Shown: positions 1-64,000 of the stretch, piece after piece
Position numbering within the stretch: the stretch's first letter is position 1
Layout: each line of letters begins with the position of its first letter
Source of the DNA: Aequorivita iocasae
GTDB lineage: Bacteria; Bacteroidota; Bacteroidia; Flavobacteriales; Flavobacteriaceae
Direction of reading: 5' to 3'
NCBI RefSeq assembly: GCF_016757735.1
Contig: NZ_CP068439.1
Span: 1,798,001-1,862,000, forward strand
DNA length: 64,000 nt
The notes under the pieces: model-generated
Seen by the model: only the letters and a program-made list of their open reading frames with translations
Told to the model about the DNA's origin: nothing
The model's database searches: none
Translations under genes and position numbers: made by a program

Positions 1-1
1 A

Positions 2-2278
2 CTCATAAAACGCTACGGTGCCGCGGTAATCGTAATGGCTTTTGATGAAGTGGGCCAAGCTGACAATTACGAAAGAAGAATTGAAATCGCCAAACGCTCC
101 TATGATATTTTGGTGAATCAGGTAAAATTCGCTCCCGAAGACATCATTTTCGATTTGAATATTTTCCCCGTGGCAACGGGAATGGATGAGCACAGAAAAA
201 ACGCTGTAGATTTTATCGAGGCTACGCGCTGGGTTCGCGAAAATCTGCCACACGTGAGTGTGAGTGGTGGCGTGAGCAATGTTTCCTTTAGTTTCCGTGG
301 GAATGATCCCGTTCGGGAGGCGATGCATTCCGTGTTTTTGTACCACGCCATTAAAGCGGGAATGAACATTGGGATTGTAAATCCGGCGATGTTGGAGGTG
401 TACGATAACATTCCGAAAGATTTATTGGAACGCGTGGAGGACGTAATGCTCAACCGTCGCGATGATGCTACGGAACGTTTACTCGATTTTGCCGAAACCG
501 TAAAAGGAACGGCAAAGGAAAGTAAAATCGATTTGTCATGGCGGGAAGAACCGTTGCAAGACCGTATTACGAGAGCGTTGGTAAAAGGAATTGATGAATT
601 TATTTTAGAAGATATCGAGGAAGCGCGTCAAAGCGTGTCAAAACCCATTGAAGTCATCGAGGGTCATTTAATGACTGGAATGAATGTGGTTGGCGACCTT
701 TTCGGAAGCGGAAAAATGTTTTTGCCACAAGTGGTGAAATCTGCGCGAGTAATGAAAAAAGCAGTAGCGTACTTGCTTCCATACATCGAAGAAGAAAAAC
801 TTAAAAACCCACAAATTGGAGATTCCAAAAATGCAGGGAAAGTGTTGATGGCCACTGTTAAGGGCGACGTTCATGACATTGGGAAAAATATTGTAGGCGT
901 TGTTTTGGCCTGCAACAATTATGAAATTATCGATTTAGGCGTTATGGTTCCACCTGAAAAAATAATAGCAACGGCGAAGGAAGAAAATGTGGATGCAATT
1001 GGCTTGAGCGGTTTGATAACACCGTCATTGGACGAAATGGTCTTTTTGGCCAAGGAAATGCAACGCCAAAATTTCAAAGTACCTCTTTTAATTGGCGGGG
1101 CTACAACAAGCAAAGCGCACACGGCGGTTAAAATAGACCCCGAATACGAATGTGCTGTGGTGCATATAAACGATGCTTCCCGGGCGGTAACCGTTGTAGG
1201 CGATTTGTTAAAAAAGGAAAGTTCGGTTTCATATAAAGAAAACTTGAAAAAAGAATACGATAATTTCCGAAAGGATTTTCTGAAAAGACAAAGAGTAAAA
1301 ACCTATATATCAATTGAAGAAGCTCGAAAAAATAAGTTTCAAATTAATTGGAAAACTTCGGAAATTAAAAAGCCGAACCAATTGGGCGTGCAGATTTTGA
1401 AGGATTTTGATTTGAATATTTTGAAAGATTATATCGATTGGACACCCTTTTTCCGAAGTTGGGAGCTGCACGGAAGGTTTCCAAATATTTTGAAGGATGA
1501 AATTGTAGGCAAACAAGCAACCGAATTATTTGCTGATGCACAAAAAATGCTCGATAAAATAATTTCAGAGAAACTCTTGGAAGCACGCGCCGTTTTTGGA
1601 ATTTTTGAGGCGAATACTGTAAATGATGATGATATAACAATTCAAAATTCAGAATTCAGAATTCAAAATTATTTTTTCCGAACGCTACGCCAACAATCAC
1701 AAAAAGCCGCTGGAAAACCGAATCTTGCCTTAGCCGATTTTATTGCGCCAAAGGAAACAGGAATTCAGGATTATATTGGTTGTTTCTGTGTAAGTACTGG
1801 TTTTGGTACTGCTGAATTGGCTTCAAAATATGAGAAAGAGCACGACGATTACAATGCCATAATGGTAAAAGCTTTGGCAGACCGTTTGGCAGAGGCTTTT
1901 GCGGAATTTCTTCACAAAAAAGTGCGGACAGAATTTTGGGGTTACGCTTCCGAAGAAAATCTTTCCAATGAAGATTTAATTTCAGAAAAATACAAAGGAA
2001 TTCGTCCCGCGCCGGGCTATCCCGCTTGTCCCGATCATTTGGAAAAAATCACTATTTGGGAAGTTTTAGAAGTAAAGGAAAACATAGGTGTGGAACTTAC
2101 CGAAAGCTTGGCAATGTGGCCGGCGGCTTCGGTTTCGGGATATTATTATGCAAATCCCGAGGCGCGCTATTTCGGTCTTGGAAAAATTAAGGAAGACCAA
2201 GTAAAAGATTTCGCAAAGAGGAAAAATATAAATTTAGAAGAAGCCACGAATTGGCTGAAAACAAATTTGGCGGACTAG
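2..2278 (+). CDS. metH: Cobalamin-dependent methionine synthase, C-terminal part (5' end outside window)
   Basis: Transfers the methyl group of 5-methyl-tetrahydrofolate through cobalamin to homocysteine, giving methionine. The reading frame is open from base 2, so the gene starts upstream; the ATG at 35 is internal. Numbering from that ATG, the pterin-binding domain covers about 1-150, the B12 cap helices about 180-260, the B12 Rossmann domain follows with the histidine motif DVHDIG near 278-283, and the AdoMet reactivation domain covers about 430-747 with [12 protein letters not shown] near 655. Flavobacteria usually carry the homocysteine-binding half as a separate gene, so this is probably the pterin/B12/activation polypeptide (family knowledge, not visible here). 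An in-frame heptamer repeat at 1639-1671 lies in the activation domain. metF follows, so this is a methyl-cycle locus. Confidence 0.95.
1639..1671 (+). repeat. 7-bp tandem repeat inside metH
   Basis: Four consecutive heptamers AATTCAA, AATTCAG, AATTCAG, AATTCAA plus a partial fifth copy lie within the metH reading frame. They encode the stretch around QNSEFRIQN, before the conserved FRTLRQQ segment. Because the unit is 7 bp, loss or gain of one copy would shift the frame. Confidence 0.85.
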
Positions 2279-2279
2279 T

Positions 2280-2313
2280 CCCCTCCCTGCCCTCCCCAAA
2301 GGGGAGAGGGGGC
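2280..2313. repeat. REP-like palindrome, copy 1 of an inverted pair
   Basis: A C/G-rich element with the hairpin CTCCCC-AAA-GGGGAG (2292-2297 with 2301-2306), starting right after the metH stop codon. It resembles the reverse complement of the element at 2353-2388, so the two form an inverted pair. In Bacteroidota such elements are commonly dispersed in intergenic DNA (family knowledge). It may also help end metH transcripts, but no long T-run follows. Confidence 0.6.
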
Positions 2314-2352
2314 AAATAATATAAAATCGATAATTAAAATAAAAATCCCAAA

Positions 2353-2388
2353 AGCTCCCTCTCCTTAGGAGAGGGTTGGGGAGAGGAC
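2353..2388. repeat. REP-like palindrome, copy 2, just before metF
   Basis: The stem CCCTCTCC-TTA-GGAGAGGG (2357-2364 with 2368-2375) is followed by GTTGGGGAGAGG. The element ends two bases before the metF ATG at 2391, so it forms the 5' leader of metF and could mask its start. Confidence 0.6.
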
Positions 2389-2390
2389 TT

Positions 2391-3347
2391 ATGAAAGTAA
2401 CCGAACACATAAAAAACGGCAACGGAAAAACACAGTTTTCGTTCGAGATTTTACCGCCTTTAAAGGGCGAAAATATCCATTCCATTTTTGAAAATATTGA
2501 TCCTTTGATGGAGTTTCAGCCGCCCTACATAAACGTAACCTATCATCGTGAGGAATACGTTTTTAAGGAATTAAAAAATGGTTTAATAGAAAAGAAAATC
2601 GTTCGTAAACGTCCTGGAACGGTGGGAATTTGTGCCGCAATTCAAAACAAATATGATGTGGATGCCGTACCACACATTCTTTGCGGCGGATTTACGAAAG
2701 AAGAAACCGAAAATTTTTTGATAGACCTTCAGTTTTTGGGAATTGACAATGTTATGGCTTTGCGAGGCGATGCCGTAAAAAGTGAAACCTATTTCACACC
2801 CAATAAAAATGGCCACAAGTATGCCTGCGATCTTGTTTCACAAATAAATTCGATGAACAAGGGCCAATATCTCGATGATGAACTTCAACATACTTTTCCG
2901 ACCGATTTTTGTGTGGGTGTAGCTGGCTATCCCGAAAAACATATGGAAGCGCCAAGTAGCGAGAGCGATATCCATTTCCTAAAAAAGAAAATTAAGAATG
3001 GTGCGGGATATATAGTGACACAGATGTTTTTCGACAATGAAAAATATTTCAAATTTGTGGAAAAATGCAGAGCAGAGGGCATTATCGTTCCTATTATTCC
3101 CGGCTTAAAACCCATTGCAGTGAAATCGCATCTCAATTTAATTCCACATCGCTTTAAAGTGGATTTGCCCGATGCGTTGGTAATGGAAGTGGTAAAGGCA
3201 AAAGATAATAAAGCCGTTCGGCAGATTGGGATTGATTGGTGCGTAAAGCAAAGCAAAGAACTTGTAAAAGCGGGAGTGCCTTTTCTTCATTATTATTCTA
3301 TGGGGAAAAGCAGCAATATTAAAGAAATTGCTTCGCAAGTATTTTAA
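2391..3347 (+). CDS. metF: Methylenetetrahydrofolate reductase
   Basis: A 318-residue flavoprotein that reduces 5,10-methylene-THF to 5-methyl-THF, the methyl donor used by the upstream MetH. The N-terminus KTQFSFEILPPLKGENIHSI is the family opening, with the conserved FEI(L)PP motif of the TIM barrel. VMALRGDAVK and the later IIPGLKPIA match family strands near the active site. I chose the ATG at 2391; an in-frame TTG at 2376 lies inside the REP-like element and would add only MGRGL. It is probably cotranscribed with metH, with the REP-like pair lying between the two genes. Confidence 0.95.
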   Translation: MKVTEHIKNGNGKTQFSFEILPPLKGENIHSIFENIDPLMEFQPPYINVTYHREEYVFKELKNGLIEKKIVRKRPGTVGICAAIQNKYDVDAVPHILCGGFTKEETENFLIDLQFLGIDNVMALRGDAVKSETYFTPNKNGHKYACDLVSQINSMNKGQYLDDELQHTFPTDFCVGVAGYPEKHMEAPSSESDIHFLKKKIKNGAGYIVTQMFFDNEKYFKFVEKCRAEGIIVPIIPGLKPIAVKSHLNLIPHRFKVDLPDALVMEVVKAKDNKAVRQIGIDWCVKQSKELVKAGVPFLHYYSMGKSSNIKEIASQVF

Positions 3348-3367
3348 GATTGTTTTATTTTGCGGTA

Positions 3368-4462
3368 ATGTCCCGAATTGCGTTTTTAGTGGTTTTTCTC
3401 ACAACTTCTTTTGTTTTTTCACAGGAAAAAAACAAGGATTTTTTTGTGGACGCCAATTATTTCTACGGAACCATTCTTCGGCACAATAAGGATATTTCAC
3501 ATTTGGTAAAAGCCCATCCCGATGGTTTTATTATTGGTTTTAACCGAAAAACCTACGGAGCCGAACGATGGCAACAGGAATATAACTATCCCGATTGGGG
3601 TTTTTCTTTCGTGCATCAAAATGCGCATTACGATGTTTTGGGTGAAAATTATGGGCTGTACGGGCATTTCAATTTTTACTTTTTAAAGCGAAATCTTTTT
3701 TTCCGAATAGGGCAGGGTATTGCATACAATACCAATCCGTTTGACTTAGAAACCAATTTTAAAAATAATGCTTACGGTACCCGTTTGTTGAGTTCAACCT
3801 ATTTGATGCTGAATTACAACAAGCAAAATCTTTTCAAAAACTTCGGGGTTCAGGCGGGGATTGCTTTAGTGCATTATTCAAATGGAAATTTTAAGGCGCC
3901 AAATTCCAGTACAAATGCGTTCACTCTAAATGTTGGTGTGCAATATTCCGTTGCCGATGAAAGAAATCCGGAATACATTTCCGATTCACTTTCGAATAAA
4001 ATTACAGAACCTATAAAATACAACTTTGTGCTTCGCGGCGGTTTGAATGAAAGTGATTATTTAAACCTGGGCCAGCATCCCTTTTTTGTTGTTTCTGCCT
4101 TTGCAGACAAGCGGTTGAGCTATAAAAGTACGATTCAGTTGGGCGCAGATTTTTTTTATTTACCATTTCTGAAAAAGGAAATAGAATACCTTTCCGTTGC
4201 TTTTCCCAGTTTTGGCGTAAAAGGCGATGAAGATTTTAAGCGGGTGGGAATTTTTGCCGGTCACGAACTTCGAATCAACCAATTGGCAGTGGTTTCACAA
4301 GCCGGATATTACGTTTATTATCCCTACGATTTTGAAGGACGAACTTATTTTCGCGCGGGGTTGAAATATTATTTTACTGATAAGCTTTTCACTGCAATCA
4401 CATTAAAATCACATGGAGCGAAAGTGGAAGGCGTTGAATTTGGTGTAGGAATTAGAATATAG
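3368..4462 (+). CDS. PagL-like acyloxyacyl hydrolase family outer-membrane protein, cassette copy 1
   Basis: A 364-residue predicted outer-membrane barrel with signal peptide MSRIAFLVVFLTTSFVFSQ. The motif HYSNGNFKAPN matches the His-x-Ser signature of the PagL/acyloxyacyl hydrolase family, which removes ester-linked acyl chains from lipid A. It is about twice as long as Pseudomonas PagL; the C-terminal half is further beta-strand-rich sequence. The start is the ATG at 3368; a TTG at 3350 would precede the signal peptide. A DUF2807 lipoprotein follows 3 bp downstream, and the same gene pair recurs at 5246-7133. Function is inferred from the family motif only. Confidence 0.75.
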   Translation: MSRIAFLVVFLTTSFVFSQEKNKDFFVDANYFYGTILRHNKDISHLVKAHPDGFIIGFNRKTYGAERWQQEYNYPDWGFSFVHQNAHYDVLGENYGLYGHFNFYFLKRNLFFRIGQGIAYNTNPFDLETNFKNNAYGTRLLSSTYLMLNYNKQNLFKNFGVQAGIALVHYSNGNFKAPNSSTNAFTLNVGVQYSVADERNPEYISDSLSNKITEPIKYNFVLRGGLNESDYLNLGQHPFFVVSAFADKRLSYKSTIQLGADFFYLPFLKKEIEYLSVAFPSFGVKGDEDFKRVGIFAGHELRINQLAVVSQAGYYVYYPYDFEGRTYFRAGLKYYFTDKLFTAITLKSHGAKVEGVEFGVGIRI

Positions 4463-4465
4463 TTT

Positions 4466-5218
4466 ATGAAGAAATTGGTATGTATGGTATTGGTTTTTTT
4501 GTTGCTTTCGTGCGATTCCGAAAACGGGTGGGATTGTGTGCAAGCGGCAGGAGATTCAATTTCCAAAGAATATGTTGTTTCAGATTTTTCAAAAATCAGG
4601 ATTGAGGACGATGTGACATTATATTTGAAACAGGGCGATTCTACAAAAATAATTCTTGAAACCGGCGAAAACCTCTTGAGCGATATTTTCGTAAGGGTTG
4701 AAGGAAATACTTTGGTGGTGAAAGATAGAAATGCTTGCAATCTGGTTCGCGATTACGGAATTACAAAAGTTTTTGTAACAGCGTCGAACATCACAGAAAT
4801 CAGGAATAGTTCAGCTTACGATGTAATTGGTGAAGGCATTTTACATTTTCCAAAGCTTACTTTAGTCAGCAATAGCAGTGCCGGGCCAGAAAACATACGT
4901 AAAAGTGGCGATTTTTATTTGAATTTGAACGTTGAGGAATTTCAGGTAGCAGCCAATGGGCAGAGCGTTTTTTATATTTCGGGAAAGGCTGGCAAGGCCA
5001 ATATAAATTTTGCGGACGAATTTCCACGTTTTGAAGGCAAAGATTTTCTAATTGATGAACTTAATGTTTTCCAAAGAAGTGCTAACAAAATGATTGTAAA
5101 TCCACAACAAAGTATCGTCGGAAAAATCGTGGCAACGGGCGACATTATTAGCCACAATCGCCCGCAGTTGGTAGATGTAAAAGAATTATTCACGGGCAGG
5201 CTATTATTTAAAGATTAG
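4466..5218 (+). CDS. DUF2807 (GIN-domain) lipoprotein, cassette copy 1
   Basis: A 250-residue lipoprotein. The signal peptide ends at lipobox LLLSC (Cys16) and is followed by SENGWDC. The rest looks like a DUF2807/head-GIN-type right-handed beta fold: repeated short strands with motifs such as FSKIRIEDDVTLYLKQGD and ILETGENLL, typical of that family in Bacteroidota. The biochemical role is unknown. It starts 3 bp after the PagL-like gene, so the two are translationally close. Its paralogue lies at 6384-7133; both share ETGENL, CNLVRDY and ISxNRP near the end. Confidence 0.7.
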   Translation: MKKLVCMVLVFLLLSCDSENGWDCVQAAGDSISKEYVVSDFSKIRIEDDVTLYLKQGDSTKIILETGENLLSDIFVRVEGNTLVVKDRNACNLVRDYGITKVFVTASNITEIRNSSAYDVIGEGILHFPKLTLVSNSSAGPENIRKSGDFYLNLNVEEFQVAANGQSVFYISGKAGKANINFADEFPRFEGKDFLIDELNVFQRSANKMIVNPQQSIVGKIVATGDIISHNRPQLVDVKELFTGRLLFKD

Positions 5219-5245
5219 TTTATCTTTACTGGCGTTGAAAAAAAT

Positions 5246-6355
5246 ATGAAGCACCTTCTTTCCGTAATTTCAGTCCTATTTATAAGTCTTTCGCTTTTTT
5301 CACAAGAAGAAGAATTGAAACCAATTTCACTGGAGGCAGATTTTTTCTACGGAAGTATTCTGGAGCACAATCCGGATATTGAGCACTTAATTACCGGACA
5401 TCCCACAGGGTTTATTCTTTCCTTTAATCGAAAAACCTATGGGTTTAATGAATGGGAACGTCGCTATAATTATCCAGATTGGGGTTTTACGGTTGCTTAC
5501 CAAAGCATGCACAACAAATATTTGGGAGATGTTGTGGGAGCATATGGACATATTAACTGGTATTTTTTAAACAGACATTTTATGCTTCGCGTGGGCCAGG
5601 GAATTGCCTGTGCTGCCACTCCGTATGATGCTGTAAACAATTTTGATAACAATGCCTACGGGACATATTTATTGAGTACCACATTGTTAAAAGGGAATTT
5701 TGTACGCGAAAATATTTGGAAAGGTCTTGGTTTTCACGCTGGTTTCACTGTTATCCATTATAGTAACGCAAATTTTAAGGCGCCAAACAACAGTACAAAT
5801 ACTTTTGCGCTGAACGCTGGGGTAAGTTATCAGTTGGGTTATAAAGAATTTCCAGAATATATAAAAAAAGAAGATTCGCTTAGCAGAACACACGCTGAGC
5901 GTGTAAAGTTCAATTTTGCCTTTCGGACTGGCGTTAATGAAAGTGATGTGGTTGGGCTCGGGCAGGAACCCTTTTATGTAGCTTCATTTTTTGCCGATAA
6001 ACGCATAAACTATAAAAGCACATTTACCGCTGGGGTAGATGTTTTCTTTTCTACTTTTTTAAAGGAATTGATCAATTATCGCTCTATCGCTTACCCTGAA
6101 GACGGTCTTTCTGGTGATGAAGATTACAAGCGGGTTGGGGTTTTTGTGGGTCACGAATGGCGTTTCAATAAAGTGGCCTTTGTTTCGCAGTTAGGGTATT
6201 ATGTATATTGGCCCTATGAATTTGAAAACCGAGTTTATAACCGTTTGGGGTTGAAAAGATATTTTTTCAGTGATAAGGTATTTGCCGCGGTAACCGTTCA
6301 TGCGCATTGGGCGAAGGCCGAAGCTGTGGAATTTGGCGTTGGTTACCGATTGTAA
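5246..6355 (+). CDS. PagL-like acyloxyacyl hydrolase family outer-membrane protein, cassette copy 2
   Basis: A 369-residue paralogue of the gene at 3368. It has signal peptide MKHLLSVISVLFISLSLFSQ and shares FYGSILEHNPDI, NRKTYG, YNYPDWGF, NNAYGT, LLST and HYSNANFKAPN, which holds the His-x-Ser signature. The C-terminus again reads VEFGVGYRL, against VEFGVGIRI in copy 1, ending in a beta strand with terminal hydrophobic residues. Conservation of the catalytic signature in both copies argues that both are active. Lipid A deacylation is inferred from the family. Confidence 0.75.
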   Translation: MKHLLSVISVLFISLSLFSQEEELKPISLEADFFYGSILEHNPDIEHLITGHPTGFILSFNRKTYGFNEWERRYNYPDWGFTVAYQSMHNKYLGDVVGAYGHINWYFLNRHFMLRVGQGIACAATPYDAVNNFDNNAYGTYLLSTTLLKGNFVRENIWKGLGFHAGFTVIHYSNANFKAPNNSTNTFALNAGVSYQLGYKEFPEYIKKEDSLSRTHAERVKFNFAFRTGVNESDVVGLGQEPFYVASFFADKRINYKSTFTAGVDVFFSTFLKELINYRSIAYPEDGLSGDEDYKRVGVFVGHEWRFNKVAFVSQLGYYVYWPYEFENRVYNRLGLKRYFFSDKVFAAVTVHAHWAKAEAVEFGVGYRL

Positions 6356-6383
6356 AATTCTGAAATTTTCAGAAATAATAAAT

Positions 6384-7133
6384 ATGAAGAATTTAGTTTA
6401 CGCTTTATTGATTTTGTTTTTTGCTGGATGTAGTTCAGATTCGGGCTGGAACTGTATCCAGACATCCGGAGATATTGTACAGAAAGAAGTTATGGTACCT
6501 TCATTTACCAAAATATTGGTATGGGAACGTACCAAAGTATTCATCCAGCAGGGTGACGTTCAAAAAGTAATTATTGAAACTGGCGAAAATTTAATGAACG
6601 ATGTGGAGGTTTCGGTAACCGACGGGATGCTTGAAATTCACAACAATAATAGTTGCAATTTGGTTCGCGATTATGAGCTTACAAAAGTTTATATAACATC
6701 CCCTAATATTTCTGAAATTAGAAGCAGCACCGGTTATGCTATTGAAAGCATCGGGGTACTTAATTACCCTTCATTGACACTTTTATCCGAAGACCAACAG
6801 AACGAAGATCAGTATCACATTGACGGTGATTTTAAATTGAATTTGAATGTACAAAGTTTGAGTGTTGTGGCAAACGGACTCTCCAAATTTTATTTAAAGG
6901 GAAGTGCAACAAACACCAATTTTGGTCTGTACGCGGGCGATTGCCGAATTTTTGCTGAAAATTTAACTGTACAAAATCTATATGTTTATCATCGAAGTAC
7001 AGGTGAAATGGTAGTAAATCCACAACTGGCCATTCGCGGCAAGATTGTGAGTTTGGGTAACGTTATTTCCAAAAACAGACCTTCAATCGTTGAGGTTGAA
7101 GAGCTCTATCGCGGCAAGCTTATTTTTGAATAG
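6384..7133 (+). CDS. DUF2807 (GIN-domain) lipoprotein, cassette copy 2
   Basis: A 249-residue lipoprotein with signal peptide MKNLVYALLILFFAGC (Cys16) followed by SSDSGWNC, parallel to the first copy. It shares IIETGENLMNDVEV, NSCNLVRDYELTKVYI and the terminal ISKNRPSIVEVEELYRGKL. The start is the ATG at 6384; the frame is open to 6300, but that part overlaps the upstream gene and would place the signal peptide internally. Its last 14 bp overlap the end of the convergent gldA gene. Function unknown. Confidence 0.7.
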   Translation: MKNLVYALLILFFAGCSSDSGWNCIQTSGDIVQKEVMVPSFTKILVWERTKVFIQQGDVQKVIIETGENLMNDVEVSVTDGMLEIHNNNSCNLVRDYELTKVYITSPNISEIRSSTGYAIESIGVLNYPSLTLLSEDQQNEDQYHIDGDFKLNLNVQSLSVVANGLSKFYLKGSATNTNFGLYAGDCRIFAENLTVQNLYVYHRSTGEMVVNPQLAIRGKIVSLGNVISKNRPSIVEVEELYRGKLIFE

Positions 7134-8019
7134 TCAATTCAGAAAACAATTTTTCTAGCGTAGTGTTTTTTTGGTGTAGCTGAAGAATCTTTAAGCCATT
7201 ATCGTGCGCAAAATCAAACACTTTTCCGCGCATATCCTGCTCGGTTTCAAAGTAAAGCTGATACACAAAACCGATGGAGTTTTCAACTTTTTGAATCTTC
7301 GGAAGCTGTTGCAGTGCCACTTCTTCCACACGATAATCAAATTCCACTTCAATAATCTGTTGCTGATTATTTTTTAAATCTGAAAGTTTTTTATCGAGCA
7401 CTATTTCGCCTTTGTTTATAATTATTACGCGATCGCAAATGGCTTCCACTTCCTGCATGATGTGGGTGGATAGCAAAACCGTTTTTTCCTTCCCCACGTT
7501 TTTTATAAGCTGACGGATTTCAATCAATTGATTTGGGTCCAAACCGGTTGTTGGTTCATCTAAAATCAAGACTTCGGGGTCGTGCAACAGTGCATTTGCA
7601 AGCCCAACCCGTTGGCGATACCCTTTTGAAAGTTGTCCGATTTTTTTGTTCGCTTCGGGCGTTAAACCGGTTTTTTCAATAACGCTTTCAACTTCCTTTT
7701 TGGGAATATTGTAGATTCCCGCATTAAAAAGAAGGTATTCGCGAACGTACATATCCAAATAAAGTGGGTTGTGTTCCGGCAGATAGCCAACGCTTTTTTT
7801 TACGGAAATATCATCCTTCGTTACTTCAAAACCATTCACGATCGCCACACCTTCCGAAGCGGGAAGAAAGGTGGTCAAAATTTTCATCATTGTGGATTTT
7901 CCAGCGCCGTTAGGACCCAGAAATCCTACAATTTCCCCTTTTTCAATGGTGAAGGAAACCTTGTTAAGCGCTTTTTGTTCGCCGTAGGTTTTGGTTATAT
8001 TTTCTACTTGTATCGACAT
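7120..8019 (-). CDS. gldA: Gliding-motility ABC transporter ATPase GldA
   Basis: A 299-residue ABC ATPase with Walker A GPNGAGKST (about 35-43), signature LSKGYRQR, Walker B VLILDEPTTGLD and H-loop STH. The opening MSIQVENITKTYGEQKALN and the length match flavobacterial GldA, which works with membrane partners GldF and GldG in gliding and protein export; neither partner is in this window. A generic ABC-2 type exporter ATPase is the alternative, but gldB and gldC at 29.8-31.1 kb make GldA the better name. The gene is convergent with, and overlaps by 14 bp, the DUF2807 gene. Confidence 0.85.
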   Translation of the reverse strand: MSIQVENITKTYGEQKALNKVSFTIEKGEIVGFLGPNGAGKSTMMKILTTFLPASEGVAIVNGFEVTKDDISVKKSVGYLPEHNPLYLDMYVREYLLFNAGIYNIPKKEVESVIEKTGLTPEANKKIGQLSKGYRQRVGLANALLHDPEVLILDEPTTGLDPNQLIEIRQLIKNVGKEKTVLLSTHIMQEVEAICDRVIIINKGEIVLDKKLSDLKNNQQQIIEVEFDYRVEEVALQQLPKIQKVENSIGFVYQLYFETEQDMRGKVFDFAHDNGLKILQLHQKNTTLEKLFSELTIQK

Positions 8020-8032
8020 ATTTTCAGAATAG

Positions 8033-8040
8033 CAAAACTA
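8033..8040 (-). promoter_or_regulatory. Putative gldA promoter -7 box (TAGTTTTG)
   Basis: On the minus strand TAGTTTTG matches the Bacteroidota -7 consensus TAnnTTTG, 13 bases before the gldA ATG. No clear -33 TTG is visible at the usual distance. Confidence 0.5.
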
Positions 8041-8138
8041 CATAAATTTTCTTCTGAAGTGTTTATGCTTCGCGATTTAAAATTTTTCCTAAAACGTTTT
8101 CCGGCTCACAATTATTGGCTACTTTAGCGGCTATGATT

Positions 8139-8198
8139 ATGAAACCTATTTACAATTTTTCCAAAGCGTGGTGGCATATGTTCCAAAACATTCGCTAA
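8139..8198 (+). CDS. Putative aromatic-rich leader peptide of an attenuator
   Basis: A 19-codon ORF that reads MKPIYNFSKAWWHMFQNIR and then TAA (8196-8198); an ATG at 8133 would add two residues. Five of the 19 residues are aromatic, including adjacent Trp codons at 8169-8174. It ends 36 bases before an intrinsic terminator, and the gene behind that is the DAHP synthase-chorismate mutase. The peptide itself need not have a function: translation through Tyr, Phe and Trp codons would sense charged aromatic tRNAs. This is inference from architecture; no homologue is known to me. Confidence 0.65.
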   Translation: MKPIYNFSKAWWHMFQNIR

Positions 8199-8256
8199 TT
8201 GGGATTATTGTATTTTAAAATATACTTTTGAAAAGTCCCATTTTGGGGCTTTTTTT
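8181..8256 (+). promoter_or_regulatory. Putative ribosome-mediated attenuator of the DAHP synthase gene
   Basis: Four segments can pair in mutually exclusive ways. Segment 1, TTCCAA (8181-8186), pairs with segment 2, TTGGGA (8199-8204). TGGGATT (8200-8206, segment 2) pairs over 7 positions with AGTCCCA (8234-8240, segment 3). Segment 3, AGTCCC (8234-8239), pairs with segment 4, GGGGCT (8245-8250), as the terminator. Segment 1 lies in the leader codons just after Trp-Trp, and the leader stop abuts segment 2. A ribosome stalled at the Trp codons would cover segment 1 and favour 2:3 antitermination; one reaching the stop would cover 1 and 2 and allow termination. Confidence 0.65.
8231..8256 (+). 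terminator. Intrinsic terminator before the DAHP synthase gene
   Basis: The stem AGTCCC/GGGGCT (8234-8239 with 8245-8250) is extended by three A-T pairs, has the loop ATTTT and runs into seven T residues ending at 8256. It ends 14 bases before the ATG at 8271. No ordinary upstream gene on the plus strand needs it, so it most likely serves the attenuator. Confidence 0.8.
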
Positions 8257-8270
8257 ATGAAATTGACTTT

Positions 8271-9353
8271 ATGGAAAACAAAAAAGAACTGCGCAATTGG
8301 TTAGATGCCTTTGGGTTAAACCATCCACTTGTAATTGCGGGGCCTTGCAGTGCCGAAACTGAGGAGCAACTGCTGAAAATAGCGCATCAATTGAAGGATA
8401 CAGACACTTCTGTATTGCGCGCTGGCATTTGGAAACCAAGAACTCGCCCGGGTAACTTTGAGGGCGTTGGCGCTTTGGGCCTAAAATGGCTTCAAAAGGC
8501 AAAGCAAGAAACCGGATTGCTCACAACCACTGAAGTTGCAAACGCAAACCACGTAGATTTGGCACTACAGCACGATGTAGATATTTTGTGGATTGGCGCG
8601 CGCACTACGGTTTCGCCTTTTATTGTACAGGAAATTGCAGATGCGGTAAAGGGAACTGATAAAATAGTGTTGGTGAAGAACCCGGTGAACCCAGATTTGG
8701 CGTTGTGGTTGGGTGCTGTGGAACGATTTTATACCGCCGGAATTACCAAGCTTGGGGTAATCCACCGTGGTTTTTCTACTTATGAAAAAACGCGTTATCG
8801 CAACAATCCCGAATGGCAGATTCCTATTGACCTTCAAAACACATTTCCAGATTTACCACTTATTTTGGATCCCTCGCACATTGCGGGCAGACGCGATATT
8901 ATTTTTGACCTTTGCCAAACTGCGCTCGATCTAAACTATGATGGGTTGATGATTGAAACACACTTTGACCCGGACAACGCGTGGAGCGACGCGAAACAGC
9001 AAATCACGCCCCAGGCTTTGGAAAAAATGACGGTGGATCTAAAAATCCGAAAAGTAGAGGGGGACGAGGCAGAGTTCAACAATCAATTAAATACATTGCG
9101 GACTCAGATTGATTTAATAGACGATCAAATCATGGACATGTTGGGCAAGCGGATGAAGATAGTTGACGGAATTGGCGCTTTGAAAAAGAAAAACAATGTT
9201 GCCATTTTACAGGTGAAACGATGGAATGAGGTGCTCGGCAGGATGATTTTGGAAGGCGAACAAAACAAGCTCAGCGAAGAATTTGTTCTAAAAATATACA
9301 AAGCCATTCACCAAGAGTCCATAAATCACCAAAAAAAGATAATAAACGGATAA
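8271..9353 (+). CDS. Bifunctional 3-deoxy-7-phosphoheptulonate synthase / chorismate mutase
   Basis: A 360-residue fusion. The N-terminal part (about 1-260) is a type I-beta DAHP synthase, which condenses phosphoenolpyruvate and erythrose 4-phosphate at the entry of the shikimate pathway. Its motifs are VIAGPCSAE, RAGIWKPRTRPG, WIGARTT, VKNPVN, DPSHIAG and ETHFDP. Residues about 270-355 form an AroQ-class chorismate mutase (LRTQIDLIDDQIMDMLGKRM, then a VKRW segment), which converts chorismate to prephenate and often acts as the feedback-sensing domain. Bacteroidota typically carry the mutase at this C-terminal position. The upstream leader and terminator suggest attenuation. rsgA and dtd follow downstream, a common flavobacterial order; pheA and tyrA are not here. 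Confidence 0.93.
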   Translation: MENKKELRNWLDAFGLNHPLVIAGPCSAETEEQLLKIAHQLKDTDTSVLRAGIWKPRTRPGNFEGVGALGLKWLQKAKQETGLLTTTEVANANHVDLALQHDVDILWIGARTTVSPFIVQEIADAVKGTDKIVLVKNPVNPDLALWLGAVERFYTAGITKLGVIHRGFSTYEKTRYRNNPEWQIPIDLQNTFPDLPLILDPSHIAGRRDIIFDLCQTALDLNYDGLMIETHFDPDNAWSDAKQQITPQALEKMTVDLKIRKVEGDEAEFNNQLNTLRTQIDLIDDQIMDMLGKRMKIVDGIGALKKKNNVAILQVKRWNEVLGRMILEGEQNKLSEEFVLKIYKAIHQESINHQKKIING

Positions 9354-9357
9354 CAAC

Positions 9358-9813
9358 TTATTGTTTAGGTCGCTTAAAGATTAGCCGTGTTATGAATATG
9401 CCTTGGCCGTCCTTTTCGCCTGCATCGCTTTCCACGGCACTGGTTACAAAGGCTAGGTCCCAACCTTCAGCAAGCATCGTATTTATTTTAGAGGTTATAA
9501 GGGCATCGTTAGCTGCAATGTTTTGGAATCGTATTCCGCCGAGATTATAGAAATTAAGAAGTTTGGTTTCGTCGTAATCCTTTACGCGAATTTCTGAGCG
9601 GTCCGCTTTGTTGCGTGAGTTGTCGTCTTCGCTTTGGGTGGTAGTAAATTCTTTATAGTCGCGTTCGCTATTTGTGGAAATCATTCGGGAACGTCCCAAA
9701 CCATTTGGAACAATGGATTCCACAACGGTTACAACGTTCACTTCATATTGCTGCGCTAAAATTTCAGAAGAAATTAGCAACATAAAAACTAAAGGAAGGA
9801 TTATTTTTTTCAT
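9358..9813 (-). CDS. Small secreted protein of unknown function
   Basis: A 151-residue protein with signal peptide MKKIILPLVFMLLISSEILA followed by QQYEVNVVTVVESIVPNGLG. The mature part is polar (SERDYKEFTTTQSEDDNSRN) and ends in a compact segment, INTMLAEGWDLAFVTSAVES then FITRLIFKRPKQ, reminiscent of small DUF4177-like domains; that resemblance is weak. I recognise no family. The frame is open upstream to 10257, but that extension is antisense to rsgA and the signal peptide fixes the start at 9813. It is convergent with the DAHP synthase gene, with a 4-bp gap. Confidence 0.7.
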   Translation of the reverse strand: MKKIILPLVFMLLISSEILAQQYEVNVVTVVESIVPNGLGRSRMISTNSERDYKEFTTTQSEDDNSRNKADRSEIRVKDYDETKLLNFYNLGGIRFQNIAANDALITSKINTMLAEGWDLAFVTSAVESDAGEKDGQGIFITRLIFKRPKQ

Positions 9814-9894
9814 AACAGTATGAATTTGATATTTACCTAAGTAAAAATAATTAATTATGGCAATGTTTGTTTTAATTTTCAGATTTTTGTTACA

Positions 9895-10842
9895 ATGAAA
9901 GGCATCGTCTATAAATCTACTGGCAGTTGGTATTCCGTGAAAGCGGAAAACGGCACATTTTACGATTGCCGTATAAAAGGGAAATTCCGCATTGGCGGTA
10001 TTAAAAGCACAAACCCCGTTGCCGTGGGCGACCACGTAGATTTTGATATTGAAAAAAAAGGCGATGAAACCGTTGGGGTGATAAAACATATTGACGAACG
10101 TGAAAATTACATTATCCGCAAATCTGTAAACCTTTCCAAACAAACCCACATCATTGCTGCGAATATTGACGTCGCTTTTCTTTTGATAACGCTGAACAAC
10201 CCGCCAACATTTACCACTTTTATAGATCGTTTTTTGGTAACTGCGGAGGCCTATCACATTAAAGCTGTGCTCCTTTTCAACAAAATTGACACATACAACG
10301 AAGACGAATTGTTAGAGATTAAATTCCTCGCTGCACTATACCGAAAAATAGGGTATGAGTGTATTGGGATTTCAGCAATAACAGGAAAAAATATTGACAA
10401 GGTAAAAGCGCAAATGCAAGATAAAGTAACGATGTTTTCGGGCCATAGTGGTGTAGGGAAATCTACTTTAATCAACGCAATTGAACCCGACCTGGATTTA
10501 AAAACCTCAAAAATCTCCGAACAACATCTGCAGGGGCAGCACACAACCACTTTTGCAGAAATGTTTGACCTTTCCTTTGGCGGACAAATTATTGATACGC
10601 CCGGAATTAAAGGTTTTGGCGTGGTGGAAATGGACAAGGAAGAGTTGGGGGATTATTTTCCTGAATTTTTTGAACTGAAGGAAAATTGCAAATTCAATAA
10701 CTGCCTTCATTTGGAAGAACCCCATTGCGCGGTAAAGGAAGCTTTGGAAAACGAGGAAATAGCGTGGTCGCGCTATAAAAGTTACCTGCAGATATTGGAA
10801 GGCGAGGAGGATCACTTCAGAAAAGATATTTATGAAAAGTAA
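9895..10842 (+). CDS. rsgA: Ribosome small subunit-dependent GTPase A
   Basis: A 315-residue circularly permuted GTPase that acts late in 30S subunit assembly. The N-terminal OB fold (MKGIVYKSTGSWYSVKAENG) is followed by G4 NKID, then G1 GHSGVGKST, G2 TTTFAEM and G3 DTPGIKGFG, the permuted order that defines RsgA. The C-terminal zinc-binding segment NCKFNNCLHLEEPHC supplies Cys, Cys, His and Cys ligands. Length is normal. It precedes dtd; the 78-bp spacer between them is an unstructured, G-poor A/C/T tract. Confidence 0.96.
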   Translation: MKGIVYKSTGSWYSVKAENGTFYDCRIKGKFRIGGIKSTNPVAVGDHVDFDIEKKGDETVGVIKHIDERENYIIRKSVNLSKQTHIIAANIDVAFLLITLNNPPTFTTFIDRFLVTAEAYHIKAVLLFNKIDTYNEDELLEIKFLAALYRKIGYECIGISAITGKNIDKVKAQMQDKVTMFSGHSGVGKSTLINAIEPDLDLKTSKISEQHLQGQHTTTFAEMFDLSFGGQIIDTPGIKGFGVVEMDKEELGDYFPEFFELKENCKFNNCLHLEEPHCAVKEALENEEIAWSRYKSYLQILEGEEDHFRKDIYEK

Positions 10843-10920
10843 AATTCCAAACCACAAGCACCAAATACCAAAATTCCACTAATCTAACTATCCAACAATC
10901 TAAAAATCCAACGATACAAA

Positions 10921-11373
10921 ATGCGCGTTTTAATCCAAAGAGTAAAAAAAGCATCTGTTACCATTGAGGGAGAAATATTTTCGGAAATAAATCAGGGCTT
11001 ACTTATTTTGTTGGGAATTGAAACGGAGGACTCCCAAGAAGACATTGACTGGTTAGCAGGTAAAATTGCCCGTTTGCGGATTTTTTCGGATGAAAACGAT
11101 GCGATGAATCTTTCGGTACAAGATGTAGGAGGGGATTGCTTGGTCGTTAGTCAATTTACGCTTCACGCCAGCACCAAAAAAGGAAACCGTCCCTCATTCA
11201 TAAATGCCGCAAAACCCGAAACTGCTATTCCACTCTATGAAAAGTTTGTGCTTCAGCTTGAAAATGAGACAAATAGAAATATAAAAACTGGGAACTTCGG
11301 AGCTATGATGGATGTTGCTTTAATAAACGACGGCCCGGTGACAATTTGGATGGATTCAAAAAAAAGAGAATAA
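10921..11373 (+). CDS. dtd: D-aminoacyl-tRNA deacylase
   Basis: A 150-residue cytoplasmic enzyme that hydrolyses D-aminoacyl-tRNAs (and Gly-tRNA-Ala) as translational quality control. The start MRVLIQRVKKASVTI is the family signature, SQFTLHAST carries the catalytic-site Gln/Thr motif, and NDGPVTIWMDS holds the cross-subunit Gly-Pro motif that excludes L-substrates. Full length. It follows rsgA on the same strand and precedes an unrelated exported protein. Confidence 0.96.
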   Translation: MRVLIQRVKKASVTIEGEIFSEINQGLLILLGIETEDSQEDIDWLAGKIARLRIFSDENDAMNLSVQDVGGDCLVVSQFTLHASTKKGNRPSFINAAKPETAIPLYEKFVLQLENETNRNIKTGNFGAMMDVALINDGPVTIWMDSKKRE

Positions 11374-11435
11374 CTCTTTAACTTTTTTTTAACCTTTCGG
11401 AATTTTTATATATTGCCAAGCAATAAATAAACTTT

Positions 11436-13334
11436 ATGAAAAAGATTTTTTGCTTGGCAATTCTATTTTGCTCAGCTCATATATTTTCCCAAACCAATTA
11501 TTCTATAGCATCTATTTCCAAGGAACTTACTGAATATTCCAACAGTGTACTTATTGATGAATTGGTTGAGATTGATGTTACCAATTACAATAAATTAGAG
11601 CAGAAAAATCACCGCGTGGTAGCTGTGCTTAATAAATTGGGCGATGGCGATACGCGGCTCTATGAATTTTACGATGAAAATTCACGCGTAAAAGATATTG
11701 AGGTAAGAATATACAATGCTTCGGGTAAGCAAATAGAGCATTTTAAAAAAAAGGATTTTATGGATGTGAGCCGTACGGGCATCAGTATTTATAGTGATGA
11801 CCGTATGTTGGGCGTAAATTACACCCCCACTACATACCCATATATTGTGGTTTTTGACAGTGAAACAGAAACGGGTGATACCGCTTTTTTAAGCTCTTGG
11901 GTTCCGTTAAATGGGTATGCGGAAAGTACCCAAAAGAGTGTAATGAAAATAAAATATGATCCAGCGAACAAGCCAAAATACAAACCACAAAATTTGGAAG
12001 GTTTTGATATCTCAATTTCTGAAACACCTGAAGAATTAATCTTTTCAGCTACAAATCTTGCGGCAATTCGCTATGAGGAGCACAGCGTATCGATGAGTAA
12101 AATATTCCCTGTAGTTTATGTATCGCTAAACAACTTTAAATTAAAAGGAACTGCCGGCTCGGGTAAGGATTGGCAGCAATTTGGAAGTTGGATGAATAAA
12201 AGTTTACTTTCTGATGTTAGCGATCTTCCCGAAGGTACTGTGGCACGCGTTAAAAGTCTTGTGGCAAATGAAACAACCAACGAAGGTAAAGCGCGAAAGA
12301 TATATCAATTTGTACAAGATAAGGTTCGCTATGTAAGCATTAATATAGGCATTGGTGGGTGGAAACCGATGCTTGCCTCTGAAGTAGATAAGTTGAGCTA
12401 TGGCGATTGCAAAGCATTAACAAACTACACCAAAGTACTACTTGATGCCGTGGGCGTTCCATCGTACTATACAATTGTATACGGCGATGAAACAGAGTGG
12501 GATATTATGGAAGATTTTTCTTCCATTCAAGGAAATCATATCATTTTAGGAATACCTAATAATGATGAAATAACATGGTTGGAATGTACCAGCCAAGATA
12601 CGCCCTATGGCTATATTGGTAATTTTACTGACGATAGGGATGTGCTAATATTAACACCAGAAGGCGGTAAAATAGCCCATACCAAAATTTATGAAACTGA
12701 AGAAAACACAAGAGAGAATATTTCAAAAGTAAAAGTAGATGCAGCTGGCAACGTAGTGGCAAATTTTAAAAGTGTATCAAAAGGGCTGCAGTATGATGGA
12801 AAATATTTACTTCCCAAACAAAAACAGGAGGATATAGACCAGTACTACAAAAAGAAATGGAGCTACATCAATGGTTTCTCGATTGCGGATGTACAATTCA
12901 ATAACGATAGGGAAACTGTGGTTTTTGAAGAAGAATTGGCGCTCAATATTCCAAATTATGCAAATCCGGTAGGCAATGATTATCTTTTTTGTGCTAATAT
13001 TTTCAACCAAAACCAGCACATTCCACCGCGAATTGAAAACCGCAAACAAAACCTATACATTGATAACGGATACATCCATACTGATTCCGTTGAAATTGAA
13101 ATACCTGAAAACTTTGAAGTAGATGGCCTTCCGGAAGAAACTATACTGGAAACCAAGTTTGGAACCTATCAAATGGGTTTCAGCAATGCTGATGATAAAT
13201 TGATATATACTCGCAGAATACTTATAAAAAAAGGGGAATATCCTCCTTCAGAATATGAAAATTACCGTGATTTTCTTAGGAATATCGCCCGTTTGGACAA
13301 AACAAAAATACTTTTAAAACAAAATGTACAATAA
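11436..13334 (+). CDS. DUF3857 and transglutaminase-like domain exported protein
   Basis: A 632-residue protein with signal peptide MKKIFCLAILFCSAHIFSQ. Residues about 55-200 look like the DUF3857 beta domain, and about 280-400 form a transglutaminase-like core with YGDCKALTNY (catalytic-type Cys) and GNHIILGI (His). A DUF3858-like C-terminal beta domain follows. Such proteins are common and usually uncharacterised in Bacteroidota. It is followed by a second, similar protein with a 13-bp gap to that gene's likely start, so the two are probably co-expressed envelope proteins. Protease, peptide-crosslinking and peptidoglycan-related roles are all possible. Confidence 0.75.
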   Translation: MKKIFCLAILFCSAHIFSQTNYSIASISKELTEYSNSVLIDELVEIDVTNYNKLEQKNHRVVAVLNKLGDGDTRLYEFYDENSRVKDIEVRIYNASGKQIEHFKKKDFMDVSRTGISIYSDDRMLGVNYTPTTYPYIVVFDSETETGDTAFLSSWVPLNGYAESTQKSVMKIKYDPANKPKYKPQNLEGFDISISETPEELIFSATNLAAIRYEEHSVSMSKIFPVVYVSLNNFKLKGTAGSGKDWQQFGSWMNKSLLSDVSDLPEGTVARVKSLVANETTNEGKARKIYQFVQDKVRYVSINIGIGGWKPMLASEVDKLSYGDCKALTNYTKVLLDAVGVPSYYTIVYGDETEWDIMEDFSSIQGNHIILGIPNNDEITWLECTSQDTPYGYIGNFTDDRDVLILTPEGGKIAHTKIYETEENTRENISKVKVDAAGNVVANFKSVSKGLQYDGKYLLPKQKQEDIDQYYKKKWSYINGFSIADVQFNNDRETVVFEEELALNIPNYANPVGNDYLFCANIFNQNQHIPPRIENRKQNLYIDNGYIHTDSVEIEIPENFEVDGLPEETILETKFGTYQMGFSNADDKLIYTRRILIKKGEYPPSEYENYRDFLRNIARLDKTKILLKQNVQ

Positions 13335-13347
13335 ACATCTCTACCCA

Positions 13348-15366
13348 ATGAAACCAAGTTTACTTACCCTGATTGCAATTTTGTGCTTTTTTGGCACATC
13401 GGTAGCCCAAAACTATAAATTTGGAAAAGTCTCCAAGGAAGAACTGCTCCAAAAAGAACATCCCTCAGAACCATCGGCAGAAGCTGCAATTTTATATAGG
13501 GAAACGCATTCAAATTTTGAGTATTCAAGTGACTCTGGATTTTATATGGTTACAGATGTTTTTGAACGTATTAAAATCTACAATAAAGAAGGCTTTGATT
13601 GGGCTACAAAAGAAGTTGATCTGTACCAAGGTAGCTCAGGCAAGGACGAAATTTCAGGATTAAAAGCTTATACCTATCATTTGGGAGCCAATGAAAAAAT
13701 TGAAGAAATAAAACTTAAAAGTGAAGGGATTTTTGAAGAGAAAACTAACAAATATATCCATAAGGTAAGATTCACTATGCCAGATGTAAAAGAAGGGTGT
13801 ATCATAGAATATAAATACACCATCAAATCACCTTTTATAAGCAATATTGATGAGTTCCGTTTTCAGGAAACCATTCCTGTTGAGAATGTGGAGGTACGTT
13901 TTGCTTCTCCAGAATATTTCGTTTTTAAAACACACCAAAAAGGGTGGGTTCCCTATAAAGTGGATAAGGATAGAAGAGACCGTACAATTTCATTATCAAA
14001 CGCACGCTCCGAGTTTGATAAATACGGAAACATGGTAAACAAAGGAGGCGCAAGAGAAGTAAAGTTAAAAGAGGATATATATTTAATAAAACTGAGCAAT
14101 GTTCCCGCAATGAAGGAAGAAGCATATGTAGGTAATATTGATAATTACTCCACCAGCCTTAAGTTTGAGTTGAGCTATGTTGATTTTCCGGGGAGTCCGT
14201 TGGACACCTACTCCACTACATGGGAAGATGTTTCAAAAGGCATCTATCAAGTAGACTCTTTTGGAGACGAACTGGCCCGAGACAATTATTTTGAGGACGA
14301 TTTAAATAATCTATTAAAGGGCGTCAGCAATCCCGAAGAAAAAGTGAGCCGTATATTTTCATATGTGTTAAATAAAATGACTTGGAATAATAATACAAGT
14401 TATTACACAAATGAAGGCGTTAAGGAAGCTTATAAAAAAGGGTCCGGAAATGTAGCCGATATTAATCTGATGCTTGTGGCTATGTTGCGCAAAGCAAATT
14501 TGAATGCCGATCCTGTTCTAGTAAGCACCAAGAATCACGGAATGCCTTTGTTCCCAACACGCAATGGTTTTAACTATGTAATTGCAGGGGTAGAACTTCC
14601 GCAAGGGGTTTTACTGCTCGACGCAACCAATAAAAATGCAGAAATAGGTGTTTTAAGACCCAGCATAATGAACTGGCAAGGAAGAATTATAAAGAAAGAC
14701 GGCTCTTCGGGCTGGGTTTCCTTGACGCCCCAAACCCCCGCAGTAAAGAGCGCAATGGTAAATGCTGAAATTAAATCAAATATGTCCGTTACTGGAAAGG
14801 CGCAAACCAGGTTCACGGGCAATTACGCTTTATATTACAGAACAGAATATAAAAGCTTAAATGAAGATGCTCAGCGCAAAGCGATAGAAAAAAACAGTAA
14901 TCAAGCAGAACTTTCTGCACTGCATTTTGAAAATCTAGAAACTGTGGGAAAACCCGTTTCACTGAATTATGATTTCGAATCTATTGATGCAGTAGAAGAT
15001 GTGGCGGGCAAGCTATATTTTTCGCCCATGGTTTTTATGGCAACCAAAGAGAGTCCATTTAAGCCCGAAACTCGCGACTATCCTATTGATTTTGGTTATC
15101 CTATGAAAGATCGTTACATTATAAACATTACAGTACCCGAAGGATACAAAGTGGAATCTATGCCGGAAAATGCAGTATTCAACTTAGGTGAAAATACTGG
15201 GAGCTATCGTTATTTAATATCCCAAATGGGCAACAAGCTACAGTTATCTGTAGAGTTTTCCATAAACAAATCTTTCATCGCCGCTGATGAATATGGTAAT
15301 TTGAAAAAATTCTTTGAACTTTTAATAGCTAAGGAAAACGAAAAAGTTGTACTTTCAAAGGCATAA
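13348..15366 (+). CDS. DUF3857/transglutaminase-like exported protein, second of the pair
   Basis: A 672-residue protein with signal peptide MKPSLLTLIAILCFFGTSVAQ. It has the same layout as its upstream neighbour: an N-terminal DUF3857-like beta region and a central helical region (VSRIFSYVLNKMTWNNN). At the expected place it reads GNVADINLMLVAMLRKAN, without the YGDCKA cysteine, and KNHGMPLF replaces the His motif. The Cys nucleophile therefore appears lost, and the protein may be non-catalytic. The ATG at 13348 starts the signal peptide; an ATG at 13324 overlaps the upstream stop. Its stop overlaps the next start (ATAATG). Confidence 0.7.
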   Translation: MKPSLLTLIAILCFFGTSVAQNYKFGKVSKEELLQKEHPSEPSAEAAILYRETHSNFEYSSDSGFYMVTDVFERIKIYNKEGFDWATKEVDLYQGSSGKDEISGLKAYTYHLGANEKIEEIKLKSEGIFEEKTNKYIHKVRFTMPDVKEGCIIEYKYTIKSPFISNIDEFRFQETIPVENVEVRFASPEYFVFKTHQKGWVPYKVDKDRRDRTISLSNARSEFDKYGNMVNKGGAREVKLKEDIYLIKLSNVPAMKEEAYVGNIDNYSTSLKFELSYVDFPGSPLDTYSTTWEDVSKGIYQVDSFGDELARDNYFEDDLNNLLKGVSNPEEKVSRIFSYVLNKMTWNNNTSYYTNEGVKEAYKKGSGNVADINLMLVAMLRKANLNADPVLVSTKNHGMPLFPTRNGFNYVIAGVELPQGVLLLDATNKNAEIGVLRPSIMNWQGRIIKKDGSSGWVSLTPQTPAVKSAMVNAEIKSNMSVTGKAQTRFTGNYALYYRTEYKSLNEDAQRKAIEKNSNQAELSALHFENLETVGKPVSLNYDFESIDAVEDVAGKLYFSPMVFMATKESPFKPETRDYPIDFGYPMKDRYIINITVPEGYKVESMPENAVFNLGENTGSYRYLISQMGNKLQLSVEFSINKSFIAADEYGNLKKFFELLIAKENEKVVLSKA

Positions 15367-15692
15367 TGGATATTAAAAACGCACAACAGGTAGTAGATAA
15401 TTGGATAAAACAGCATGGAGTTCGCTATTTTAACGAACTTACCAATATGGCGCAGCTCACTGAAGAAGTTGGTGAAGTAGCACGTATCATAGCACGCCGC
15501 TATGGCGAACAAAGTGAAAAGGAAACCGACAAAACCAAAGATCTGGGAGAAGAGCTTGCCGATGTTATTTTTGTGGTACTCTGCCTTGCAAACCAAACTG
15601 GGGTTGATCTTGAAAAAGCCTTTCAGGAAAAACTGGACCTAAAGGCCAAACGCGACCACGATCGGCACCATAATAACGATAAACTGAAATAA
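15366..15692 (+). CDS. MazG-like nucleotide pyrophosphohydrolase
   Basis: A 108-residue all-alpha NTP pyrophosphatase. TEEVGEVARIIARRYGEQ and DLGEELADVIFVVLCLAN give the paired ExxE and ExxD metal-binding motifs of the MazG/dUTPase-like superfamily. It probably hydrolyses non-canonical or excess (d)NTPs; the exact substrate cannot be read from sequence. The ATG overlaps the preceding TAA by one base, so translation is likely coupled. It continues into a small membrane protein and aroA. Confidence 0.88.
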   Translation: MDIKNAQQVVDNWIKQHGVRYFNELTNMAQLTEEVGEVARIIARRYGEQSEKETDKTKDLGEELADVIFVVLCLANQTGVDLEKAFQEKLDLKAKRDHDRHHNNDKLK

Positions 15693-15935
15693 ATGTTCAA
15701 AAAAGTTATAAATACAAAGGGCTTTTGGAAATCGGTGTTTGCGCTTGCCATTGCTTTCGTGGTGCTTTTTTCACTTATTAAATGGGCCATAGAAGGTTTT
15801 GAAATAGCTTATTTCACCGAACAAAACCCGGTACTATTTTTCCTCACCCTTTTTGTAGCGGGGTTTGTTTATGGTTTTTTTGTCACTTTCGGAAAATTTA
15901 GAGCAAAGCTTAAGGAAAAGGATTCTGGGCAATGA
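15693..15935 (+). CDS. Small two-helix membrane protein
   Basis: An 80-residue protein with two hydrophobic segments, about 12-34 (SVFALAIAFVVLFSLIKWAI) and about 46-66 (PVLFFLTLFVAGFVYGFFVT), and a basic, lysine-rich C-terminus. It begins directly after the pyrophosphohydrolase stop codon and overlaps the aroA start by 4 bp, which supports real translation. I recognise no named family. Similar short proteins are found beside aroA in other Flavobacteriia, to my recollection, but function is unknown. Confidence 0.75.
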   Translation: MFKKVINTKGFWKSVFALAIAFVVLFSLIKWAIEGFEIAYFTEQNPVLFFLTLFVAGFVYGFFVTFGKFRAKLKEKDSGQ

Positions 15936-17176
15936 AAGCCATTCTAAAACGTGGAGAGCTTCCTTCGGAAAATATAAAAATCAATATCGGCGGTTCAAAA
16001 AGCGAATCGAACCGCCTATTGATCCTTCAGGCACAATTTCCAAATATTTCTATTGAAAATCTATCGGAAAGTGACGATTCTACAGTACTCAAAAAGGCAT
16101 TGAACGTCATAAACGGAACGGTGGATGTGCACCATGCCGGCACCGCCATGCGTTTCTTGACGGCTTACTTTGCTGCAAAGGAGGGCGCGGCTATATTGCT
16201 CACCGGTAGCCAGCGTATGCAGCAACGCCCCATAGGTATTTTGGTGGAAGCACTCAGAAATTTGGGCGCTGATATTGCATTTGTTAAAAATGAAGGTTTC
16301 CCGCCTCTAAAAATAAAGGGAAAAAAACTTTTGAAAACTGAGGTAACCATCAAAGCAAACGTGAGCAGTCAGTATATTTCTGCATTGATGCTCATGGCGC
16401 CCATGTTGCCCCATGGGTTGAAAATTGTTTTAGACGGTAATACCACTTCCGTACCTTATATTGAAATGACCCTTTCACTGTTGAAAAAAATTGGAATTGA
16501 AAGCAGTTTTGCCAATAATGAAATCGTGGTTTCCGCTGCAAAAAATGTTGAAAAACAGTCTTTAATTGTGGAATCTGATTGGAGCTCAGCCTCTTATTTT
16601 TATAGTTTGGTTGCGCTTTCCGAAAGTCTTCAAGTCACATTAGGCAGCTTTTCAAGAGAAAGTTTACAGGGAGATGCCGCTTTGGCGCAACTCTATAATT
16701 CATTGGGCGTAGAAACGGTTTTTAATGCTTCTGAAAAAACCATATCACTTGTAAAAAAAGACATTCCCCTGCCAGATTCCTTGTTGCTCGATCTTTCTAA
16801 TACACCAGATTTGGCGCAAACTATTGCCGTAAGTTGTTTTGGTTTGGGAATAAGTTGTAGGCTGACGGGACTCCACACCTTAAAAATTAAGGAAACTGAC
16901 AGACTCTTGGCATTGAAAACTGAACTGGAAAAATTGGGCGCTACGGTTCAGATTGATGAAAATTCACTAAGTCTCGAAAAAACATCGCAGATTTATTTAA
17001 ATAAAACTATTGAAACGTATCAAGACCACCGAATGGCGATGGCTTTTGCACCCCTGGCTTTAAGAACGGAGCTTACCATTCAAAACGCTGAAGTAGTTTC
17101 AAAATCGTACCCAAATTTCTGGAAAGACCTTCAAAAAATTGGGGTGGTATGTGAGTTGGGCAGTTCCGCAAAATAG
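15932..17176 (+). CDS. aroA: 3-phosphoshikimate 1-carboxyvinyltransferase (EPSP synthase)
   Basis: A 414-residue enzyme joining phosphoenolpyruvate to shikimate 3-phosphate, the sixth shikimate-pathway step. GGSKSESNRLLIL is the N-terminal substrate motif, HAGTAMRFLTAYFA the phosphoenolpyruvate-binding loop, QRPIGILVEALRNLGA the glyphosate-site region, and KIKETDRLLALKTELEKLGA with YQDHRMAMA the C-terminal signatures. It is slightly shorter than the usual 425-430 residues. Together with the DAHP synthase at 8.3 kb it makes this stretch an aromatic biosynthesis neighbourhood. No terminator is visible after it. Confidence 0.95.
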   Translation: MKAILKRGELPSENIKINIGGSKSESNRLLILQAQFPNISIENLSESDDSTVLKKALNVINGTVDVHHAGTAMRFLTAYFAAKEGAAILLTGSQRMQQRPIGILVEALRNLGADIAFVKNEGFPPLKIKGKKLLKTEVTIKANVSSQYISALMLMAPMLPHGLKIVLDGNTTSVPYIEMTLSLLKKIGIESSFANNEIVVSAAKNVEKQSLIVESDWSSASYFYSLVALSESLQVTLGSFSRESLQGDAALAQLYNSLGVETVFNASEKTISLVKKDIPLPDSLLLDLSNTPDLAQTIAVSCFGLGISCRLTGLHTLKIKETDRLLALKTELEKLGATVQIDENSLSLEKTSQIYLNKTIETYQDHRMAMAFAPLALRTELTIQNAEVVSKSYPNFWKDLQKIGVVCELGSSAK

Positions 17177-17258
17177 AATTTTTGCTTTCCAAACATCTTC
17201 CATATCCCGCATCCTGTACTCATCGCAAAACATTTCCAAATAATAAACCTTCATTTAC

Positions 17259-17290
17259 TTGACAACGCCTGTTTTGAGGTTGTATATTTG
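17259..17290 (+). promoter_or_regulatory. Promoter upstream of queA
   Basis: TTG (17259-17261) and TATATTTG (17283-17290) are separated by 21 bases and match the Bacteroidota -33/-7 promoter consensus. The predicted start site leaves a 5' UTR of about 25-30 bases before the ATG at 17323. Confidence 0.7.
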
Positions 17291-17322
17291 CAGCCTTTTA
17301 AAATCTAAAGACACAACGCATT

Positions 17323-18378
17323 ATGGGAATGAAACTTTCAAACTTCAACTTCAACCTTCCAGAGGAATTATTAGCTGAATATCCAGCTCCGAACCGTGAC
17401 GAGTCACGATTGATGGTTCTGGACAGGAAAACCAAAACCATTGAACATAAAATGTTCAAGGATCTAATTGATTATTTTGAGGAAGATGATGTATTGGTAA
17501 CTAACAATACAAAGGTTTTTCCGGCGCGTTTGTTCGGGAACAAAGAAAAGACCGGGGCCCGCATTGAAGTTTTTCTTTTAAGGGAATTGAATCCAGAAAC
17601 GCGTCTTTGGGATGTTTTGGTAGATCCTGCCAGAAAAATAAGAATAGGGAATAAGCTGTATTTTGGAGATGATGAAACCCTGGTGGCAGAAGTGATCGAT
17701 AACACTACTTCGCGTGGAAGAACACTCCGTTTTCTTTTTGATGGCTCTTATGAGGAATTCCGCAATAAGTTGACGGAATTAGGTGAAACACCCCTTCCGA
17801 AATATATAAAAAGAGAGGTAGAGCCAGAAGATGCAGAGCGGTATCAAACTATCTTTGCTAAAAACGAAGGAGCTGTTGCAGCACCTACGGCTGGCCTGCA
17901 CTTTTCAAAACATTTGTTGAAACGCCTTGAAATTAAAGGTGTAAACGTGGCTGAAGTTACCCTTCATGTAGGTCTGGGCACTTTCAGCTCTGTTGAGGTA
18001 GAGGATCTTTCAAAACACAAGATGGATTCTGAGGAAATGGAAATTGACCAAAAAGCCGTAAATATTATTAATACAGGCATACAAAAGAAAAGACGCGTTT
18101 GCGCTGTTGGGACAACAGCAATGCGTGCTCTGGAAAGTTCCGTTTCATCAAATCATACCCTTAACTCTTACAAAGGATGGACCAATAAGTTTATTTTTCC
18201 TCCGTATGATTTCAGTATAGCTAATGCGATGGTAACAAACTTTCACACCCCAAAATCTACCCTATTGATGATGGTTTCTGCTTTTGCGGGTCACGATTTC
18301 ATTAAACAGGCTTATGCCGAAGCCGTAAAGGAAAAATACAGGTTCTACACTTATGGTGATGCCATGTTGATTATTTAA
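17323..18378 (+). CDS. queA: S-adenosylmethionine:tRNA ribosyltransferase-isomerase
   Basis: A 351-residue enzyme that transfers and isomerises the ribosyl moiety of AdoMet onto preQ1-tRNA, forming epoxyqueuosine. [20 protein letters not shown] is the family N-terminus; [34 protein letters not shown] and the late [14 protein letters not shown] are hallmark segments. The start could be 17323 or the ATG at 17329 (MKLSNF). It has its own promoter at 17259-17290 and a terminator at 18399, so it is probably monocistronic. Confidence 0.96.
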
Positions 18379-18398
18379 CGCTTACATCTACGTATATT

Positions 18399-18426
18399 AA
18401 AATCCCGACATTTTCGGGATTTTTTA
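18399..18426 (+). terminator. Intrinsic terminator after queA
   Basis: The stem AATCCCG/CGGGATT (18401-18407 with 18415-18421) is extended by A-T pairs and followed by a T-run, 20 bases after the queA stop. Confidence 0.85.
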
Positions 18427-18508
18427 ATTTATAAGTGTTTGGTTTTCTTATCTCAAAGAAAAAATATACCTTAGTGTTCCTTTAATATAATATTATCCAG
18501 CTTTTTGA

Positions 18509-20167
18509 ATGAAAAAAACAATACTTTTCTTCATCTTAAGTTTTGCAATTTTTACTGCCTTTTCACAAGGTGGAGGGCAAGATTTGCCTAAAAGCTGGGA
18601 TTTTAATTTTGCCGAATACCCACCTATCGTTAATCTTCCTATATTGGATTTTGAATTAATAATGCAACAGGACAGCATAAATGATTTGGACAAAAGTTTG
18701 CCATGGCGTTATGGAATTGAAAGACCCATAGTTCTAAATATGGAAAGGAATGGGCTTTGGACCGTATTGCCAAACGGTGGAAAAATTTGGCAAGCTACTA
18801 TAAAATCACCTGGGGCGCTTAACCTAAGTGTTAATTTTGATGATTTCTTTTTACCACTTGGATCCCGACTTCAGCTTTTTAATCAGGACCGTACAGATGT
18901 TACCAGGACCTATACAAATTCACAAAACAGAATAGGTGGGCAAATAGGAACTTGGTTTGTAGAAGGAGACGTAATCTGGATAGAATATTACCAGCCTCCA
19001 GGAATTCAAGGTACGCCAAGACTTCAAATAAATAGTGTCATTCACGGCTATAGGATGGGAAGGGTCAGTGCCCTTTTGGAGGGAAACCGTGGTATGAATG
19101 ATTCAGGAGCTTGTAACTATGATGTGAACTGTCCTATTGGAAGCGATTTTGACCCAAATAAGGATATCGTCAAAAAAGCTGTTGCTTTATTGAATTTAGG
19201 TAATGGCTACTTATGCTCGGCAGCACTGTTGAATAATGCCCAAAACGATAAAACACCATATTTGCTAACAGCCAACCATTGTCTTGAAAATAGCAATCCA
19301 GCGCTTTGGACAGTCCGGTTTAATTGGGTAAGCCCCTCTCCGGTCTGTGCAACAGGCGAAGAAAGTGGAGATATTCAAACAAATTTTACAATAAGCGGTG
19401 CTGAGCTTAAGGCTAAAAATAGCTTTAGTGATTTTGCACTTGTAGAATTATTTGATGCCATTCCCGAATCCTGGGATGTGGTCTTTGCAGGATGGGACAA
19501 TACCGATAACAACCCTGAGTTTGAAGTGGGAATACACCATCCCAATGGAGATATTATGAAAGTATGCAGGGATGACTCTGGCGCTACAAAAGTAGATGCC
19601 AACGGAACACAAGTTTGGTTAATAGGTGGCGGAGCGCACGGTAGCGGCGATGGTTGGGAAATAGGAACTACAGAAAGCGGTTCCTCTGGCTCGCCCCTAT
19701 TTAATGAAAACGGTAAAATAATTGGACAGCTATATGCAGGCCAATCTGCCTGTAATGGCCAAGAAAACAATAAGGATTATGATGTTTACGGTAGGTTTGG
19801 GGTTTCTTGGAGTTCTGGGAACACTCCAGAAACACGTCTGCAAGATTGGTTAGACCCCAATAATACGGGCTTAACCTCTATTGAAACACTTCAAAATATT
19901 TTGAACGTACCAGAATTTCAGCTTATAGGCGATCTTAAAATCTATCCAAATCCGGCAAGCACATCGTTAACAGTAATGAATAATAGATATCCACATTTGT
20001 CCTTTCAGTTTTTAAATGTTATGGGACAACGTATACATTCAGGGTCATTGTCAAATACTATGAACACCATAGCAGTGGATAATCTTACAGAAGGAGTGTA
20101 TTTTTTATATTTAACTGACGAGGATAGCAAGGACTCCATCACTAAAAAAATTATAATAAAAAAGTAA
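18509..20167 (+). CDS. Secreted trypsin-like serine protease with T9SS sorting domain
   Basis: A 552-residue protein with signal peptide MKKTILFFILSFAIFTAFSQ. The catalytic triad is visible as LTANHC (His, near 257), SFSDFALVEL (Asp, near 309) and SGSSGSPL (Ser, near 394), in the arrangement of lysyl-endopeptidase-like bacterial S1 proteases. The N-terminal beta domain (about 40-200) resembles their propeptide region. The last ~75 residues (YPNPASTSLTV to ITKKIIIKK) form a type A sorting domain for the type IX secretion system. It probably acts outside the cell on proteins. It is flanked by terminators on both sides, so it stands alone. Confidence 0.85.
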   Translation: MKKTILFFILSFAIFTAFSQGGGQDLPKSWDFNFAEYPPIVNLPILDFELIMQQDSINDLDKSLPWRYGIERPIVLNMERNGLWTVLPNGGKIWQATIKSPGALNLSVNFDDFFLPLGSRLQLFNQDRTDVTRTYTNSQNRIGGQIGTWFVEGDVIWIEYYQPPGIQGTPRLQINSVIHGYRMGRVSALLEGNRGMNDSGACNYDVNCPIGSDFDPNKDIVKKAVALLNLGNGYLCSAALLNNAQNDKTPYLLTANHCLENSNPALWTVRFNWVSPSPVCATGEESGDIQTNFTISGAELKAKNSFSDFALVELFDAIPESWDVVFAGWDNTDNNPEFEVGIHHPNGDIMKVCRDDSGATKVDANGTQVWLIGGGAHGSGDGWEIGTTESGSSGSPLFNENGKIIGQLYAGQSACNGQENNKDYDVYGRFGVSWSSGNTPETRLQDWLDPNNTGLTSIETLQNILNVPEFQLIGDLKIYPNPASTSLTVMNNRYPHLSFQFLNVMGQRIHSGSLSNTMNTIAVDNLTEGVYFLYLTDEDSKDSITKKIIIKK

Positions 20168-20188
20168 GCCTTAATTCTATTTATCCAA

Positions 20189-20224
20189 AGAGCCTCTATT
20201 CTGCCAAGGAAAGAGGCTTTTTTC
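20189..20224 (+). terminator. Intrinsic terminator after the secreted protease
   Basis: The stem AGCCTCT/AGAGGCT (20191-20197 with 20212-20218) has a 14-base loop and is followed by T residues. Confidence 0.8.
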
Positions 20225-20236
20225 TTTAAAATACAG

Positions 20237-20244
20237 TAATTTTG
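20237..20244 (+). promoter_or_regulatory. rlmN promoter -7 box, 4 nt from the start codon
   Basis: TAATTTTG matches TAnnTTTG and ends only four bases before the rlmN ATG. If it is used, the transcript starts at or within a base or two of the start codon. No clear -33 TTG is visible. Confidence 0.55.
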
Positions 20245-20248
20245 CACG

Positions 20249-21289
20249 ATGGTTTCAGAAAAAAAGGACATAAGGGCACTTTCAAAAGAAGAACTTCGAA
20301 GTTTTTTTGAAAGTATTGGCGACAAAGCTTTTCGGGGTACACAAGTTTACGATTGGCTATGGAATAAGGGCATTCACAATTTTGATGATATGACCAACCT
20401 TTCCAAGGAAACCCGTGCCCACCTCAATGAAAATTTTGTAATTAACCATATTAAGGTTGACCAAATTCAAAAGAGTAGCGATGGGACGATAAAAAATGCT
20501 GTAAAATTGCATGATGATTTTGTGGTGGAATCCGTTTTAATTCCTACCAAAAAAAGGACTACCGCCTGTGTATCCTCGCAAGTGGGTTGCAGTTTGGATT
20601 GTACATTTTGTGCCACCGCTCGGTTGAAAAGAATGCGGAACTTGAACCCCGATGAAATTTACGATCAAGTAGTAGCAATAGATAAGGAAAGCCGTCTGTA
20701 CCACGACAAACCGCTTTCAAATATTGTATTTATGGGTATGGGCGAACCGCTTATGAATTATAAAAACGTTCTTGAATCCATAGCGAAAATTACTTCGGAA
20801 GAAGGTTTGGGAATGTCGCCAAAAAGAATTGTCGTGTCAACTTCCGGCGTGCCGAAAATGATAAAAAAGTTGGCAGATGATGAAGTGAAATTCAACCTTG
20901 CCGTTTCCCTGCATTCCGCAATTCAAGGAACACGGGAGCAGATTATGCCTTTTGCAAAGAATTTTACATTACCCGATTTAAGAGAATCCTTGGAATATTG
21001 GTACAGCAAAACCAAAAGAAAAATCACATACGAATACATTGTTTGGAAAGGTATAAACGATAAATGGGCCGATATTGAAGCCTTAGTCACTTTTTGCAAG
21101 TACGTACCCTGCAAGGTAAATATAATAGAATACAACCCAATTGATGACGGCCGTTTTCAGCAAGCTTCACCTACTGTTATAGAAGATTACCTTCAAGCTT
21201 TGGAACACGAACGAATTCCGGTAACAGTTAGAAGAAGCAGAGGTAAGGATATTGACGCTGCCTGTGGGCAGTTGGCAAATAAACAATAA
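20249..21289 (+). CDS. rlmN: Dual-specificity RNA methyltransferase (23S rRNA A2503 / tRNA A37)
   Basis: A 346-residue radical SAM enzyme that makes 2-methyladenosine in 23S rRNA and some tRNAs. The cluster motif is C-x3-C-x2-C in CSLDCTFCATARL; GMGEPLMNY, VSTSGVPKMI and a late Cys in DIDAACGQLA match the RlmN mechanism, which uses two catalytic Cys. The N-terminus DIRALSKEELRSFF is typical, so the ATG at 20249 is right even though it sits just behind the promoter box. A strong bidirectional terminator follows. Confidence 0.96.
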   Translation: MVSEKKDIRALSKEELRSFFESIGDKAFRGTQVYDWLWNKGIHNFDDMTNLSKETRAHLNENFVINHIKVDQIQKSSDGTIKNAVKLHDDFVVESVLIPTKKRTTACVSSQVGCSLDCTFCATARLKRMRNLNPDEIYDQVVAIDKESRLYHDKPLSNIVFMGMGEPLMNYKNVLESIAKITSEEGLGMSPKRIVVSTSGVPKMIKKLADDEVKFNLAVSLHSAIQGTREQIMPFAKNFTLPDLRESLEYWYSKTKRKITYEYIVWKGINDKWADIEALVTFCKYVPCKVNIIEYNPIDDGRFQQASPTVIEDYLQALEHERIPVTVRRSRGKDIDAACGQLANKQ

Positions 21290-21316
21290 AAAAGAGCGGC
21301 AATTGCCGCTCTTTTT
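21289..21316. terminator. Bidirectional terminator between rlmN and the adhesin-like gene
   Basis: A perfect 28-bp palindrome centred on AATT, with the core arm AGAGCGGC and A/T tracts on both sides. It starts on the last base of the rlmN stop and can serve both convergent genes. Confidence 0.9.
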
Positions 21317-21337
21317 GAATTCAGTATAAAACTTAAA

Positions 21338-22144
21338 TTATTTTTTTACAATTCTGAAAGTTTTGGTTGCACCGTCGATAGTAACAGAAGCAATGTAAAC
21401 ACCAGACTGAAGTCCAGAAATATTCACAGTTTCGTTGTTGCTGGCAAGTTTTTGAGCAACTACTTCTTGGCCTAACATATTGTAAAGAGCAACACGCTCC
21501 ATAGCAGTGTTAGCAGAAAGGTTTAATTGACCGTTAGCAACGAAGTGTTTGAAACCTTGGAACTCGTTTGTTCCCACTGCTAAAACACCAGTAATCATTA
21601 CATCGTCAATTGAAAGAAAATCTTGATCGGTAACATCATGGTGTCTGAAAGCAACATAAACCATCTCACCGGCTAAGCTAGAAAGGTCTAGGGAACGATC
21701 ATATTGAGTTCCTAAGTTATCAGGGTCATCGTAAACTTCTGTAAAAGTAACAGTTGCATTTTCTAAATCTGCAATATCGCTACTTGTACCAACATATACA
21801 CTGTACTTCTCTAAATCCCAAGTTGCAGCTGCAGCTTGAACTTTCCATGATAATTCAACCAAGCCATTTGCAGTTGTTAAATCAATTGCAGGAGACACAA
21901 TCCAGTTATCTGGAGTTAATGGAACACCTTGCCAAGATCTTGAAATAATTGAAACTGGAGTTACAGGGTTTCCGTTTCCGTCTTCAACAACAAATAGATC
22001 AGCCCAAAAATTTCCATCTCCATCTTCGTCATATCGAGTCCAATCTGAAACGTCTTCATCATTGAAATCGTCTGTAAAGAAAACAGTCTGTGCATTCATA
22101 GCAAAGCCAGCAAATAATGCGGCCAATAATGTAATTTTTTTCAT
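21338..22144 (-). CDS. Secreted choice-of-anchor/cleaved-adhesin-like protein with T9SS sorting domain
   Basis: A 268-residue protein with signal peptide MKKITLLAALFAGFAMNA. Residues about 22-190 look like the jelly-roll 'cleaved adhesin / choice-of-anchor J' domain: FFTDDFNDEDVSDWTRYDED at the start, SWQGVPLTPDNWIVSPAIDL, and VYVAFRHHDVTDQDFLSIDD at the end are characteristic. Residues about 200-268 are a type A T9SS sorting domain (VALYNMLGQEV, GLQSGVYIASVTI, terminal FRIVKK). It is exported and probably surface-attached or released; its ligand is unknown. The promoter TAACTTTG lies 36 bp upstream. Confidence 0.82.
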   Translation of the reverse strand: MKKITLLAALFAGFAMNAQTVFFTDDFNDEDVSDWTRYDEDGDGNFWADLFVVEDGNGNPVTPVSIISRSWQGVPLTPDNWIVSPAIDLTTANGLVELSWKVQAAAATWDLEKYSVYVGTSSDIADLENATVTFTEVYDDPDNLGTQYDRSLDLSSLAGEMVYVAFRHHDVTDQDFLSIDDVMITGVLAVGTNEFQGFKHFVANGQLNLSANTAMERVALYNMLGQEVVAQKLASNNETVNISGLQSGVYIASVTIDGATKTFRIVKK

Positions 22145-22180
22145 TTTAAATATTAATTAGGGTTAAAAATTTTATTGTTC

Positions 22181-22188
22181 CAAAGTTA
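22181..22188 (-). promoter_or_regulatory. Promoter -7 box of the adhesin-like gene (TAACTTTG)
   Basis: On the minus strand TAACTTTG is a full match to TAnnTTTG, giving a 5' UTR of about 30 bases that is almost free of G. The rest of the 322-bp gap (22145-22466) is AT-rich and holds no gene that I can see. Confidence 0.6.
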
Positions 22189-22451
22189 ACCTTTGAGCCC
22201 TTGTTTTACGACACTTCCCAAGAGTTTAACGCATTTTTGAATATTCTGAAAAGTTCATTGTGTTGCTTTGTGTTATGCTCAATTATTAACACGTTTTTTA
22301 TTAATTTCTTCTTAAAGGCCGTCTTTGGTTGCTTTATTTGTTTTTGGGAGATTATGGGGGGCTACTAAAATTTTGTTAATAGAAGTATTGCGCAACCATT
22401 TTTGAAGGATTTTATAAAATATCGTAACAAAATCCATCGCTCATTTTTAAC

Positions 22452-22459
22452 TATCTTTG
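22452..22459 (+). promoter_or_regulatory. Promoter -7 box of the polyprenyl synthase gene (TATCTTTG)
   Basis: TATCTTTG matches TAnnTTTG and ends seven bases before the ATG at 22467, implying a leaderless or near-leaderless transcript. Confidence 0.55.
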
Positions 22460-22466
22460 AACCTTT

Positions 22467-23444
22467 ATGAAGATAGTTTCGCGCATTAAACTTCCTATTG
22501 AAACCGAGATGGAGCTTTTTGAGAAAAAGTTCTCCGCTTCCATGTCTTCCAAAGTCTCCCTATTAAATAGAATCACCCATTACGTTGTAAACCGAAAGGG
22601 AAAACAGATGCGCCCCATGTTTGTTTTTTTGATTGCAAAAATGACCGGCAACGGCCAAGTAAACGAACGTACCTATCGCGGTGCGTCTGTTATCGAGCTT
22701 ATTCATACCGCAACTTTGGTGCACGATGATGTGGTGGATGACAGCGACCGCCGCCGGGGTTTCTTCTCCATAAACGCACTTTGGAAAAATAAAATAGCTG
22801 TTTTGGTTGGCGATTATCTTCTTTCAAAAGGATTGCTTCTTTCAATAGATAATGACGATTTTGATCTTTTGAAAATTATTTCGGTAGCCGTGCGCGAAAT
22901 GAGCGAGGGCGAATTGCTACAGATTGAGAAAGCCCGTAGGCTCGACATTACCGAAGAAATCTATTTTGAAATAATTCGCCAAAAAACCGCCACATTAATA
23001 GCAGCTTGTTGTGCCATGGGCGCACGTTCCGTGATGGCACCTGATGAGGAAGTTGAAAAAATGCGCAAGTTTGGCGAGCTTATTGGCACCGCCTTTCAAA
23101 TAAAGGATGATCTTTTCGATTATGGCAACGAGCGCATTGGCAAGCCTACGGGCATCGATATTAAGGAGCAGAAAATGACGTTACCTTTAATATATGCGTT
23201 AAATAACTCTTCTTCCCAAGAAAAAAAATGGCTTATCAATTCGGTTAAAAACCATAACAAAGACAAGCAGCGCGTTAAGGAGGTTATCGCCTTTGTAAAA
23301 GATAACGGCGGTCTTGATTATGCGGTTGCAAAAATGAAGGAGTATCAAAAACATGCGCTGCAACTTCTTGAAACTTATCCCCCCTCACCTTATAAGGAAT
23401 CATTGGAGTTAATGGTGAATTACGTAATTGACAGGAAAAAGTAG
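22467..23444 (+). CDS. Trans-polyprenyl diphosphate synthase
   Basis: A 325-residue prenyltransferase that extends isoprenoid chains with isopentenyl diphosphate, probably for the menaquinone side chain. The first aspartate-rich motif is LVHDDVVDDSDRRRG and the second is IKDDLFDY; GKQMRPMF and QKTATLIAACC are also conserved. The residues before the first motif (ELIHTAT) are small or non-bulky, consistent with a long-chain product, but chain length is inferred. Promoter box at 22452. Likely called ispB/octaprenyl synthase by similarity. Confidence 0.92.
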   Translation: MKIVSRIKLPIETEMELFEKKFSASMSSKVSLLNRITHYVVNRKGKQMRPMFVFLIAKMTGNGQVNERTYRGASVIELIHTATLVHDDVVDDSDRRRGFFSINALWKNKIAVLVGDYLLSKGLLLSIDNDDFDLLKIISVAVREMSEGELLQIEKARRLDITEEIYFEIIRQKTATLIAACCAMGARSVMAPDEEVEKMRKFGELIGTAFQIKDDLFDYGNERIGKPTGIDIKEQKMTLPLIYALNNSSSQEKKWLINSVKNHNKDKQRVKEVIAFVKDNGGLDYAVAKMKEYQKHALQLLETYPPSPYKESLELMVNYVIDRKK

Positions 23445-23578
23445 CAGTAAGCAGTGCCCGTATGCAGTGGTTTAACTGCAAACTGCGAATAAAAACTGAA
23501 AACTTTTTTAACTTCAGACAACCATTATTCAAACATCTGCGTCTATTAAAATAGAAGCCTTAAACAGCAAAGCGTATT

Positions 23579-24145
23579 TTGAAAATTATACCCTTACATA
23601 AAAACTATTCAAAGTTGATTGCCAAAGCGTCCAAAGGCGACCGCCGTGCGCAGCATCAATTATTTGAAATGTTTTCGCCAAAAATGTTGGGCGTGTGCAG
23701 ACAGTATTTAAAAAATAATGATTTGGCTGAGGAGGTTATGCTTTCGGGATTTTTCAAAATGCTTACACATTTAAATGATTTTAAGAACGAAGGCAGTTTT
23801 GAGGGTTGGATACGAAGAATTATGGTGAACGAGAGTATTTCGCAACTTCGGAAGGACAAAAAGCTGCATTTCGTTTCCGAAGCGGAAATAGATAACACAA
23901 CAGAGCATTCCACTTTTATTGAAACCGAACTTGAGGAAGCCGATATCCAAAAAATGATAGATAGTCTGCCGGAGGGTTACAAAACAGTGTTTGTGCTCTA
24001 TGCGGTGGAAGGTTATAAACACAGTGAGATAGGAGAGTTGTTACAGATTAGTGAAAACACTTCAAAAACGCAACTTTTCAAAGCACGCAAGATGCTTAAA
24101 AATATGGTAAAACAACAAAATAATTTAAGCTATGGCACCCTATAA
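23579..24145 (+). CDS. RNA polymerase ECF-type sigma factor
   Basis: A 188-residue sigma-70 family factor. Region 2 is YSKLIAKASKGDRRAQHQLFEMFSP through EGSFEGWIRRIMVNESISQL, and region 4 is EGYKTVFVLYAVEGYKHSEIGELLQISENTSKTQLFKARK, the -35-binding helix-turn-helix. The start is a TTG at 23579 (MKIIPLHKNY): homologues I recall begin MKII-LHKN, and no ATG lies early enough. Its end overlaps the next gene by 14 bp, so a membrane regulator and an outer-membrane protein are probably cotranscribed with it. Confidence 0.88.
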   Translation: MKIIPLHKNYSKLIAKASKGDRRAQHQLFEMFSPKMLGVCRQYLKNNDLAEEVMLSGFFKMLTHLNDFKNEGSFEGWIRRIMVNESISQLRKDKKLHFVSEAEIDNTTEHSTFIETELEEADIQKMIDSLPEGYKTVFVLYAVEGYKHSEIGELLQISENTSKTQLFKARKMLKNMVKQQNNLSYGTL

Positions 24146-24926
24146 ATTGGAAGACAACATTCGCGAAAAGCTGGAGGCAAGAGAACTTAAGCCATCAGCC
24201 GACGCATGGAGAAAACTGGAAGCAAAACTGGATGCCGAACAGCCCAAAAGGAAAAACTTTTTTTGGTATTACGCAGCCGCAAGTTTTGCGGGGTTGCTAA
24301 TAGTAGCATCAATTTTCTTTAGTAGAAATGCTCCAGAGATAAACAATCAAGTAGTTGATGAAAGTATAGACCAGCCCAAAATTGAAGAGAATTCTGAAAC
24401 TGTTCCACAAAGTATCAATAAGGAAGAAATTGCTTCGGAAGAAAAAAAGAATGATAAAAATACTTCTGAAAAGCAACAGGAAAATAAACAAACGCCCCGT
24501 TCAAATAAATCGCAACTGCTTCCACAACCCAATGTAAGAAAAAAATCTGCCGTTGAAGAAAAGATTGAAAAGACCGAAGCCATTGCCGAACACATGGAAG
24601 TGAAACAACCCATGAATGTTGAGAAGCCCGTTCCTTCTGAAGAAAACAGGATTTTTAATACCAAGGTAGATGAAGTGGTTGCATCGGTTAAAAAATTGCA
24701 GGAAAACAACACTAAAGTTACCGCCACCGAAGTGGAAGCATTGCTAAACAGCGCCCGTCGCGATATTCAAACCCAACGAATTCTTAGCAGTCCTAAGGTA
24801 GATGCCACCGCTCTGTTGCAGGACGTAGAATGGGAGCTTGAAAAAAGTTTCCGCGACAAGGTTTTTGACGCCCTAGGCGAAGGTTTCAATAAGATTAGAA
24901 CCGCGGTTTCGGAACGTAACGATTAA
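24132..24926 (+). CDS. Single-pass membrane protein, putative anti-sigma factor
   Basis: A 264-residue protein overlapping the sigma gene by 14 bp. The N-terminal ~40 residues are helical and charged (LEDNIREKLEARELKPSADA with WRKLEAKLD), as in many anti-sigma-like proteins. One transmembrane helix sits at about 43-63 (FWYYAAASFAGLLIVASIFF). A long Glu/Lys-rich low-complexity region (about 75-170) follows, then a helical C-terminal part in the periplasm. There is no enzyme motif. The N-terminal cytoplasmic segment next to a sigma factor suggests sigma sequestration; this is inferred from position and topology only. Confidence 0.65.
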   Translation: MAPYKLEDNIREKLEARELKPSADAWRKLEAKLDAEQPKRKNFFWYYAAASFAGLLIVASIFFSRNAPEINNQVVDESIDQPKIEENSETVPQSINKEEIASEEKKNDKNTSEKQQENKQTPRSNKSQLLPQPNVRKKSAVEEKIEKTEAIAEHMEVKQPMNVEKPVPSEENRIFNTKVDEVVASVKKLQENNTKVTATEVEALLNSARRDIQTQRILSSPKVDATALLQDVEWELEKSFRDKVFDALGEGFNKIRTAVSERND

Positions 24927-24935
24927 ACAATTGTA

Positions 24936-24978
24936 CAATAAATCATTCATCAATAAATCATTCATCAATAAATCATCA
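24936..24978 (+). repeat. 15-bp tandem repeat
   Basis: CAATAAATCATTCAT occurs twice head to tail (24936-24950, 24951-24965), followed by a partial third copy, in the spacer before the outer-membrane protein gene. Confidence 0.85.
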
Positions 24979-24999
24979 TTAATCAAAAATCGAACAGTT

Positions 25000-26070
25000 A
25001 TGAAATTAATTACATTTACTACCGCCCTCGCCCTTTGGCTACTTGCAGGGATTTACGTCCAGGCTCAAGAAAACGATCACGATACGCAAACTTCAGTGGA
25101 GCGGCTCAATTCTTTAAGGGAAACAATTATTCAAGAGGAAAAAGATGCGCTGAAGGCGGGCGTGGAAAATATAAACCAGCGTGTTGAAAATGAAAACATC
25201 ACCGAAGCGGAAGCGGAAATACTAAAGCAAGAGCTTGCTGAAAAACATGCGCTGAATATTGAAAACCGTTTGGCAATTATAGACAATAAGGTAGCACTAT
25301 TGCAACGAAACGGAAAGGTGGACGAAGACGAGGACAATCAAATTATACTTCGATTCGGTTCGTCCGGTAAGGATAATGAAAATGACAACGTACTCTATAT
25401 AGGTCCAAAAAACAAAAAGCGAAAATACGACCGTCGCACCACCTCAGACCTTGTTTTTGCCTTCGGCCTCAACAATGTAATTACCGAGGGCGAATCTTTG
25501 CAGGATTCAGATTTTAAGATTGCGGGAAGTCGCTTTGCCGAACTTGGCTGGGCGTGGAAGACAAGAGTATTCAAAAATACAAATTGGCTGCGCGTAAAGT
25601 ATGGTCTTTCCGTTCAATTCAATGGTTTAAAACCGACCGATAACCGTTATTATGTTGATACGGGAGAGCAGACAGAGCTTCAGGAATATCCTTTAGATTT
25701 GGACAAATCAAAATTTAGGATGGACAATCTTGTGGTTCCCATACACTTTGAATTTGGTCCTTCAAAAAAGATAGAACATGATGGGTATTTTCGTTATTCT
25801 ACCGAAAACCAGATAAAAATAGGTCTTGGTGGTTATGCAGGTATCAATCTAGGCGCGCGCCAAAAATTAAAATTTGAGGAAGAGGGCGAAGACAAAAAAC
25901 TAAAACTTAAAGCGAATTATAACACAAACAATTTCATTTATGGCCTTAGTGGGTATATAGGTTGGCAGGGTATGGCACTGTATGCCAAGTATGACCTCAA
26001 CACCATTTTCAAGAATAACCCTATTGAGCAGCGCAACGTTTCACTCGGTCTGCGTTTTGATATGGATTAG
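25000..26070 (+). CDS. Outer-membrane beta-barrel protein with N-terminal coiled coil
   Basis: A 356-residue protein with signal peptide MKLITFTTALALWLLAGIYVQA. Residues about 30-105 are strongly helical and charged (RLNSLRETIIQEEKDALKAG, ITEAEAEILKQELAEKHALN), predicting a periplasmic coiled coil. From about 140 the sequence is beta-rich with alternating strands and ends VSLGLRFDMD, as outer-membrane barrels do. The ATG at 25000 begins the signal peptide; a TTG at 24931 would add 23 residues from the 15-bp repeat. Third gene of the sigma/anti-sigma-like trio and perhaps its envelope-stress sensor or target. No named family. Confidence 0.7.
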   Translation: MKLITFTTALALWLLAGIYVQAQENDHDTQTSVERLNSLRETIIQEEKDALKAGVENINQRVENENITEAEAEILKQELAEKHALNIENRLAIIDNKVALLQRNGKVDEDEDNQIILRFGSSGKDNENDNVLYIGPKNKKRKYDRRTTSDLVFAFGLNNVITEGESLQDSDFKIAGSRFAELGWAWKTRVFKNTNWLRVKYGLSVQFNGLKPTDNRYYVDTGEQTELQEYPLDLDKSKFRMDNLVVPIHFEFGPSKKIEHDGYFRYSTENQIKIGLGGYAGINLGARQKLKFEEEGEDKKLKLKANYNTNNFIYGLSGYIGWQGMALYAKYDLNTIFKNNPIEQRNVSLGLRFDMD

Positions 26071-26176
26071 CAAGCATCTTTTCATATTCGTTGTTTAAAA
26101 CCTGTGTGGATTTTTAAAATTCGTGCGGGTTTCTTTTCGTAATATCCCTATTTTTACAAATCAAAAATCTAACAAT

Positions 26177-28135
26177 CTGATCTCTAAAACCACCATAGAC
26201 AATGTGTTTGAAACCGCCCGGGTAGAGGAGGTGATCGGTGATTTTGTACAGTTGAAAAAATCCGGGAGCAATTATAAAGGTCTAAGCCCCTTTACCGATG
26301 AGCGTTCGCCGAGTTTTATGGTGAGTCCGGTAAAGCAAATATGGAAAGATTTCAGTAGCGGAAAAGGAGGAAACGCAGTGGCCTTTTTGATGGAGCACGA
26401 GCATTTTACCTATCCCGAAGCTATAAAATATTTGGCAAAAAAATACGGAATCGAGGTTGAGGAAACCGAACAAACTACCGAAGACAAAGAACAAGCCAAC
26501 GAGCGGGAGAGCTTATATTTGGTAAGTGAATTTGCAAAAAATTATTTCCACAACACATTGGTAAAAACCGAAGAAGGAAAAGCCATCGGGGTTTCCTATT
26601 TTAAGGAGCGCGGTTTTACTGATGAAACAATTGCAAAATTTGAGCTCGGATATTCGCCAGACTCTTGGGATGCCTTTACCAGTCACGCCATTAAAAAGGG
26701 TTATAAACTTGAGTTTTTGGAAAAGACAGGGTTAACAATTGTAAAGGAAGAAAAACAATTTGACCGCTTTAAGGGAAGGGTAATGTTTCCAATTCTCAGT
26801 ATGAGCGGGCGCACATTGGGTTTTGGAGGGCGTATTTTAACTTCAGATAAAAAAGCGGCAAAATATTTAAACTCTCCCGAAAGTGATATTTACCATAAGA
26901 GCAAAGTGCTTTACGGAATCTTTCACGCCAAGCAAAGCATTGCAAAAGAAGACAATTGCTATTTGGTAGAAGGTTATACCGATGTTATCCAGTTTTACCA
27001 AACGGGCATTCACAATGTGGTTTCTTCATCTGGAACCGCACTTACTTCAGAGCAGATTCGGCTTATAAACCGGCTCACAAAAAATATAACCGTGCTGTTT
27101 GACGGTGACGCGGCTGGGCTTCGTGCATCGCTTCGCGGCATCGATTTGATTTTGGAACAAGGAATGAACGTAAAAATCTGCACTTTTCCACAAGGGGAAG
27201 ATCCAGATAGTTTTTCACGCAAAAATTCTCTCGAAGAACTCACGCTTTATTTGGAAGAAAACGCAAAGGATTTTATCACTTTTAAAGCCTCACTTCTCGC
27301 TTCCGAAGCAAAGAACGACCCCATAAAAAAATCTGAGACCATTCACGATATGGTTAATAGCATCGCCAAAATTCCCGATGTTATAAAAAGAGAAGTGTAT
27401 ATAAAAGAATGCTCCCGAATAATGGACATTTCAGAACAGGTTCTTTTCAATACGCTTGCGCAGATTTTTCAAAAGGACAGAAAAGATACTGCCAAAAAAG
27501 CGACCGTACCACAAGAAGCTTTTCAAGTAATTCCCGCCGAAAAAAAGATTGATAAGGTAGATGTGCAGCTTCATCTAGAACAGAAAATTATTGAATTGCT
27601 ATTGCTTTATGGAAATGTAGAAGAAGATTTTGAGGAATTAATTTTGGAGGCAGATGATAAAGGCGAAATAACCTTTAGGCCAGAAATTCACAAGTCACGC
27701 GTTTTTGAAAAAATTTATTTAGACTTACAGGAAGATGAGATTGAATTTACAAATTCAGAGTTTAAGGAGTTGTATTTTGAAGTGGTCAATCGTTTTAACC
27801 AAAATCCAGAAGCAAAGGCCGAGACATTTATAAATGAACTAAAGCCGGAGTTGGCTTCTGCGGTTACACATATTTTGATGGAAGAGGAGCGTTATGTACT
27901 CCATAACTGGGAACGTAAGGAAATTTATGTGAAGGAAAAAGAACAAACCATAGCCCAAATGGTTAGTGAAACCATATTGAACCTGCGTCGCCATTTAGTT
28001 TCACAGAAAATAAACGAACTTTCCGAGACAATGAAACAGGAAGACAATCCTGAAAAAGAATCTGGTCTACAGGAAATTGTTGATTACTTAAGCCTTAAAA
28101 AAGTGCTTTCCAATAAACTTAACCGGGTTTTATAG
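26177..28135 (+). CDS. dnaG: DNA primase (probable CTG start)
   Basis: Makes RNA primers for DNA replication; about 652 residues from this start. The N-terminal domain follows the usual layout, but its zinc ligands are gone: GLSPFTDERSPSF and DFSSGKGGNAV stand where CPFH and C-x2-C occur in other primases. The TOPRIM core is intact, with VEGYTDVIQFYQ and LFDGDAAGLRAS, followed by a helicase-binding C-terminal region. Homologues begin M-ISKTTID; here the codon before ISKTTID is CTG (26177). The frame stays open upstream to a GTG at 26123, which would add 18 residues. The gene is convergent with the response regulator, with a 1-bp gap. Confidence 0.9.
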   Translation: MISKTTIDNVFETARVEEVIGDFVQLKKSGSNYKGLSPFTDERSPSFMVSPVKQIWKDFSSGKGGNAVAFLMEHEHFTYPEAIKYLAKKYGIEVEETEQTTEDKEQANERESLYLVSEFAKNYFHNTLVKTEEGKAIGVSYFKERGFTDETIAKFELGYSPDSWDAFTSHAIKKGYKLEFLEKTGLTIVKEEKQFDRFKGRVMFPILSMSGRTLGFGGRILTSDKKAAKYLNSPESDIYHKSKVLYGIFHAKQSIAKEDNCYLVEGYTDVIQFYQTGIHNVVSSSGTALTSEQIRLINRLTKNITVLFDGDAAGLRASLRGIDLILEQGMNVKICTFPQGEDPDSFSRKNSLEELTLYLEENAKDFITFKASLLASEAKNDPIKKSETIHDMVNSIAKIPDVIKREVYIKECSRIMDISEQVLFNTLAQIFQKDRKDTAKKATVPQEAFQVIPAEKKIDKVDVQLHLEQKIIELLLLYGNVEEDFEELILEADDKGEITFRPEIHKSRVFEKIYLDLQEDEIEFTNSEFKELYFEVVNRFNQNPEAKAETFINELKPELASAVTHILMEEERYVLHNWERKEIYVKEKEQTIAQMVSETILNLRRHLVSQKINELSETMKQEDNPEKESGLQEIVDYLSLKKVLSNKLNRVL

Positions 28136-28136
28136 C

Positions 28137-28769
28137 CTAGTTAAACTGAAACATCCGGGCTTGGTTTATCAATTCTGCCAAGCTTGTAACGTTTAGTTTT
28201 TTTAAAAGCCGTGTTTTATAAGTACTCACGGTTTTTTCATTGATTTCTAAAAGGGATGCTATGTCTTTGTTGCGTTTGCCGTTGGAAAGCAAATTTAACA
28301 CTTCTATTTCACGCGCCGAAAGCTTTTTGTATCTACCAACAATTGTGTTGTCATTAACGGAGTGGTTGCTGAAAGCCGCTGTAAGCTCATCGTTTAAATA
28401 TATGCCACCCAGCGCAATACGCTTAATAGCTTGTAAAAATTCTTCAGAAGACGATGTTTTTGAAATGTAGCCTGCAGCACCTGATTTTATAGAGCGTAAT
28501 GCATAAATTTCTTCTGGATGGGATGAAAAAATAGCGATTCGCGTTTTTGGAAATTCCTCACGAATACTTCGTAGGGCGTGAAAACCATTAATTTCTGGAA
28601 TGTTCAATTCTAAAATCAAAATGTCTGGGCGTTCTTCCTCAAGGCACTTCAACAATTCCGATCCTCGCGCTACTTTCCCAACAATAGTATACTCATTTGT
28701 GCTATCAAGCAAAATTGAAGCACCTTTTCTAGTTACAGGGTGATGGTCTGCAATTACAACTTTTTTCAT
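28137..28769 (-). CDS. NarL/FixJ-type response regulator with Glu at the phospho-acceptor site
   Basis: A 210-residue two-domain regulator. The receiver domain (1-120) has acidic pocket D8 and conserved K104 (GYISKTSS), but the position that should be the phosphorylated Asp is Glu54 (ILILELNIPEING). The C-terminal LuxR-type helix-turn-helix (about 145-205) reads LSAREIEVLNLLSNGKRNKD followed by KTVSTYKTRLLKKLNV. Glu at this position often mimics the phosphorylated state, so it may be constitutively active or work without a kinase. No histidine kinase is adjacent. The 164-bp gap to nadE is AT-rich. Confidence 0.88.
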   Translation of the reverse strand: MKKVVIADHHPVTRKGASILLDSTNEYTIVGKVARGSELLKCLEEERPDILILELNIPEINGFHALRSIREEFPKTRIAIFSSHPEEIYALRSIKSGAAGYISKTSSSEEFLQAIKRIALGGIYLNDELTAAFSNHSVNDNTIVGRYKKLSAREIEVLNLLSNGKRNKDIASLLEINEKTVSTYKTRLLKKLNVTSLAELINQARMFQFN

Positions 28770-28933
28770 CTTAGTGTTTTTATAAATTCAAAAATGTATA
28801 AAACCTTCAGATTTGGGGAGCATATGAGTTTTAGACACGTAATATTAATATTACATTCTGAATATATAAAATATACACGTAAAGAAAATTAAACCTTTCG
28901 TTTAATGGTTAAATTGTTCGGTAAATAACAATA

Positions 28934-29722
28934 TTATTTAAATTCTTTGGGAATCTCGCAAATTGGAATTGGGAGCATTTTATGCTGGTTGGCCTTATTT
29001 AATCTTTTATAAATATCAAAAACTACTTTTTCCCTCTCTGAAAAATCGGAGCTGCTTTTACCCTTTTCATCCATTCTCATCGCCCATTCCAGTTCATCAT
29101 AGCTTGCGCCAAGTTGGTCTTCATCTGTTCGGTCGTCACCCCATAATCCATCTGTTGGTGCCGCTGCAATTATTTCTTTATTTATTCCCAAGAATCGTGC
29201 AATTTCATAGACCTCACTTTTCATCAAATCGGCAATAGGGCTTAAATCCACACCGCCGTCGCCGTATTTTGTATAAAAACCTACACCAAAATCTTCTACT
29301 TTATTGCCGGTTCCCGCAACTAAATATTTGTTAAAGGCTGCAAAATAATAAAGAGTTGTCATCCGCAATCGGGCACGTGTATTTGCTAGCGACATGAAGC
29401 GCTCTTCTTCTTTTTCAACTTTTGGTAAAGCGATAATCAAAGAATCGAAAACAGGGGTGAGGTTTACTTCAATTTTTTCAACTTTTGGAAAATTTTTCTT
29501 CAGCCAAGCAATATGATTGACTGCTCGACTTACTTGTGATGATGCCTGATGAATGGGCATTTCCACACATAATAAATTAAGCCCGGTTTTTGCACATAGC
29601 GCTGAGGTTACCGCCGAATCTATACCGCCACTTACTCCTATTACAAAACCATCCATTTTTGCGTTTTGCGCATAGTTTTTAAGCCAATCTACAATATATT
29701 CTATAACTTTTTCAGTCTGCAT
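28934..29722 (-). CDS. nadE: NH3-dependent NAD+ synthetase
   Basis: A 262-residue enzyme amidating nicotinic acid adenine dinucleotide to NAD+. The ATP-pyrophosphatase P-loop is GVSGGIDSAVTSAL; AGTGNKVEDFGVGFYTKYGD and DGLWGDDRTDEDQLG are conserved NadE segments. There is no glutaminase domain, so it uses ammonia. The ATG at 29722 matches the family start; the frame runs on to 29761. It is divergent from gldB, a neighbour pair I recall from other Flavobacteriia. Confidence 0.95.
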   Translation of the reverse strand: MQTEKVIEYIVDWLKNYAQNAKMDGFVIGVSGGIDSAVTSALCAKTGLNLLCVEMPIHQASSQVSRAVNHIAWLKKNFPKVEKIEVNLTPVFDSLIIALPKVEKEEERFMSLANTRARLRMTTLYYFAAFNKYLVAGTGNKVEDFGVGFYTKYGDGGVDLSPIADLMKSEVYEIARFLGINKEIIAAAPTDGLWGDDRTDEDQLGASYDELEWAMRMDEKGKSSSDFSEREKVVFDIYKRLNKANQHKMLPIPICEIPKEFK

Positions 29723-29750
29723 TTTCTGTGTTTTTAATCTTTTATAATAA

Positions 29751-29758
29751 TACCTTTG
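29751..29758 (+). promoter_or_regulatory. Putative gldBC promoter -7 box (TACCTTTG)
   Basis: TACCTTTG fits TAnnTTTG, 69 bases before the gldB ATG. No convincing -33 TTG is seen. Confidence 0.5.
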
Positions 29759-29827
29759 CACCGCAAAAGTGATTAAAGATAAAATTAATAAAAAGGATTG
29801 GCGTTAACCAACAATAACATTTTTTCT

Positions 29828-30787
29828 ATGGTGAAATATTGCGCATTGGTTCTCTTGGGTGTTTTCTTTTTTTCCTGTAATGACGAGAGCAAGGTTGAAA
29901 AGGAGATTGAAAGAATTCCTATAAATGTGGAAATCATCCGTTTTGATAAGAAGTTTGCGGCTGCTACTGCCGAAACACTCCCAAAATTAAAAGCTGAATT
30001 TCCAGAATTTTTTCCAAAACAGTACAACGATAGTATTTGGATTGAAAAATTGACGGATACGTTACAAACCCAACTCGAAGCTGAGATAGAAAAAACTTTT
30101 CCCAACGAGGAAAAATTGGAAAATATATTAATTCCATTGTTTCAACATATTAAATATTACTTCCCGAACTTTAAAACCCCATTGGTGGTGACCACTACCT
30201 CAGATGTAGATTATCGCAACAAGGTCATCCTTGCAGATAGTATGCTGGTTATTGCTTTGGATAATTACTTGGGCGCCGATCACCGTTTTTACGAAGGCAT
30301 TGATAAATATATTTCCAAAGAAATGAAACCTTCACAAATAGGTCCCGATGTGGCCGAAACCTATGCAAGACAGTATATAAAACCGCCCAACAAATCTACT
30401 TTTTTGGGTCAGATTATTTATTTCGGAAAAGAGCTCTATTTAAAAGATCTTTGGCTTCCAAACGCTACAAATGCTGAAAAAATAGGCTATACCGAAGAAG
30501 AATACCAGTGGGCCGAAGAGAACGAGGAATATATGTGGCGCTACTTTATTGAGAAGGAATTGCTCTACAGTACAGACCCAAAGCTGGGGGCACGGTTTAT
30601 AAGTCCCGCGCCTTTTTCAAAATTTTATCTGGAAATAGATAATGAATCTCCGGGAATGTTGGGGCGCTATTTGGGCTGGAAGATTGTTCGCGCCTATATG
30701 GAAAAAAATGATACAGATGTTCAGCGACTAATGGTAACAGATGCTGAAGAAATATTTACGAATTCAAAATACAAACCAAAGAAATAA
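29828..30787 (+). CDS. gldB: Gliding-motility lipoprotein GldB
   Basis: A 319-residue lipoprotein. The signal peptide ends in lipobox FFFSC, and the mature sequence starts NDESKVEKEIERIPINVEII. RFDKKFAA, ADSMLVIALDNYLGADH, FLGQIIYFGKELY and the C-terminal PGMLGRYLGWKIVRAYME are recognisable GldB segments. GldB is required for gliding in Flavobacterium; its biochemical role is not settled. I chose the ATG at 29828 because it begins the signal peptide; an upstream TTG at 29798 does not. Its stop overlaps the gldC start. Confidence 0.93.
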   Translation: MVKYCALVLLGVFFFSCNDESKVEKEIERIPINVEIIRFDKKFAAATAETLPKLKAEFPEFFPKQYNDSIWIEKLTDTLQTQLEAEIEKTFPNEEKLENILIPLFQHIKYYFPNFKTPLVVTTTSDVDYRNKVILADSMLVIALDNYLGADHRFYEGIDKYISKEMKPSQIGPDVAETYARQYIKPPNKSTFLGQIIYFGKELYLKDLWLPNATNAEKIGYTEEEYQWAEENEEYMWRYFIEKELLYSTDPKLGARFISPAPFSKFYLEIDNESPGMLGRYLGWKIVRAYMEKNDTDVQRLMVTDAEEIFTNSKYKPKK

Positions 30788-31125
30788 TGGCAATTAAACA
30801 CACTTCAGAAATAAGGCTAAAAGTGGGTCTTGACGAAAATAAAATACCTGAAAATATCCATTGGACAGCCGAGGACGGCGGCGTGTCAAACGAGGAAACA
30901 AAGGCGGTGATGCTATCGGTTTGGGACAGTAAAAGCAAGGAATCGCTCCGGATAGACCTTTGGACAAAGGAAATGCCCGTGGACGAGATGAAAATTTTCT
31001 TCCACCAAACCTTAAGTGCGATGGCCGATACATTTCAGCGTGCCACCAATGACGAAAAGATGAGCGCCACGATGCGCGATTTCTGTGATTATTTTGCTGA
31101 AAAATTGGAGTTGAAGCGGGGATAA
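30787..31125 (+). CDS. gldC: Gliding-motility protein GldC
   Basis: A 112-residue soluble protein overlapping the gldB stop by one base (ATAATG). The start MAIKHTSEIRLKVGLDENKI and WTAEDGGVSNEETKAVMLSV are characteristic of GldC. It improves gliding in Flavobacterium but is not strictly required there (family knowledge). Cotranscribed with gldB and closed by the palindrome at 31134-31168. Confidence 0.93.
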   Translation: MAIKHTSEIRLKVGLDENKIPENIHWTAEDGGVSNEETKAVMLSVWDSKSKESLRIDLWTKEMPVDEMKIFFHQTLSAMADTFQRATNDEKMSATMRDFCDYFAEKLELKRG

Positions 31126-31133
31126 GGCCGATT

Positions 31134-31168
31134 AAACCTAACAGGTCTCAAAGACCTGTTAGGTTTTT
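31134..31168. terminator. 15-bp perfect hairpin; gldC terminator and engB C-terminal codons
   Basis: The arms 31134-31148 and 31152-31166 are perfect complements around the 3-base loop CAA, followed by T residues on the plus strand. The right arm encodes the last residues NLTGL of EngB on the minus strand, and the loop lies in its stop codon. The sequence has the form of a dispersed Bacteroidota palindrome. Confidence 0.85.
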
Positions 31169-31753
31169 ATTTAATTCGTCAATATAATTCAACACTTCAT
31201 CCCTTCCCGTGGAATCACTGCCTGAGGTAACAAAATACGGCGGCATTTCTTCCCAGGTTTCGAGCATTTTTTCGGTGTAAGCAGCCATATTTCTTTCCAA
31301 TGCTTTTGGCTTCAGCTTATCTGCTTTTGTAAAAATGATGTTGAAGGGGATTCCACTTTCGCCCATCCATTGCATAAACTCCAAATCGATGGGTTGCGGT
31401 TCGTGGCGGCAATCTACCAATACAAAGGCGAGTACCATTTGCTCCCGCTTTTCAAAATAATTGGTGATGAATTTCTGAAAAGTCTTTTTACTGCTTTTTG
31501 AAACACGTGCATACCCATAGCCCGGTAAATCCACCAAATACCAATTCTTATTTACTAGAAAATGGTTTATAAGCTGAGTCTTTCCAGGTCTTCCCGAAGT
31601 CTTTGCCAAACTCTTGCGCTGCATCAACATATTGATAAGCGAAGATTTCCCAACGTTACTGCGTCCAATAAAAGCGTATTCCGGCAAACGGTCCTTTGGG
31701 CATTTGGCAACATCGCTGTTGCTCATTACAAATTCTGCCGATTTTATGTGCAT
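31148..31753 (-). CDS. engB: Ribosome biogenesis GTP-binding protein EngB (YihA/YsxC)
   Basis: A 201-residue TRAFAC GTPase needed for 50S subunit assembly. G1 is [10 protein letters not shown]2 lies in SGRPGKTQ, G3 is DLPGYG, G4 is TKAD and G5 is around TSGSDS. N-terminal [14 protein letters not shown] is typical of the family. Its last five residues (NLTGL) and stop are supplied by the palindrome that also ends gldC. Upstream lies a tract of heptamer repeats. Confidence 0.95.
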
Positions 31754-31762
31754 TGCTTTAGG

Positions 31763-31829
31763 GTTAGGAGTTAAGAGTTAAGAGTTAAGAGTTAAGAGTT
31801 AAAAGTTAAGGGTTAGGAGTTAAGGGTTA
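31763..31829. repeat. Heptamer tandem array (GTTAAGA type)
   Basis: Nine 7-bp units (GTTAGGA, GTTAAGA four times, GTTAAAA, GTTAAGG, GTTAGGA, GTTAAGG) plus a partial copy, starting 10 bases upstream of the engB start codon. Confidence 0.95.
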
Positions 31830-31851
31830 TGCGGGAGAATATGTTTTTTTA

Positions 31852-31886
31852 GAAACTTGAAACCTGAAACCTGAAACTTGAAACTA
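31852..31886. repeat. Heptamer tandem array (GAAACCT type)
   Basis: Five 7-bp units (GAAACTT, GAAACCT, GAAACCT, GAAACTT, GAAACTA) ending exactly at the stop codon of the reverse-strand hydrolase. Confidence 0.95.
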
Positions 31887-32651
31887 CTAAAACCCTCGTT
31901 TCTGTAACCAAGAGTAAAGAAGTTCATTAAACTCATCGGGATGCTCCATCATTGCGGCGTGGCCACATTTATCAATCCAGAATAATTCAGAATCTGGTAG
32001 TAGTTCATCAAACTCAATGGCTACTTCCGGAGGGGTTACGTTGTCATTTTTCCCCCAGATAATACAGGTTGGGGTGTACATTTTGGGCAAATCCTTTGCC
32101 ATATTGTGCCTGATGGCACTTTTTGCAATGGCCAGTGTCCGTATTAATTTGTTTCGGTCGTTTACGGTTTCATAAACGTCGTCCACAATTTCTTTGGTAG
32201 CCACAGCAGGGTCGTAAAAAACGTTTTCGGCTTTTTTCTTTATGTAATCATAATCGCCGCGTTTTGGGTAGCTTTCGCCCATGGCGCTCTCGTAAAGACC
32301 AGAACTTCCGGTGATTACCAAAGCTTTTACTTTTTCGGGATACATTTTTGTGCAGAGTAGGCCAATGTGCCCACCCAGCGAATTTCCCAAAAGAATCACT
32401 TCCTCATAACCCAAATGGTCGATAAACTGCCCCACGTATTTCGCGAAATTTTTCACGTTGGTACGCAAGAGGGTCATTTTGTAAATGGGCAATTCGGGTA
32501 TAAGGATTTTATATCCCTTTGGCGGAAAGAAATCTGCAACTCCGTCAAAATTGCTTAACCCGCCCATTAGTCCGTGAAGAATGATTATTGGTGTGCCTTC
32601 ACCTATTTCTAAATATGAAAATTTTCCTTCTTTCTTTAAGTTTTCCGACAT
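31887..32651 (-). CDS. Alpha/beta-fold hydrolase
   Basis: A 254-residue hydrolase of unknown substrate. The nucleophile elbow is GNSLGG (Ser), the oxyanion segment is LHGLMGG, the acid is in WGKNDNVTPP (Asp) and the base is in CGHAAMMEHP (His). There is no signal peptide, so it is cytoplasmic. The start is the ATG at 32651 (MSENLKKEGK); the frame runs on to 32690, but a TACTTTTG promoter box lies there. It may act as an esterase or C-C hydrolase. It is divergent from mraZ. Confidence 0.85.
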   Translation of the reverse strand: MSENLKKEGKFSYLEIGEGTPIIILHGLMGGLSNFDGVADFFPPKGYKILIPELPIYKMTLLRTNVKNFAKYVGQFIDHLGYEEVILLGNSLGGHIGLLCTKMYPEKVKALVITGSSGLYESAMGESYPKRGDYDYIKKKAENVFYDPAVATKEIVDDVYETVNDRNKLIRTLAIAKSAIRHNMAKDLPKMYTPTCIIWGKNDNVTPPEVAIEFDELLPDSELFWIDKCGHAAMMEHPDEFNELLYSWLQKRGF

Positions 32652-32677
32652 GCTGTGGTTGGTGCAATTTAGAAAGA

Positions 32678-32685
32678 CAAAAGTA
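32678..32685 (-). promoter_or_regulatory. Promoter -7 box of the alpha/beta hydrolase (TACTTTTG)
   Basis: On the minus strand TACTTTTG fits TAnnTTTG, 26 bases before the ATG at 32651. Confidence 0.5.
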
Positions 32686-32749
32686 AACAAAAATATTTCA
32701 TACGGTCTATTTAATGTTAGGCTTTGTTCATCGCCAGTTCCATTTTAGG

Positions 32750-32806
32750 TTATCTACAATGTGGTAAAACTTATCAACAAAGTGGTAGAATGTGGTAAAA
32801 AGTGGG
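32750..32806 (+). promoter_or_regulatory. MraZ operator boxes with two DnaA-box-like 9-mers
   Basis: GTGGT at 32761, 32782 and 32792 and GTGGG at 32802: the last three are spaced exactly 10 bp apart (5-bp box, 5-bp spacer), the layout of known MraZ sites, directly upstream of the -7 box. The first two boxes lie in a 21-bp imperfect direct repeat that also carries TTATCTACA (32750) and TTATCAACA (32771), each one base from the DnaA box TTATCCACA. Confidence 0.75.
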
Positions 32807-32816
32807 AAAAGTTATA

Positions 32817-32824
32817 TATATTTG
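32817..32824 (+). promoter_or_regulatory. Promoter -7 box of the division/wall cluster (TATATTTG)
   Basis: TATATTTG is a full TAnnTTTG match placed 33 bases before the mraZ ATG; the GTGG boxes occupy its -33 region. Confidence 0.65.
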
Positions 32825-32856
32825 AAACTATAAATTACAAATCGGGAATTTCCACA

Positions 32857-33330
32857 ATGCTCAATCTAATAGGCACATACGAATGTAAAGCAGACGTAAA
32901 AGGAAGGGTCATGGTACCTGCGCCGCTGAAAAAGCAGTTGGCGACCGTGGCTCCCGAAGGCTTCGTTATCAAGCGCGCGGTCTTCCAGCCCTGCCTGGAA
33001 ATTTACCCGATGAAGGAATGGGACGCCCTCATGCTGAAAATGGGCGAGCTGAACCGATTCAACAGAAAAAATAACGATTTCATAAGAAGGTTTACGGCTG
33101 GCGTAAAGACTGTAGAGCTTGATGCTACAGGCCGATTGCTCATTCCAAAGGACTTGCTCTCTTTTGCCGGCATCAACAAGGAAATTGTGTTCTCTTCCGC
33201 GATAAACATTGTGGAGGTTTGGGATAAGGAAAAATACGAACAGGCCATTGACGATGCCGCAAGCGATTTTGCCGATTTGGCCGAAGAAGTAATGGGAAAT
33301 AAAAGCAATGATGGTGATGGAATATCATAA
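32857..33330 (+). CDS. mraZ: Transcriptional regulator MraZ
   Basis: A 157-residue protein made of two SpoVT-AbrB-like repeats, each with the D-x3-R motif: DVKGRVMVP and DATGRLLIP. MraZ heads and represses the division and cell-wall cluster by binding repeated TGGG-type boxes in its own promoter; such boxes are present at 32761-32806. The ATG at 32857 (MLNLIGTYECKADVKG) is the family start; the open frame reaches 32761 but that stretch is the operator. The end overlaps rsmH. Confidence 0.95.
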   Translation: MLNLIGTYECKADVKGRVMVPAPLKKQLATVAPEGFVIKRAVFQPCLEIYPMKEWDALMLKMGELNRFNRKNNDFIRRFTAGVKTVELDATGRLLIPKDLLSFAGINKEIVFSSAINIVEVWDKEKYEQAIDDAASDFADLAEEVMGNKSNDGDGIS

Positions 33331-34213
33331 TCCGGTTTTGCTGAAAGAAACTGTTGATGGGCTTAACATAAAGCCAGATGGGGTTTATGTTGATGTCACT
33401 TTCGGCGGTGGCGGCCACTCCCGCGAAATCCTGAAGCGGTTGGGCCCCGCTGGAAAACTCATCGCCTTTGATCAGGACAAGGACGCTTTGCAAAACGCTA
33501 TCGACGATATGCGTTTTTTGCTTATAAACCAAAATTTTCGGTTTCTGAAGCAATTTTTGAGATTCCACGGTTTTAGGACGGTGGACGGGATTTTGGGCGA
33601 TTTCGGGGTTTCATCGCATCAGTTTGATGTGGCCGAGAGAGGTTTTTCTACCCGTTTTGAAGCCGATTTGGATATGCGTATGAATCGCGATACAAATTTT
33701 TCGGCATATACGGTGGTCAATAAATATGAAGAGGTTCAATTGCGAAATGTGCTTTCAAATTACGGTGAATTGCGAAGCGCTGCAGGAATGGCCCGCGTAA
33801 TTGTGGAAGCGCGCCAGACCGAAATGATAAAAACGAGCGAACAATTAAAAAAAGTGCTCAGCAGGTTTCTGCCGGCGCATAAAGAAAACAAGATTTTGGC
33901 CCAGATATATCAGGCCATTCGCATCGAGGTGAATCAGGAACTGGAGGCGTTGAAAGAGTTTTTGCTTCAAACGAACGAAGTTTTAAAACCGGGTGGGCGC
34001 CTTAGTTTAATAAGCTATCACTCTTTGGAGGATAGGTTGGTAAAAAGATATATCCGCAACGGATTGTTTGAAGGGGAGCCAGAGAAGGATGCTTTTGGGC
34101 ATTTTGAAGTGCCGTTCAAGGCGGTGGGGAAATTTATAATCCCTTCCGATGAAGAAATAAAACAAAACAACCGTGCCCGAAGTGCCAAGCTTCGCATAGC
34201 GGAAAAAATATAA
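33317..34213 (+). CDS. rsmH: 16S rRNA (cytosine(1402)-N4)-methyltransferase
   Basis: A 298-residue AdoMet-dependent enzyme modifying C1402 in the ribosomal P site. MEYHNPVLLKETVDGL is the family start; DVTFGGGGHSREIL is AdoMet motif I, and FDQDKDAL, GDFGVSSHQFD, FSTRFEADLDMRMN and ISYHSLEDRLVK are all RsmH hallmarks. I chose the ATG at 33317 of three nearby in-frame starts (33308, 33311, 33317); all overlap the end of mraZ, so translation is probably coupled. Also known as mraW. Confidence 0.95.
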   Translation: MEYHNPVLLKETVDGLNIKPDGVYVDVTFGGGGHSREILKRLGPAGKLIAFDQDKDALQNAIDDMRFLLINQNFRFLKQFLRFHGFRTVDGILGDFGVSSHQFDVAERGFSTRFEADLDMRMNRDTNFSAYTVVNKYEEVQLRNVLSNYGELRSAAGMARVIVEARQTEMIKTSEQLKKVLSRFLPAHKENKILAQIYQAIRIEVNQELEALKEFLLQTNEVLKPGGRLSLISYHSLEDRLVKRYIRNGLFEGEPEKDAFGHFEVPFKAVGKFIIPSDEEIKQNNRARSAKLRIAEKI

Positions 34214-34240
34214 CGTAGGCGCCCGATTCATCGCGCGCCA

Positions 34241-34279
34241 AATTAACGAATCAACGAATCCCGAATTAACGAATTAACA
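34241..34279 (+). repeat. Octamer repeats in the rsmH-ftsL spacer
   Basis: Imperfect copies of AATTAACG (AATTAACG, AATCAACG, AATCCCG, AATTAACG, AATTAACA) fill the spacer right before the TTG start of ftsL. Confidence 0.8.
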
Positions 34280-34283
34280 AATT

Positions 34284-34610
34284 TTGAAAGAAGGTTTTTA
34301 CAACATAATAAAAGGAAAATTTTTGGTGAGCGACGACGCGCTGAAAAACTGGCGCTTTATCATTTTCCTCTCCGTATTGGCTTTGATTATGATTGGCAGT
34401 TCGCACAGCGCAGACAAAAAAGTCCATAAAATTTCAAAATTGAATGCACAAGTGAAAGAACTGAAAAGTGAATATGTTGATGTGCGAATGTTGTTGATGC
34501 AGGCACGGATGGAGAGCAAAATTATTGCCGCAATGGAAAGTCATGGGTTGCAACCATCCACAACACCTCCGAAAAGAATTCGAATAATTGAACCGGAAAA
34601 TAAAAAATAG
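34284..34610 (+). CDS. ftsL: FtsL-like cell division protein
   Basis: A 108-residue bitopic protein: a short cytoplasmic N-terminus, one transmembrane helix at about 25-42 (FIIFLSVLALIMIG), then a helical periplasmic coiled-coil segment (KVHKISKLNAQVKELKSEYV). Position between rsmH and ftsI and topology identify it as FtsL, the partner of FtsQ and the FtsW-FtsI synthase; sequence similarity in this family is always weak. The start is a TTG at 34284 preceded by octamer repeats, with no Shine-Dalgarno. Confidence 0.82.
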   Translation: MKEGFYNIIKGKFLVSDDALKNWRFIIFLSVLALIMIGSSHSADKKVHKISKLNAQVKELKSEYVDVRMLLMQARMESKIIAAMESHGLQPSTTPPKRIRIIEPENKK

Positions 34611-34662
34611 CTAATGCTAAAAGTGTAACCATTAATCAATAACTGACAACCGATACCTGATC

Positions 34663-36663
34663 ATGGCTTTTGAGGAAAAAAACATATTAAACCGTCTATA
34701 CGTCGTTGCCGGATGCATGTTTCTTTTTGCGCTTGCCATTAGTGTGAAGTTGATGAACATTCAGTTTGTGGATGGTGAAAAATATCGCGAATTGGCAAAG
34801 GAGAACACCACGAAAAACTTCGTGATTCCTGCGAACCGCGGAAATGTTTACGCCGATGATGGCAGTCTTTTAGCTACTTCAGTCCCAAAATATGACATCC
34901 GCTTTGACGCGGTAACGGTTTCTTCGGAAGATTTCAAGGAAAATTTAAAGCCACTTTCCGAAGGGTTGAGCAAAATGTTTGGGAAGCCCGTTTCGCATTA
35001 TCAAAATATGTTCAGAAAAGCGCGTGCCGATAAAAACAGGTATTTGCTTATCGTAAAAAATCTGGGCTATTCAGATTATATAAAGGTGAAAAACCTGCCG
35101 CTTTTCCGCAAAGGTCCCTACAAAGGTGGAATTATTGTGGAACAGCGCACCGTCCGCGAGCATCCCATTGGTAAGATAGCGCAACGCACCGTGGGCGATG
35201 AGGCTTATGACCGTCCGGGATACTACGCCGTTGGTTTGGAGGGAGCATTCAACGATTTGCTTACGGGCAAGGAAGGCCATAGGCTAAAGCAAAAAATAGC
35301 CAAGGGCCAGTGGAAGCCAATTTCCGACGACAATGAGATTGAGCCGCAGGATGGCTATGATATCGTTTCAACCATAAACGTGAACATTCAAGACATCGCT
35401 CACCACGCCTTGCTAAAACAATTGGAATATTACGAAGCCGAGCACGGAACCGTAATTGTGATGGAAGTAGCAACGGGCGAAATAAAAGCCGTCTCAAATT
35501 TGGGCCGCACCTCCAACGGAACCTATTATGAAAAATTGAACTACGCCATCGGCGAATCGCACGAGCCGGGCTCTACCTTTAAGGTAATGGCAATGATGGC
35601 CGCTTTGGAAGATAAGGTAATAGACACCAGTACCGTGGTTGATACAGGCAACGGCGTAAAGGTTTTCTACGGAAGAAAAATTTACGATTCGCACCGAGGC
35701 GGCTACGGAAAAATTTCGGCTGCAAAAGCTTTGGAAGTTTCTTCAAACATTGGATTGGCCACAATTATAAATGATAACTATTCCAAAAATCCCAACAAAT
35801 TCATCAACCGTTTAAAAAGCTGGCATCTTACCGAAAAAACAGGCGTTGCCATTAAGGGTGAAGGCGTACCAATGATTCCACAGCCTGGCGATAAAAAGTG
35901 GAGCAAGAATGCACTTCCTTCTATGGCCTATGGGTATAACCTACGTCTCACTCCACTTCAAACTTTAAATTTTTACAATGCCATTGCCAATAACGGCGTA
36001 ATGGTAAAACCTCGTTTTATAAAGGAAGTCCGCGCTTGGAATGAAAAAGTAACTACCTACGACACCAAAGTAATAAACCCTAAAATTTGTTCTGATGAAA
36101 CCTTGGCCAAAATCAAGGAAATTATGAAGAACACTGTAATGCGTGGTACGGGTAAATCGCTTTATTCTCCAGATTTTTCAATGGCCGGTAAAACCGGAAC
36201 TGCCCGAACCGAATATTGGATGCCGGATTGGAAAAGCAACCGCCGTTACATTTCTTCTTTTGCAGGCTTTTTTCCTGCGGAAAACCCAAAGTATTCTTGT
36301 ATCGTGATTATTCACAAACCGAGTACGAAAAAAGGGTTTTACGGCGCCGATGTTTCGGGACCTGTTTTTAAAAGAATTGCCCAGAAAATTTTTACCGAGT
36401 CCCGAAATATCGACAAGGTTGAAAGCATAGAACAACCAGACCCAACCATTGAAAAGGATTTTGAAAGATATTATGCCAAGTTGCAACAACCCGCCAAAAC
36501 AATTCCGAATGTAACCGGAATGGCAGGAATGGACGCCGTTTCCTTACTTGAAAATCTCGGGCTGCGAGTGCAGGTTGTGGGCAATGGCACCGTTGCCAGC
36601 CAATCCATAAAGTCTGGCGAAACTTTAAAGAAGGGACAAACCATAACCTTGAATTTATCGTGA
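34663..36663 (+). CDS. ftsI: Division-specific penicillin-binding protein (FtsI/PBP3 type) with PASTA domain
   Basis: A 666-residue class B transpeptidase crosslinking septal peptidoglycan. One N-terminal transmembrane helix at about 13-32; dimerisation domain (NRGNVYADDGSLLATSVP); catalytic SxxK at EPGSTFK (near 303), SxN at SSN (near 360) and KTG at AGKTGTAR (near 509). A single PASTA domain ends the protein (IPNVTGMAGMDAVSLLENLG to the end). PASTA is absent from E. coli FtsI but usual in Bacteroidota. The stop overlaps the murE start. Confidence 0.95.
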   Translation: MAFEEKNILNRLYVVAGCMFLFALAISVKLMNIQFVDGEKYRELAKENTTKNFVIPANRGNVYADDGSLLATSVPKYDIRFDAVTVSSEDFKENLKPLSEGLSKMFGKPVSHYQNMFRKARADKNRYLLIVKNLGYSDYIKVKNLPLFRKGPYKGGIIVEQRTVREHPIGKIAQRTVGDEAYDRPGYYAVGLEGAFNDLLTGKEGHRLKQKIAKGQWKPISDDNEIEPQDGYDIVSTINVNIQDIAHHALLKQLEYYEAEHGTVIVMEVATGEIKAVSNLGRTSNGTYYEKLNYAIGESHEPGSTFKVMAMMAALEDKVIDTSTVVDTGNGVKVFYGRKIYDSHRGGYGKISAAKALEVSSNIGLATIINDNYSKNPNKFINRLKSWHLTEKTGVAIKGEGVPMIPQPGDKKWSKNALPSMAYGYNLRLTPLQTLNFYNAIANNGVMVKPRFIKEVRAWNEKVTTYDTKVINPKICSDETLAKIKEIMKNTVMRGTGKSLYSPDFSMAGKTGTARTEYWMPDWKSNRRYISSFAGFFPAENPKYSCIVIIHKPSTKKGFYGADVSGPVFKRIAQKIFTESRNIDKVESIEQPDPTIEKDFERYYAKLQQPAKTIPNVTGMAGMDAVSLLENLGLRVQVVGNGTVASQSIKSGETLKKGQTITLNLS

Positions 36664-38123
36664 TATTGTTAAAGGACATATTGTACAAAGTTACCATCGA
36701 AAGCGTCGTTGGCAGTACTTCCGTGGCTATAAACAATCTGGAATTTGATTCCCGAAATGTTTCTTTAAACGACGTTTTTATTGCGATAAAGGGAACGGTT
36801 TCAGATGGGCATCAATTCATAAAAAAAGCTGCCGACCAAGGTGCCTTGGCTATTATTTGCGAAACCTTGCCAGAAAACATCATCAACGGAATTACCTATG
36901 TGCAGGTTGCGGATTCGCATAAGGCATTGGCGATAATGGCTGCCAATTACTACGGCAATCCTTCCGAAGAATTAAAGCTTGTCGGTATAACCGGAACCAA
37001 CGGGAAAACAACGGTTTCTTCTCTTTTATATCAACTTTTTAAAAAAGCGGGCTTGGAAGCTGGCTTGCTTTCCACCGTAAAAATAATGGTTGGCGATACC
37101 GAATTTAAAGCCACGCACACTACGCCGGATTCGTTGACCATCAACAAATATTTGCGCGAAATGGTGGACGCTGGCGTGGAATATTGCTTTATGGAAGTGA
37201 GTTCGCACGGAATCCACCAAAAACGAACTGAGGCGCTTCATTTCACCGGAGGCGTTTTCACCAATCTTTCGCACGACCATTTGGATTATCACAAAGATTT
37301 TGCGGAATACCGCGATGTGAAAAAGTCCTTTTTTGATGCTTTGCCGAAATCTGCTTTCGCACTGGTAAATGTGGATGACAAAAACGGCTTGGTAATGCTT
37401 CAGAATACGAAAGCGAGAAAATATACCTACGCCCTAAAAACCTACGCCGACTATAAAGCCCAAATTCTGGAAAGCCAATTTACAGGGCAACTTCTGAAAA
37501 TAAACAATCAGGAATTGTGGGTGAAATTGATTGGTGGATTCAACGCGTATAATCTACTTGCAATTTTTGGTACCGCACATCTTTTGGAGTTAAAGGAACT
37601 TGAAATTCTTCAAATAATGAGCACACTGGAAAGTGTGGGCGGCAGGTTTCAATATTTAATTTCAGAAAAGAAAATCACTGCTATTGTGGATTATGCACAT
37701 ACGCCCGATGCCCTGAAAAATGTCTTGGAAACCATAAATGAAATCCGCACGGGCAACGAAGAAGTTATAACCGTGGTAGGCTGTGGCGGTGACCGCGATG
37801 CCCAGAAGCGCCCGGTTATGGGAAACATTGCCGCTTCGTTGAGCACCAAAGTGGTTTTTACCAGCGACAATCCGCGCACCGAAAATCCTGAAAAAATTAT
37901 CGAACAGATTGAAAAAGGCGTGCCTGCCGAGCATTATAAAAAGACGATTTCAATAACAAATAGAAAGGAAGCCATAAAAGCGGCTTGCCAAATGGCGCAG
38001 GAAAACGATATCATTTTGATTGCCGGAAAAGGCCACGAAACCTATCAGGAAATAAACGGAGAGCGCTTCGATTTTGATGATTTTAAAATAGTAAACCAAC
38101 TTTTAACCGCCCTAAACAAATAG
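36660..38123 (+). CDS. murE: UDP-MurNAc-tripeptide synthetase MurE, DAP-adding type
   Basis: A 487-residue Mur ligase adding the third stem residue to UDP-MurNAc-L-Ala-D-Glu. ATP loop GITGTNGKTT; EVSSHG; HDHLDYHKDF; and DNPRTENP, the DNPR motif that marks meso-diaminopimelate specificity rather than lysine. GTG at 36660 overlaps the ftsI stop; a TTG at 36666 (MLKDILYKV) is an equally plausible start and gives the N-terminus I remember from homologues. Position and overlap show coupling with ftsI. Confidence 0.94.
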   Translation: MILLKDILYKVTIESVVGSTSVAINNLEFDSRNVSLNDVFIAIKGTVSDGHQFIKKAADQGALAIICETLPENIINGITYVQVADSHKALAIMAANYYGNPSEELKLVGITGTNGKTTVSSLLYQLFKKAGLEAGLLSTVKIMVGDTEFKATHTTPDSLTINKYLREMVDAGVEYCFMEVSSHGIHQKRTEALHFTGGVFTNLSHDHLDYHKDFAEYRDVKKSFFDALPKSAFALVNVDDKNGLVMLQNTKARKYTYALKTYADYKAQILESQFTGQLLKINNQELWVKLIGGFNAYNLLAIFGTAHLLELKELEILQIMSTLESVGGRFQYLISEKKITAIVDYAHTPDALKNVLETINEIRTGNEEVITVVGCGGDRDAQKRPVMGNIAASLSTKVVFTSDNPRTENPEKIIEQIEKGVPAEHYKKTISITNRKEAIKAACQMAQENDIILIAGKGHETYQEINGERFDFDDFKIVNQLLTALNK

Positions 38124-38126
38124 CCA

Positions 38127-39368
38127 ATGCTTTACTATCTTTTTGAATATTTGGATAAAACATACGACGTGCCAGGTGCGGGGCTGTTCAATTTTATTAC
38201 GTTCCGGGCAATTTTGGCGGTTATCCTTTCGCTTTTTATCGCCACGGTTTATGGAAAAAAAATAATCAATTATCTACAGAAAAAACAAGTTGGCGAATCT
38301 ATCCGTGATCTTGGTTTGGAAGGTCAAAACGAAAAAGCAGGAACCCCGACCATGGGCGGAATCATTATAATTCTCGCCACATTGGTTCCTGTTCTGCTTT
38401 TTGCGAAACTTGAAAACATTTACGTAATTCTTTTGATTGTTACCACCGTTTGGATGGGAACCATCGGATTTATTGATGATTATATCAAAAAGTTTAAAAA
38501 TGACAAACAAGGATTACCGGGAAAATTTAAGGTAATTGGCCAAATTGGTTTGGGCCTTTTTGTGGGTACAACCATGTATTTGCACCCAGACATTATTGTG
38601 CAGCGTACCATCGAAAATCCTGAAACTGAAACTCAAGTAACAGAAGTTATTGCCAAAGAGTCCGTAAATACATTTTACGTAAAGGACAAAGCAATGCTTA
38701 CCACCATTCCTTTTGTGAAGGAAAACGAATTTAATTATTCTAAACTCATAAGCTGGGCGGGTGAAGATTATAAAAGTTATGTGTGGCTCATTTTTATCCC
38801 CATCGTAATTTTTATTATCACGGCAGTTTCAAACGGTGCCAATCTCACAGATGGAATTGACGGTCTTGCCGCTGGGACCTCGGCTATAATTGGGCTAACG
38901 CTTGCGCTATTTGCATGGGTTTCCGGTAATGTTATTTTTTCAGATTATCTCAACATTATGTACATACCAAACACCGGTGAAATGACCATTTTTATCACCG
39001 CGTTCGTAGGAGCGCTTATCGGTTTTTTATGGTACAATACCTATCCCGCCCAAGTATTTATGGGCGATACGGGCAGTTTGACAATTGGCGGAATTATAGC
39101 CGTAATTGCAATTGCAGTTCGAAAAGAACTGCTTATACCCATTCTCTGTGGAATATTTCTGATGGAAAATCTTTCGGTTGTTTTGCAGGTAAGCTGGTTT
39201 AAGTACACAAAGAAAAAATTTGGTGAAGGCAGGCGCATTTTCAGAATGTCGCCATTGCATCACCACTATCAAATAAAGGGTTTCCACGAAAGTAAAATTG
39301 TTACGCGGTTTTGGATTGTGGGAATTTTTTTAGCCATTATCACGATCGTCACCTTAAAAATTAGATAA
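38127..39368 (+). CDS. mraY: Phospho-N-acetylmuramoyl-pentapeptide-transferase
   Basis: A 413-residue polytopic enzyme forming lipid I from UDP-MurNAc-pentapeptide and undecaprenyl phosphate. GTPTMGG, the Asp-rich [32 protein letters not shown] and [12 protein letters not shown], and the late [11 protein letters not shown], are MraY hallmarks. It is about 50 residues longer than E. coli MraY because of an insertion at about 160-215, a feature I recall from other Bacteroidota. Follows murE by 3 bp. Confidence 0.95.
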
Positions 39369-39369
39369 A

Positions 39370-40707
39370 GTGAAACAGCGGTTGGTGATTTTAGGAGGAG
39401 GCGAAAGCGGGGTAGGCACAGCCATGTTAGGATTAAAAAAGGGGTTTGAAGTATTTGTTTCAGACTTCGGAAAAATAAAGGAAAAGTACAAACAAGTTCT
39501 TATAAATAATGGAATTAAATGGGAAGAGGAAGGCCATTCCGAAGCCAAAATTCTTTCGGCTGACATAGTGATGAAAAGTCCGGGAATTCCCGATAAGGCA
39601 CCAATTGTTAAAAAGTTGCACGAAAAGGGAGTGAAGGTTATTTCTGAAATTGAATTTGCTTCAAAATATACCAAAGCAACAATCGTAGGAATAACCGGAA
39701 GCAACGGAAAAACAACCACCGCAAGTTTGACCTATGAATTGCTGAAAGACGGCGGATTGAATGTGGCTTTGGGAGGTAACATCGGAAAGAGTTTTGCAGA
39801 GCAGGTTTCAGAGGAAAAGTTTGAAAATTTCGTACTCGAACTCAGCAGTTTTCAGCTGGACGGCATTGAAATCTTTGCACCGCATATTGCAGTTTTGACC
39901 AACTTGAGTCCGGACCATTTGGACCGATATGATTATAAATATGAAAATTATATCGCTTCAAAATTCAGGATAACGATGAACCAAACCTCGCAGGATTACT
40001 TCATTTATGACGCAGATGATGTTGAAATCATAAAGTGGCTTTCGCAAAATTCCATAAAATCACAACCGCTGCCTTTTTCAACCAAAAAAGAATTGAATCA
40101 GGGAGCATTTAAAAGAAACAACGAAATAATAATAAAAATAAATAATACAGAATTTACTATGCCAATCGCAACAATCGGAATACAAGGGGAACACAATGTA
40201 AAGAACGCAATGGCCGCCAGTACGGTAGCCACACTACTGAGAATTAGAAAACAGACCATTCGTGAAAGTCTTGAAGGATTTCAAGGTGTGGAGCACAGAT
40301 TGGAAAAAGTTTTGAAGATAAACAATGTGATGTATATCAACGATTCCAAAGCCACGAATGTAAACGCAACTTTTTATGCTTTGGACAGTATGGAAAACCC
40401 AACCGTGTGGATTGTGGGCGGTGTGGACAAAGGGAATGATTACAGCGAACTCTTACCATTGGTGAATGAAAAGGTAAAGGCGATTATCTGCTTGGGAGTT
40501 GATAATGAGAAAATAATCAATGCCTTCGGAAATGTTGTGGATACAATAATTGAAACCGATTCCATGGCGATGGCGGTGCAGGTTGCCTACAAATTGGCTG
40601 AAAGAAATAACACCGTTTTGCTTTCCCCGGCCTGTGCAAGTTTTGATTTATTTGAAAACTACGAAGATCGCGGCAGACAGTTTAAGGATGCGGTGCGAAA
40701 TCTATAA
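39370..40707 (+). CDS. murD: UDP-N-acetylmuramoylalanine--D-glutamate ligase
   Basis: A 445-residue cytoplasmic Mur ligase that adds D-Glu to UDP-MurNAc-L-Ala. N-terminal VILGGGESGVGTAMLGLKKG; ATP loop GITGSNGKTTT; ELSSFQLDGIEIF; LSPDHLDRY; NDSKATNVNAT; and GGVDKGNDYSEL are family motifs. The start is a GTG at 39370, one base after the mraY stop, with no alternative ATG near the conserved N-terminus. Full length. Confidence 0.95.
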   Translation: MKQRLVILGGGESGVGTAMLGLKKGFEVFVSDFGKIKEKYKQVLINNGIKWEEEGHSEAKILSADIVMKSPGIPDKAPIVKKLHEKGVKVISEIEFASKYTKATIVGITGSNGKTTTASLTYELLKDGGLNVALGGNIGKSFAEQVSEEKFENFVLELSSFQLDGIEIFAPHIAVLTNLSPDHLDRYDYKYENYIASKFRITMNQTSQDYFIYDADDVEIIKWLSQNSIKSQPLPFSTKKELNQGAFKRNNEIIIKINNTEFTMPIATIGIQGEHNVKNAMAASTVATLLRIRKQTIRESLEGFQGVEHRLEKVLKINNVMYINDSKATNVNATFYALDSMENPTVWIVGGVDKGNDYSELLPLVNEKVKAIICLGVDNEKIINAFGNVVDTIIETDSMAMAVQVAYKLAERNNTVLLSPACASFDLFENYEDRGRQFKDAVRNL

Positions 40708-40720
40708 TTCTTAAAAACAA

Positions 40721-41911
40721 GTGAAAAATATTTTCCATTACATACAGGGTGATAAAGCAATCTGGGGAATTGTAGGCCTTTTGGCGTTATTTTCCTTTTT
40801 GCCGGTTTACAGTTCTAGTAGCAATCTGGCCTATTTGTACGGAGATGGAAGCACGTTGCCTTATTTGCTCCGTCATTTTTCACATTTGGTTTTAGGTTTT
40901 GGAATTCTTTATGGGATCCACAAAATACCTTATCATTATTTCCGGGGACTTTCCATTATCGCCATGCCGATTATAATTTTGCTTTTGATAATCACGATGG
41001 CAGAGGGTACAACTATAGATGGAGCCAACGCAAGCCGCTGGATACGTTTGCCTTTTGTAGGTATTACATTTCAAACTTCTACACTCGCAGGAGTGGTTTT
41101 GATGACTTATGTAGCACGGTATCTTTCGCGCATAAAAGACAAGACGGTTACTTTTAAGGAAACAATTTTACCGCTGTGGTTGCCAGTATTTTTAGTGCTG
41201 GCATTAATACTTCCCGCTAACTTTTCTACTACGGCAATTTTCTTTTCAATGATCGTGATGTTGGTTTTTGTAGGAGGCTATCCTTTAAAATATTTGGGAA
41301 TAATCCTAGGTGCAGGATTAATATTCCTTACGCTTTTTGTGCTTACGGCTAAGGCATTTCCAGGCGTTTTCCCAAACCGTGTGGATACTTGGATAAGCCG
41401 TGTTGAAAACTTTAGTGATGATACAGATACAGAGGCCGATTATCAAATAGAAAAAGCAAAAATAGCAATCGCCTCTGGTGGTGTGGCGGGATTGGGGCCT
41501 GGAAAAAGCGTACAGAAAAACTTTTTACCTCAGTCTTCCTCAGATTTTATTTATGCAATAATCGTTGAAGAATTTGGCCTTTTGGGCGGCATGTTTTTGA
41601 TGGTTATGTATTTGTTTCTGCTTTTCAGAATTGTCGTTGTAGCGCACAAATCGACCTCCATTTTTGGAAAACTATTGGTCATTGGCGTGGGCTTACCCAT
41701 TGTTTTTAGGGCGATGATCAACATGGCTGTTGCCGTCGAATTGTTTCCGGTAACGGGTCAAAACTTACCCTTAATAAGCAGTGGCGGTACCTCAATTTGG
41801 ATGACGTGTTTAGCACTTGGAATGATTTTAAGCGTGAGCGCAAAACGGGAGGTGGTTGCAAAAGAAGAAACAGAAGAAAACCCATTGGATATTTTAAGCG
41901 AAACAATTTGA
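40721..41911 (+). CDS. ftsW: Septal peptidoglycan polymerase FtsW (SEDS family)
   Basis: A 396-residue polytopic glycosyltransferase that polymerises lipid II at the septum with FtsI. About ten transmembrane segments; [16 protein letters not shown] (the loop with the GANASRW-type motif), PDF-like [31 protein letters not shown] and [14 protein letters not shown] are SEDS signatures. GTG start at 40721. Its TGA overlaps the TTG start of murG (TTGA). Confidence 0.95.
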
Positions 41912-42993
41912 AATATAAATTCATCATATCAGGCGGAGGCACCGGAGGTCATATTTACCCGGCGGTTGCCATTGCGAACGAGTTAAAAACCCGTTTTCCC
42001 GATGCTGAATTTTTGTTCGTTGGCGCAAAAGATAGAATGGAAATGGAAAAGGTGCCACAGGCAGGTTACAAAATAAAGGGCCTGTGGATTTCTGGGCTGC
42101 AGCGTAGTTTATCATTGCAGAATTTGGCGTTTCCGTTGAAACTTGTTTCCAGTCTTGGAAAATCGCTTAAAATTCTTAAAAAGTTTAAGCCAGATGTTGC
42201 AATTGGTACGGGCGGTTATGCCAGTGCTCCCTTGTTGCGAATGGCGGCTTTGAAAGGCATTCCTTGCTTAATTCAAGAGCAGAACAGCCATGCTGGCATC
42301 ACCAACAAATGGTTGAGCGGTAAAGTTCAGAAAATTTGTGTGGCGTATGAAGGAATGGAAAAATTCTTCCCTTCCGAAAAAATAAAATTCACCGGCAATC
42401 CCGTGCGGCAGGATTTGCTGGATATTTCTTTAAAAAAAGAAGAGGCAATGGCATTCTTCAATTTAAAAAAAGAAAAGAAAACCTTGTTGGTTTTGGGCGG
42501 AAGTCTTGGCGCGCGCCGCATCAATCAATTGATAGAAAAATCACTTCCTTTTTTTGAAAAACAGAATTTGCAAGTTATTTGGCAATGCGGAAAATTTTAC
42601 GAAGAAACCTATAAAAACAAAGGTTCCCAAACGGTTCAAATCCATCCTTTTTTAAACCGAATGGATTTGGCATACGCTGCGGCAGATTTCATCATTTCGC
42701 GTGCGGGTGCTCTTTCTGTTTCTGAGTTGTGCTTGGTGGGGAAACCAGTACTGTTTATTCCTTCTCCCAACGTAGCTGAAGACCACCAAACCAAAAACGC
42801 GCTGGCAATTTCAGAAAAAAATGCCGCGTTATTGATTAAGGAAAGTGAACTGGATGCCAATTTCGAAAACGAATTTTCAGCATTGCTTGCTTCCGAAGAA
42901 AAGCAGAAAACCCTATCTGAAAACATAAAAAAACTAGCAAAACCAAACGCAACCAAAGATATAGTTGAAGAGATTGAAAAACTTTTACAATGA
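41908..42993 (+). CDS. murG: UDP-N-acetylglucosamine:lipid I transferase
   Basis: A 361-residue GT28 enzyme forming lipid II at the inner face of the membrane. [20 protein letters not shown] holds the N-terminal glycine loop; [56 protein letters not shown] and [14 protein letters not shown] are family motifs. The start is the TTG at 41908, which overlaps the ftsW stop by four bases; the longer open frame (to 41797) is only ftsW read in another frame. Confidence 0.95.
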
Positions 42994-43027
42994 ACAATAA
43001 CCAATAACCAATAAAAATTAACAATAA
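42993..43027 (+). repeat. Heptamer-like A/C repeats in the murG-murC spacer
   Basis: Consecutive AACAATA, ACCAATA, ACCAATA, AAAATTA, ACAATAA units start on the last base of the murG stop; the remainder of the spacer to murC is also G-poor. Confidence 0.8.
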
Positions 43028-43057
43028 AGCCATTACACAATTAATCAATAAAAAACT

Positions 43058-44413
43058 TTGAACAACCTTAAAGACATACAAACTTTCTACTTCGTTGGCA
43101 TTGGCGGCATTGGGATGAGTGCGCTTGCGCGTTACTTTAAAATGCAGGGTAAAAATGTCTTTGGTTATGACAAAACTTCAACAGATTTGACCGATGAATT
43201 GGTAGCCGAAGGAATACCTGTGACTTTTGTGGATGAAATTTCTGAGGTTCAAAAAGAGGTGATTTCCAACGAAAATGTATTGGTAGTTTATACGCCCGCC
43301 ATTCCCAAGTGTAATAAAATTTTAAACTATTTCTTTTCCGAAGAATTTTCAATCTTAAAACGCGCCCAGCTTTTGGGTGAAGTTTCTAAAAACACCCTTT
43401 GCTTGGCGGTGGCGGGTACTCATGGTAAAACCACAACTTCAGCCATTTTAGGTCATTTGCTAGCTGAATGTAATATGCCCGTAACCGCATTCTTGGGGGG
43501 AATAGCAGAGAATTATAATTCAAATTTTATTTATAAAGGCAGTGAAATAACTGTTGTGGAGGCTGATGAATTTGACAGATCTTTTCTGCAGCTTCGGCCA
43601 GACATTGCTTGTGTAACATCAATGGATGCCGACCATTTGGACATTTATGGAGATGCTAATGAAATAGAAGATGCTTTTCGAAATTTTGCAAAATTGGTTG
43701 AAAAAGAAGATAACGTTTTTATAAAAAATAACCTTCCGTTAGACGGAATGACTGTTGCTGTAGAAGAATCCGCAGATTACGAAGCTCAAAACGTAAAAAT
43801 TGAAAACGGTGCATACCTTTTCAATTTAAAAACCCCGACGGAAACGTTGGAAAACTTAACCTTCCATCTTCCAGGGCACCACAATCTTACAAATGCCATT
43901 ATGGCTTTGGGTATGGCGATTTTAGCAGGCTCCCCAACCGATCGTCTGCCCAAAGCATTGGCATCTTTTAAAGGGGTGAAGCGCCGCTTTTCCTATAAAA
44001 TAAAAACCGAAGAATTGGTTCTGATAGACGATTATGCGCACCATCCCACAGAAATTGATGCGTTATTTCAAGCCGTTGACGAAATGTACCCAAACGATCA
44101 CAAACAGATTGTTTTTCAGCCACATCTTTTCAGCAGAACTCGTGATTTTGCAGAAGGTTTTGCAAAAAGTTTATCGCAGTTTGACGAAGTTGTGCTGCTC
44201 GATATTTATCCTGCACGGGAAGAACCTATTGAAGGTATTACTTCGGAATGGCTTTTAAAGCAAATAATAGCAAAAAACAAAAGACTGGTTTTTAAATCTG
44301 CTTTGCCAGAGGTATTGTTGAAATCAAAATGCAGGATAAAACTGCTCGTTGGGGCAGGAAATATTGGTGCCGAAGTAAATAAATTAACAAAAATATTGAA
44401 AAATGAAGCGTAG
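43058..44413 (+). CDS. murC: UDP-N-acetylmuramate--L-alanine ligase
   Basis: A 451-residue Mur ligase that attaches the first L-Ala to UDP-MurNAc. FYFVGIGGIGMSALARYFK is the N-terminal UDP-binding motif; ATP loop VAGTHGKTTTSA; EADEFDRSFL; DADHLDIY; GVKRRFSYK; and DDYAHHPTEI complete the set. The start is a TTG at 43058 at the end of a G-poor A/C repeat spacer, with no ATG in reach. It overlaps ftsQ by 11 bp. Confidence 0.95.
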   Translation: MNNLKDIQTFYFVGIGGIGMSALARYFKMQGKNVFGYDKTSTDLTDELVAEGIPVTFVDEISEVQKEVISNENVLVVYTPAIPKCNKILNYFFSEEFSILKRAQLLGEVSKNTLCLAVAGTHGKTTTSAILGHLLAECNMPVTAFLGGIAENYNSNFIYKGSEITVVEADEFDRSFLQLRPDIACVTSMDADHLDIYGDANEIEDAFRNFAKLVEKEDNVFIKNNLPLDGMTVAVEESADYEAQNVKIENGAYLFNLKTPTETLENLTFHLPGHHNLTNAIMALGMAILAGSPTDRLPKALASFKGVKRRFSYKIKTEELVLIDDYAHHPTEIDALFQAVDEMYPNDHKQIVFQPHLFSRTRDFAEGFAKSLSQFDEVVLLDIYPAREEPIEGITSEWLLKQIIAKNKRLVFKSALPEVLLKSKCRIKLLVGAGNIGAEVNKLTKILKNEA

Positions 44414-45119
44414 CATTGAAATCATCAAATTTATCATTTTGCTTGGCATTATGGCGTTTCTTTTCAGCTTTACCAAAAAACGAAATGATTCGCGAAAAAT
44501 AAAAAAACTGGACGTAGAGTTTGTCGATGAAAACAGCCCGTTTATAACCTACAATACAGTTAATAAATTGTTGATACAAAATCATGATAAGGTTACGAGC
44601 ATAGACAAAGAAACTTTAGTTTTGAAGAAGATGGAGCAAAGATTGCGGGAAAACCCTATGGTTCGTGATGCTCAGGTCTATATCTCGGTTGACGGTACTT
44701 TGGGGGCAAAAATTGAGCAGCGCAAACCTATAGGCAGGGTGTCTGCTTCGCCGGATTATTATTTAGATGCAGATGGAAAGAAGATGCCGTTGTCTGACGT
44801 TTATTCAGCTAGGGTGCCAATAATTACCGGAAGTTCAAAAAATAACTTCAATGAAGTTACGCCGCTACTTCTTAAGATTGAAGCAGATGAGTTTATGAAG
44901 CGTAGTGTAGTGGGCTTAAACCAAAAAACGAACGGCGATATTGAATTGGAACTTCGGAAAGTAGATTTTAAAGTACTTTTCGGAAAACCCGAAAACATCG
45001 ACAAGAAGTTTCAAAACTTTAAAGCGTTTTATAAAAAAACAAAACAAGATAGTACTCTTTATGGGTACGGTACGGTAAGCCTGAAATTTGAGAGTCAGGT
45101 AATCGCCACAAAAAAGTAA
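44403..45119 (+). CDS. ftsQ: Cell division protein FtsQ
   Basis: A 238-residue bitopic protein. One transmembrane helix at about 8-24 (IKFIILLGIMAFLFSF); a POTRA-like domain (about 40-115: VDENSPFITYNTVNKLLIQN, then RENPMVRDAQVYISVDGTLG, RKPIGRV); and a C-terminal beta domain. FtsQ links early and late division proteins. Similarity is low, as usual for Bacteroidota FtsQ, but the position before ftsA-ftsZ and the POTRA motif make the call firm. It overlaps the murC end and is 4 bp from ftsA. Confidence 0.9.
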   Translation: MKRSIEIIKFIILLGIMAFLFSFTKKRNDSRKIKKLDVEFVDENSPFITYNTVNKLLIQNHDKVTSIDKETLVLKKMEQRLRENPMVRDAQVYISVDGTLGAKIEQRKPIGRVSASPDYYLDADGKKMPLSDVYSARVPIITGSSKNNFNEVTPLLLKIEADEFMKRSVVGLNQKTNGDIELELRKVDFKVLFGKPENIDKKFQNFKAFYKKTKQDSTLYGYGTVSLKFESQVIATKK

Positions 45120-45123
45120 GGCC

Positions 45124-46476
45124 ATGGAAAACGATAATATTGCTGTAGGATTGGATATAGGAACTACCAAAATCGTCGCGATGATTGGTAGAAAGAACGA
45201 TTATGGCAAAATGGAAGTATTGGGAATAGGAAAGGCCAAAAGCCTTGGTGTACACCGGGGCGTGGTAAACAATATTACCCAAACCATACAGTCCATCCAG
45301 CAAGCGGTACAAGATGCTGAAACTTCTTCTGGGATGAAGATAAAAGAAGTAGTGGTAGGCATTGCCGGCCAGCATATAAGAAGCCTTCAGCATAGCGATT
45401 ACATTACGCGTCCCAATGGTGAGGATGTTATAAGTGAAGCAGATATTGACAGGCTTTGTAACCAAGTACACAAGCTGGTAATGCTTCCGGGAGAGGAGAT
45501 ATTGCACGTCTTGCCCCAAGATTTTAAGGTGGATGGACAGGCCGAAATAAAAGAGCCCATCGGTATGTACGGCGCACGTTTGGAAGCAAATTTCCACGTA
45601 GTTGTGGGGCAGGTTTCCTCCATCAGAAATGTGGGAAGATGCATCAAAAGCGCAGGATTGGAACTTTCGGCCATCACTTTGGAGCCTTTAGCTTCCGCAA
45701 AAGCGGTTTTGAGCCAAGAGGAAAAAGAAGCCGGCGTTGCCTTAATTGATATAGGAGGTGGAACGACCGATTTGGCGATTTTCAAAGATGGCATTATTCG
45801 CCATACCGCTGTAATTCCTTTTGGTGGAAATGTGATTACTGAAGACATAAAGGAAGGCTGTTCCATTATTGAAAAGCAGGCAGAACTTTTGAAAATAAAA
45901 TTTGGTTCAGCTTGGCCCGGTGAGAACAAAGACAACGAAATTGTTTCAATCCCCGGCCTTCGCGGAAGGGAACCGAAGGAAATCAGTTTAAAAAATCTTT
46001 CAAAAATAATCCATGCCCGTGTTATCGAAATTATCGAGCAAGTGTATATGGAAATTAAAAATTACGGCCACGAAGAGCAAAAGAAGAAGCTTATTGCAGG
46101 AATAGTACTTACCGGAGGCGGGGCGCAGCTCCAGCACATTAAGCAACTCGTGGAATATATTACCGGAATGGATACACGTATTGGCTATCCTAATGAGCAT
46201 TTGGCAGGCGATAGCGATGCCGAGACTACAAGTCCGATGTATGCAACTGCGGTAGGTTTGGTGCTCAACAGTTTGGAAAGCAAAGAAAAATCTTCATTGA
46301 TGAAACGTTTTTCACACGAAATTGAGTCGGAGGTAAGAGAAGAAAAAGCTGATACGTCGGAAAATGAAAAAGAAATTAAAGAAGAAAAGGTAAAGGAAAA
46401 GGAACAGAAAACTTCAAAACGGTTTTTTGATAAATGGGCAGAGAAGTTTAAGGAGTTTTTAGACAATGCCGAATAA
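45124..46476 (+). CDS. ftsA: Cell division actin-like protein FtsA
   Basis: A 450-residue actin-fold ATPase tethering FtsZ to the membrane. VGLDIGTTKIVAMIGRK is phosphate-1, LIDIGGGTTDLAIF phosphate-2, VLTGGGAQL the adenosine motif; the SHS2-like 1C domain lies at about 85-165. After a charged linker (EKEIKEEKVKEKEQK), the terminal KRFFDKWAEKFKEFLDNAE forms an amphipathic membrane-targeting helix. Longer than the 420-residue E. coli protein because of the linker. Confidence 0.96.
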   Translation: MENDNIAVGLDIGTTKIVAMIGRKNDYGKMEVLGIGKAKSLGVHRGVVNNITQTIQSIQQAVQDAETSSGMKIKEVVVGIAGQHIRSLQHSDYITRPNGEDVISEADIDRLCNQVHKLVMLPGEEILHVLPQDFKVDGQAEIKEPIGMYGARLEANFHVVVGQVSSIRNVGRCIKSAGLELSAITLEPLASAKAVLSQEEKEAGVALIDIGGGTTDLAIFKDGIIRHTAVIPFGGNVITEDIKEGCSIIEKQAELLKIKFGSAWPGENKDNEIVSIPGLRGREPKEISLKNLSKIIHARVIEIIEQVYMEIKNYGHEEQKKKLIAGIVLTGGGAQLQHIKQLVEYITGMDTRIGYPNEHLAGDSDAETTSPMYATAVGLVLNSLESKEKSSLMKRFSHEIESEVREEKADTSENEKEIKEEKVKEKEQKTSKRFFDKWAEKFKEFLDNAE

Positions 46477-46516
46477 TAAAAAATTGAATAAAGAAAGGAC
46501 CACAAATAGAAAAAAT

Positions 46517-48487
46517 ATGAGCAGTAAAACAGAATTTGATAACATTTCATTCGACCTGCCGAAAAACCAATCAAACGTGATAAAAGTGATTGGTGTAGGC
46601 GGCGGAGGGAGTAACGCCATTAACCATATGTTCAGCCAGGGCATAAAGGGAGTTGATTTTGTAATTTGCAATACAGATTCACAAGCATTGGAAAACAGCC
46701 CCGTGCCTATCAAAATTCAGCTTGGAGTGTCCTTGACCGAAGGTTTGGGAGCAGGTGCTAATCCTAAGGTTGGCGAGCAATCTGCCGTAGAAAGTATGGA
46801 AGAGATCCGCAGCATGCTTACCACCAACACCAAAATGATTTTCATTACTGCGGGTATGGGTGGCGGTACTGGAACCGGTGCTGCGCCAATTATTGCAAAA
46901 ATGGCAAAGGATATGGATATTCTTACTGTGGGTATCGTGACCATTCCATTTCAATTTGAAGGGAAAACACGAAATGACCAAGCACAGATAGGTGTTGAGA
47001 AACTACGTCAAAACGTGGACTCTTTGGTGGTTATCAACAACAATAAATTGCGTGAAGTTTACGGTAACCTTGGTTTCAAGGCTGGTTTCTCAAAAGCCGA
47101 TGAAGTTTTGGCCACCGCTGCTCGTGGTATTGCCGAGGTTATCACGCATCACTACACTCAAAACATTGACCTCCGCGATGCTAAAACAGTACTTGCCAAC
47201 AGTGGTACTGCTATTATGGGAAGTGCCACCGCTTCTGGCGCTAACAGAGCTAAGGAAGCCATCGGTAAAGCTTTGGACTCTCCATTGCTCAACGACAACA
47301 AAATAAAAGGTGCCAAAAATGTCTTGCTCCTCATAGTTTCTGGTACTGACGAAATTACTATTGACGAAATTGGTGAAATCAGTGATCATATTCAAGATGA
47401 GGCTGGCCATAGCGCAAATATCATTATGGGTGTTGGCGAAGAGGAAAACCTAGAAGGTTCTATTTCTATCACCGTTATCGCCACGGGGTTCAATGTAGAA
47501 CAACAAAACGAAATAGTAAATACTGAAACAAAAAAAATAATCCACACACTTGAGGATGAGCAAAGAGCTGAACAAAATCTTACGCCAAAAGCAACAGCTA
47601 GTTCTGTTAAGTTGCCAGAGCAACCCTTAAACACTCCTCCTAAAGCTGAACACGTCGTTGTAAAGCATACGCTTTTTGACGATGCTGAGGTGGAAGAGAA
47701 ATTGCCATTTGAAGGTTACATTAAAACTTCAGAGTTATTGAAAAATATAAATGTTTCCTATGAAGAAGTTAAAGCAAAAAATATAGAGGAATTCAATCAG
47801 GTAGAAGTCAATAAAATTAATGTGAACGAATTTGTGATTCTTGAAGCTCTTAAAGAAAATAAGAATATCAACAATACTTCTTCCGAAGAAAAGGACGACC
47901 AAATACTCATGTTTGATCTCCCCATAAACACTACTTCAAAAAAGTCTTCAGAAAAGGAACAAAAAGAAGAAACAATTTTCTTTGACCTAGACAATATTGA
48001 GGTAAAAGACCATGTGGAGATTATTCCGGTTACCGAAGTTTCCGGTAACGGCATAAAGCGTTACAGTTTGGATGATTATCAAGAAGTAGAAAATAGGCTC
48101 AATAGTGCAAAACCATCTAAATTGACAGCAGAAGAGGTTGAGGATGACGACGCAGAAATTATTTTTGAAAAAAGAACTGTTTCTGAGCCAAACGCAACTG
48201 AAACTGAGGTGAAAGAGGAGGAAGATCCTATGAATTTACCCATTTCGAAAATTTTGAGTGATCGTACCGAAGAGCGCAAACGTAAAATGAAAGAATTTAA
48301 TTACAAATTCAAAAACAGCCCTTCACGTATTGATGAGATTGAAAAGCAACCGGCCTACAAACGTATGGGCATTGACCTGAATGAAACCAAGAATGAACCT
48401 AACATATCACGAACCTCTGTAAATACAGATGATGATGATATTTCCTTGCGAAAAAACAATTCATTTTTGCACGATAATGTGGACTAG
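46517..48487 (+). CDS. ftsZ: Cell division tubulin homologue FtsZ, long-tailed
   Basis: A 656-residue GTPase forming the division ring. The GTPase domain (about 20-330) carries VIGVGGGGSNAINHM, ICNTDSQAL, the tubulin signature GMGGGTGTGAAP and NDQAQIG; the catalytic T7 region is intact. The tail is about 330 residues, Glu/Asp-rich, and carries a conserved-C-terminal-peptide-like segment EKQPAYKRMGI near 607-617, followed by ~35 further residues. I chose the ATG at 46517 (MSSKTEF), as homologues begin there; an ATG at 46466 overlaps ftsA and adds 17 residues. A strong terminator follows. Confidence 0.95.
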   Translation: MSSKTEFDNISFDLPKNQSNVIKVIGVGGGGSNAINHMFSQGIKGVDFVICNTDSQALENSPVPIKIQLGVSLTEGLGAGANPKVGEQSAVESMEEIRSMLTTNTKMIFITAGMGGGTGTGAAPIIAKMAKDMDILTVGIVTIPFQFEGKTRNDQAQIGVEKLRQNVDSLVVINNNKLREVYGNLGFKAGFSKADEVLATAARGIAEVITHHYTQNIDLRDAKTVLANSGTAIMGSATASGANRAKEAIGKALDSPLLNDNKIKGAKNVLLLIVSGTDEITIDEIGEISDHIQDEAGHSANIIMGVGEEENLEGSISITVIATGFNVEQQNEIVNTETKKIIHTLEDEQRAEQNLTPKATASSVKLPEQPLNTPPKAEHVVVKHTLFDDAEVEEKLPFEGYIKTSELLKNINVSYEEVKAKNIEEFNQVEVNKINVNEFVILEALKENKNINNTSSEEKDDQILMFDLPINTTSKKSSEKEQKEETIFFDLDNIEVKDHVEIIPVTEVSGNGIKRYSLDDYQEVENRLNSAKPSKLTAEEVEDDDAEIIFEKRTVSEPNATETEVKEEEDPMNLPISKILSDRTEERKRKMKEFNYKFKNSPSRIDEIEKQPAYKRMGIDLNETKNEPNISRTSVNTDDDDISLRKNNSFLHDNVD

Positions 48488-48512
48488 ATGATGAATTTTC
48501 GCTTAAAGCAGG

Positions 48513-48547
48513 GGCCCAAATTTCTTTATTGAGTTTGGGCCTTTTTT
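48513..48547 (+). terminator. Terminator of the division/wall cluster after ftsZ
   Basis: GGCCCAAA/TTTGGGCC (48513-48520 with 48534-48541) form a perfect 8-bp stem with a 13-base loop and six T residues. Confidence 0.9.
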
Positions 48548-48597
48548 ACAATAAAAAGGTTTCTATAAAACAAAGCATTGCTGTTTTAAATTTCGGC

Positions 48598-48625
48598 TTA
48601 ATTGAGTATCTTCGCACTCAATTAA
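48598..48625 (+). promoter_or_regulatory. Palindrome around the putative yqeY promoter
   Basis: TTAATTGAGT (48598-48607) and ACTCAATTAA (48616-48625) are perfect 10-bp inverted arms around an 8-base spacer. A -7-like box TATCTTCG (48607-48614, one mismatch from TAnnTTTG) fills the centre; the yqeY ATG is at 48636. Confidence 0.6.
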
Positions 48626-48635
48626 AAATACAGCA

Positions 48636-49085
48636 ATGAGCTTACAGGAAAAGGTAATGGAAGCAATGAAGACCGCAATGAAAGCGAAAGATACTAAATC
48701 TTTGGAGGCATTGCGGGCCGTTAAATCTGCTTTGTTATTAGCACAAACGGAAACAGGTTCAAAGGTAGATTTAAGCGAAACTGAGGAGATAAAACTACTT
48801 CAGAAGCAGGTAAAACAACGAAAGGATAGTGCTGCAATTTACAGGGAGCAAGGGAGAGAAGATCTCGCCGAACCAGAATTGGCCCAAGCACAAGTTATTG
48901 AGCAGTTTTTGCCCGCGCAATTAACCGAAGCAGAAGTTAGCAAGATTGTTGATGAAATTATTATTGAAACTGGAGCTTCATCCATGGCAGATATGGGAAG
49001 GGTTATGGGCTTAGCCAGCGCAAAACTTGCTGGCAAAGCAGATGGTAAAACCATTTCTACTGTTGTAAAATCCAGATTGTCATAA
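48636..49085 (+). CDS. GatB/YqeY domain protein
   Basis: A 149-residue soluble protein. KVMEAMKTAMKAKDTKSLEA, ETGSKVDLSETEEIKLLQKQ and DMGRVMGLASAKLAGKADGK are typical of the YqeY family, which shares the C-terminal tRNA-contacting domain of the amidotransferase GatB. It may act on tRNA-dependent amidation or as a stress-linked tRNA-binding factor; the role is not established. It commonly follows ftsZ in Bacteroidota, here with its own promoter. It ends 12 bp before tRNA-Arg. Confidence 0.9.
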   Translation: MSLQEKVMEAMKTAMKAKDTKSLEALRAVKSALLLAQTETGSKVDLSETEEIKLLQKQVKQRKDSAAIYREQGREDLAEPELAQAQVIEQFLPAQLTEAEVSKIVDEIIIETGASSMADMGRVMGLASAKLAGKADGKTISTVVKSRLS

Positions 49086-49097
49086 AATAGTTTAAAA

Positions 49098-49171
49098 GGC
49101 CGCGTGGCGCAACTGAATAGCGCATCAGATTTCGGCTCTGAGGGTTGGGGGTTTGAATCCCTCCGCGGTCA
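49098..49171 (+). tRNA. tRNA-Arg, anticodon TCG
   Basis: A full cloverleaf can be drawn: acceptor stem GGCCGCG/CGCGGTC with one G-U pair, D stem GCGC/GCGC with a 9-base loop, anticodon stem TCAGA/TCTGA around TTTCGGC (anticodon TCG), a 5-base variable loop, and T stem GGGGG/CCCTC with loop TTTGAAT. The discriminator is A and CCA is not encoded. It decodes CGA arginine codons. Confidence 0.93.
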
Positions 49172-49176
49172 CGAAT

Positions 49177-49233
49177 AAATAGAAACGGAGAAAAAGTCTT
49201 GAACAAGCTCAGACTTTTTCTCCGTTTCTATTT
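49177..49233. terminator. 23-bp perfect hairpin after tRNA-Arg
   Basis: Arms 49177-49199 and 49211-49233 are exact complements with an 11-base loop, starting six bases after the tRNA. It can terminate the tRNA transcript, though no T-run follows and the stem is far longer than other terminators here. The next ~200 bases (49234-49446) hold no gene I can see apart from the palindrome at 49361-49390. Confidence 0.7.
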
Positions 49234-49360
49234 TCAAAGAGAAGAACTTTGAGTAATCAAGAAGTGTAATCCCTTTATGAATTACGATTTTAACCTTCAA
49301 AATAAGTTTTAATCCTTTTTTAGGATTAATTCCCAATGGAATAAACCTAATCTCCAAGCT

Positions 49361-49390
49361 TTAAAAATGTGTTAATTAATACATTTTTAA
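49361..49390. repeat. AT-rich near-perfect 30-bp palindrome
   Basis: TTAAAAATGT at the left end and ACATTTTTAA at the right end flank GTTAATTAAT; only one pair of positions breaks symmetry. It lies 56 bases upstream of the STAS-like gene and could be an operator or cruciform. Confidence 0.7.
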
Positions 49391-49446
49391 TAGTCATAGC
49401 CTCCAACAATATTTAACTTCAAATGCTAAACTTAAATTTCAAAATT

Positions 49447-49812
49447 ATGTTTACTATTATAAATGGGCTTCCAAAAGATACTTTGGGAATACTAATTTCA
49501 GGGAAAACCACAAAAGAGGATTATGAAAGATTGAACCCATTACTGGAAACACATAAAAAAAATCATGAAAAAATTAAGATGCTAGTTGAAGTAAAAGATT
49601 TTAACTATTCAGCAGGAGCGTTGTGGGAAGACCTCAAGTTTTCCTTCAATTATTTGGGCTCCATATCCGCTATTGCAATTGTTACCGAAAAAGAGTGGTT
49701 GGAAGAATCCATGGAAACATTTGGAAAGGTATGGCCTAACTTAAACGTTGAGGGTTTTGAATTTGAGGAACAAAAGAAAGCATTGGATTGGCTCAAAAAA
49801 CAGAAAGTTTAA
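49447..49812 (+). CDS. SpoIIAA/STAS-like domain protein
   Basis: A 121-residue soluble protein resembling the SpoIIAA-like STAS family found singly in many bacteria: TIINGLPKDTLGILISGKTT at the start, HEKIKMLVEVKDFNYSAGAL in the middle and the C-terminal helix KALDWLKKQ. No phosphorylatable Ser in the canonical anti-anti-sigma position is evident. I chose the ATG at 49447; another at 49423 would add eight residues. Role unknown. Convergent with the DUF1569 gene. Confidence 0.75.
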   Translation: MFTIINGLPKDTLGILISGKTTKEDYERLNPLLETHKKNHEKIKMLVEVKDFNYSAGALWEDLKFSFNYLGSISAIAIVTEKEWLEESMETFGKVWPNLNVEGFEFEEQKKALDWLKKQKV

Positions 49813-49847
49813 TGAGTGCCTTTGTTTAAATGGATTCAATAGGTGCT

Positions 49848-50291
49848 TTAAACCCCGAATTGTTTTAAATGGTGGTCCAAATGTTTGTATTGCATTTGCC
49901 CCCATTGCTGCGGTGTAAATTTTCCAAAAACTGGGTGTGGCTCCCATTGGGTTTCATTTTTTTTCTCATGAAACTTGTCTATCAATATTGCAAGTTCGTA
50001 CTTTTCTGTTGCAAAATCCTTGCTGTCTTTAATTTTAAAAGCCTTTGCAGTAGGTAAATTCTGTTTCCACGGGTTGTCATTATACAACATTTTCTTAAAC
50101 AGGAAGGCGAGTGGAAAAAATTGTTTTTTCAGATTGCCCTTCCCCAGTGAGACCTTTAAGGGCTGTTGGCAATGGTGCAACATTTGGGCAACGTCCATCT
50201 TTCCCCATCTGCCTTCACTTTCCTGGGTAAGATTGTTCAACCTTTCCTTTATTTCTGAATATGCGTTGTTTTCAAAAAGTGATTTCATCAT
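49848..50291 (-). CDS. DUF1569 (DinB-like four-helix) protein
   Basis: A 147-residue protein. MDVAQMLHHCQQPLKVSLG near the middle and FGKFTPQQWGQMQYKHLDHH near the C-terminus carry the spaced histidines of the DinB/DUF1569 four-helix bundle, which probably bind a metal. The family is uncharacterised; relatives in the DinB superfamily are metal-dependent transferases. A start at either Met of MMKS (50291 or 50288) fits. It is divergent from radC. Confidence 0.82.
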   Translation of the reverse strand: MMKSLFENNAYSEIKERLNNLTQESEGRWGKMDVAQMLHHCQQPLKVSLGKGNLKKQFFPLAFLFKKMLYNDNPWKQNLPTAKAFKIKDSKDFATEKYELAILIDKFHEKKNETQWEPHPVFGKFTPQQWGQMQYKHLDHHLKQFGV

Positions 50292-50400
50292 TTATAGTTT
50301 TAAACAATAAATGTATTTAAAATTGGCAAGTAAAAAGATTGTTTTCAATTCTTTATGCAATTTAAGCATTCATTATTATCTTTAATAAAAAGCTTAAAGT

Positions 50401-51096
50401 ATGGAAGAAAACAATTCCTTTTCCATAAAAAACTGGAATGAGGACGACCGTCCGCGTGAAAAATTGTTGCTCAAAGGCCGCACAGCACTTAGCGATGCTG
50501 AGCTAATTGCCATTCTAATTGGATCCGGTAGCCGCAATGAGAGTGCAGTGTCCCTAAGCCAGCGTATCTTGGCTTCAGCGGGCAATAATTTAAATGAACT
50601 CGGAAGGCTAACCATTCCTGAATTGATGAAATATAAAGGGATAGGTGAAGCAAAAGCAATCTGCATTGCTGCTGCAATGGAACTTGGACGGAGAAGGAGG
50701 GCTGAAGAAGCTCTGGAGCGAAAAAAAATAACTTCAAGTAACTCTGTGTTTGAATATGTCCAGCCCATTATTGGCGAACTTCCACACGAAGAGTTCTGGA
50801 TTCTGTATCTAAACAATTCAAACAAAATTATTAAAAGCGCACAGCTCAGCAAAGGTGGAATTACCGGTACTGTGGTAGATGTTCGATTGGCGTTTAAAGA
50901 AGCTTTGCAGTTGGGTGCTGTGGGTATTATTTTGGCACACAACCACCCTTCTGGTACTTTAAAGCCCAGTCAGGCAGATATTCAGCTTACCAGAAAACTA
51001 AAAACAGCTGGGGAAAGTCTTGACATAAAAGTGCTAGACCACCTTATAATTACCGAAAAAGCGTACTTTAGCTTTGCTGATGAAAATATGCTGTAA
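50401..51096 (+). CDS. radC: DNA repair protein RadC (JAB/MPN domain)
   Basis: A 231-residue protein. Helix-hairpin-helix region LTIPELMKYKGIGEAKAICI at about 75-95 and an MPN/JAB+ metalloprotease-like domain at about 105-231 with the HxH motif in AHNHPSGTLKPSQAD. The historic link to recombination is weak; the molecular activity of RadC is not established. RPREKLLLKGRTALSDAELI is the typical N-terminus. The two following genes are close and on the same strand. Confidence 0.93.
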   Translation: MEENNSFSIKNWNEDDRPREKLLLKGRTALSDAELIAILIGSGSRNESAVSLSQRILASAGNNLNELGRLTIPELMKYKGIGEAKAICIAAAMELGRRRRAEEALERKKITSSNSVFEYVQPIIGELPHEEFWILYLNNSNKIIKSAQLSKGGITGTVVDVRLAFKEALQLGAVGIILAHNHPSGTLKPSQADIQLTRKLKTAGESLDIKVLDHLIITEKAYFSFADENML

Positions 51097-51102
51097 CCTT
51101 TT

Positions 51103-52398
51103 ATGTTGTTAATCTACACCCAAAAACTCACTCCGCGAATTTCTTATATTTTTAAGCATATTTGTTTGCGTATCTTGGGGATTGAGGCGGTTTTTACCTC
51201 GGGGATTGAAGAATTTATCTCCCACGCGGGCCCCAAGATTTCATATGGGAAAAAACCTTTGGGCAATGAGCTTTTTTTCCATAGCTATGGACTTTTAGAG
51301 CAACAGGGGCTTGAAGCTATTGATGTCGCAGTAAAAAAATGGGGCGATACGTATGGTTTTTTTTCGGTTTCAAACAATAGCGGGCTTCCATTTGATATTT
51401 TTTCTGCAAGTTTTTTTATGATTACGCGCTATGAAGAGTACTTGCCCCATGTAAAAGACGATGTTGGCCGTTTTATGGCTTCGGAAAGTTTGGCATATAA
51501 GGAAGGCTTTCTTCAGCAACCCATCGTGGATATCTGGGCACATCTTTTTAAGAAAAAACTTCTAGAAACTTTCCCAGAAATGAAATTTCCTGAAAAAGAG
51601 ATCGTCATTCACCCCATTATTGAGGCATCCCAACCTTACGCCTATAAACAAAAGGGAATTTTTAGATCCGTTATGGGCTATTTTAATAGTTTGGTAAAAG
51701 GGCAATTTCGAAATATCTTAAACCGCACACAGGTTATTTTAGGCTTAAAACGCGACCCTTTTGACAGCTTTAAGTGGATAATAAACAAAGCTACTAGAAG
51801 TAATTTTAAGCTATCCGTTTTTTTTCTCTTAGGAAATGCAGTTTCTTTTAATGAGAGCATGAACACACACCGGCAAAAGTTTAAAATGCTAATTAAGTTT
51901 GTGGCAGATTATAACGAAGTGGGTCTTATTTTTTCATTCAATTCTCTGAACAATTATGAAATGTTGAAAAAAGAAAAGAAGCGCATGGAAGAAATAACCA
52001 ACCGCGCGCTAAAAGTGTCCATGAATTCTGATTTTTTAGTAAACCTCCCAGATATTTACAGACATCTGGTGGAGCTTGAGGTAAAGAATGATTTTACGAT
52101 GGTATTTCGTGACACCGTTGGCTTTAGGGCCGGAACCTGTACCCCTTTTCTTTTTTATGATTTGGATTATGAAATAAAAACTCCTTTGGTGGTGCATCCT
52201 ATCGCAATGACAACCATGGCTTTTCAAAAAAAATATGCTTCAGATATTGAAAAAAATGTAGATAATGCCATTGAAGAGGTAGACAAGGTAAAAGGTACAT
52301 TTACCATGATCTTTTCAAACAAAGATTTTTCTTCCGAAGAAAATAACAGGGTTTGGAGAAAGATTTTTGCTGAAAAATTACAGAAGTATGCAGAATAA
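51103..52398 (+). CDS. Polysaccharide-deacetylase-like protein with lost metal ligands
   Basis: A 431-residue protein. The N-terminal ~150 residues match the DUF7033-type domain that precedes NodB-like deacetylase domains in Bacteroidota (TPRISYIFKHIC, GLPFDIFSASFFMITRYEEY). The deacetylase-like part follows, but where relatives have a metal-binding D-x-D-N-A-Y-A-Y the sequence is HPIIEASQPYAY (about 168-179), and where they read GIHPS it is GLIFS (about 273-277). The late FRAGTCTPF (about 342) is kept. It is therefore probably a non-catalytic relative, assuming these alignments from memory are right. Its end overlaps the YjjG-like gene by 11 bp. Confidence 0.7.
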   Translation: MLLIYTQKLTPRISYIFKHICLRILGIEAVFTSGIEEFISHAGPKISYGKKPLGNELFFHSYGLLEQQGLEAIDVAVKKWGDTYGFFSVSNNSGLPFDIFSASFFMITRYEEYLPHVKDDVGRFMASESLAYKEGFLQQPIVDIWAHLFKKKLLETFPEMKFPEKEIVIHPIIEASQPYAYKQKGIFRSVMGYFNSLVKGQFRNILNRTQVILGLKRDPFDSFKWIINKATRSNFKLSVFFLLGNAVSFNESMNTHRQKFKMLIKFVADYNEVGLIFSFNSLNNYEMLKKEKKRMEEITNRALKVSMNSDFLVNLPDIYRHLVELEVKNDFTMVFRDTVGFRAGTCTPFLFYDLDYEIKTPLVVHPIAMTTMAFQKKYASDIEKNVDNAIEEVDKVKGTFTMIFSNKDFSSEENNRVWRKIFAEKLQKYAE

Positions 52399-53077
52399 TG
52401 AAATAACTGACGTTTTTTTTGATTTGGACCATACCCTGTGGGATTTTGATCGAAATTCTGGCTTGGCGTTTGAAAGGGTCTTCAAAAAGCACAAAATTAA
52501 ATTGCCATTGACCGATTTTCTAAAAGTATATGAACCTATAAACTTTGCATACTGGAAAAAATATCGAGAAAATGTTGTAACAAAAGAAGAGCTGCGCAGA
52601 GGAAGGCTTACCGAGACCTTTCAATACTTTAAAACAAAACTCCCATTGGCCACCATAGATTCGCTTGCGCACTGCTATATTGAAGAACTGCCTATAGACA
52701 ATCATCTTTTTTTGGGTACAGTTGAAATTCTCGAATACCTTTCTGGCAACTATAAACTACATATTATTACAAATGGTTTTGAGGAAGTACAGCATCTTAA
52801 ACTTCAAAACAGCGGCATTAAAAAATACTTTAAAACTGTAACCACATCCGAAGAGGTAGGGTTAAAGAAGCCCCATCCTGTTATATTTAAAACCGCCCTT
52901 GCAAAAGCTTCAGTCGCCCCAAGAAATAGTGTTATGATTGGAGACAGCTTGGAAGCAGATATTATAGGGGCGCATAATGTGGGAATGCATACCTTGTTAT
53001 TTAATTATAGAAATGAAATTGTTGCAACGCCCCATTTTGCCATAACCGAACTTTCAGAAATTAAAAAACATCTGTAG
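52388..53077 (+). CDS. YjjG-family HAD nucleotidase
   Basis: A 229-residue HAD hydrolase. Motif I DLDHTLWDFD, motif II ITNGFEEVQ, motif III Lys in EEVGLKKPHPVIF and motif IV IGDSLEADIIGA. FDRNSGLAFERVFKKH and the length are typical of the YjjG group, which dephosphorylates non-canonical pyrimidine nucleotides and protects the nucleotide pool. The ATG at 52388 overlaps the upstream stop; TTG at 52367 is less likely. Confidence 0.9.
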   Translation: MQNNEITDVFFDLDHTLWDFDRNSGLAFERVFKKHKIKLPLTDFLKVYEPINFAYWKKYRENVVTKEELRRGRLTETFQYFKTKLPLATIDSLAHCYIEELPIDNHLFLGTVEILEYLSGNYKLHIITNGFEEVQHLKLQNSGIKKYFKTVTTSEEVGLKKPHPVIFKTALAKASVAPRNSVMIGDSLEADIIGAHNVGMHTLLFNYRNEIVATPHFAITELSEIKKHL

Positions 53078-53126
53078 TAATAATCCTTCATTTTGGACGT
53101 TAAAAATTAGTAAACTATCCCCACTT

Positions 53127-53672
53127 ATGAATAAAACCATATCCCATTCCATCTATATGGTTTGTGCTTGTTTGTTATTTTCAGCCTGTATAAAAGATAC
53201 CGATTTTGACCAGGCCGAAGAAATAGCACTGACCCCCATTGTAGAACTAGACCTGATATATTTTAATCTTCGCGCAGACCAGTTTTATGATACTATAAAT
53301 TCTACCCCTGTATTAACTGTTACGGATACTACGGAAATTAAATTTTTAGATGACAGCTCCCTTCAGGAAAGCCTAAAGCGCGCAGAGTTTTATTTTAAAT
53401 TTACAAATAGTATCCCTCGGACTTTTCAAGTAGATTTTCAGTTTTTAAGTGAAACGAATGATACAACATATGTTGCGGGAACATCGGTTATTGAGGGAAT
53501 GCCCGCCGCGCCTGTAATTACTGAATTTATTGAAAACGTGGAGGAAGACGATATTCTGCGATTGACACAAGCCAATAAGGTTGTGGTTTCCGTAACCATA
53601 CCCTCATCCAATGAGAGTTTGGAAGGCACATTAAATTTAAAATCCAAGACAACCTACTTTTTGGAATACTAA
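53127..53672 (+). CDS. Hypothetical lipoprotein
   Basis: A 181-residue protein with signal peptide MNKTISHSIYMVCACLLFSAC ending in lipobox FSAC. The mature part begins IKDTDFDQAEEIALTPIVEL and is mostly beta-strand-like, ending TLNLKSKTTYFLEY. I recognise no family. It heads a three-gene run with an outer-membrane DUF5723-type protein (5-bp gap) and another exported protein, so it may be a surface or periplasmic partner of that barrel. Confidence 0.7.
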   Translation: MNKTISHSIYMVCACLLFSACIKDTDFDQAEEIALTPIVELDLIYFNLRADQFYDTINSTPVLTVTDTTEIKFLDDSSLQESLKRAEFYFKFTNSIPRTFQVDFQFLSETNDTTYVAGTSVIEGMPAAPVITEFIENVEEDDILRLTQANKVVVSVTIPSSNESLEGTLNLKSKTTYFLEY

Positions 53673-53676
53673 TACC

Positions 53677-55092
53677 ATGCGATACTTATTTACCTTTATA
53701 CTATCCCTCTTGGGCTTTTTTGCTATTTCCCAAAACAAGCAGATTCTTTATGGTTTTGATGACGTGCCCCAATCCTTGATGCTCAATCCCGGAAGCAAAG
53801 TTACTCAGCAAAAACATTTTGGAATCCCGTTTTTGTCCCAAATTCATTTTAACGGAGGCTCCTCGGGCGTATCGGTTTATGATATTTTTAAAGATGGAAA
53901 TGATAATATCAACGACCGTATTACACAAAAGCTATTTGAAATGAAGAATACGGATTTCTTTACTGCAACACAACAATTGGAGCTTCTAAATTTTGGTTGG
54001 CGCGCAAAGAATGAAATTTACTTTTCAGGTGGAATTTATCAAGAGTTTGATTTTATTTCCTATTTCCCAAAAGATCTTGCCATATTGGCTTGGGAAGGAA
54101 ATAGAGATTATTTGGATTACCAATTTGATTTGGGAGAGATTAGTACCACCGGCGATTTTTTGACGGTTTACCACTTTGGCCTAAACAAGCAAATAACCAA
54201 TAAACTAACAGTAGGTGCTCGTTTAAAAGTATATTCTAGCATGTTCAGTTATCGGAGCGTCAACAATTCTGGAACTTTTACAACCCGATTGGGTGATGAA
54301 AGTTCAGAAAACATTTATGAACATACGGTGGAAAATGCTGATGTATCTGTAGAAACTTCTGGTTATGCTTCTCTGCGCGATTTGGATGGCGCTTCGCAGG
54401 TAACTAATGAAATATTGGGCAGGGCCTTTTTTGGAGGAAACATTGGGGTAGGGGTTGATCTAGGGTTTAATTACGACATAAACGATGCTTGGACTCTTAC
54501 AGGGAGTGCCCAGGACGTTGGCGCTATTTTTCATTCAAAAGATGTTGAGAGTTATCGCGCCCATGGAACTTATACATTAGATGGGATAAACCTAATTTTT
54601 CCGCCTTTGAGCGAGGGAGACTCCACGTTTCCCTATTATGACGACCTTGAAGATGAGATAGAGCGTGAAATTCCCATAGATACTCTCACCAATTCATATA
54701 CCCAGTTCCGGCCCGTAAAAATTAATGCGGGTATAAGTTACGGCTTTGGTAGGTTTAGTGTTTCCGGTGAGTGTGATTGTTTAAATAAGGGCGGAGGTAC
54801 ACTTCATAAGCAAAATGTAGGGTTGCAATTCTATTCAATCTTTAGACCTAAAGGACCGCAAATGGCCGGCACACTTTTTTATCATAGAAGAATTACAAAC
54901 TATCTTTCTGCAAAAGCAACATATACGGTAGATTCCTATTCCTTTTCAAATGTAGGTTTAGGTGTTTCCGCAGCTATTGGCAATGTCAATTTTTATCTCG
55001 CGGCAGACAATCTTATAAGGTATGGCAACTTGGCAAAAGCAAAAAGTGTATCTTTACAGTTAGGCTTTAACATAATAATTGACGAGGAATGA
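53677..55092 (+). CDS. DUF5723-like outer-membrane protein
   Basis: A 471-residue protein with signal peptide MRYLFTFILSLLGFFAIS. The sequence is rich in alternating beta strands and has the opening of DUF5723-type proteins (QILYGFDDVPQSLMLNPGSK). SISYGFG-like repeats and the terminal VSLQLGFNIIID indicate an outer-membrane barrel of the FadL/PorV-like kind. Function unknown. Middle gene of a three-gene unit; its stop overlaps the next start by 4 bp. Confidence 0.75.
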   Translation: MRYLFTFILSLLGFFAISQNKQILYGFDDVPQSLMLNPGSKVTQQKHFGIPFLSQIHFNGGSSGVSVYDIFKDGNDNINDRITQKLFEMKNTDFFTATQQLELLNFGWRAKNEIYFSGGIYQEFDFISYFPKDLAILAWEGNRDYLDYQFDLGEISTTGDFLTVYHFGLNKQITNKLTVGARLKVYSSMFSYRSVNNSGTFTTRLGDESSENIYEHTVENADVSVETSGYASLRDLDGASQVTNEILGRAFFGGNIGVGVDLGFNYDINDAWTLTGSAQDVGAIFHSKDVESYRAHGTYTLDGINLIFPPLSEGDSTFPYYDDLEDEIEREIPIDTLTNSYTQFRPVKINAGISYGFGRFSVSGECDCLNKGGGTLHKQNVGLQFYSIFRPKGPQMAGTLFYHRRITNYLSAKATYTVDSYSFSNVGLGVSAAIGNVNFYLAADNLIRYGNLAKAKSVSLQLGFNIIIDEE

Positions 55093-55886
55093 AACGTATT
55101 TTACTACTTGCATTTGCCATATTTTTGACTATCAGCGTTGGAGCGCAACAAACTAATTTGAGTGAGTATAGTTATATTGTTGTTCCTGATCAATTTGATT
55201 TTTTAAATGAAAAGGATAAATTTCAGCTCAACTCGATGTCAAAGTTCTATTTTGAAAAAAGCGGTTTCAATGCTTATATGGCAGATGAGGCTCCAAATGC
55301 GAACCGATGTGACGGACTTTATGCAAATGTGGAAAAGTTAAAGAGTATTTTGGGCACAAAACTTCAAATTGTTTTAAAGGATTGCAACAATCAAGAAATC
55401 TACAGAAGCCAAGAAGGGAAAAGCAAGTATAAGGAATACGATAAGACTTATCAAGATGCGCTTCGCAAGGCATTTAATAGTGTAGAAATGCTAGGTGTAA
55501 ATCAAAAAGATGTAATTCTCATAGACGATAATAGAAATACAAGAATAGCATCTAACCAAAAAAATCAAAATACGGCGCAGGAAGAGCTTCCTATTTCAAA
55601 AGTTTCAAGAATTTCAGGAAATTTGCTTCCCGATGCAAAATTCTCAAATTATACCCAGGACGGAAAAACATTTCTGTTAAGAAAAACTACGGAAGGTTAT
55701 GCCTTGTATGAAGAGTCTTCAAGTGCTGATGATGGACTTTTACTAAAAGGGAAAATCATTGTGATGGATGAAGTGGTAAAATATATGGACACTTCTGGAA
55801 AAGTTTGGACCGCTGCTTTTGATGCATCTGGAAATTTATCAATTAAGGACGATTCCACAACAAGCATTTATCATTCTGTAAATTAA
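55089..55886 (+). CDS. Hypothetical exported protein
   Basis: A 265-residue protein with signal peptide MKRILLLAFAIFLTISVGAQ. Residues about 25-130 form an alpha/beta region (YSYIVVPDQFDFLNEKDKFQ, then YKEYDKTYQDALRKAFNSVE) of the kind seen in periplasmic domains tied to outer-membrane assembly; a small beta domain of about 90 residues ends the protein. No family recognised. The ATG overlaps the barrel gene by 4 bp, so the two are translated together. Convergent with rarA, overlapping it by 4 bp. Confidence 0.7.
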   Translation: MKRILLLAFAIFLTISVGAQQTNLSEYSYIVVPDQFDFLNEKDKFQLNSMSKFYFEKSGFNAYMADEAPNANRCDGLYANVEKLKSILGTKLQIVLKDCNNQEIYRSQEGKSKYKEYDKTYQDALRKAFNSVEMLGVNQKDVILIDDNRNTRIASNQKNQNTAQEELPISKVSRISGNLLPDAKFSNYTQDGKTFLLRKTTEGYALYEESSSADDGLLLKGKIIVMDEVVKYMDTSGKVWTAAFDASGNLSIKDDSTTSIYHSVN

Positions 55887-57160
55887 AAGTCGTATTTGTC
55901 CTTCCAGAGCTGCTTTAAATAATTTTTCAAGGTGTTTTCTTTGGGATTGTTTCCAGGCTTGTAAAAAGTGGTTCCTTTTATTTCTTCGGGCAAAAACTCA
56001 TGCGGAACAAAATTGCCCTCGTAATTGTGGGCATATTCATATTCCTTTCCGTAGCCCAATTGCTTCATTAACTTTGTGGGCGCGTTTCTAATAGATAAAG
56101 GAACTGATAGGTCCCCCGTTTGCCGAACTGTGTGTTGTGCTTCACCTATCGCTTTATAGGAAGCGTTGCTTTTGGGCGAAGTGGCCAAGTAGATGGCACA
56201 CTGGCTTAATATAATACGCGCTTCGGGATAGCCAATGGTATTTACCGCCTGAAAGGTACTGGTAGCTAGTAAAAGTGCATTTGGATTTGCCATGCCGATA
56301 TCCTCGGAAGCTAAAATTACCATTCTACGGGCAATGAACTTGATATCTTCACCTCCTTCAATCATTCGTGCTAGCCAGTATACTGCTGCGTTCGGATCGC
56401 TGCCTCGAATGGATTTTATAAATGCCGAAATAATATCGTAATGCTGCTCTCCAGTTTTGTCATAAAGCACAGTATTTTTCTGCGCCTTTTGCATCACAAG
56501 CTCGTTGGTTATGATAATTTTACCTTCTTTTTCTGAAAGAACTACCAACTCTAAAATATTTAAAAGCTTTCGGGCATCACCCCCAGAAAGCCTTATGATT
56601 GCTTCTGTTTCCTTTAAGGTTACATTTTTTTGTGAAAGAATTTCGTCTTCGTTTAAAGCTCTTTTAAGTAATGCTTCCAAATCCTCACGACTAAAAGGTT
56701 CCAGAACATATACCTGACAGCGAGATAGCAAAGCAGGGATTACTTCAAAACTTGGATTTTCGGTAGTAGCTCCAATTAAAGTAATCCAGCCCTTTTCTAC
56801 AGCACCCAACAGCGAATCCTGCTGCGATTTACTGAAACGATGAATTTCGTCAATAAATAAAATTGGATTTTTAGTAGAAAATAGTGTATCGCTTTTTTTA
56901 GCTTTTTCAATTACTTCCCGAACTGCTGCAACACCGCTGTCTACAGCACTTAGGGTATAAAACGGTCTGCCACTTTCATTTGCAATTATATTTGCAAGTG
57001 TGGTCTTTCCAGTTCCTGGTGGTCCCCAAAAAATCATGGAGGGAATCATTCCGGTACCCAATTGTGATGTAAGTGAACCTTTGGGCCCTACTAAATGCTG
57101 CTGGCTTAAATAGCTCTCGAGAGTTGTGGGGCGGATCCGTTCGGCGAGGGGTGCGTTCAT
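55883..57160 (-). CDS. rarA: Replication-associated recombination ATPase RarA/MgsA
   Basis: A 425-residue AAA+ ATPase related to clamp loaders, acting at stalled replication forks. [15 protein letters not shown] at the start; Walker [10 protein letters not shown]; Walker B FIDEIHRF; sensor-1 [10 protein letters not shown]; and the C-terminal tetramerisation part with [13 protein letters not shown] and [14 protein letters not shown]. The start is the ATG at 57160; an ATG at 57169 is possible. A TAATTTTG promoter box ends seven bases upstream of 57160. Confidence 0.95.
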
Positions 57161-57166
57161 AATTTT

Positions 57167-57174
57167 CAAAATTA
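57167..57174 (-). promoter_or_regulatory. rarA promoter -7 box, next to the start codon
   Basis: On the minus strand TAATTTTG fits TAnnTTTG. It ends six bases before the ATG at 57160 and overlaps the alternative start at 57169, which makes 57160 the better start and a near-leaderless mRNA likely. Confidence 0.5.
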
Positions 57175-57210
57175 CAATTTTAATAAATCGGTTTCACTGA
57201 CAATTTATCA

Positions 57211-57218
57211 TAATTTTG
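57211..57218 (+). promoter_or_regulatory. Rhomboid gene promoter -7 box (TAATTTTG)
   Basis: TAATTTTG on the plus strand, 32 bases before the ATG at 57251, divergent from the rarA box. Confidence 0.5.
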
Positions 57219-57250
57219 GTTTTGGGAGTGTTTTTTGTAATCACACATTT

Positions 57251-58033
57251 ATGTCAAAATCAGACCAATTAAAGTTCAGTCCCGAAATTTTTGGTTATCC
57301 TTTACTTTTTGTATTGGGGCTTTGGATTGTGTATTGGGTCGAAGCGCGTTTCAATATAAATTTTAACCCATACGGTATTTTCCCAAGAAAGTTGGATGGC
57401 CTCTGGGGTGTCCTTTTTAGCCCTTTTATCCATGGTAGTTTAAAGCATCTTTTTAATAACTCGGTTCCGCTTTTTGTTTTGACGGCTGCGCTCTTTTATT
57501 TCTACAGGGAAATTCGCTGGAAGGTTTTAATTTTCGGCTTGTTAATTACAGGTATAGCTACCTGGGTTATTGGGCGCCCATCACTTCACATAGGTGCAAG
57601 TGGGGTTGTGTACCTGCTTGCTTCTTTTTTATTTTTTAAAGGTATTTTTTCAAAGCAGTATCAGCTTACAGCATTGGCATTGGCAGTAGTGTTTCTTTAC
57701 GGTGGAATGCTTTGGTATGTTTTCCCCGTAAATCCAGAAATATCTTGGGAAGGGCATCTGTCTGGTTTCTTTGTAGGTCTTGTTTTTGCTTTTTTATTTA
57801 AAGGAAACTCTATTGAGCGAAAAAAATACGAGTGGGAGCGGGAAGATTACAACCCCGATAACGATCCTTTTTTGCGACAATTTGATGAAAATGGAAACTT
57901 TATCGAAATTTCAAAAGAGTCCGTAGAGGATGCTTTAGGGCATCCAAATAAGCTTTCGGATACCGTTGAAAGAAAGAATACAGTTAAAATAATATATACA
58001 TTAAGAAAAAACAGTAAGGACAAATCTGACTAA
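57251..58033 (+). CDS. Rhomboid-family intramembrane serine protease
   Basis: A 260-residue protein with six predicted transmembrane helices. The catalytic serine is in HIGASGVVY (GxSG), the histidine in EGHLSGFFVG, and the oxyanion/lid motif in SPFIHGSLKHLFNNS. It cleaves membrane-protein transmembrane helices; substrates here are unknown. The C-terminal ~80 residues are a charged cytoplasmic tail (EWEREDYNPDNDPFLRQFDE). Convergent with rlmB, 2-bp gap. Confidence 0.92.
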   Translation: MSKSDQLKFSPEIFGYPLLFVLGLWIVYWVEARFNINFNPYGIFPRKLDGLWGVLFSPFIHGSLKHLFNNSVPLFVLTAALFYFYREIRWKVLIFGLLITGIATWVIGRPSLHIGASGVVYLLASFLFFKGIFSKQYQLTALALAVVFLYGGMLWYVFPVNPEISWEGHLSGFFVGLVFAFLFKGNSIERKKYEWEREDYNPDNDPFLRQFDENGNFIEISKESVEDALGHPNKLSDTVERKNTVKIIYTLRKNSKDKSD

Positions 58034-58035
58034 TG

Positions 58036-58776
58036 CTACAAGCGTCTTTGCCTAGTAACTTCATATAAAAACGCGCCACAGGCAACGGAAACATTCAAAG
58101 AATTTATTTCACCGAGCAGGGGTAGAGAAGCCCTTTCATCTACAAGGCCAAGTACAGATTTTGATATGCCTTTCCCTTCTGAGCCCATAATGATGGCCAA
58201 TGGTTTTTTTAAATCTAAAGAATAAATTTCTGTATTCGTTTTTTCGGAGGCTGCTATGGTCGTAATTCCTGAACCTTGCAAATAAAAAATTGCATCTTTA
58301 ATATGCTCTACTTTACAAATTGGAATTTTAAAAATTGCTCCGGCTGAAGTTTTAACAGTATCACCAGAAACAGGAGCCCCTCCTGATTTTTGAATTATAA
58401 CTGCGTCAACTCCCGTGCATTCTGCCGTGCGCAAGATTGCACCAAAATTCCTAACATCTGTTATTTGGTCAAGGATGAGGAAAAGTGGAGTTTTTTGAGT
58501 CTCTAAAACCTTTTCAACAATTGTTTCCAGTGATTGAAAAGCTATTGGCGATGTAAGTGCTACTATGCCCTGATGATTTCCCCTAGTGAGCCTGTTCAGT
58601 TTTTCAAAAGGAACTATATTTATAGATACATTTGCCTTTTTCAGATCTTTTACAAGACTCTCAATTTTATCATTTTCTGCCCCCTTTTGGATATAAACCT
58701 TATCAAAAACAATGTTTGAAGCCAATGCTTCTTTTATAGGGTAAATGCCAAAGATGGTATTTGTTTTGTCTTGCAT
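58036..58776 (-). CDS. rlmB: 23S rRNA (guanosine(2251)-2'-O)-methyltransferase
   Basis: A 246-residue SpoU-type enzyme modifying Gm2251 in the ribosomal P loop. The L30e-like substrate-binding domain (about 1-90) starts NTIFGIYPIKEALASN, and the knotted domain has LILDQITDVRNFGAILRTAE, IIMGSEGKGIS and SLNVSVACGAFLYEV. Other SpoU methyltransferases are possible, but length and N-terminus point to RlmB. A TACCTTTG promoter box lies at 58808-58815 on the minus strand. Confidence 0.92.
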   Translation of the reverse strand: MQDKTNTIFGIYPIKEALASNIVFDKVYIQKGAENDKIESLVKDLKKANVSINIVPFEKLNRLTRGNHQGIVALTSPIAFQSLETIVEKVLETQKTPLFLILDQITDVRNFGAILRTAECTGVDAVIIQKSGGAPVSGDTVKTSAGAIFKIPICKVEHIKDAIFYLQGSGITTIAASEKTNTEIYSLDLKKPLAIIMGSEGKGISKSVLGLVDERASLPLLGEINSLNVSVACGAFLYEVTRQRRL

Positions 58777-58807
58777 AATTAATTGCTTATTTCTTAAGAA
58801 TTCGCAA

Positions 58808-58815
58808 CAAAGGTA
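58808..58815 (-). promoter_or_regulatory. rlmB promoter -7 box (TACCTTTG)
   Basis: On the minus strand TACCTTTG fits TAnnTTTG, 31 bases before the rlmB ATG at 58776. Confidence 0.5.
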
Positions 58816-58852
58816 ATTAGAATATTCTTGCTTTTAAGTTTTTAATTATATG

Positions 58853-58887
58853 CAAAAAAAAACACCCCTTAAGATAAGGGGTGTTTT
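58853..58887 (-). terminator. Terminator of the SusC-SusD operon
   Basis: A perfect 13-bp stem (58859-58871 with 58875-58887) has a 3-base loop and, read on the minus strand, ends in a run of T residues, 24 bases after the last gene's stop. Confidence 0.9.
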
Positions 58888-58910
58888 ACAAATTATAGGT
58901 TATCTAAAAT

Positions 58911-59336
58911 TTAATTTTTAACTCCTATTAAAGCTCTACCTCCTGAAACAACATCAGCTTCTCCCTGAATTGCAAGGCGGAAGAAACGTCTTGTGTCGTC
59001 TATAGAATTATCTACAGCCGTAACACCAAACATGGTTTCACGCGTATTTGCCGGGATAGTAACTGTACTTTCAAAAGTATAATTTTCAGGTGCAGTAGGC
59101 AAAGTATCCACAGGTATTGTTATTACAGTAAATGTTCTATCTGAACTTGATAAATCTGAAACAAATACCTTAACACTATCTGTTTTACTACCTCCTTCTG
59201 GCACACTTATGTTCTTGTTAGGGGTTACAAAACCAACTACGGTTTTTCGATCGGTGTTATAGTCATCATAAGTTTCACAAGAAACAGCGATGATGGCTAT
59301 TGTAAGTATAACAATTAATATATTAACTCTTTTCAT
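58911..59336 (-). CDS. Small lipoprotein of the SusCD operon
   Basis: A 141-residue lipoprotein with signal peptide MKRVNILIVILTIAIIAVSC (lipobox AVSC). The mature part looks like a single beta-sandwich of the Calx-beta/DUF1735 kind: VVGFVTPNKNISVPEGGSKT, VFVSDLSSSDRTFTV and VTIPANTRETMFGVTA. Third gene after susC and susD, separated from susD by 20 bp, so it is probably a surface glycan- or ligand-binding helper. The family call is tentative. Confidence 0.7.
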   Translation of the reverse strand: MKRVNILIVILTIAIIAVSCETYDDYNTDRKTVVGFVTPNKNISVPEGGSKTDSVKVFVSDLSSSDRTFTVITIPVDTLPTAPENYTFESTVTIPANTRETMFGVTAVDNSIDDTRRFFRLAIQGEADVVSGGRALIGVKN

Positions 59337-59356
59337 TTTGATACAATTTAAAATTA

Positions 59357-60793
59357 TTAATACCCAGGATTTTGTGTCAGGTTTGGATTTAAGTCCGTTG
59401 CAGATTGTGGAATGGGCAATTGAAATTTATTACTTCCTGCAGGTAATGTTAATTGATCTGAAGGAGTACCGGTTCCATCAGCAAGATCCCCAAAACTTTC
59501 ACGTTCTACAGCCTGTCCCCATCTTTTAATGTCGAAGAATCGTTGGCATTCAAATGCAAATTCAAGTCTTCTTTCCAAACGGATAGCATCGCGTAAAGCT
59601 GTACCAGTTTCTCCACTTGGTGGTGTAGTATATCTTTTAGATCTCACTCTATCCAATGCTGTTCTGGCAGGACCTTCTTGACCTAAGTTGTAGTATGCTT
59701 CTGCAGCATTTAAAGATGCTTCTGCAGCTCTAAATATTTTTAAATCTACTAAACCATTAGTTTGTCCAGGTCTCCCGAACAATTTTTTGATAGCATTAAA
59801 GTCTAAGTTATCTGCGTTGTTTCTTGCTTGTAATGTATAAGCATCTTTACGAATATCATCATCTTCAAATAATTGATACAGTTCGTAAGAAACAACATAT
59901 TCTGGGATAAGATTTGTAAGGCCTCCTTGGCTCCAAGTTACACCGATGTTAAATCCAAGAATGGATAATTCATTTTCTATGTAAAAAAGTACTCCAGCTC
60001 TACTTGTATCTTCCCATACATCCACAACATCTGTGCGAGGGGCTACCGGGGTGCTTACACCATTAGCTACATTTATAGCATTTTGCCATTGGCCCATGTA
60101 AAGATATACACGTGATAGTAAAACTCTTACAGCATCTTTTCCCATTCTACCTGGTCCATTGGTCTCATTTATGTCAGCTAATGCTTCTGATAAATCTTGT
60201 GCAATTTTATCATAGGTTGCGCCAACGGTTTCTCTTGCAGGTTCAATTAGCGGATCTGGCTCAGTAACATAGGCAATACCTAAACTTCCGTTTGCGTCAC
60301 CTGATTGAGTAGGTATTTTTGCAAAGAAAGTTGCAAGGTCTAAATGTGCAAGAGCTCTTAAAGCTTTCGCCTCAGCAACAACGTTTGCCTTGTTTTCACC
60401 ATCATAACTTTCGCTTTTTGAAATTAGCAAGTTAGCGCGGTTTATCAATTGATAGGCTCTTTGGTACAATCCGCCCATTGGTTCATCAGCGGCTCCATAC
60501 TGCCAGTTATGTAGTGTTCTTCTGGTATTTCTTCCACGTTGTGCGAAAGTAACATTATCTGAAAGTACATCTGGAGCATCATACATTCCTCCAGCATCAC
60601 TTCCACCATATAGTGGTCCGAATGTTAGTGCTCTGTAGATACCACGAGTGGCATTTTCAAAATCTTCTGCCGTAACATAGGCATTTTCTGTACCGAACTC
60701 ATCGAAAGGTACTTGATCCAGTTCTTCATCACAGGAAGTTAAGCCCCCTACGAATAATGCCAAAACTGTTATTTTATAAATTATGTTTTTCAT
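59357..60793 (-). CDS. SusD/RagB-family substrate-binding lipoprotein
   Basis: A 478-residue outer-membrane lipoprotein that caps the SusC transporter. Lipobox GLTSC at residue 21; N-terminal DEELDQVPFDEFGTENAYVT and the helical TPR-like core (LINRANLLISKS, EAKALRALAHLDLATFF), and the C-terminal RRLEFAFECQRFFDIKRWG through SDQLTLPAGSNKFQLPIPQS are SusD hallmarks. The substrate cannot be read: there are no glycoside hydrolases or sulfatases in the window. Cotranscribed with susC. Confidence 0.93.
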   Translation of the reverse strand: MKNIIYKITVLALFVGGLTSCDEELDQVPFDEFGTENAYVTAEDFENATRGIYRALTFGPLYGGSDAGGMYDAPDVLSDNVTFAQRGRNTRRTLHNWQYGAADEPMGGLYQRAYQLINRANLLISKSESYDGENKANVVAEAKALRALAHLDLATFFAKIPTQSGDANGSLGIAYVTEPDPLIEPARETVGATYDKIAQDLSEALADINETNGPGRMGKDAVRVLLSRVYLYMGQWQNAINVANGVSTPVAPRTDVVDVWEDTSRAGVLFYIENELSILGFNIGVTWSQGGLTNLIPEYVVSYELYQLFEDDDIRKDAYTLQARNNADNLDFNAIKKLFGRPGQTNGLVDLKIFRAAEASLNAAEAYYNLGQEGPARTALDRVRSKRYTTPPSGETGTALRDAIRLERRLEFAFECQRFFDIKRWGQAVERESFGDLADGTGTPSDQLTLPAGSNKFQLPIPQSATDLNPNLTQNPGY

Positions 60794-60811
60794 TTTTACT
60801 TTTTTTTAGAA

Positions 60812-63800
60812 TTAGAAACTTACGTCCAAACCTACTTGGAAAGATTTTGTGTTTGGATAGCTATATAGAGTAGCCTCACCAGGTGCTACTACATCTGCAA
60901 AAGAAATAGTTTCACCAGATGAAAGACCTACCTCAGGATCTCCCCAGAATTTTGTGAAAGTCAATAAGTTTTGGCCTTGTGCATAAATTCTTAAAGAGCT
61001 AATTGGAGTTTTTTCCAAATATTTATTTGGGAAACTATATGACAATGTAATGTTTCGCATACGTATATAATCTCCTTTTTCTAACCAACGGTCAGAATTT
61101 CCAGTAACAGTTGCGTCATCTGCAGCATAAATTGGACTTGGTAATACCCCTGTATCACCAGGTTGTTGCCAGTAGTTGAAAGCGCCAACTGCTTGATTGT
61201 CAGCTATTGCAAGACCGTCAGATTCGCGATCGCTTCTCACAAAGTTATTGATCCAGTTTCCAGCTTTGAATACAAAATCTGTACGTAATCCAAATCCTTT
61301 ATAGGTAATGTTAGAGAAGAAACCTCCTTCTTTATCTGCAATTGTAGATTTTCCTTGGAAAACACGATTGTCGTTTTCGTCAGTAGGTAAGTCTGAAGCA
61401 AAATATGTATTGCCATCGGCTCCGTAAAACAGGGATCTTCCTGTAGCTGGATCAACACCTGCATAGCGAATTAAGAAATGCTCATTAATTTTTCTACCCT
61501 CACTATATCGTATATTGAAAGCATTAGGAGTCACGTCTTCACCGTCAGGTAACTGTACTATCTCAGTATCCAAGAATATAATGTTACCTCCTAAAGTCCA
61601 AGTGAAATCTGGAGAACGGAATATGTCCGCTTTTAAAGAGATTTCTAGACCTTTATTTTGAATTTCCCCAAGGTTACCCGCAATACCTTCTACGCCCTCT
61701 GGGTCAATAATACCGGCTTCCCACGCTGTAGGAATGTCGAAAAGTAGATCTGTAGTATTTCTGATGAAATAATCAGATACTAAACTAAGACGTTTATTGA
61801 ACATGTTTAGCTCTAAACCTACGTTATAGGTCTCTGTAGTTTCCCACTGAATCTCAGGGTTTGCTACTCGTGCAGGGATAGTTGCTGAACCACCTGGATA
61901 AGAGTCAAAAGTTACAGTACCTTGCGATGCGTAACGTGGAATACCATCTCTGTTACCCACAGTACCGTAAGCAGCTCTAATTTTAAGATCGTTTACAGCA
62001 TCAATAGAAAAGAAATCTTCTTTTGCAATGTTCCAACCAAGACTTCCACTGTAGAAAGTACCGTATTGTACGTCTTTACCAAAGTTAGAAGAACCGTCAC
62101 GGCGCACAGATCCAGATAATAGATATTTTTCTTTGTAGTCATAATCTGCGAAAGCACCATAGGAAACAAGAGTTAATCTGGTTCTATTGGTAAAACCGTC
62201 TGTTAATACTGCAGCATTCTCTTGGGTGGTTAATAAAGCAGATGGGAAACCGATGCTTCTTACAAATGCTCTGTTAAACTCATTCATGTTATATTCATAA
62301 AGACCCAACACGTTTAAGTTGTGGTTATTCTTATTAAGATTGTAAACCAAACGATTACTTATGGTCAAATCCAGTCTGTGTTGTTGGTCGTCAAACTTAT
62401 TTCCTGGGTTATCAGGATCTCCAATAAGAGCATCCAAGATACCACCTGGCTTAGAATAACTTTCCCTTCTAGTAGCTCCCCAGTTTACAGCAACATTAAA
62501 GCCGTAACTCCAGTTTTTACTAAAAGTAACCACAGCATCAACACTACCGATTGTACGGTTTTCAATATCTTCACTAGGTTCTGATAATAAAGCTCCACGA
62601 ACAGGGAAGCCTGTGTGGGTAGGATTATATACTGGATTTCCATTCTCGTCAACTACAGTATTTCCGTCCTCATCTAAAAGAAATTCTGTCTCATAACCAT
62701 TATAATCCAACATTCCGCGGAATGGGTTTTGTGTGTTGTTTCTATCACGTGGCTCATCACTCATAGAGCGTGAATAACCTACGTTTACACCGACTGAAAG
62801 CCACTCTTTAGCGTCAAAGTTTACGTTAAGGCGTGTTCCTAATCTTTCAAAACCATCAATATTATCAATGATGCCAGTATTTCTGTCGTTTGATACTGAA
62901 AAATAATAATCCATTTTTTCAGCACCCCCTGAAATAGAAAGACTGTTATTTTGAATAATACCGTCTTTTAATATAAGCTCTTGCCAGTCCACTTCTCTGT
63001 CCAATAGAGTTTGACGCTCTGGTGAACCAGGTTGTGTTGTAACACCAGGAAGGGTAGCTGCACCAGTTACACCTAATGCATAAAGCTCTGCCTCATACTG
63101 CATTTTTTCAGCAGCGGACATCATTGTGTAATTTTGTTCAATAATTGAGGTTGTTCCGTATCTTGAACTGAAACGGATTACTGCATCCTTATTTCTATTA
63201 CCAGTTTTAGTTGTAATTACAACTACTCCATTAGCACCACGTGAACCATAACGGGCAGTAGTAGCTGCATCCTTAAGAATTGTTATATTCTCAATATCCT
63301 CGTTTGGGATGTTTGCTAAGTCTTCTTCTCTAATAGGTGCTCCATCCACGATATATAAAGGTGAAGATGCTCCAGCAGTTAAAGATCCGGTACCACGAAT
63401 ACGAACAAAAGCTCCTTGACCCGGCTTACCGTTAGCAGCAGTTACCTGTACCCCGGCGGCCTTCCCTTGCAGCATGTTGTCAATACTGGTAGTCGGAGCC
63501 ATTTGTGACAATTCCGAAGCGGAAATGGATACAACAGCTGATGTTTGTACTGTTTGGTTTCGTGTAGAATATCCCGTAACTACTACCTCTTCCAAAGATG
63601 CACCGGGCACCAATGTTACATCAATAGTGTTTTGAGCGCCTACTTTCACTTCCTTGGTGTCGAAACCTACATAACTAAAGGTAAGTGTTTGGCCCACATT
63701 GGCAGAGATGGTATAGTTTCCATCAAAATCTGACTGTGTTCCAGTACTTGTTCCTTTAATAATAACGTTTGCACCAGGCAATGGCAGACCTGTATCGTCT

Positions 63801-63895
63801 GTCACCGTACCTGTAATAGTTTTTTGCTGTGCGAAGGTAAGCTGCACAACTAACGCTAATAAAAGCGTTAAAATTCCACTAAACTTTGTTCTCAT
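60812..63895 (-). CDS. SusC/RagA-family TonB-linked outer-membrane transporter
   Basis: A 1027-residue protein with signal peptide MRTKFSGILTLLLALVVQLTFA. A CarboxypepD-reg-like domain follows (about 24-110, TGTVTDDTGLPLPGANVIIK), then the plug (about 118-230: SIDNMLQGKAAGVQVTAANG, VRIRGTGSL, PLYIVDGAPI, LKDAATTARYGSRGANGV) and the 22-strand barrel to the terminal VGLDVSF. It imports a nutrient, usually a glycan or peptide, powered by TonB-ExbBD. susD begins 18 bp downstream. Confidence 0.96.
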   Translation of the reverse strand: MRTKFSGILTLLLALVVQLTFAQQKTITGTVTDDTGLPLPGANVIIKGTSTGTQSDFDGNYTISANVGQTLTFSYVGFDTKEVKVGAQNTIDVTLVPGASLEEVVVTGYSTRNQTVQTSAVVSISASELSQMAPTTSIDNMLQGKAAGVQVTAANGKPGQGAFVRIRGTGSLTAGASSPLYIVDGAPIREEDLANIPNEDIENITILKDAATTARYGSRGANGVVVITTKTGNRNKDAVIRFSSRYGTTSIIEQNYTMMSAAEKMQYEAELYALGVTGAATLPGVTTQPGSPERQTLLDREVDWQELILKDGIIQNNSLSISGGAEKMDYYFSVSNDRNTGIIDNIDGFERLGTRLNVNFDAKEWLSVGVNVGYSRSMSDEPRDRNNTQNPFRGMLDYNGYETEFLLDEDGNTVVDENGNPVYNPTHTGFPVRGALLSEPSEDIENRTIGSVDAVVTFSKNWSYGFNVAVNWGATRRESYSKPGGILDALIGDPDNPGNKFDDQQHRLDLTISNRLVYNLNKNNHNLNVLGLYEYNMNEFNRAFVRSIGFPSALLTTQENAAVLTDGFTNRTRLTLVSYGAFADYDYKEKYLLSGSVRRDGSSNFGKDVQYGTFYSGSLGWNIAKEDFFSIDAVNDLKIRAAYGTVGNRDGIPRYASQGTVTFDSYPGGSATIPARVANPEIQWETTETYNVGLELNMFNKRLSLVSDYFIRNTTDLLFDIPTAWEAGIIDPEGVEGIAGNLGEIQNKGLEISLKADIFRSPDFTWTLGGNIIFLDTEIVQLPDGEDVTPNAFNIRYSEGRKINEHFLIRYAGVDPATGRSLFYGADGNTYFASDLPTDENDNRVFQGKSTIADKEGGFFSNITYKGFGLRTDFVFKAGNWINNFVRSDRESDGLAIADNQAVGAFNYWQQPGDTGVLPSPIYAADDATVTGNSDRWLEKGDYIRMRNITLSYSFPNKYLEKTPISSLRIYAQGQNLLTFTKFWGDPEVGLSSGETISFADVVAPGEATLYSYPNTKSFQVGLDVSF

Positions 63896-63938
63896 TTTTA
63901 TAAATTATTTGAATTAGCCAACGGCAAAAATCATAATA

Positions 63939-63969
63939 AAAAGTTAATTACACAAGTATTTGCTCCCAA
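63939..63969 (-). promoter_or_regulatory. Putative susC promoter
   Basis: On the minus strand TTG (63967-63969) is followed after 20 bases by TAACTTTT (63939-63946), one mismatch from TAnnTTTG. The spacing matches the queA promoter (21 bases). The remaining 63970-64000 hold nothing recognisable. Confidence 0.5.
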
Positions 63970-64000
63970 TTTTTATGTTTTATTTGGCGAAATAGTGTGG

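Follow-up and report, generated by a model that had tools for sequence, protein, structure and literature searches.

The window, as we refer to the whole 64,000-nucleotide stretch of Aequorivita iocasae DNA analysed here, carries on its forward strand a gene (8271..9353) for a 360-aa DAHP synthase fused to a type II chorismate mutase (PF00793 and PF01817), the product of which has its nearest named relatives in Aequorivita (97% identity in A. aquimaris). That the gene abutting the terminator described below catalyses the first shikimate step was part of the original prediction and is borne out by its start at 8271 and its two domains. A second shikimate-pathway gene, for EPSP synthase (PF00275), is found 6.6 kb downstream (15932-17176). 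Positions 3350-7133 hold a gene pair (encoding proteins of ~370 and ~250 aa) in two tandem copies, which adjoin an ABC gene and, judged by eye, look paralogous.

The DAHP synthase gene is preceded by a short leader ORF on the same strand (MIMKPIYNFSKAWWHMFQNIR; 8133..8198, stop codon 8196-8198), comprising 21 codons from the ATG at 8133 or 19 codons from the in-frame ATG at 8139 (MKPIYNFSKAWWHMFQNIR); the 19-codon version with its Tyr, Phe and Trp-Trp had been predicted and is read directly from the sequence. Its aromatic codons are one Tyr, two Phe and two Trp, the latter in tandem (TGG TGG, 8169..8174, forward strand) and kept in close relatives. Chance seldom produces an ATG ORF with Trp-Trp: 11 of 5000 dinucleotide shuffles of the stretch 8050-8231 contained one, and among the 695 window ORFs that start with ATG and span 8-45 codons, four have such a pair. 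Five aromatic codons altogether are not remarkable on their own, a number reached in 0.23 of shuffles. The genome harbours a second Trp leader before its own trpE (L200:1323-1440; G000:C1 near 458.5 kb), consisting of MNNFTQNTWWWKNLRKTS and a terminator; in addition, a predicted hairpin encloses Trp codons there.

Between leader and gene, an intrinsic terminator (8230..8256, forward strand) is formed by a stem (8230-8240/8244-8254) and a T run (8250-8256). A simple terminator scan called none at the leader, and the assignment builds instead on conservation and folding. All three alternative pairings proposed at the outset can be formed, namely 8181-8186 with 8199-8204 (6 pairs), 8200-8206 with 8234-8240 (7 pairs) and 8234-8239 with 8245-8250 (6 pairs); as folded, the terminator stem extends beyond the last of these. 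Segment 2 (8200..8206, forward strand), the 5' arm of the antiterminator, lies directly after the leader stop, as predicted, and segment 3 (8234..8240, forward strand) is common to antiterminator and terminator; the 2:3 pairing (TGGGATT/AGTCCCA) comprises seven pairs, one of them G-U. As a whole, the fold of 8131-8270 was equalled by 3 of 200 shuffles (z -2.66).

What did not hold up was the position of segment 1. The original prediction had placed it at 8181-8186 (forward strand), seven bases after the Trp codons; this stretch is complementary to 8199-8204, yet it paired with segment 2 with a probability of 0.0 in all 12 states folded, and it was dropped. A better candidate is an arm upstream of the Trp codons (8151..8164, forward strand), which pairs with 8199-8212 (8151-8156 with 8207-8212 and 8159-8164 with 8199-8204). 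Over 20 Trp-Trp leaders, the duplex energies at 8181-8186 ranged from -0.1 to -6.7 and the upstream arm was stronger in 19, in a comparison that is not strictly even as the stretches are longer for the upstream arm. Across the loci compared, an arm ahead of the control codons can pair with segment 2 as well as with the 3' flank of the latter. Its own pairing exceeded the mean of swapped partners at 18 of 25 loci without partner genes, 31 of 39 pheA-DAHP loci and 85 of 109 full-operon loci (classes as defined below), with a shuffle p≤0.05 only in 7, 5 and 32 loci, respectively.

We then folded the window leader in stages under constraints, with ribosome masks whose footprints are assumptions. 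With RNA made up to 8240-8246 and 8151-8184 masked, as by a ribosome on the Trp codons, the 2:3 pairing had a probability of 0.91-0.97; without a ribosome, or with one at the stop codon, it stayed at ≤0.01 before segment 4 was made. The antiterminator thus formed only if a ribosome masked 8151-8184, and without a ribosome the revised 1:2 pairing reached 0.95-0.98. Once segment 4 was present, the terminator had a probability of 0.98 in every state, the stalled mask included. Since the terminator wins at equilibrium even with a stalled ribosome, the decision of the switch must be kinetic, as it is in the classical trp case.

On these grounds, and on those of the comparisons below, we consider it very likely that a ribosome-mediated transcription attenuator controls the DAHP synthase-chorismate mutase gene via charged tRNA-Trp. 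When Trp is short, the ribosome would stall at TGG TGG (8169-8174) and mask segment 1, whereupon segment 2 could pair with segment 3 while segment 4 is still to be transcribed, and the polymerase would read on. When Trp is ample, a ribosome reaching the stop codon (8196-8198) would cover segment 2, allowing the 3:4 hairpin to form and transcription to terminate. If no ribosome is present, segment 1 would hold segment 2, leaving termination as the default.

Conservation of the leader across the family

Upstream regions were compared with one row per genome in 197 genomes, a non-random sample in which Aequorivita and TrpA-negative genomes (with some of their congeners) had been sought on purpose. 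Loci short of upstream sequence (e.g. G088, G142 and G357), one of the two G225 copies and the named loci L003-L082, in part duplicates of genomes already represented, were left out. Leaders were called as the most-aromatic ORF because a longest-ORF rule misframed some of them; for G127 and G099 this rule, too, picked a wrong frame, and their peptides were assigned manually from the sequence, while that of G295 was kept as called. An ATG-initiated leader ORF and a terminator precede the DAHP synthase-chorismate mutase gene or its operon in 180 of the 197 genomes.

The loci fall into 115 full operons (pheA-aminotransferase-tyrA-DAHP/CM, with the DAHP synthase gene last and, in many cases, the same ABC transporter gene in divergent orientation), 40 pheA-DAHP loci, 36 loci without partners and six others. 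The window's locus is one of those without partners, its gene standing without pheA, aminotransferase and tyrA. Typical leader peptides are MNTLNYTYYNWFYFFFSEKRETLYV for the full operon, MSTLFTFNNFWFFYFNDRTGIVV for pheA-DAHP and that of the window for the third group. Aromatic content averages 8.5 per leader vs 1.6 for the best ORF in shuffles, and the observed number was reached by ≤1 of 100 shuffles in 122 of 180 leaders (0.678) and by ≤5 of 100 in 155 (0.861). This conservation is the decisive evidence that the features seen before the window's gene are real.

The pairings can be followed over the same rows. Cells of the 3:4 stem are paired at 0.998 in full operons, 0.908 at pheA-DAHP loci and 0.994 at loci without partners (the last figure from 23 pheA-less rows), compared with shuffle maxima of 0.971, 0.879 and 0.988. 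Segment 2 scored a mean of 16.97 with its own segment 3, of 13.69 with swapped and of 11.27 with shuffled partners, and 169 of 180 own partners scored higher than the mean of the swapped ones. Of 168 rows, 64 had a 6-nt Watson-Crick complement of their own segment-3 class, and complements of other classes turned up in 26 of 1176 cases; with G-U allowed, these numbers were 129 of 168 and 166 of 1084, with 12 rows unclassed. This own-class signal is carried by segment-3 classes other than that of the window (GTCCCA, 13 genomes), for which the own 6-mer yielded 0.00 with Watson-Crick pairs and 0.38 with G-U, and the 6-mers of other classes up to 0.54. In MAFFT alignments, the 2:3 columns beat all shuffles only in full operons (0.828 vs 0.808), with no excess at pheA-DAHP loci (0.718; shuffle mean 0.730) or at loci without partners (0.842; shuffle maximum 0.854); as these columns were shifted in register, the register-free tests of own vs other partners were used beside them. 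An exclusive 2:3 antiterminator with compensating changes is hence found over the family, but not within the GTCCCA class. The original prediction of a leader-peptide attenuator thus stands with respect to conservation, 3:4 covariation, family-wide 2:3 pairing and staged folding, while its 2:3 component is weak within the window's own class.

The spacing of leader elements differs among the groups. Measured from the first base of the stop codon, the median start of segment 2 is 16 and 14 nt upstream for the two operon classes and 4 nt downstream at loci without partners; in each of the three classes, a terminating ribosome would cover it. A candidate -7 promoter box (TACTTTAG; 8120..8127, forward strand), assigned by its likeness to the Bacteroidota consensus TAnnTTTG, has its last base 5 nt from the ATG at 8133. 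Exactly this spacing between a TAnnTT[TA]G box and the leader ATG is found in 15 of the 21 boxed leaders without partner genes (26 leaders in total); median spacings are 17 nt at pheA-DAHP loci and 16 nt in full operons. Given a box position of -12 to -5, as stated in a Bacteroidota transcriptome report (PMC9723704), the +1 of the window would lie about one nucleotide before the ATG, leaving a 5' UTR of ~1 nt, and the leader peptide may hence be translated leaderless. This arrangement of the leaders without partner genes is apparently derived. Besides, two pheA-less relatives (L011 and L013) carry an old-type leader (MNTIFNFNNLWQFYFIK in L011) and a terminator well upstream of the DAHP synthase-chorismate mutase gene, within 430 nt, and a TAnnTTTG-like box in between, which possibly bypasses the attenuator.

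Leader codons and retained enzymes

With Tyr, Phe and Trp codons all present, the leader had originally been thought able to sense all three end products. The enzymes encoded in these genomes do not support this reading. A genome-wide profile search of the window genome returned no match for prephenate dehydratase (PF00800) or prephenate dehydrogenase (PF02153), and TrpA is present. No PF00800 match exists anywhere in 35 of the 36 genomes without partner genes (22 and 13 genomes), the exception being G050, which has one elsewhere in its genome and no leader; prephenate dehydrogenase is absent from all 22 of these genomes that were tested. Among pheA-DAHP genomes, 23 of 24 tested gave no above-cut-off match to prephenate dehydrogenase (in G001, a partial one scored 27.9 bits), and a biopterin-dependent hydroxylase (PF00351) is matched in 23 of 24, hence Tyr may come from Phe there. 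The chorismate mutase half is kept although nearly all partner-less genomes are without prephenate dehydratase and those tested without the dehydrogenase: all 33 of 33 near-invariant sites are retained in 19 of 24 TrpA-positive and 4 of 11 TrpA-negative genomes of this group. It may be retained for allostery or structure, or prephenate may be used by an unidentified enzyme.

The control codons vary along with these genes. Of 27 leaders at loci lacking pheA, 20 contain Trp-Trp, as opposed to none of 153 with pheA (with the hand-set peptides of G127 and G099). In TrpA-positive genomes, the mean numbers of Phe/Tyr/Trp codons are 5.04/3.70/0.75 in full operons (106 leaders), 5.89/1.95/1.03 at pheA-DAHP loci (38 leaders) and 1.45/1.36/1.73 without partners (22 leaders, before the two hand corrections). 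A tree was built from the DAHP synthase-chorismate mutase and the ABC protein of 95 genomes, as a tree of the ABC protein only had few supported branches; the combined tree, too, is weakly supported in large part (28 of 92 inner branches starred). In PGLS on 85 rows, which treats counts as Gaussian and gives rough p-values, Phe codons rose with prephenate dehydratase (+3.94, p=4e-18) and not with the dehydrogenase (p=0.89), Tyr codons with the dehydrogenase (+1.45, p=3e-3) and not with the dehydratase (p=0.90), and Trp codons were higher without the dehydratase (-0.73, p=2e-6), with a marginal effect of TrpA (+0.28, p=0.055). A rerun minus the long-branch rows (81 rows) gave alike results for all three (TrpA p=0.077). 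With phylogeny modelled, the Phe count of the leader thus follows prephenate dehydratase and the Tyr count prephenate dehydrogenase. Independent pairs pointed in the expected direction as well, yet differing pairs were too few for significance: same, opposite and no difference amounted to 3.2, 0.0 and 2.8 of 6 pairs for pheA, 2.7, 0.2 and 1.0 of 4 for tyrA, and 3.0, 0.0 and 4.0 of 7 for TrpA.

Sensing of all three aromatics by the window leader therefore appears improbable. All three kinds of codon are indeed there, and all three aromatics recur in many full-operon leaders of relatives, for which reason three-way sensing fits the ancestral operon better than the window. However, the window genome keeps TrpA and is without detected prephenate dehydratase or dehydrogenase; Phe and Tyr codons drop from the full-operon means to 1.45 and 1.36 where pheA is missing; near relatives without pheA keep the Trp-Trp pair but differ in Tyr and Phe; and TACAAT, the Tyr-Asn codons, doubles as one arm of a predicted helix. 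Sensing of Trp, the end product for which the window has tandem control codons, is most likely instead.

Trp-Trp leaders are scattered over the tree. They are found in the Aequorivita core, in G015 among pheA-bearing Aequorivita, in a clade with G300, G301 and G294, in G104, and in the distant G281 (on a long branch) and G285. The fewest changes required are 14 for pheA and 8 for Trp-Trp, and this scatter makes it likely that Trp-Trp leaders arose several times. The residues around the pair differ by clade (SKAWWHMF, LYWWHP, TIWWYI, NTWWSY), which bears on another conceivable action of the peptide. In TnaC, the ribosome is halted on the nascent peptide by free Trp, and in rTrpL, a leader RNA or peptide works in trans after its release; either mode seems very improbable for the window leader, and the clade-variable surroundings of Trp-Trp argue against a sequence-specific arrest peptide.

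Genomes were counted as TrpA-negative when they had no PF00290 match over the cut-off, with a sub-cut-off match in G067, G193 and G323. TrpA was absent in 7 of 80 chosen genomes, one of them 69% complete, and a search of 395 family genomes returned no match in 12 and matches below the cut-off in four more. Among genomes without partner genes, a Trp-bearing leader occurs in 22 of 25 TrpA-positive vs 2 of 11 TrpA-negative ones (Fisher p=1e-4, which ignores relatedness). An illustrative pair of sisters on the tree is G362 (TrpA-positive, FITFNNYWFFFF) and G214 (TrpA-negative, LITFNYYRFFFF), whose peptides differ at four residues, with Arg replacing Trp in the aromatic run of G214. The TrpA-negative G012 and G024 have leaders without Trp, and no leader was called by rule in the TrpA-negative G005, G050, G067, G079, G124, G293 and G396, nor in the TrpA-positive G068, G329 and G410. 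Exceptions exist: G015 and G285 have Trp-Trp without TrpA, G006, G009, G027 and G127 are without Trp-Trp, and, against a simple TrpA rule, 29 of 106 full-operon leaders in TrpA-positive genomes have no Trp.

Losses of this kind could also be taken to mean that ORF and terminator are a decaying remnant of the ancestral operon leader that no longer regulates. The rule-based absence of a leader in 7 of 11 TrpA-negative and 3 of 25 TrpA-positive partner-less genomes, the Trp-free leaders of G012 and G024, and the old-type leaders far upstream in L011 and L013 would suit such decay. We nonetheless hold it to be highly unlikely in the window, as the leaders of those 22 TrpA-positive partner-less genomes contain Trp, 18 of them as Trp-Trp—a pair that is absent where pheA is present—and as segments 3 and 4 are still paired across pheA-less rows.

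The preferred explanation is rewriting of a functional attenuator. Its ancestor would have been the leader of the pheA-aminotransferase-tyrA-DAHP/CM operon in the same place, rich in Phe and Tyr codons and often including Trp; upon loss of the Tyr and Phe genes, terminator and antiterminator would have been kept and the control codons rewritten to Trp-Trp. It is likely, then, that control codons have been rewritten enzyme by enzyme as aromatic pathways were pruned, a direction of change that we infer from the present distribution, and that the window represents a Trp-only stage reached several times independently. Under this scheme, Phe codons would probably go with prephenate dehydratase and Tyr codons with prephenate dehydrogenase, with Trp taking over on loss of the Phe branch. 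Loss of Trp synthesis would probably be followed by that of the Trp codons or of the leader as a whole.

Relation to known attenuators

The Escherichia coli trp attenuator combines tandem Trp codons in a short leader ORF with mutually exclusive 2:3 and 3:4 hairpins and a U run, and the window shares this design. Unlike it, the window leader would control DAHP synthase rather than trpE, and the segment 1 favoured here precedes the Trp codons. An Rfam scan gave no match at gathering thresholds at the leader; Trp_leader (RF00513) scored 18.8 bits against a cut-off of 41 and Phe_leader (RF01859) 19.1 bits against 55.

A leader-peptide attenuator has also been predicted before the DAHP synthase gene aroF of Corynebacterium glutamicum (PMC4046766). 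It differs in having Phe-Tyr-Phe instead of Trp-Trp residues and in belonging to another phylum, and the description of this attenuator gives no link to gene loss. The uORFC-13-1 motif, likewise a uORF with a terminator before aroF, contains a run of Phe codons and is described from Acholeplasma and environmental sequences only (PMC8632094). For Bacteroides thetaiotaomicron, an attenuator of the pheA-hisHb-aroA-aroQ-tyrA operon appears in a table of predictions drawn from a website (Table 7 in PMC1173090). It is possibly the same ancestral, operon-level attenuator; the table entry gives no leader peptide, and the pheA-less form is outside its coverage. Besides, transcriptome reports from Bacteroidota mention strong indications that operons for amino-acid biosynthesis are preceded by leader-peptide attenuators in Flavobacterium psychrophilum (PMC9723704) and short ORFs in 5' UTRs of B. 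thetaiotaomicron that are reminiscent of leader peptides (PMC7366714); these statements are general and do not name the aromatic operon. Thus, the attenuation mechanism is already known, whereas neither a DAHP synthase attenuator of the Trp-only kind nor a tie between such a form and gene loss appeared among the matches listed (titles and abstract starts, mostly of non-subscription literature).

In summary, the leader offers a natural experiment on regulatory specificity, in which one attenuator would change, in place, the amino acid it senses as the pathway behind it shrinks. Such changes span many genera, apparently through repeated losses, and the amino acid sensed by a leader becomes testable by comparison. 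This adds detail to attenuation in Bacteroidota, which the papers found here cover generally or as single predicted entries, and could make the leader a sequence marker for suspected auxotrophies in flavobacteria. If the proposed rewriting is true, the leader peptide would be a readable record of the amino acids that a species still makes.
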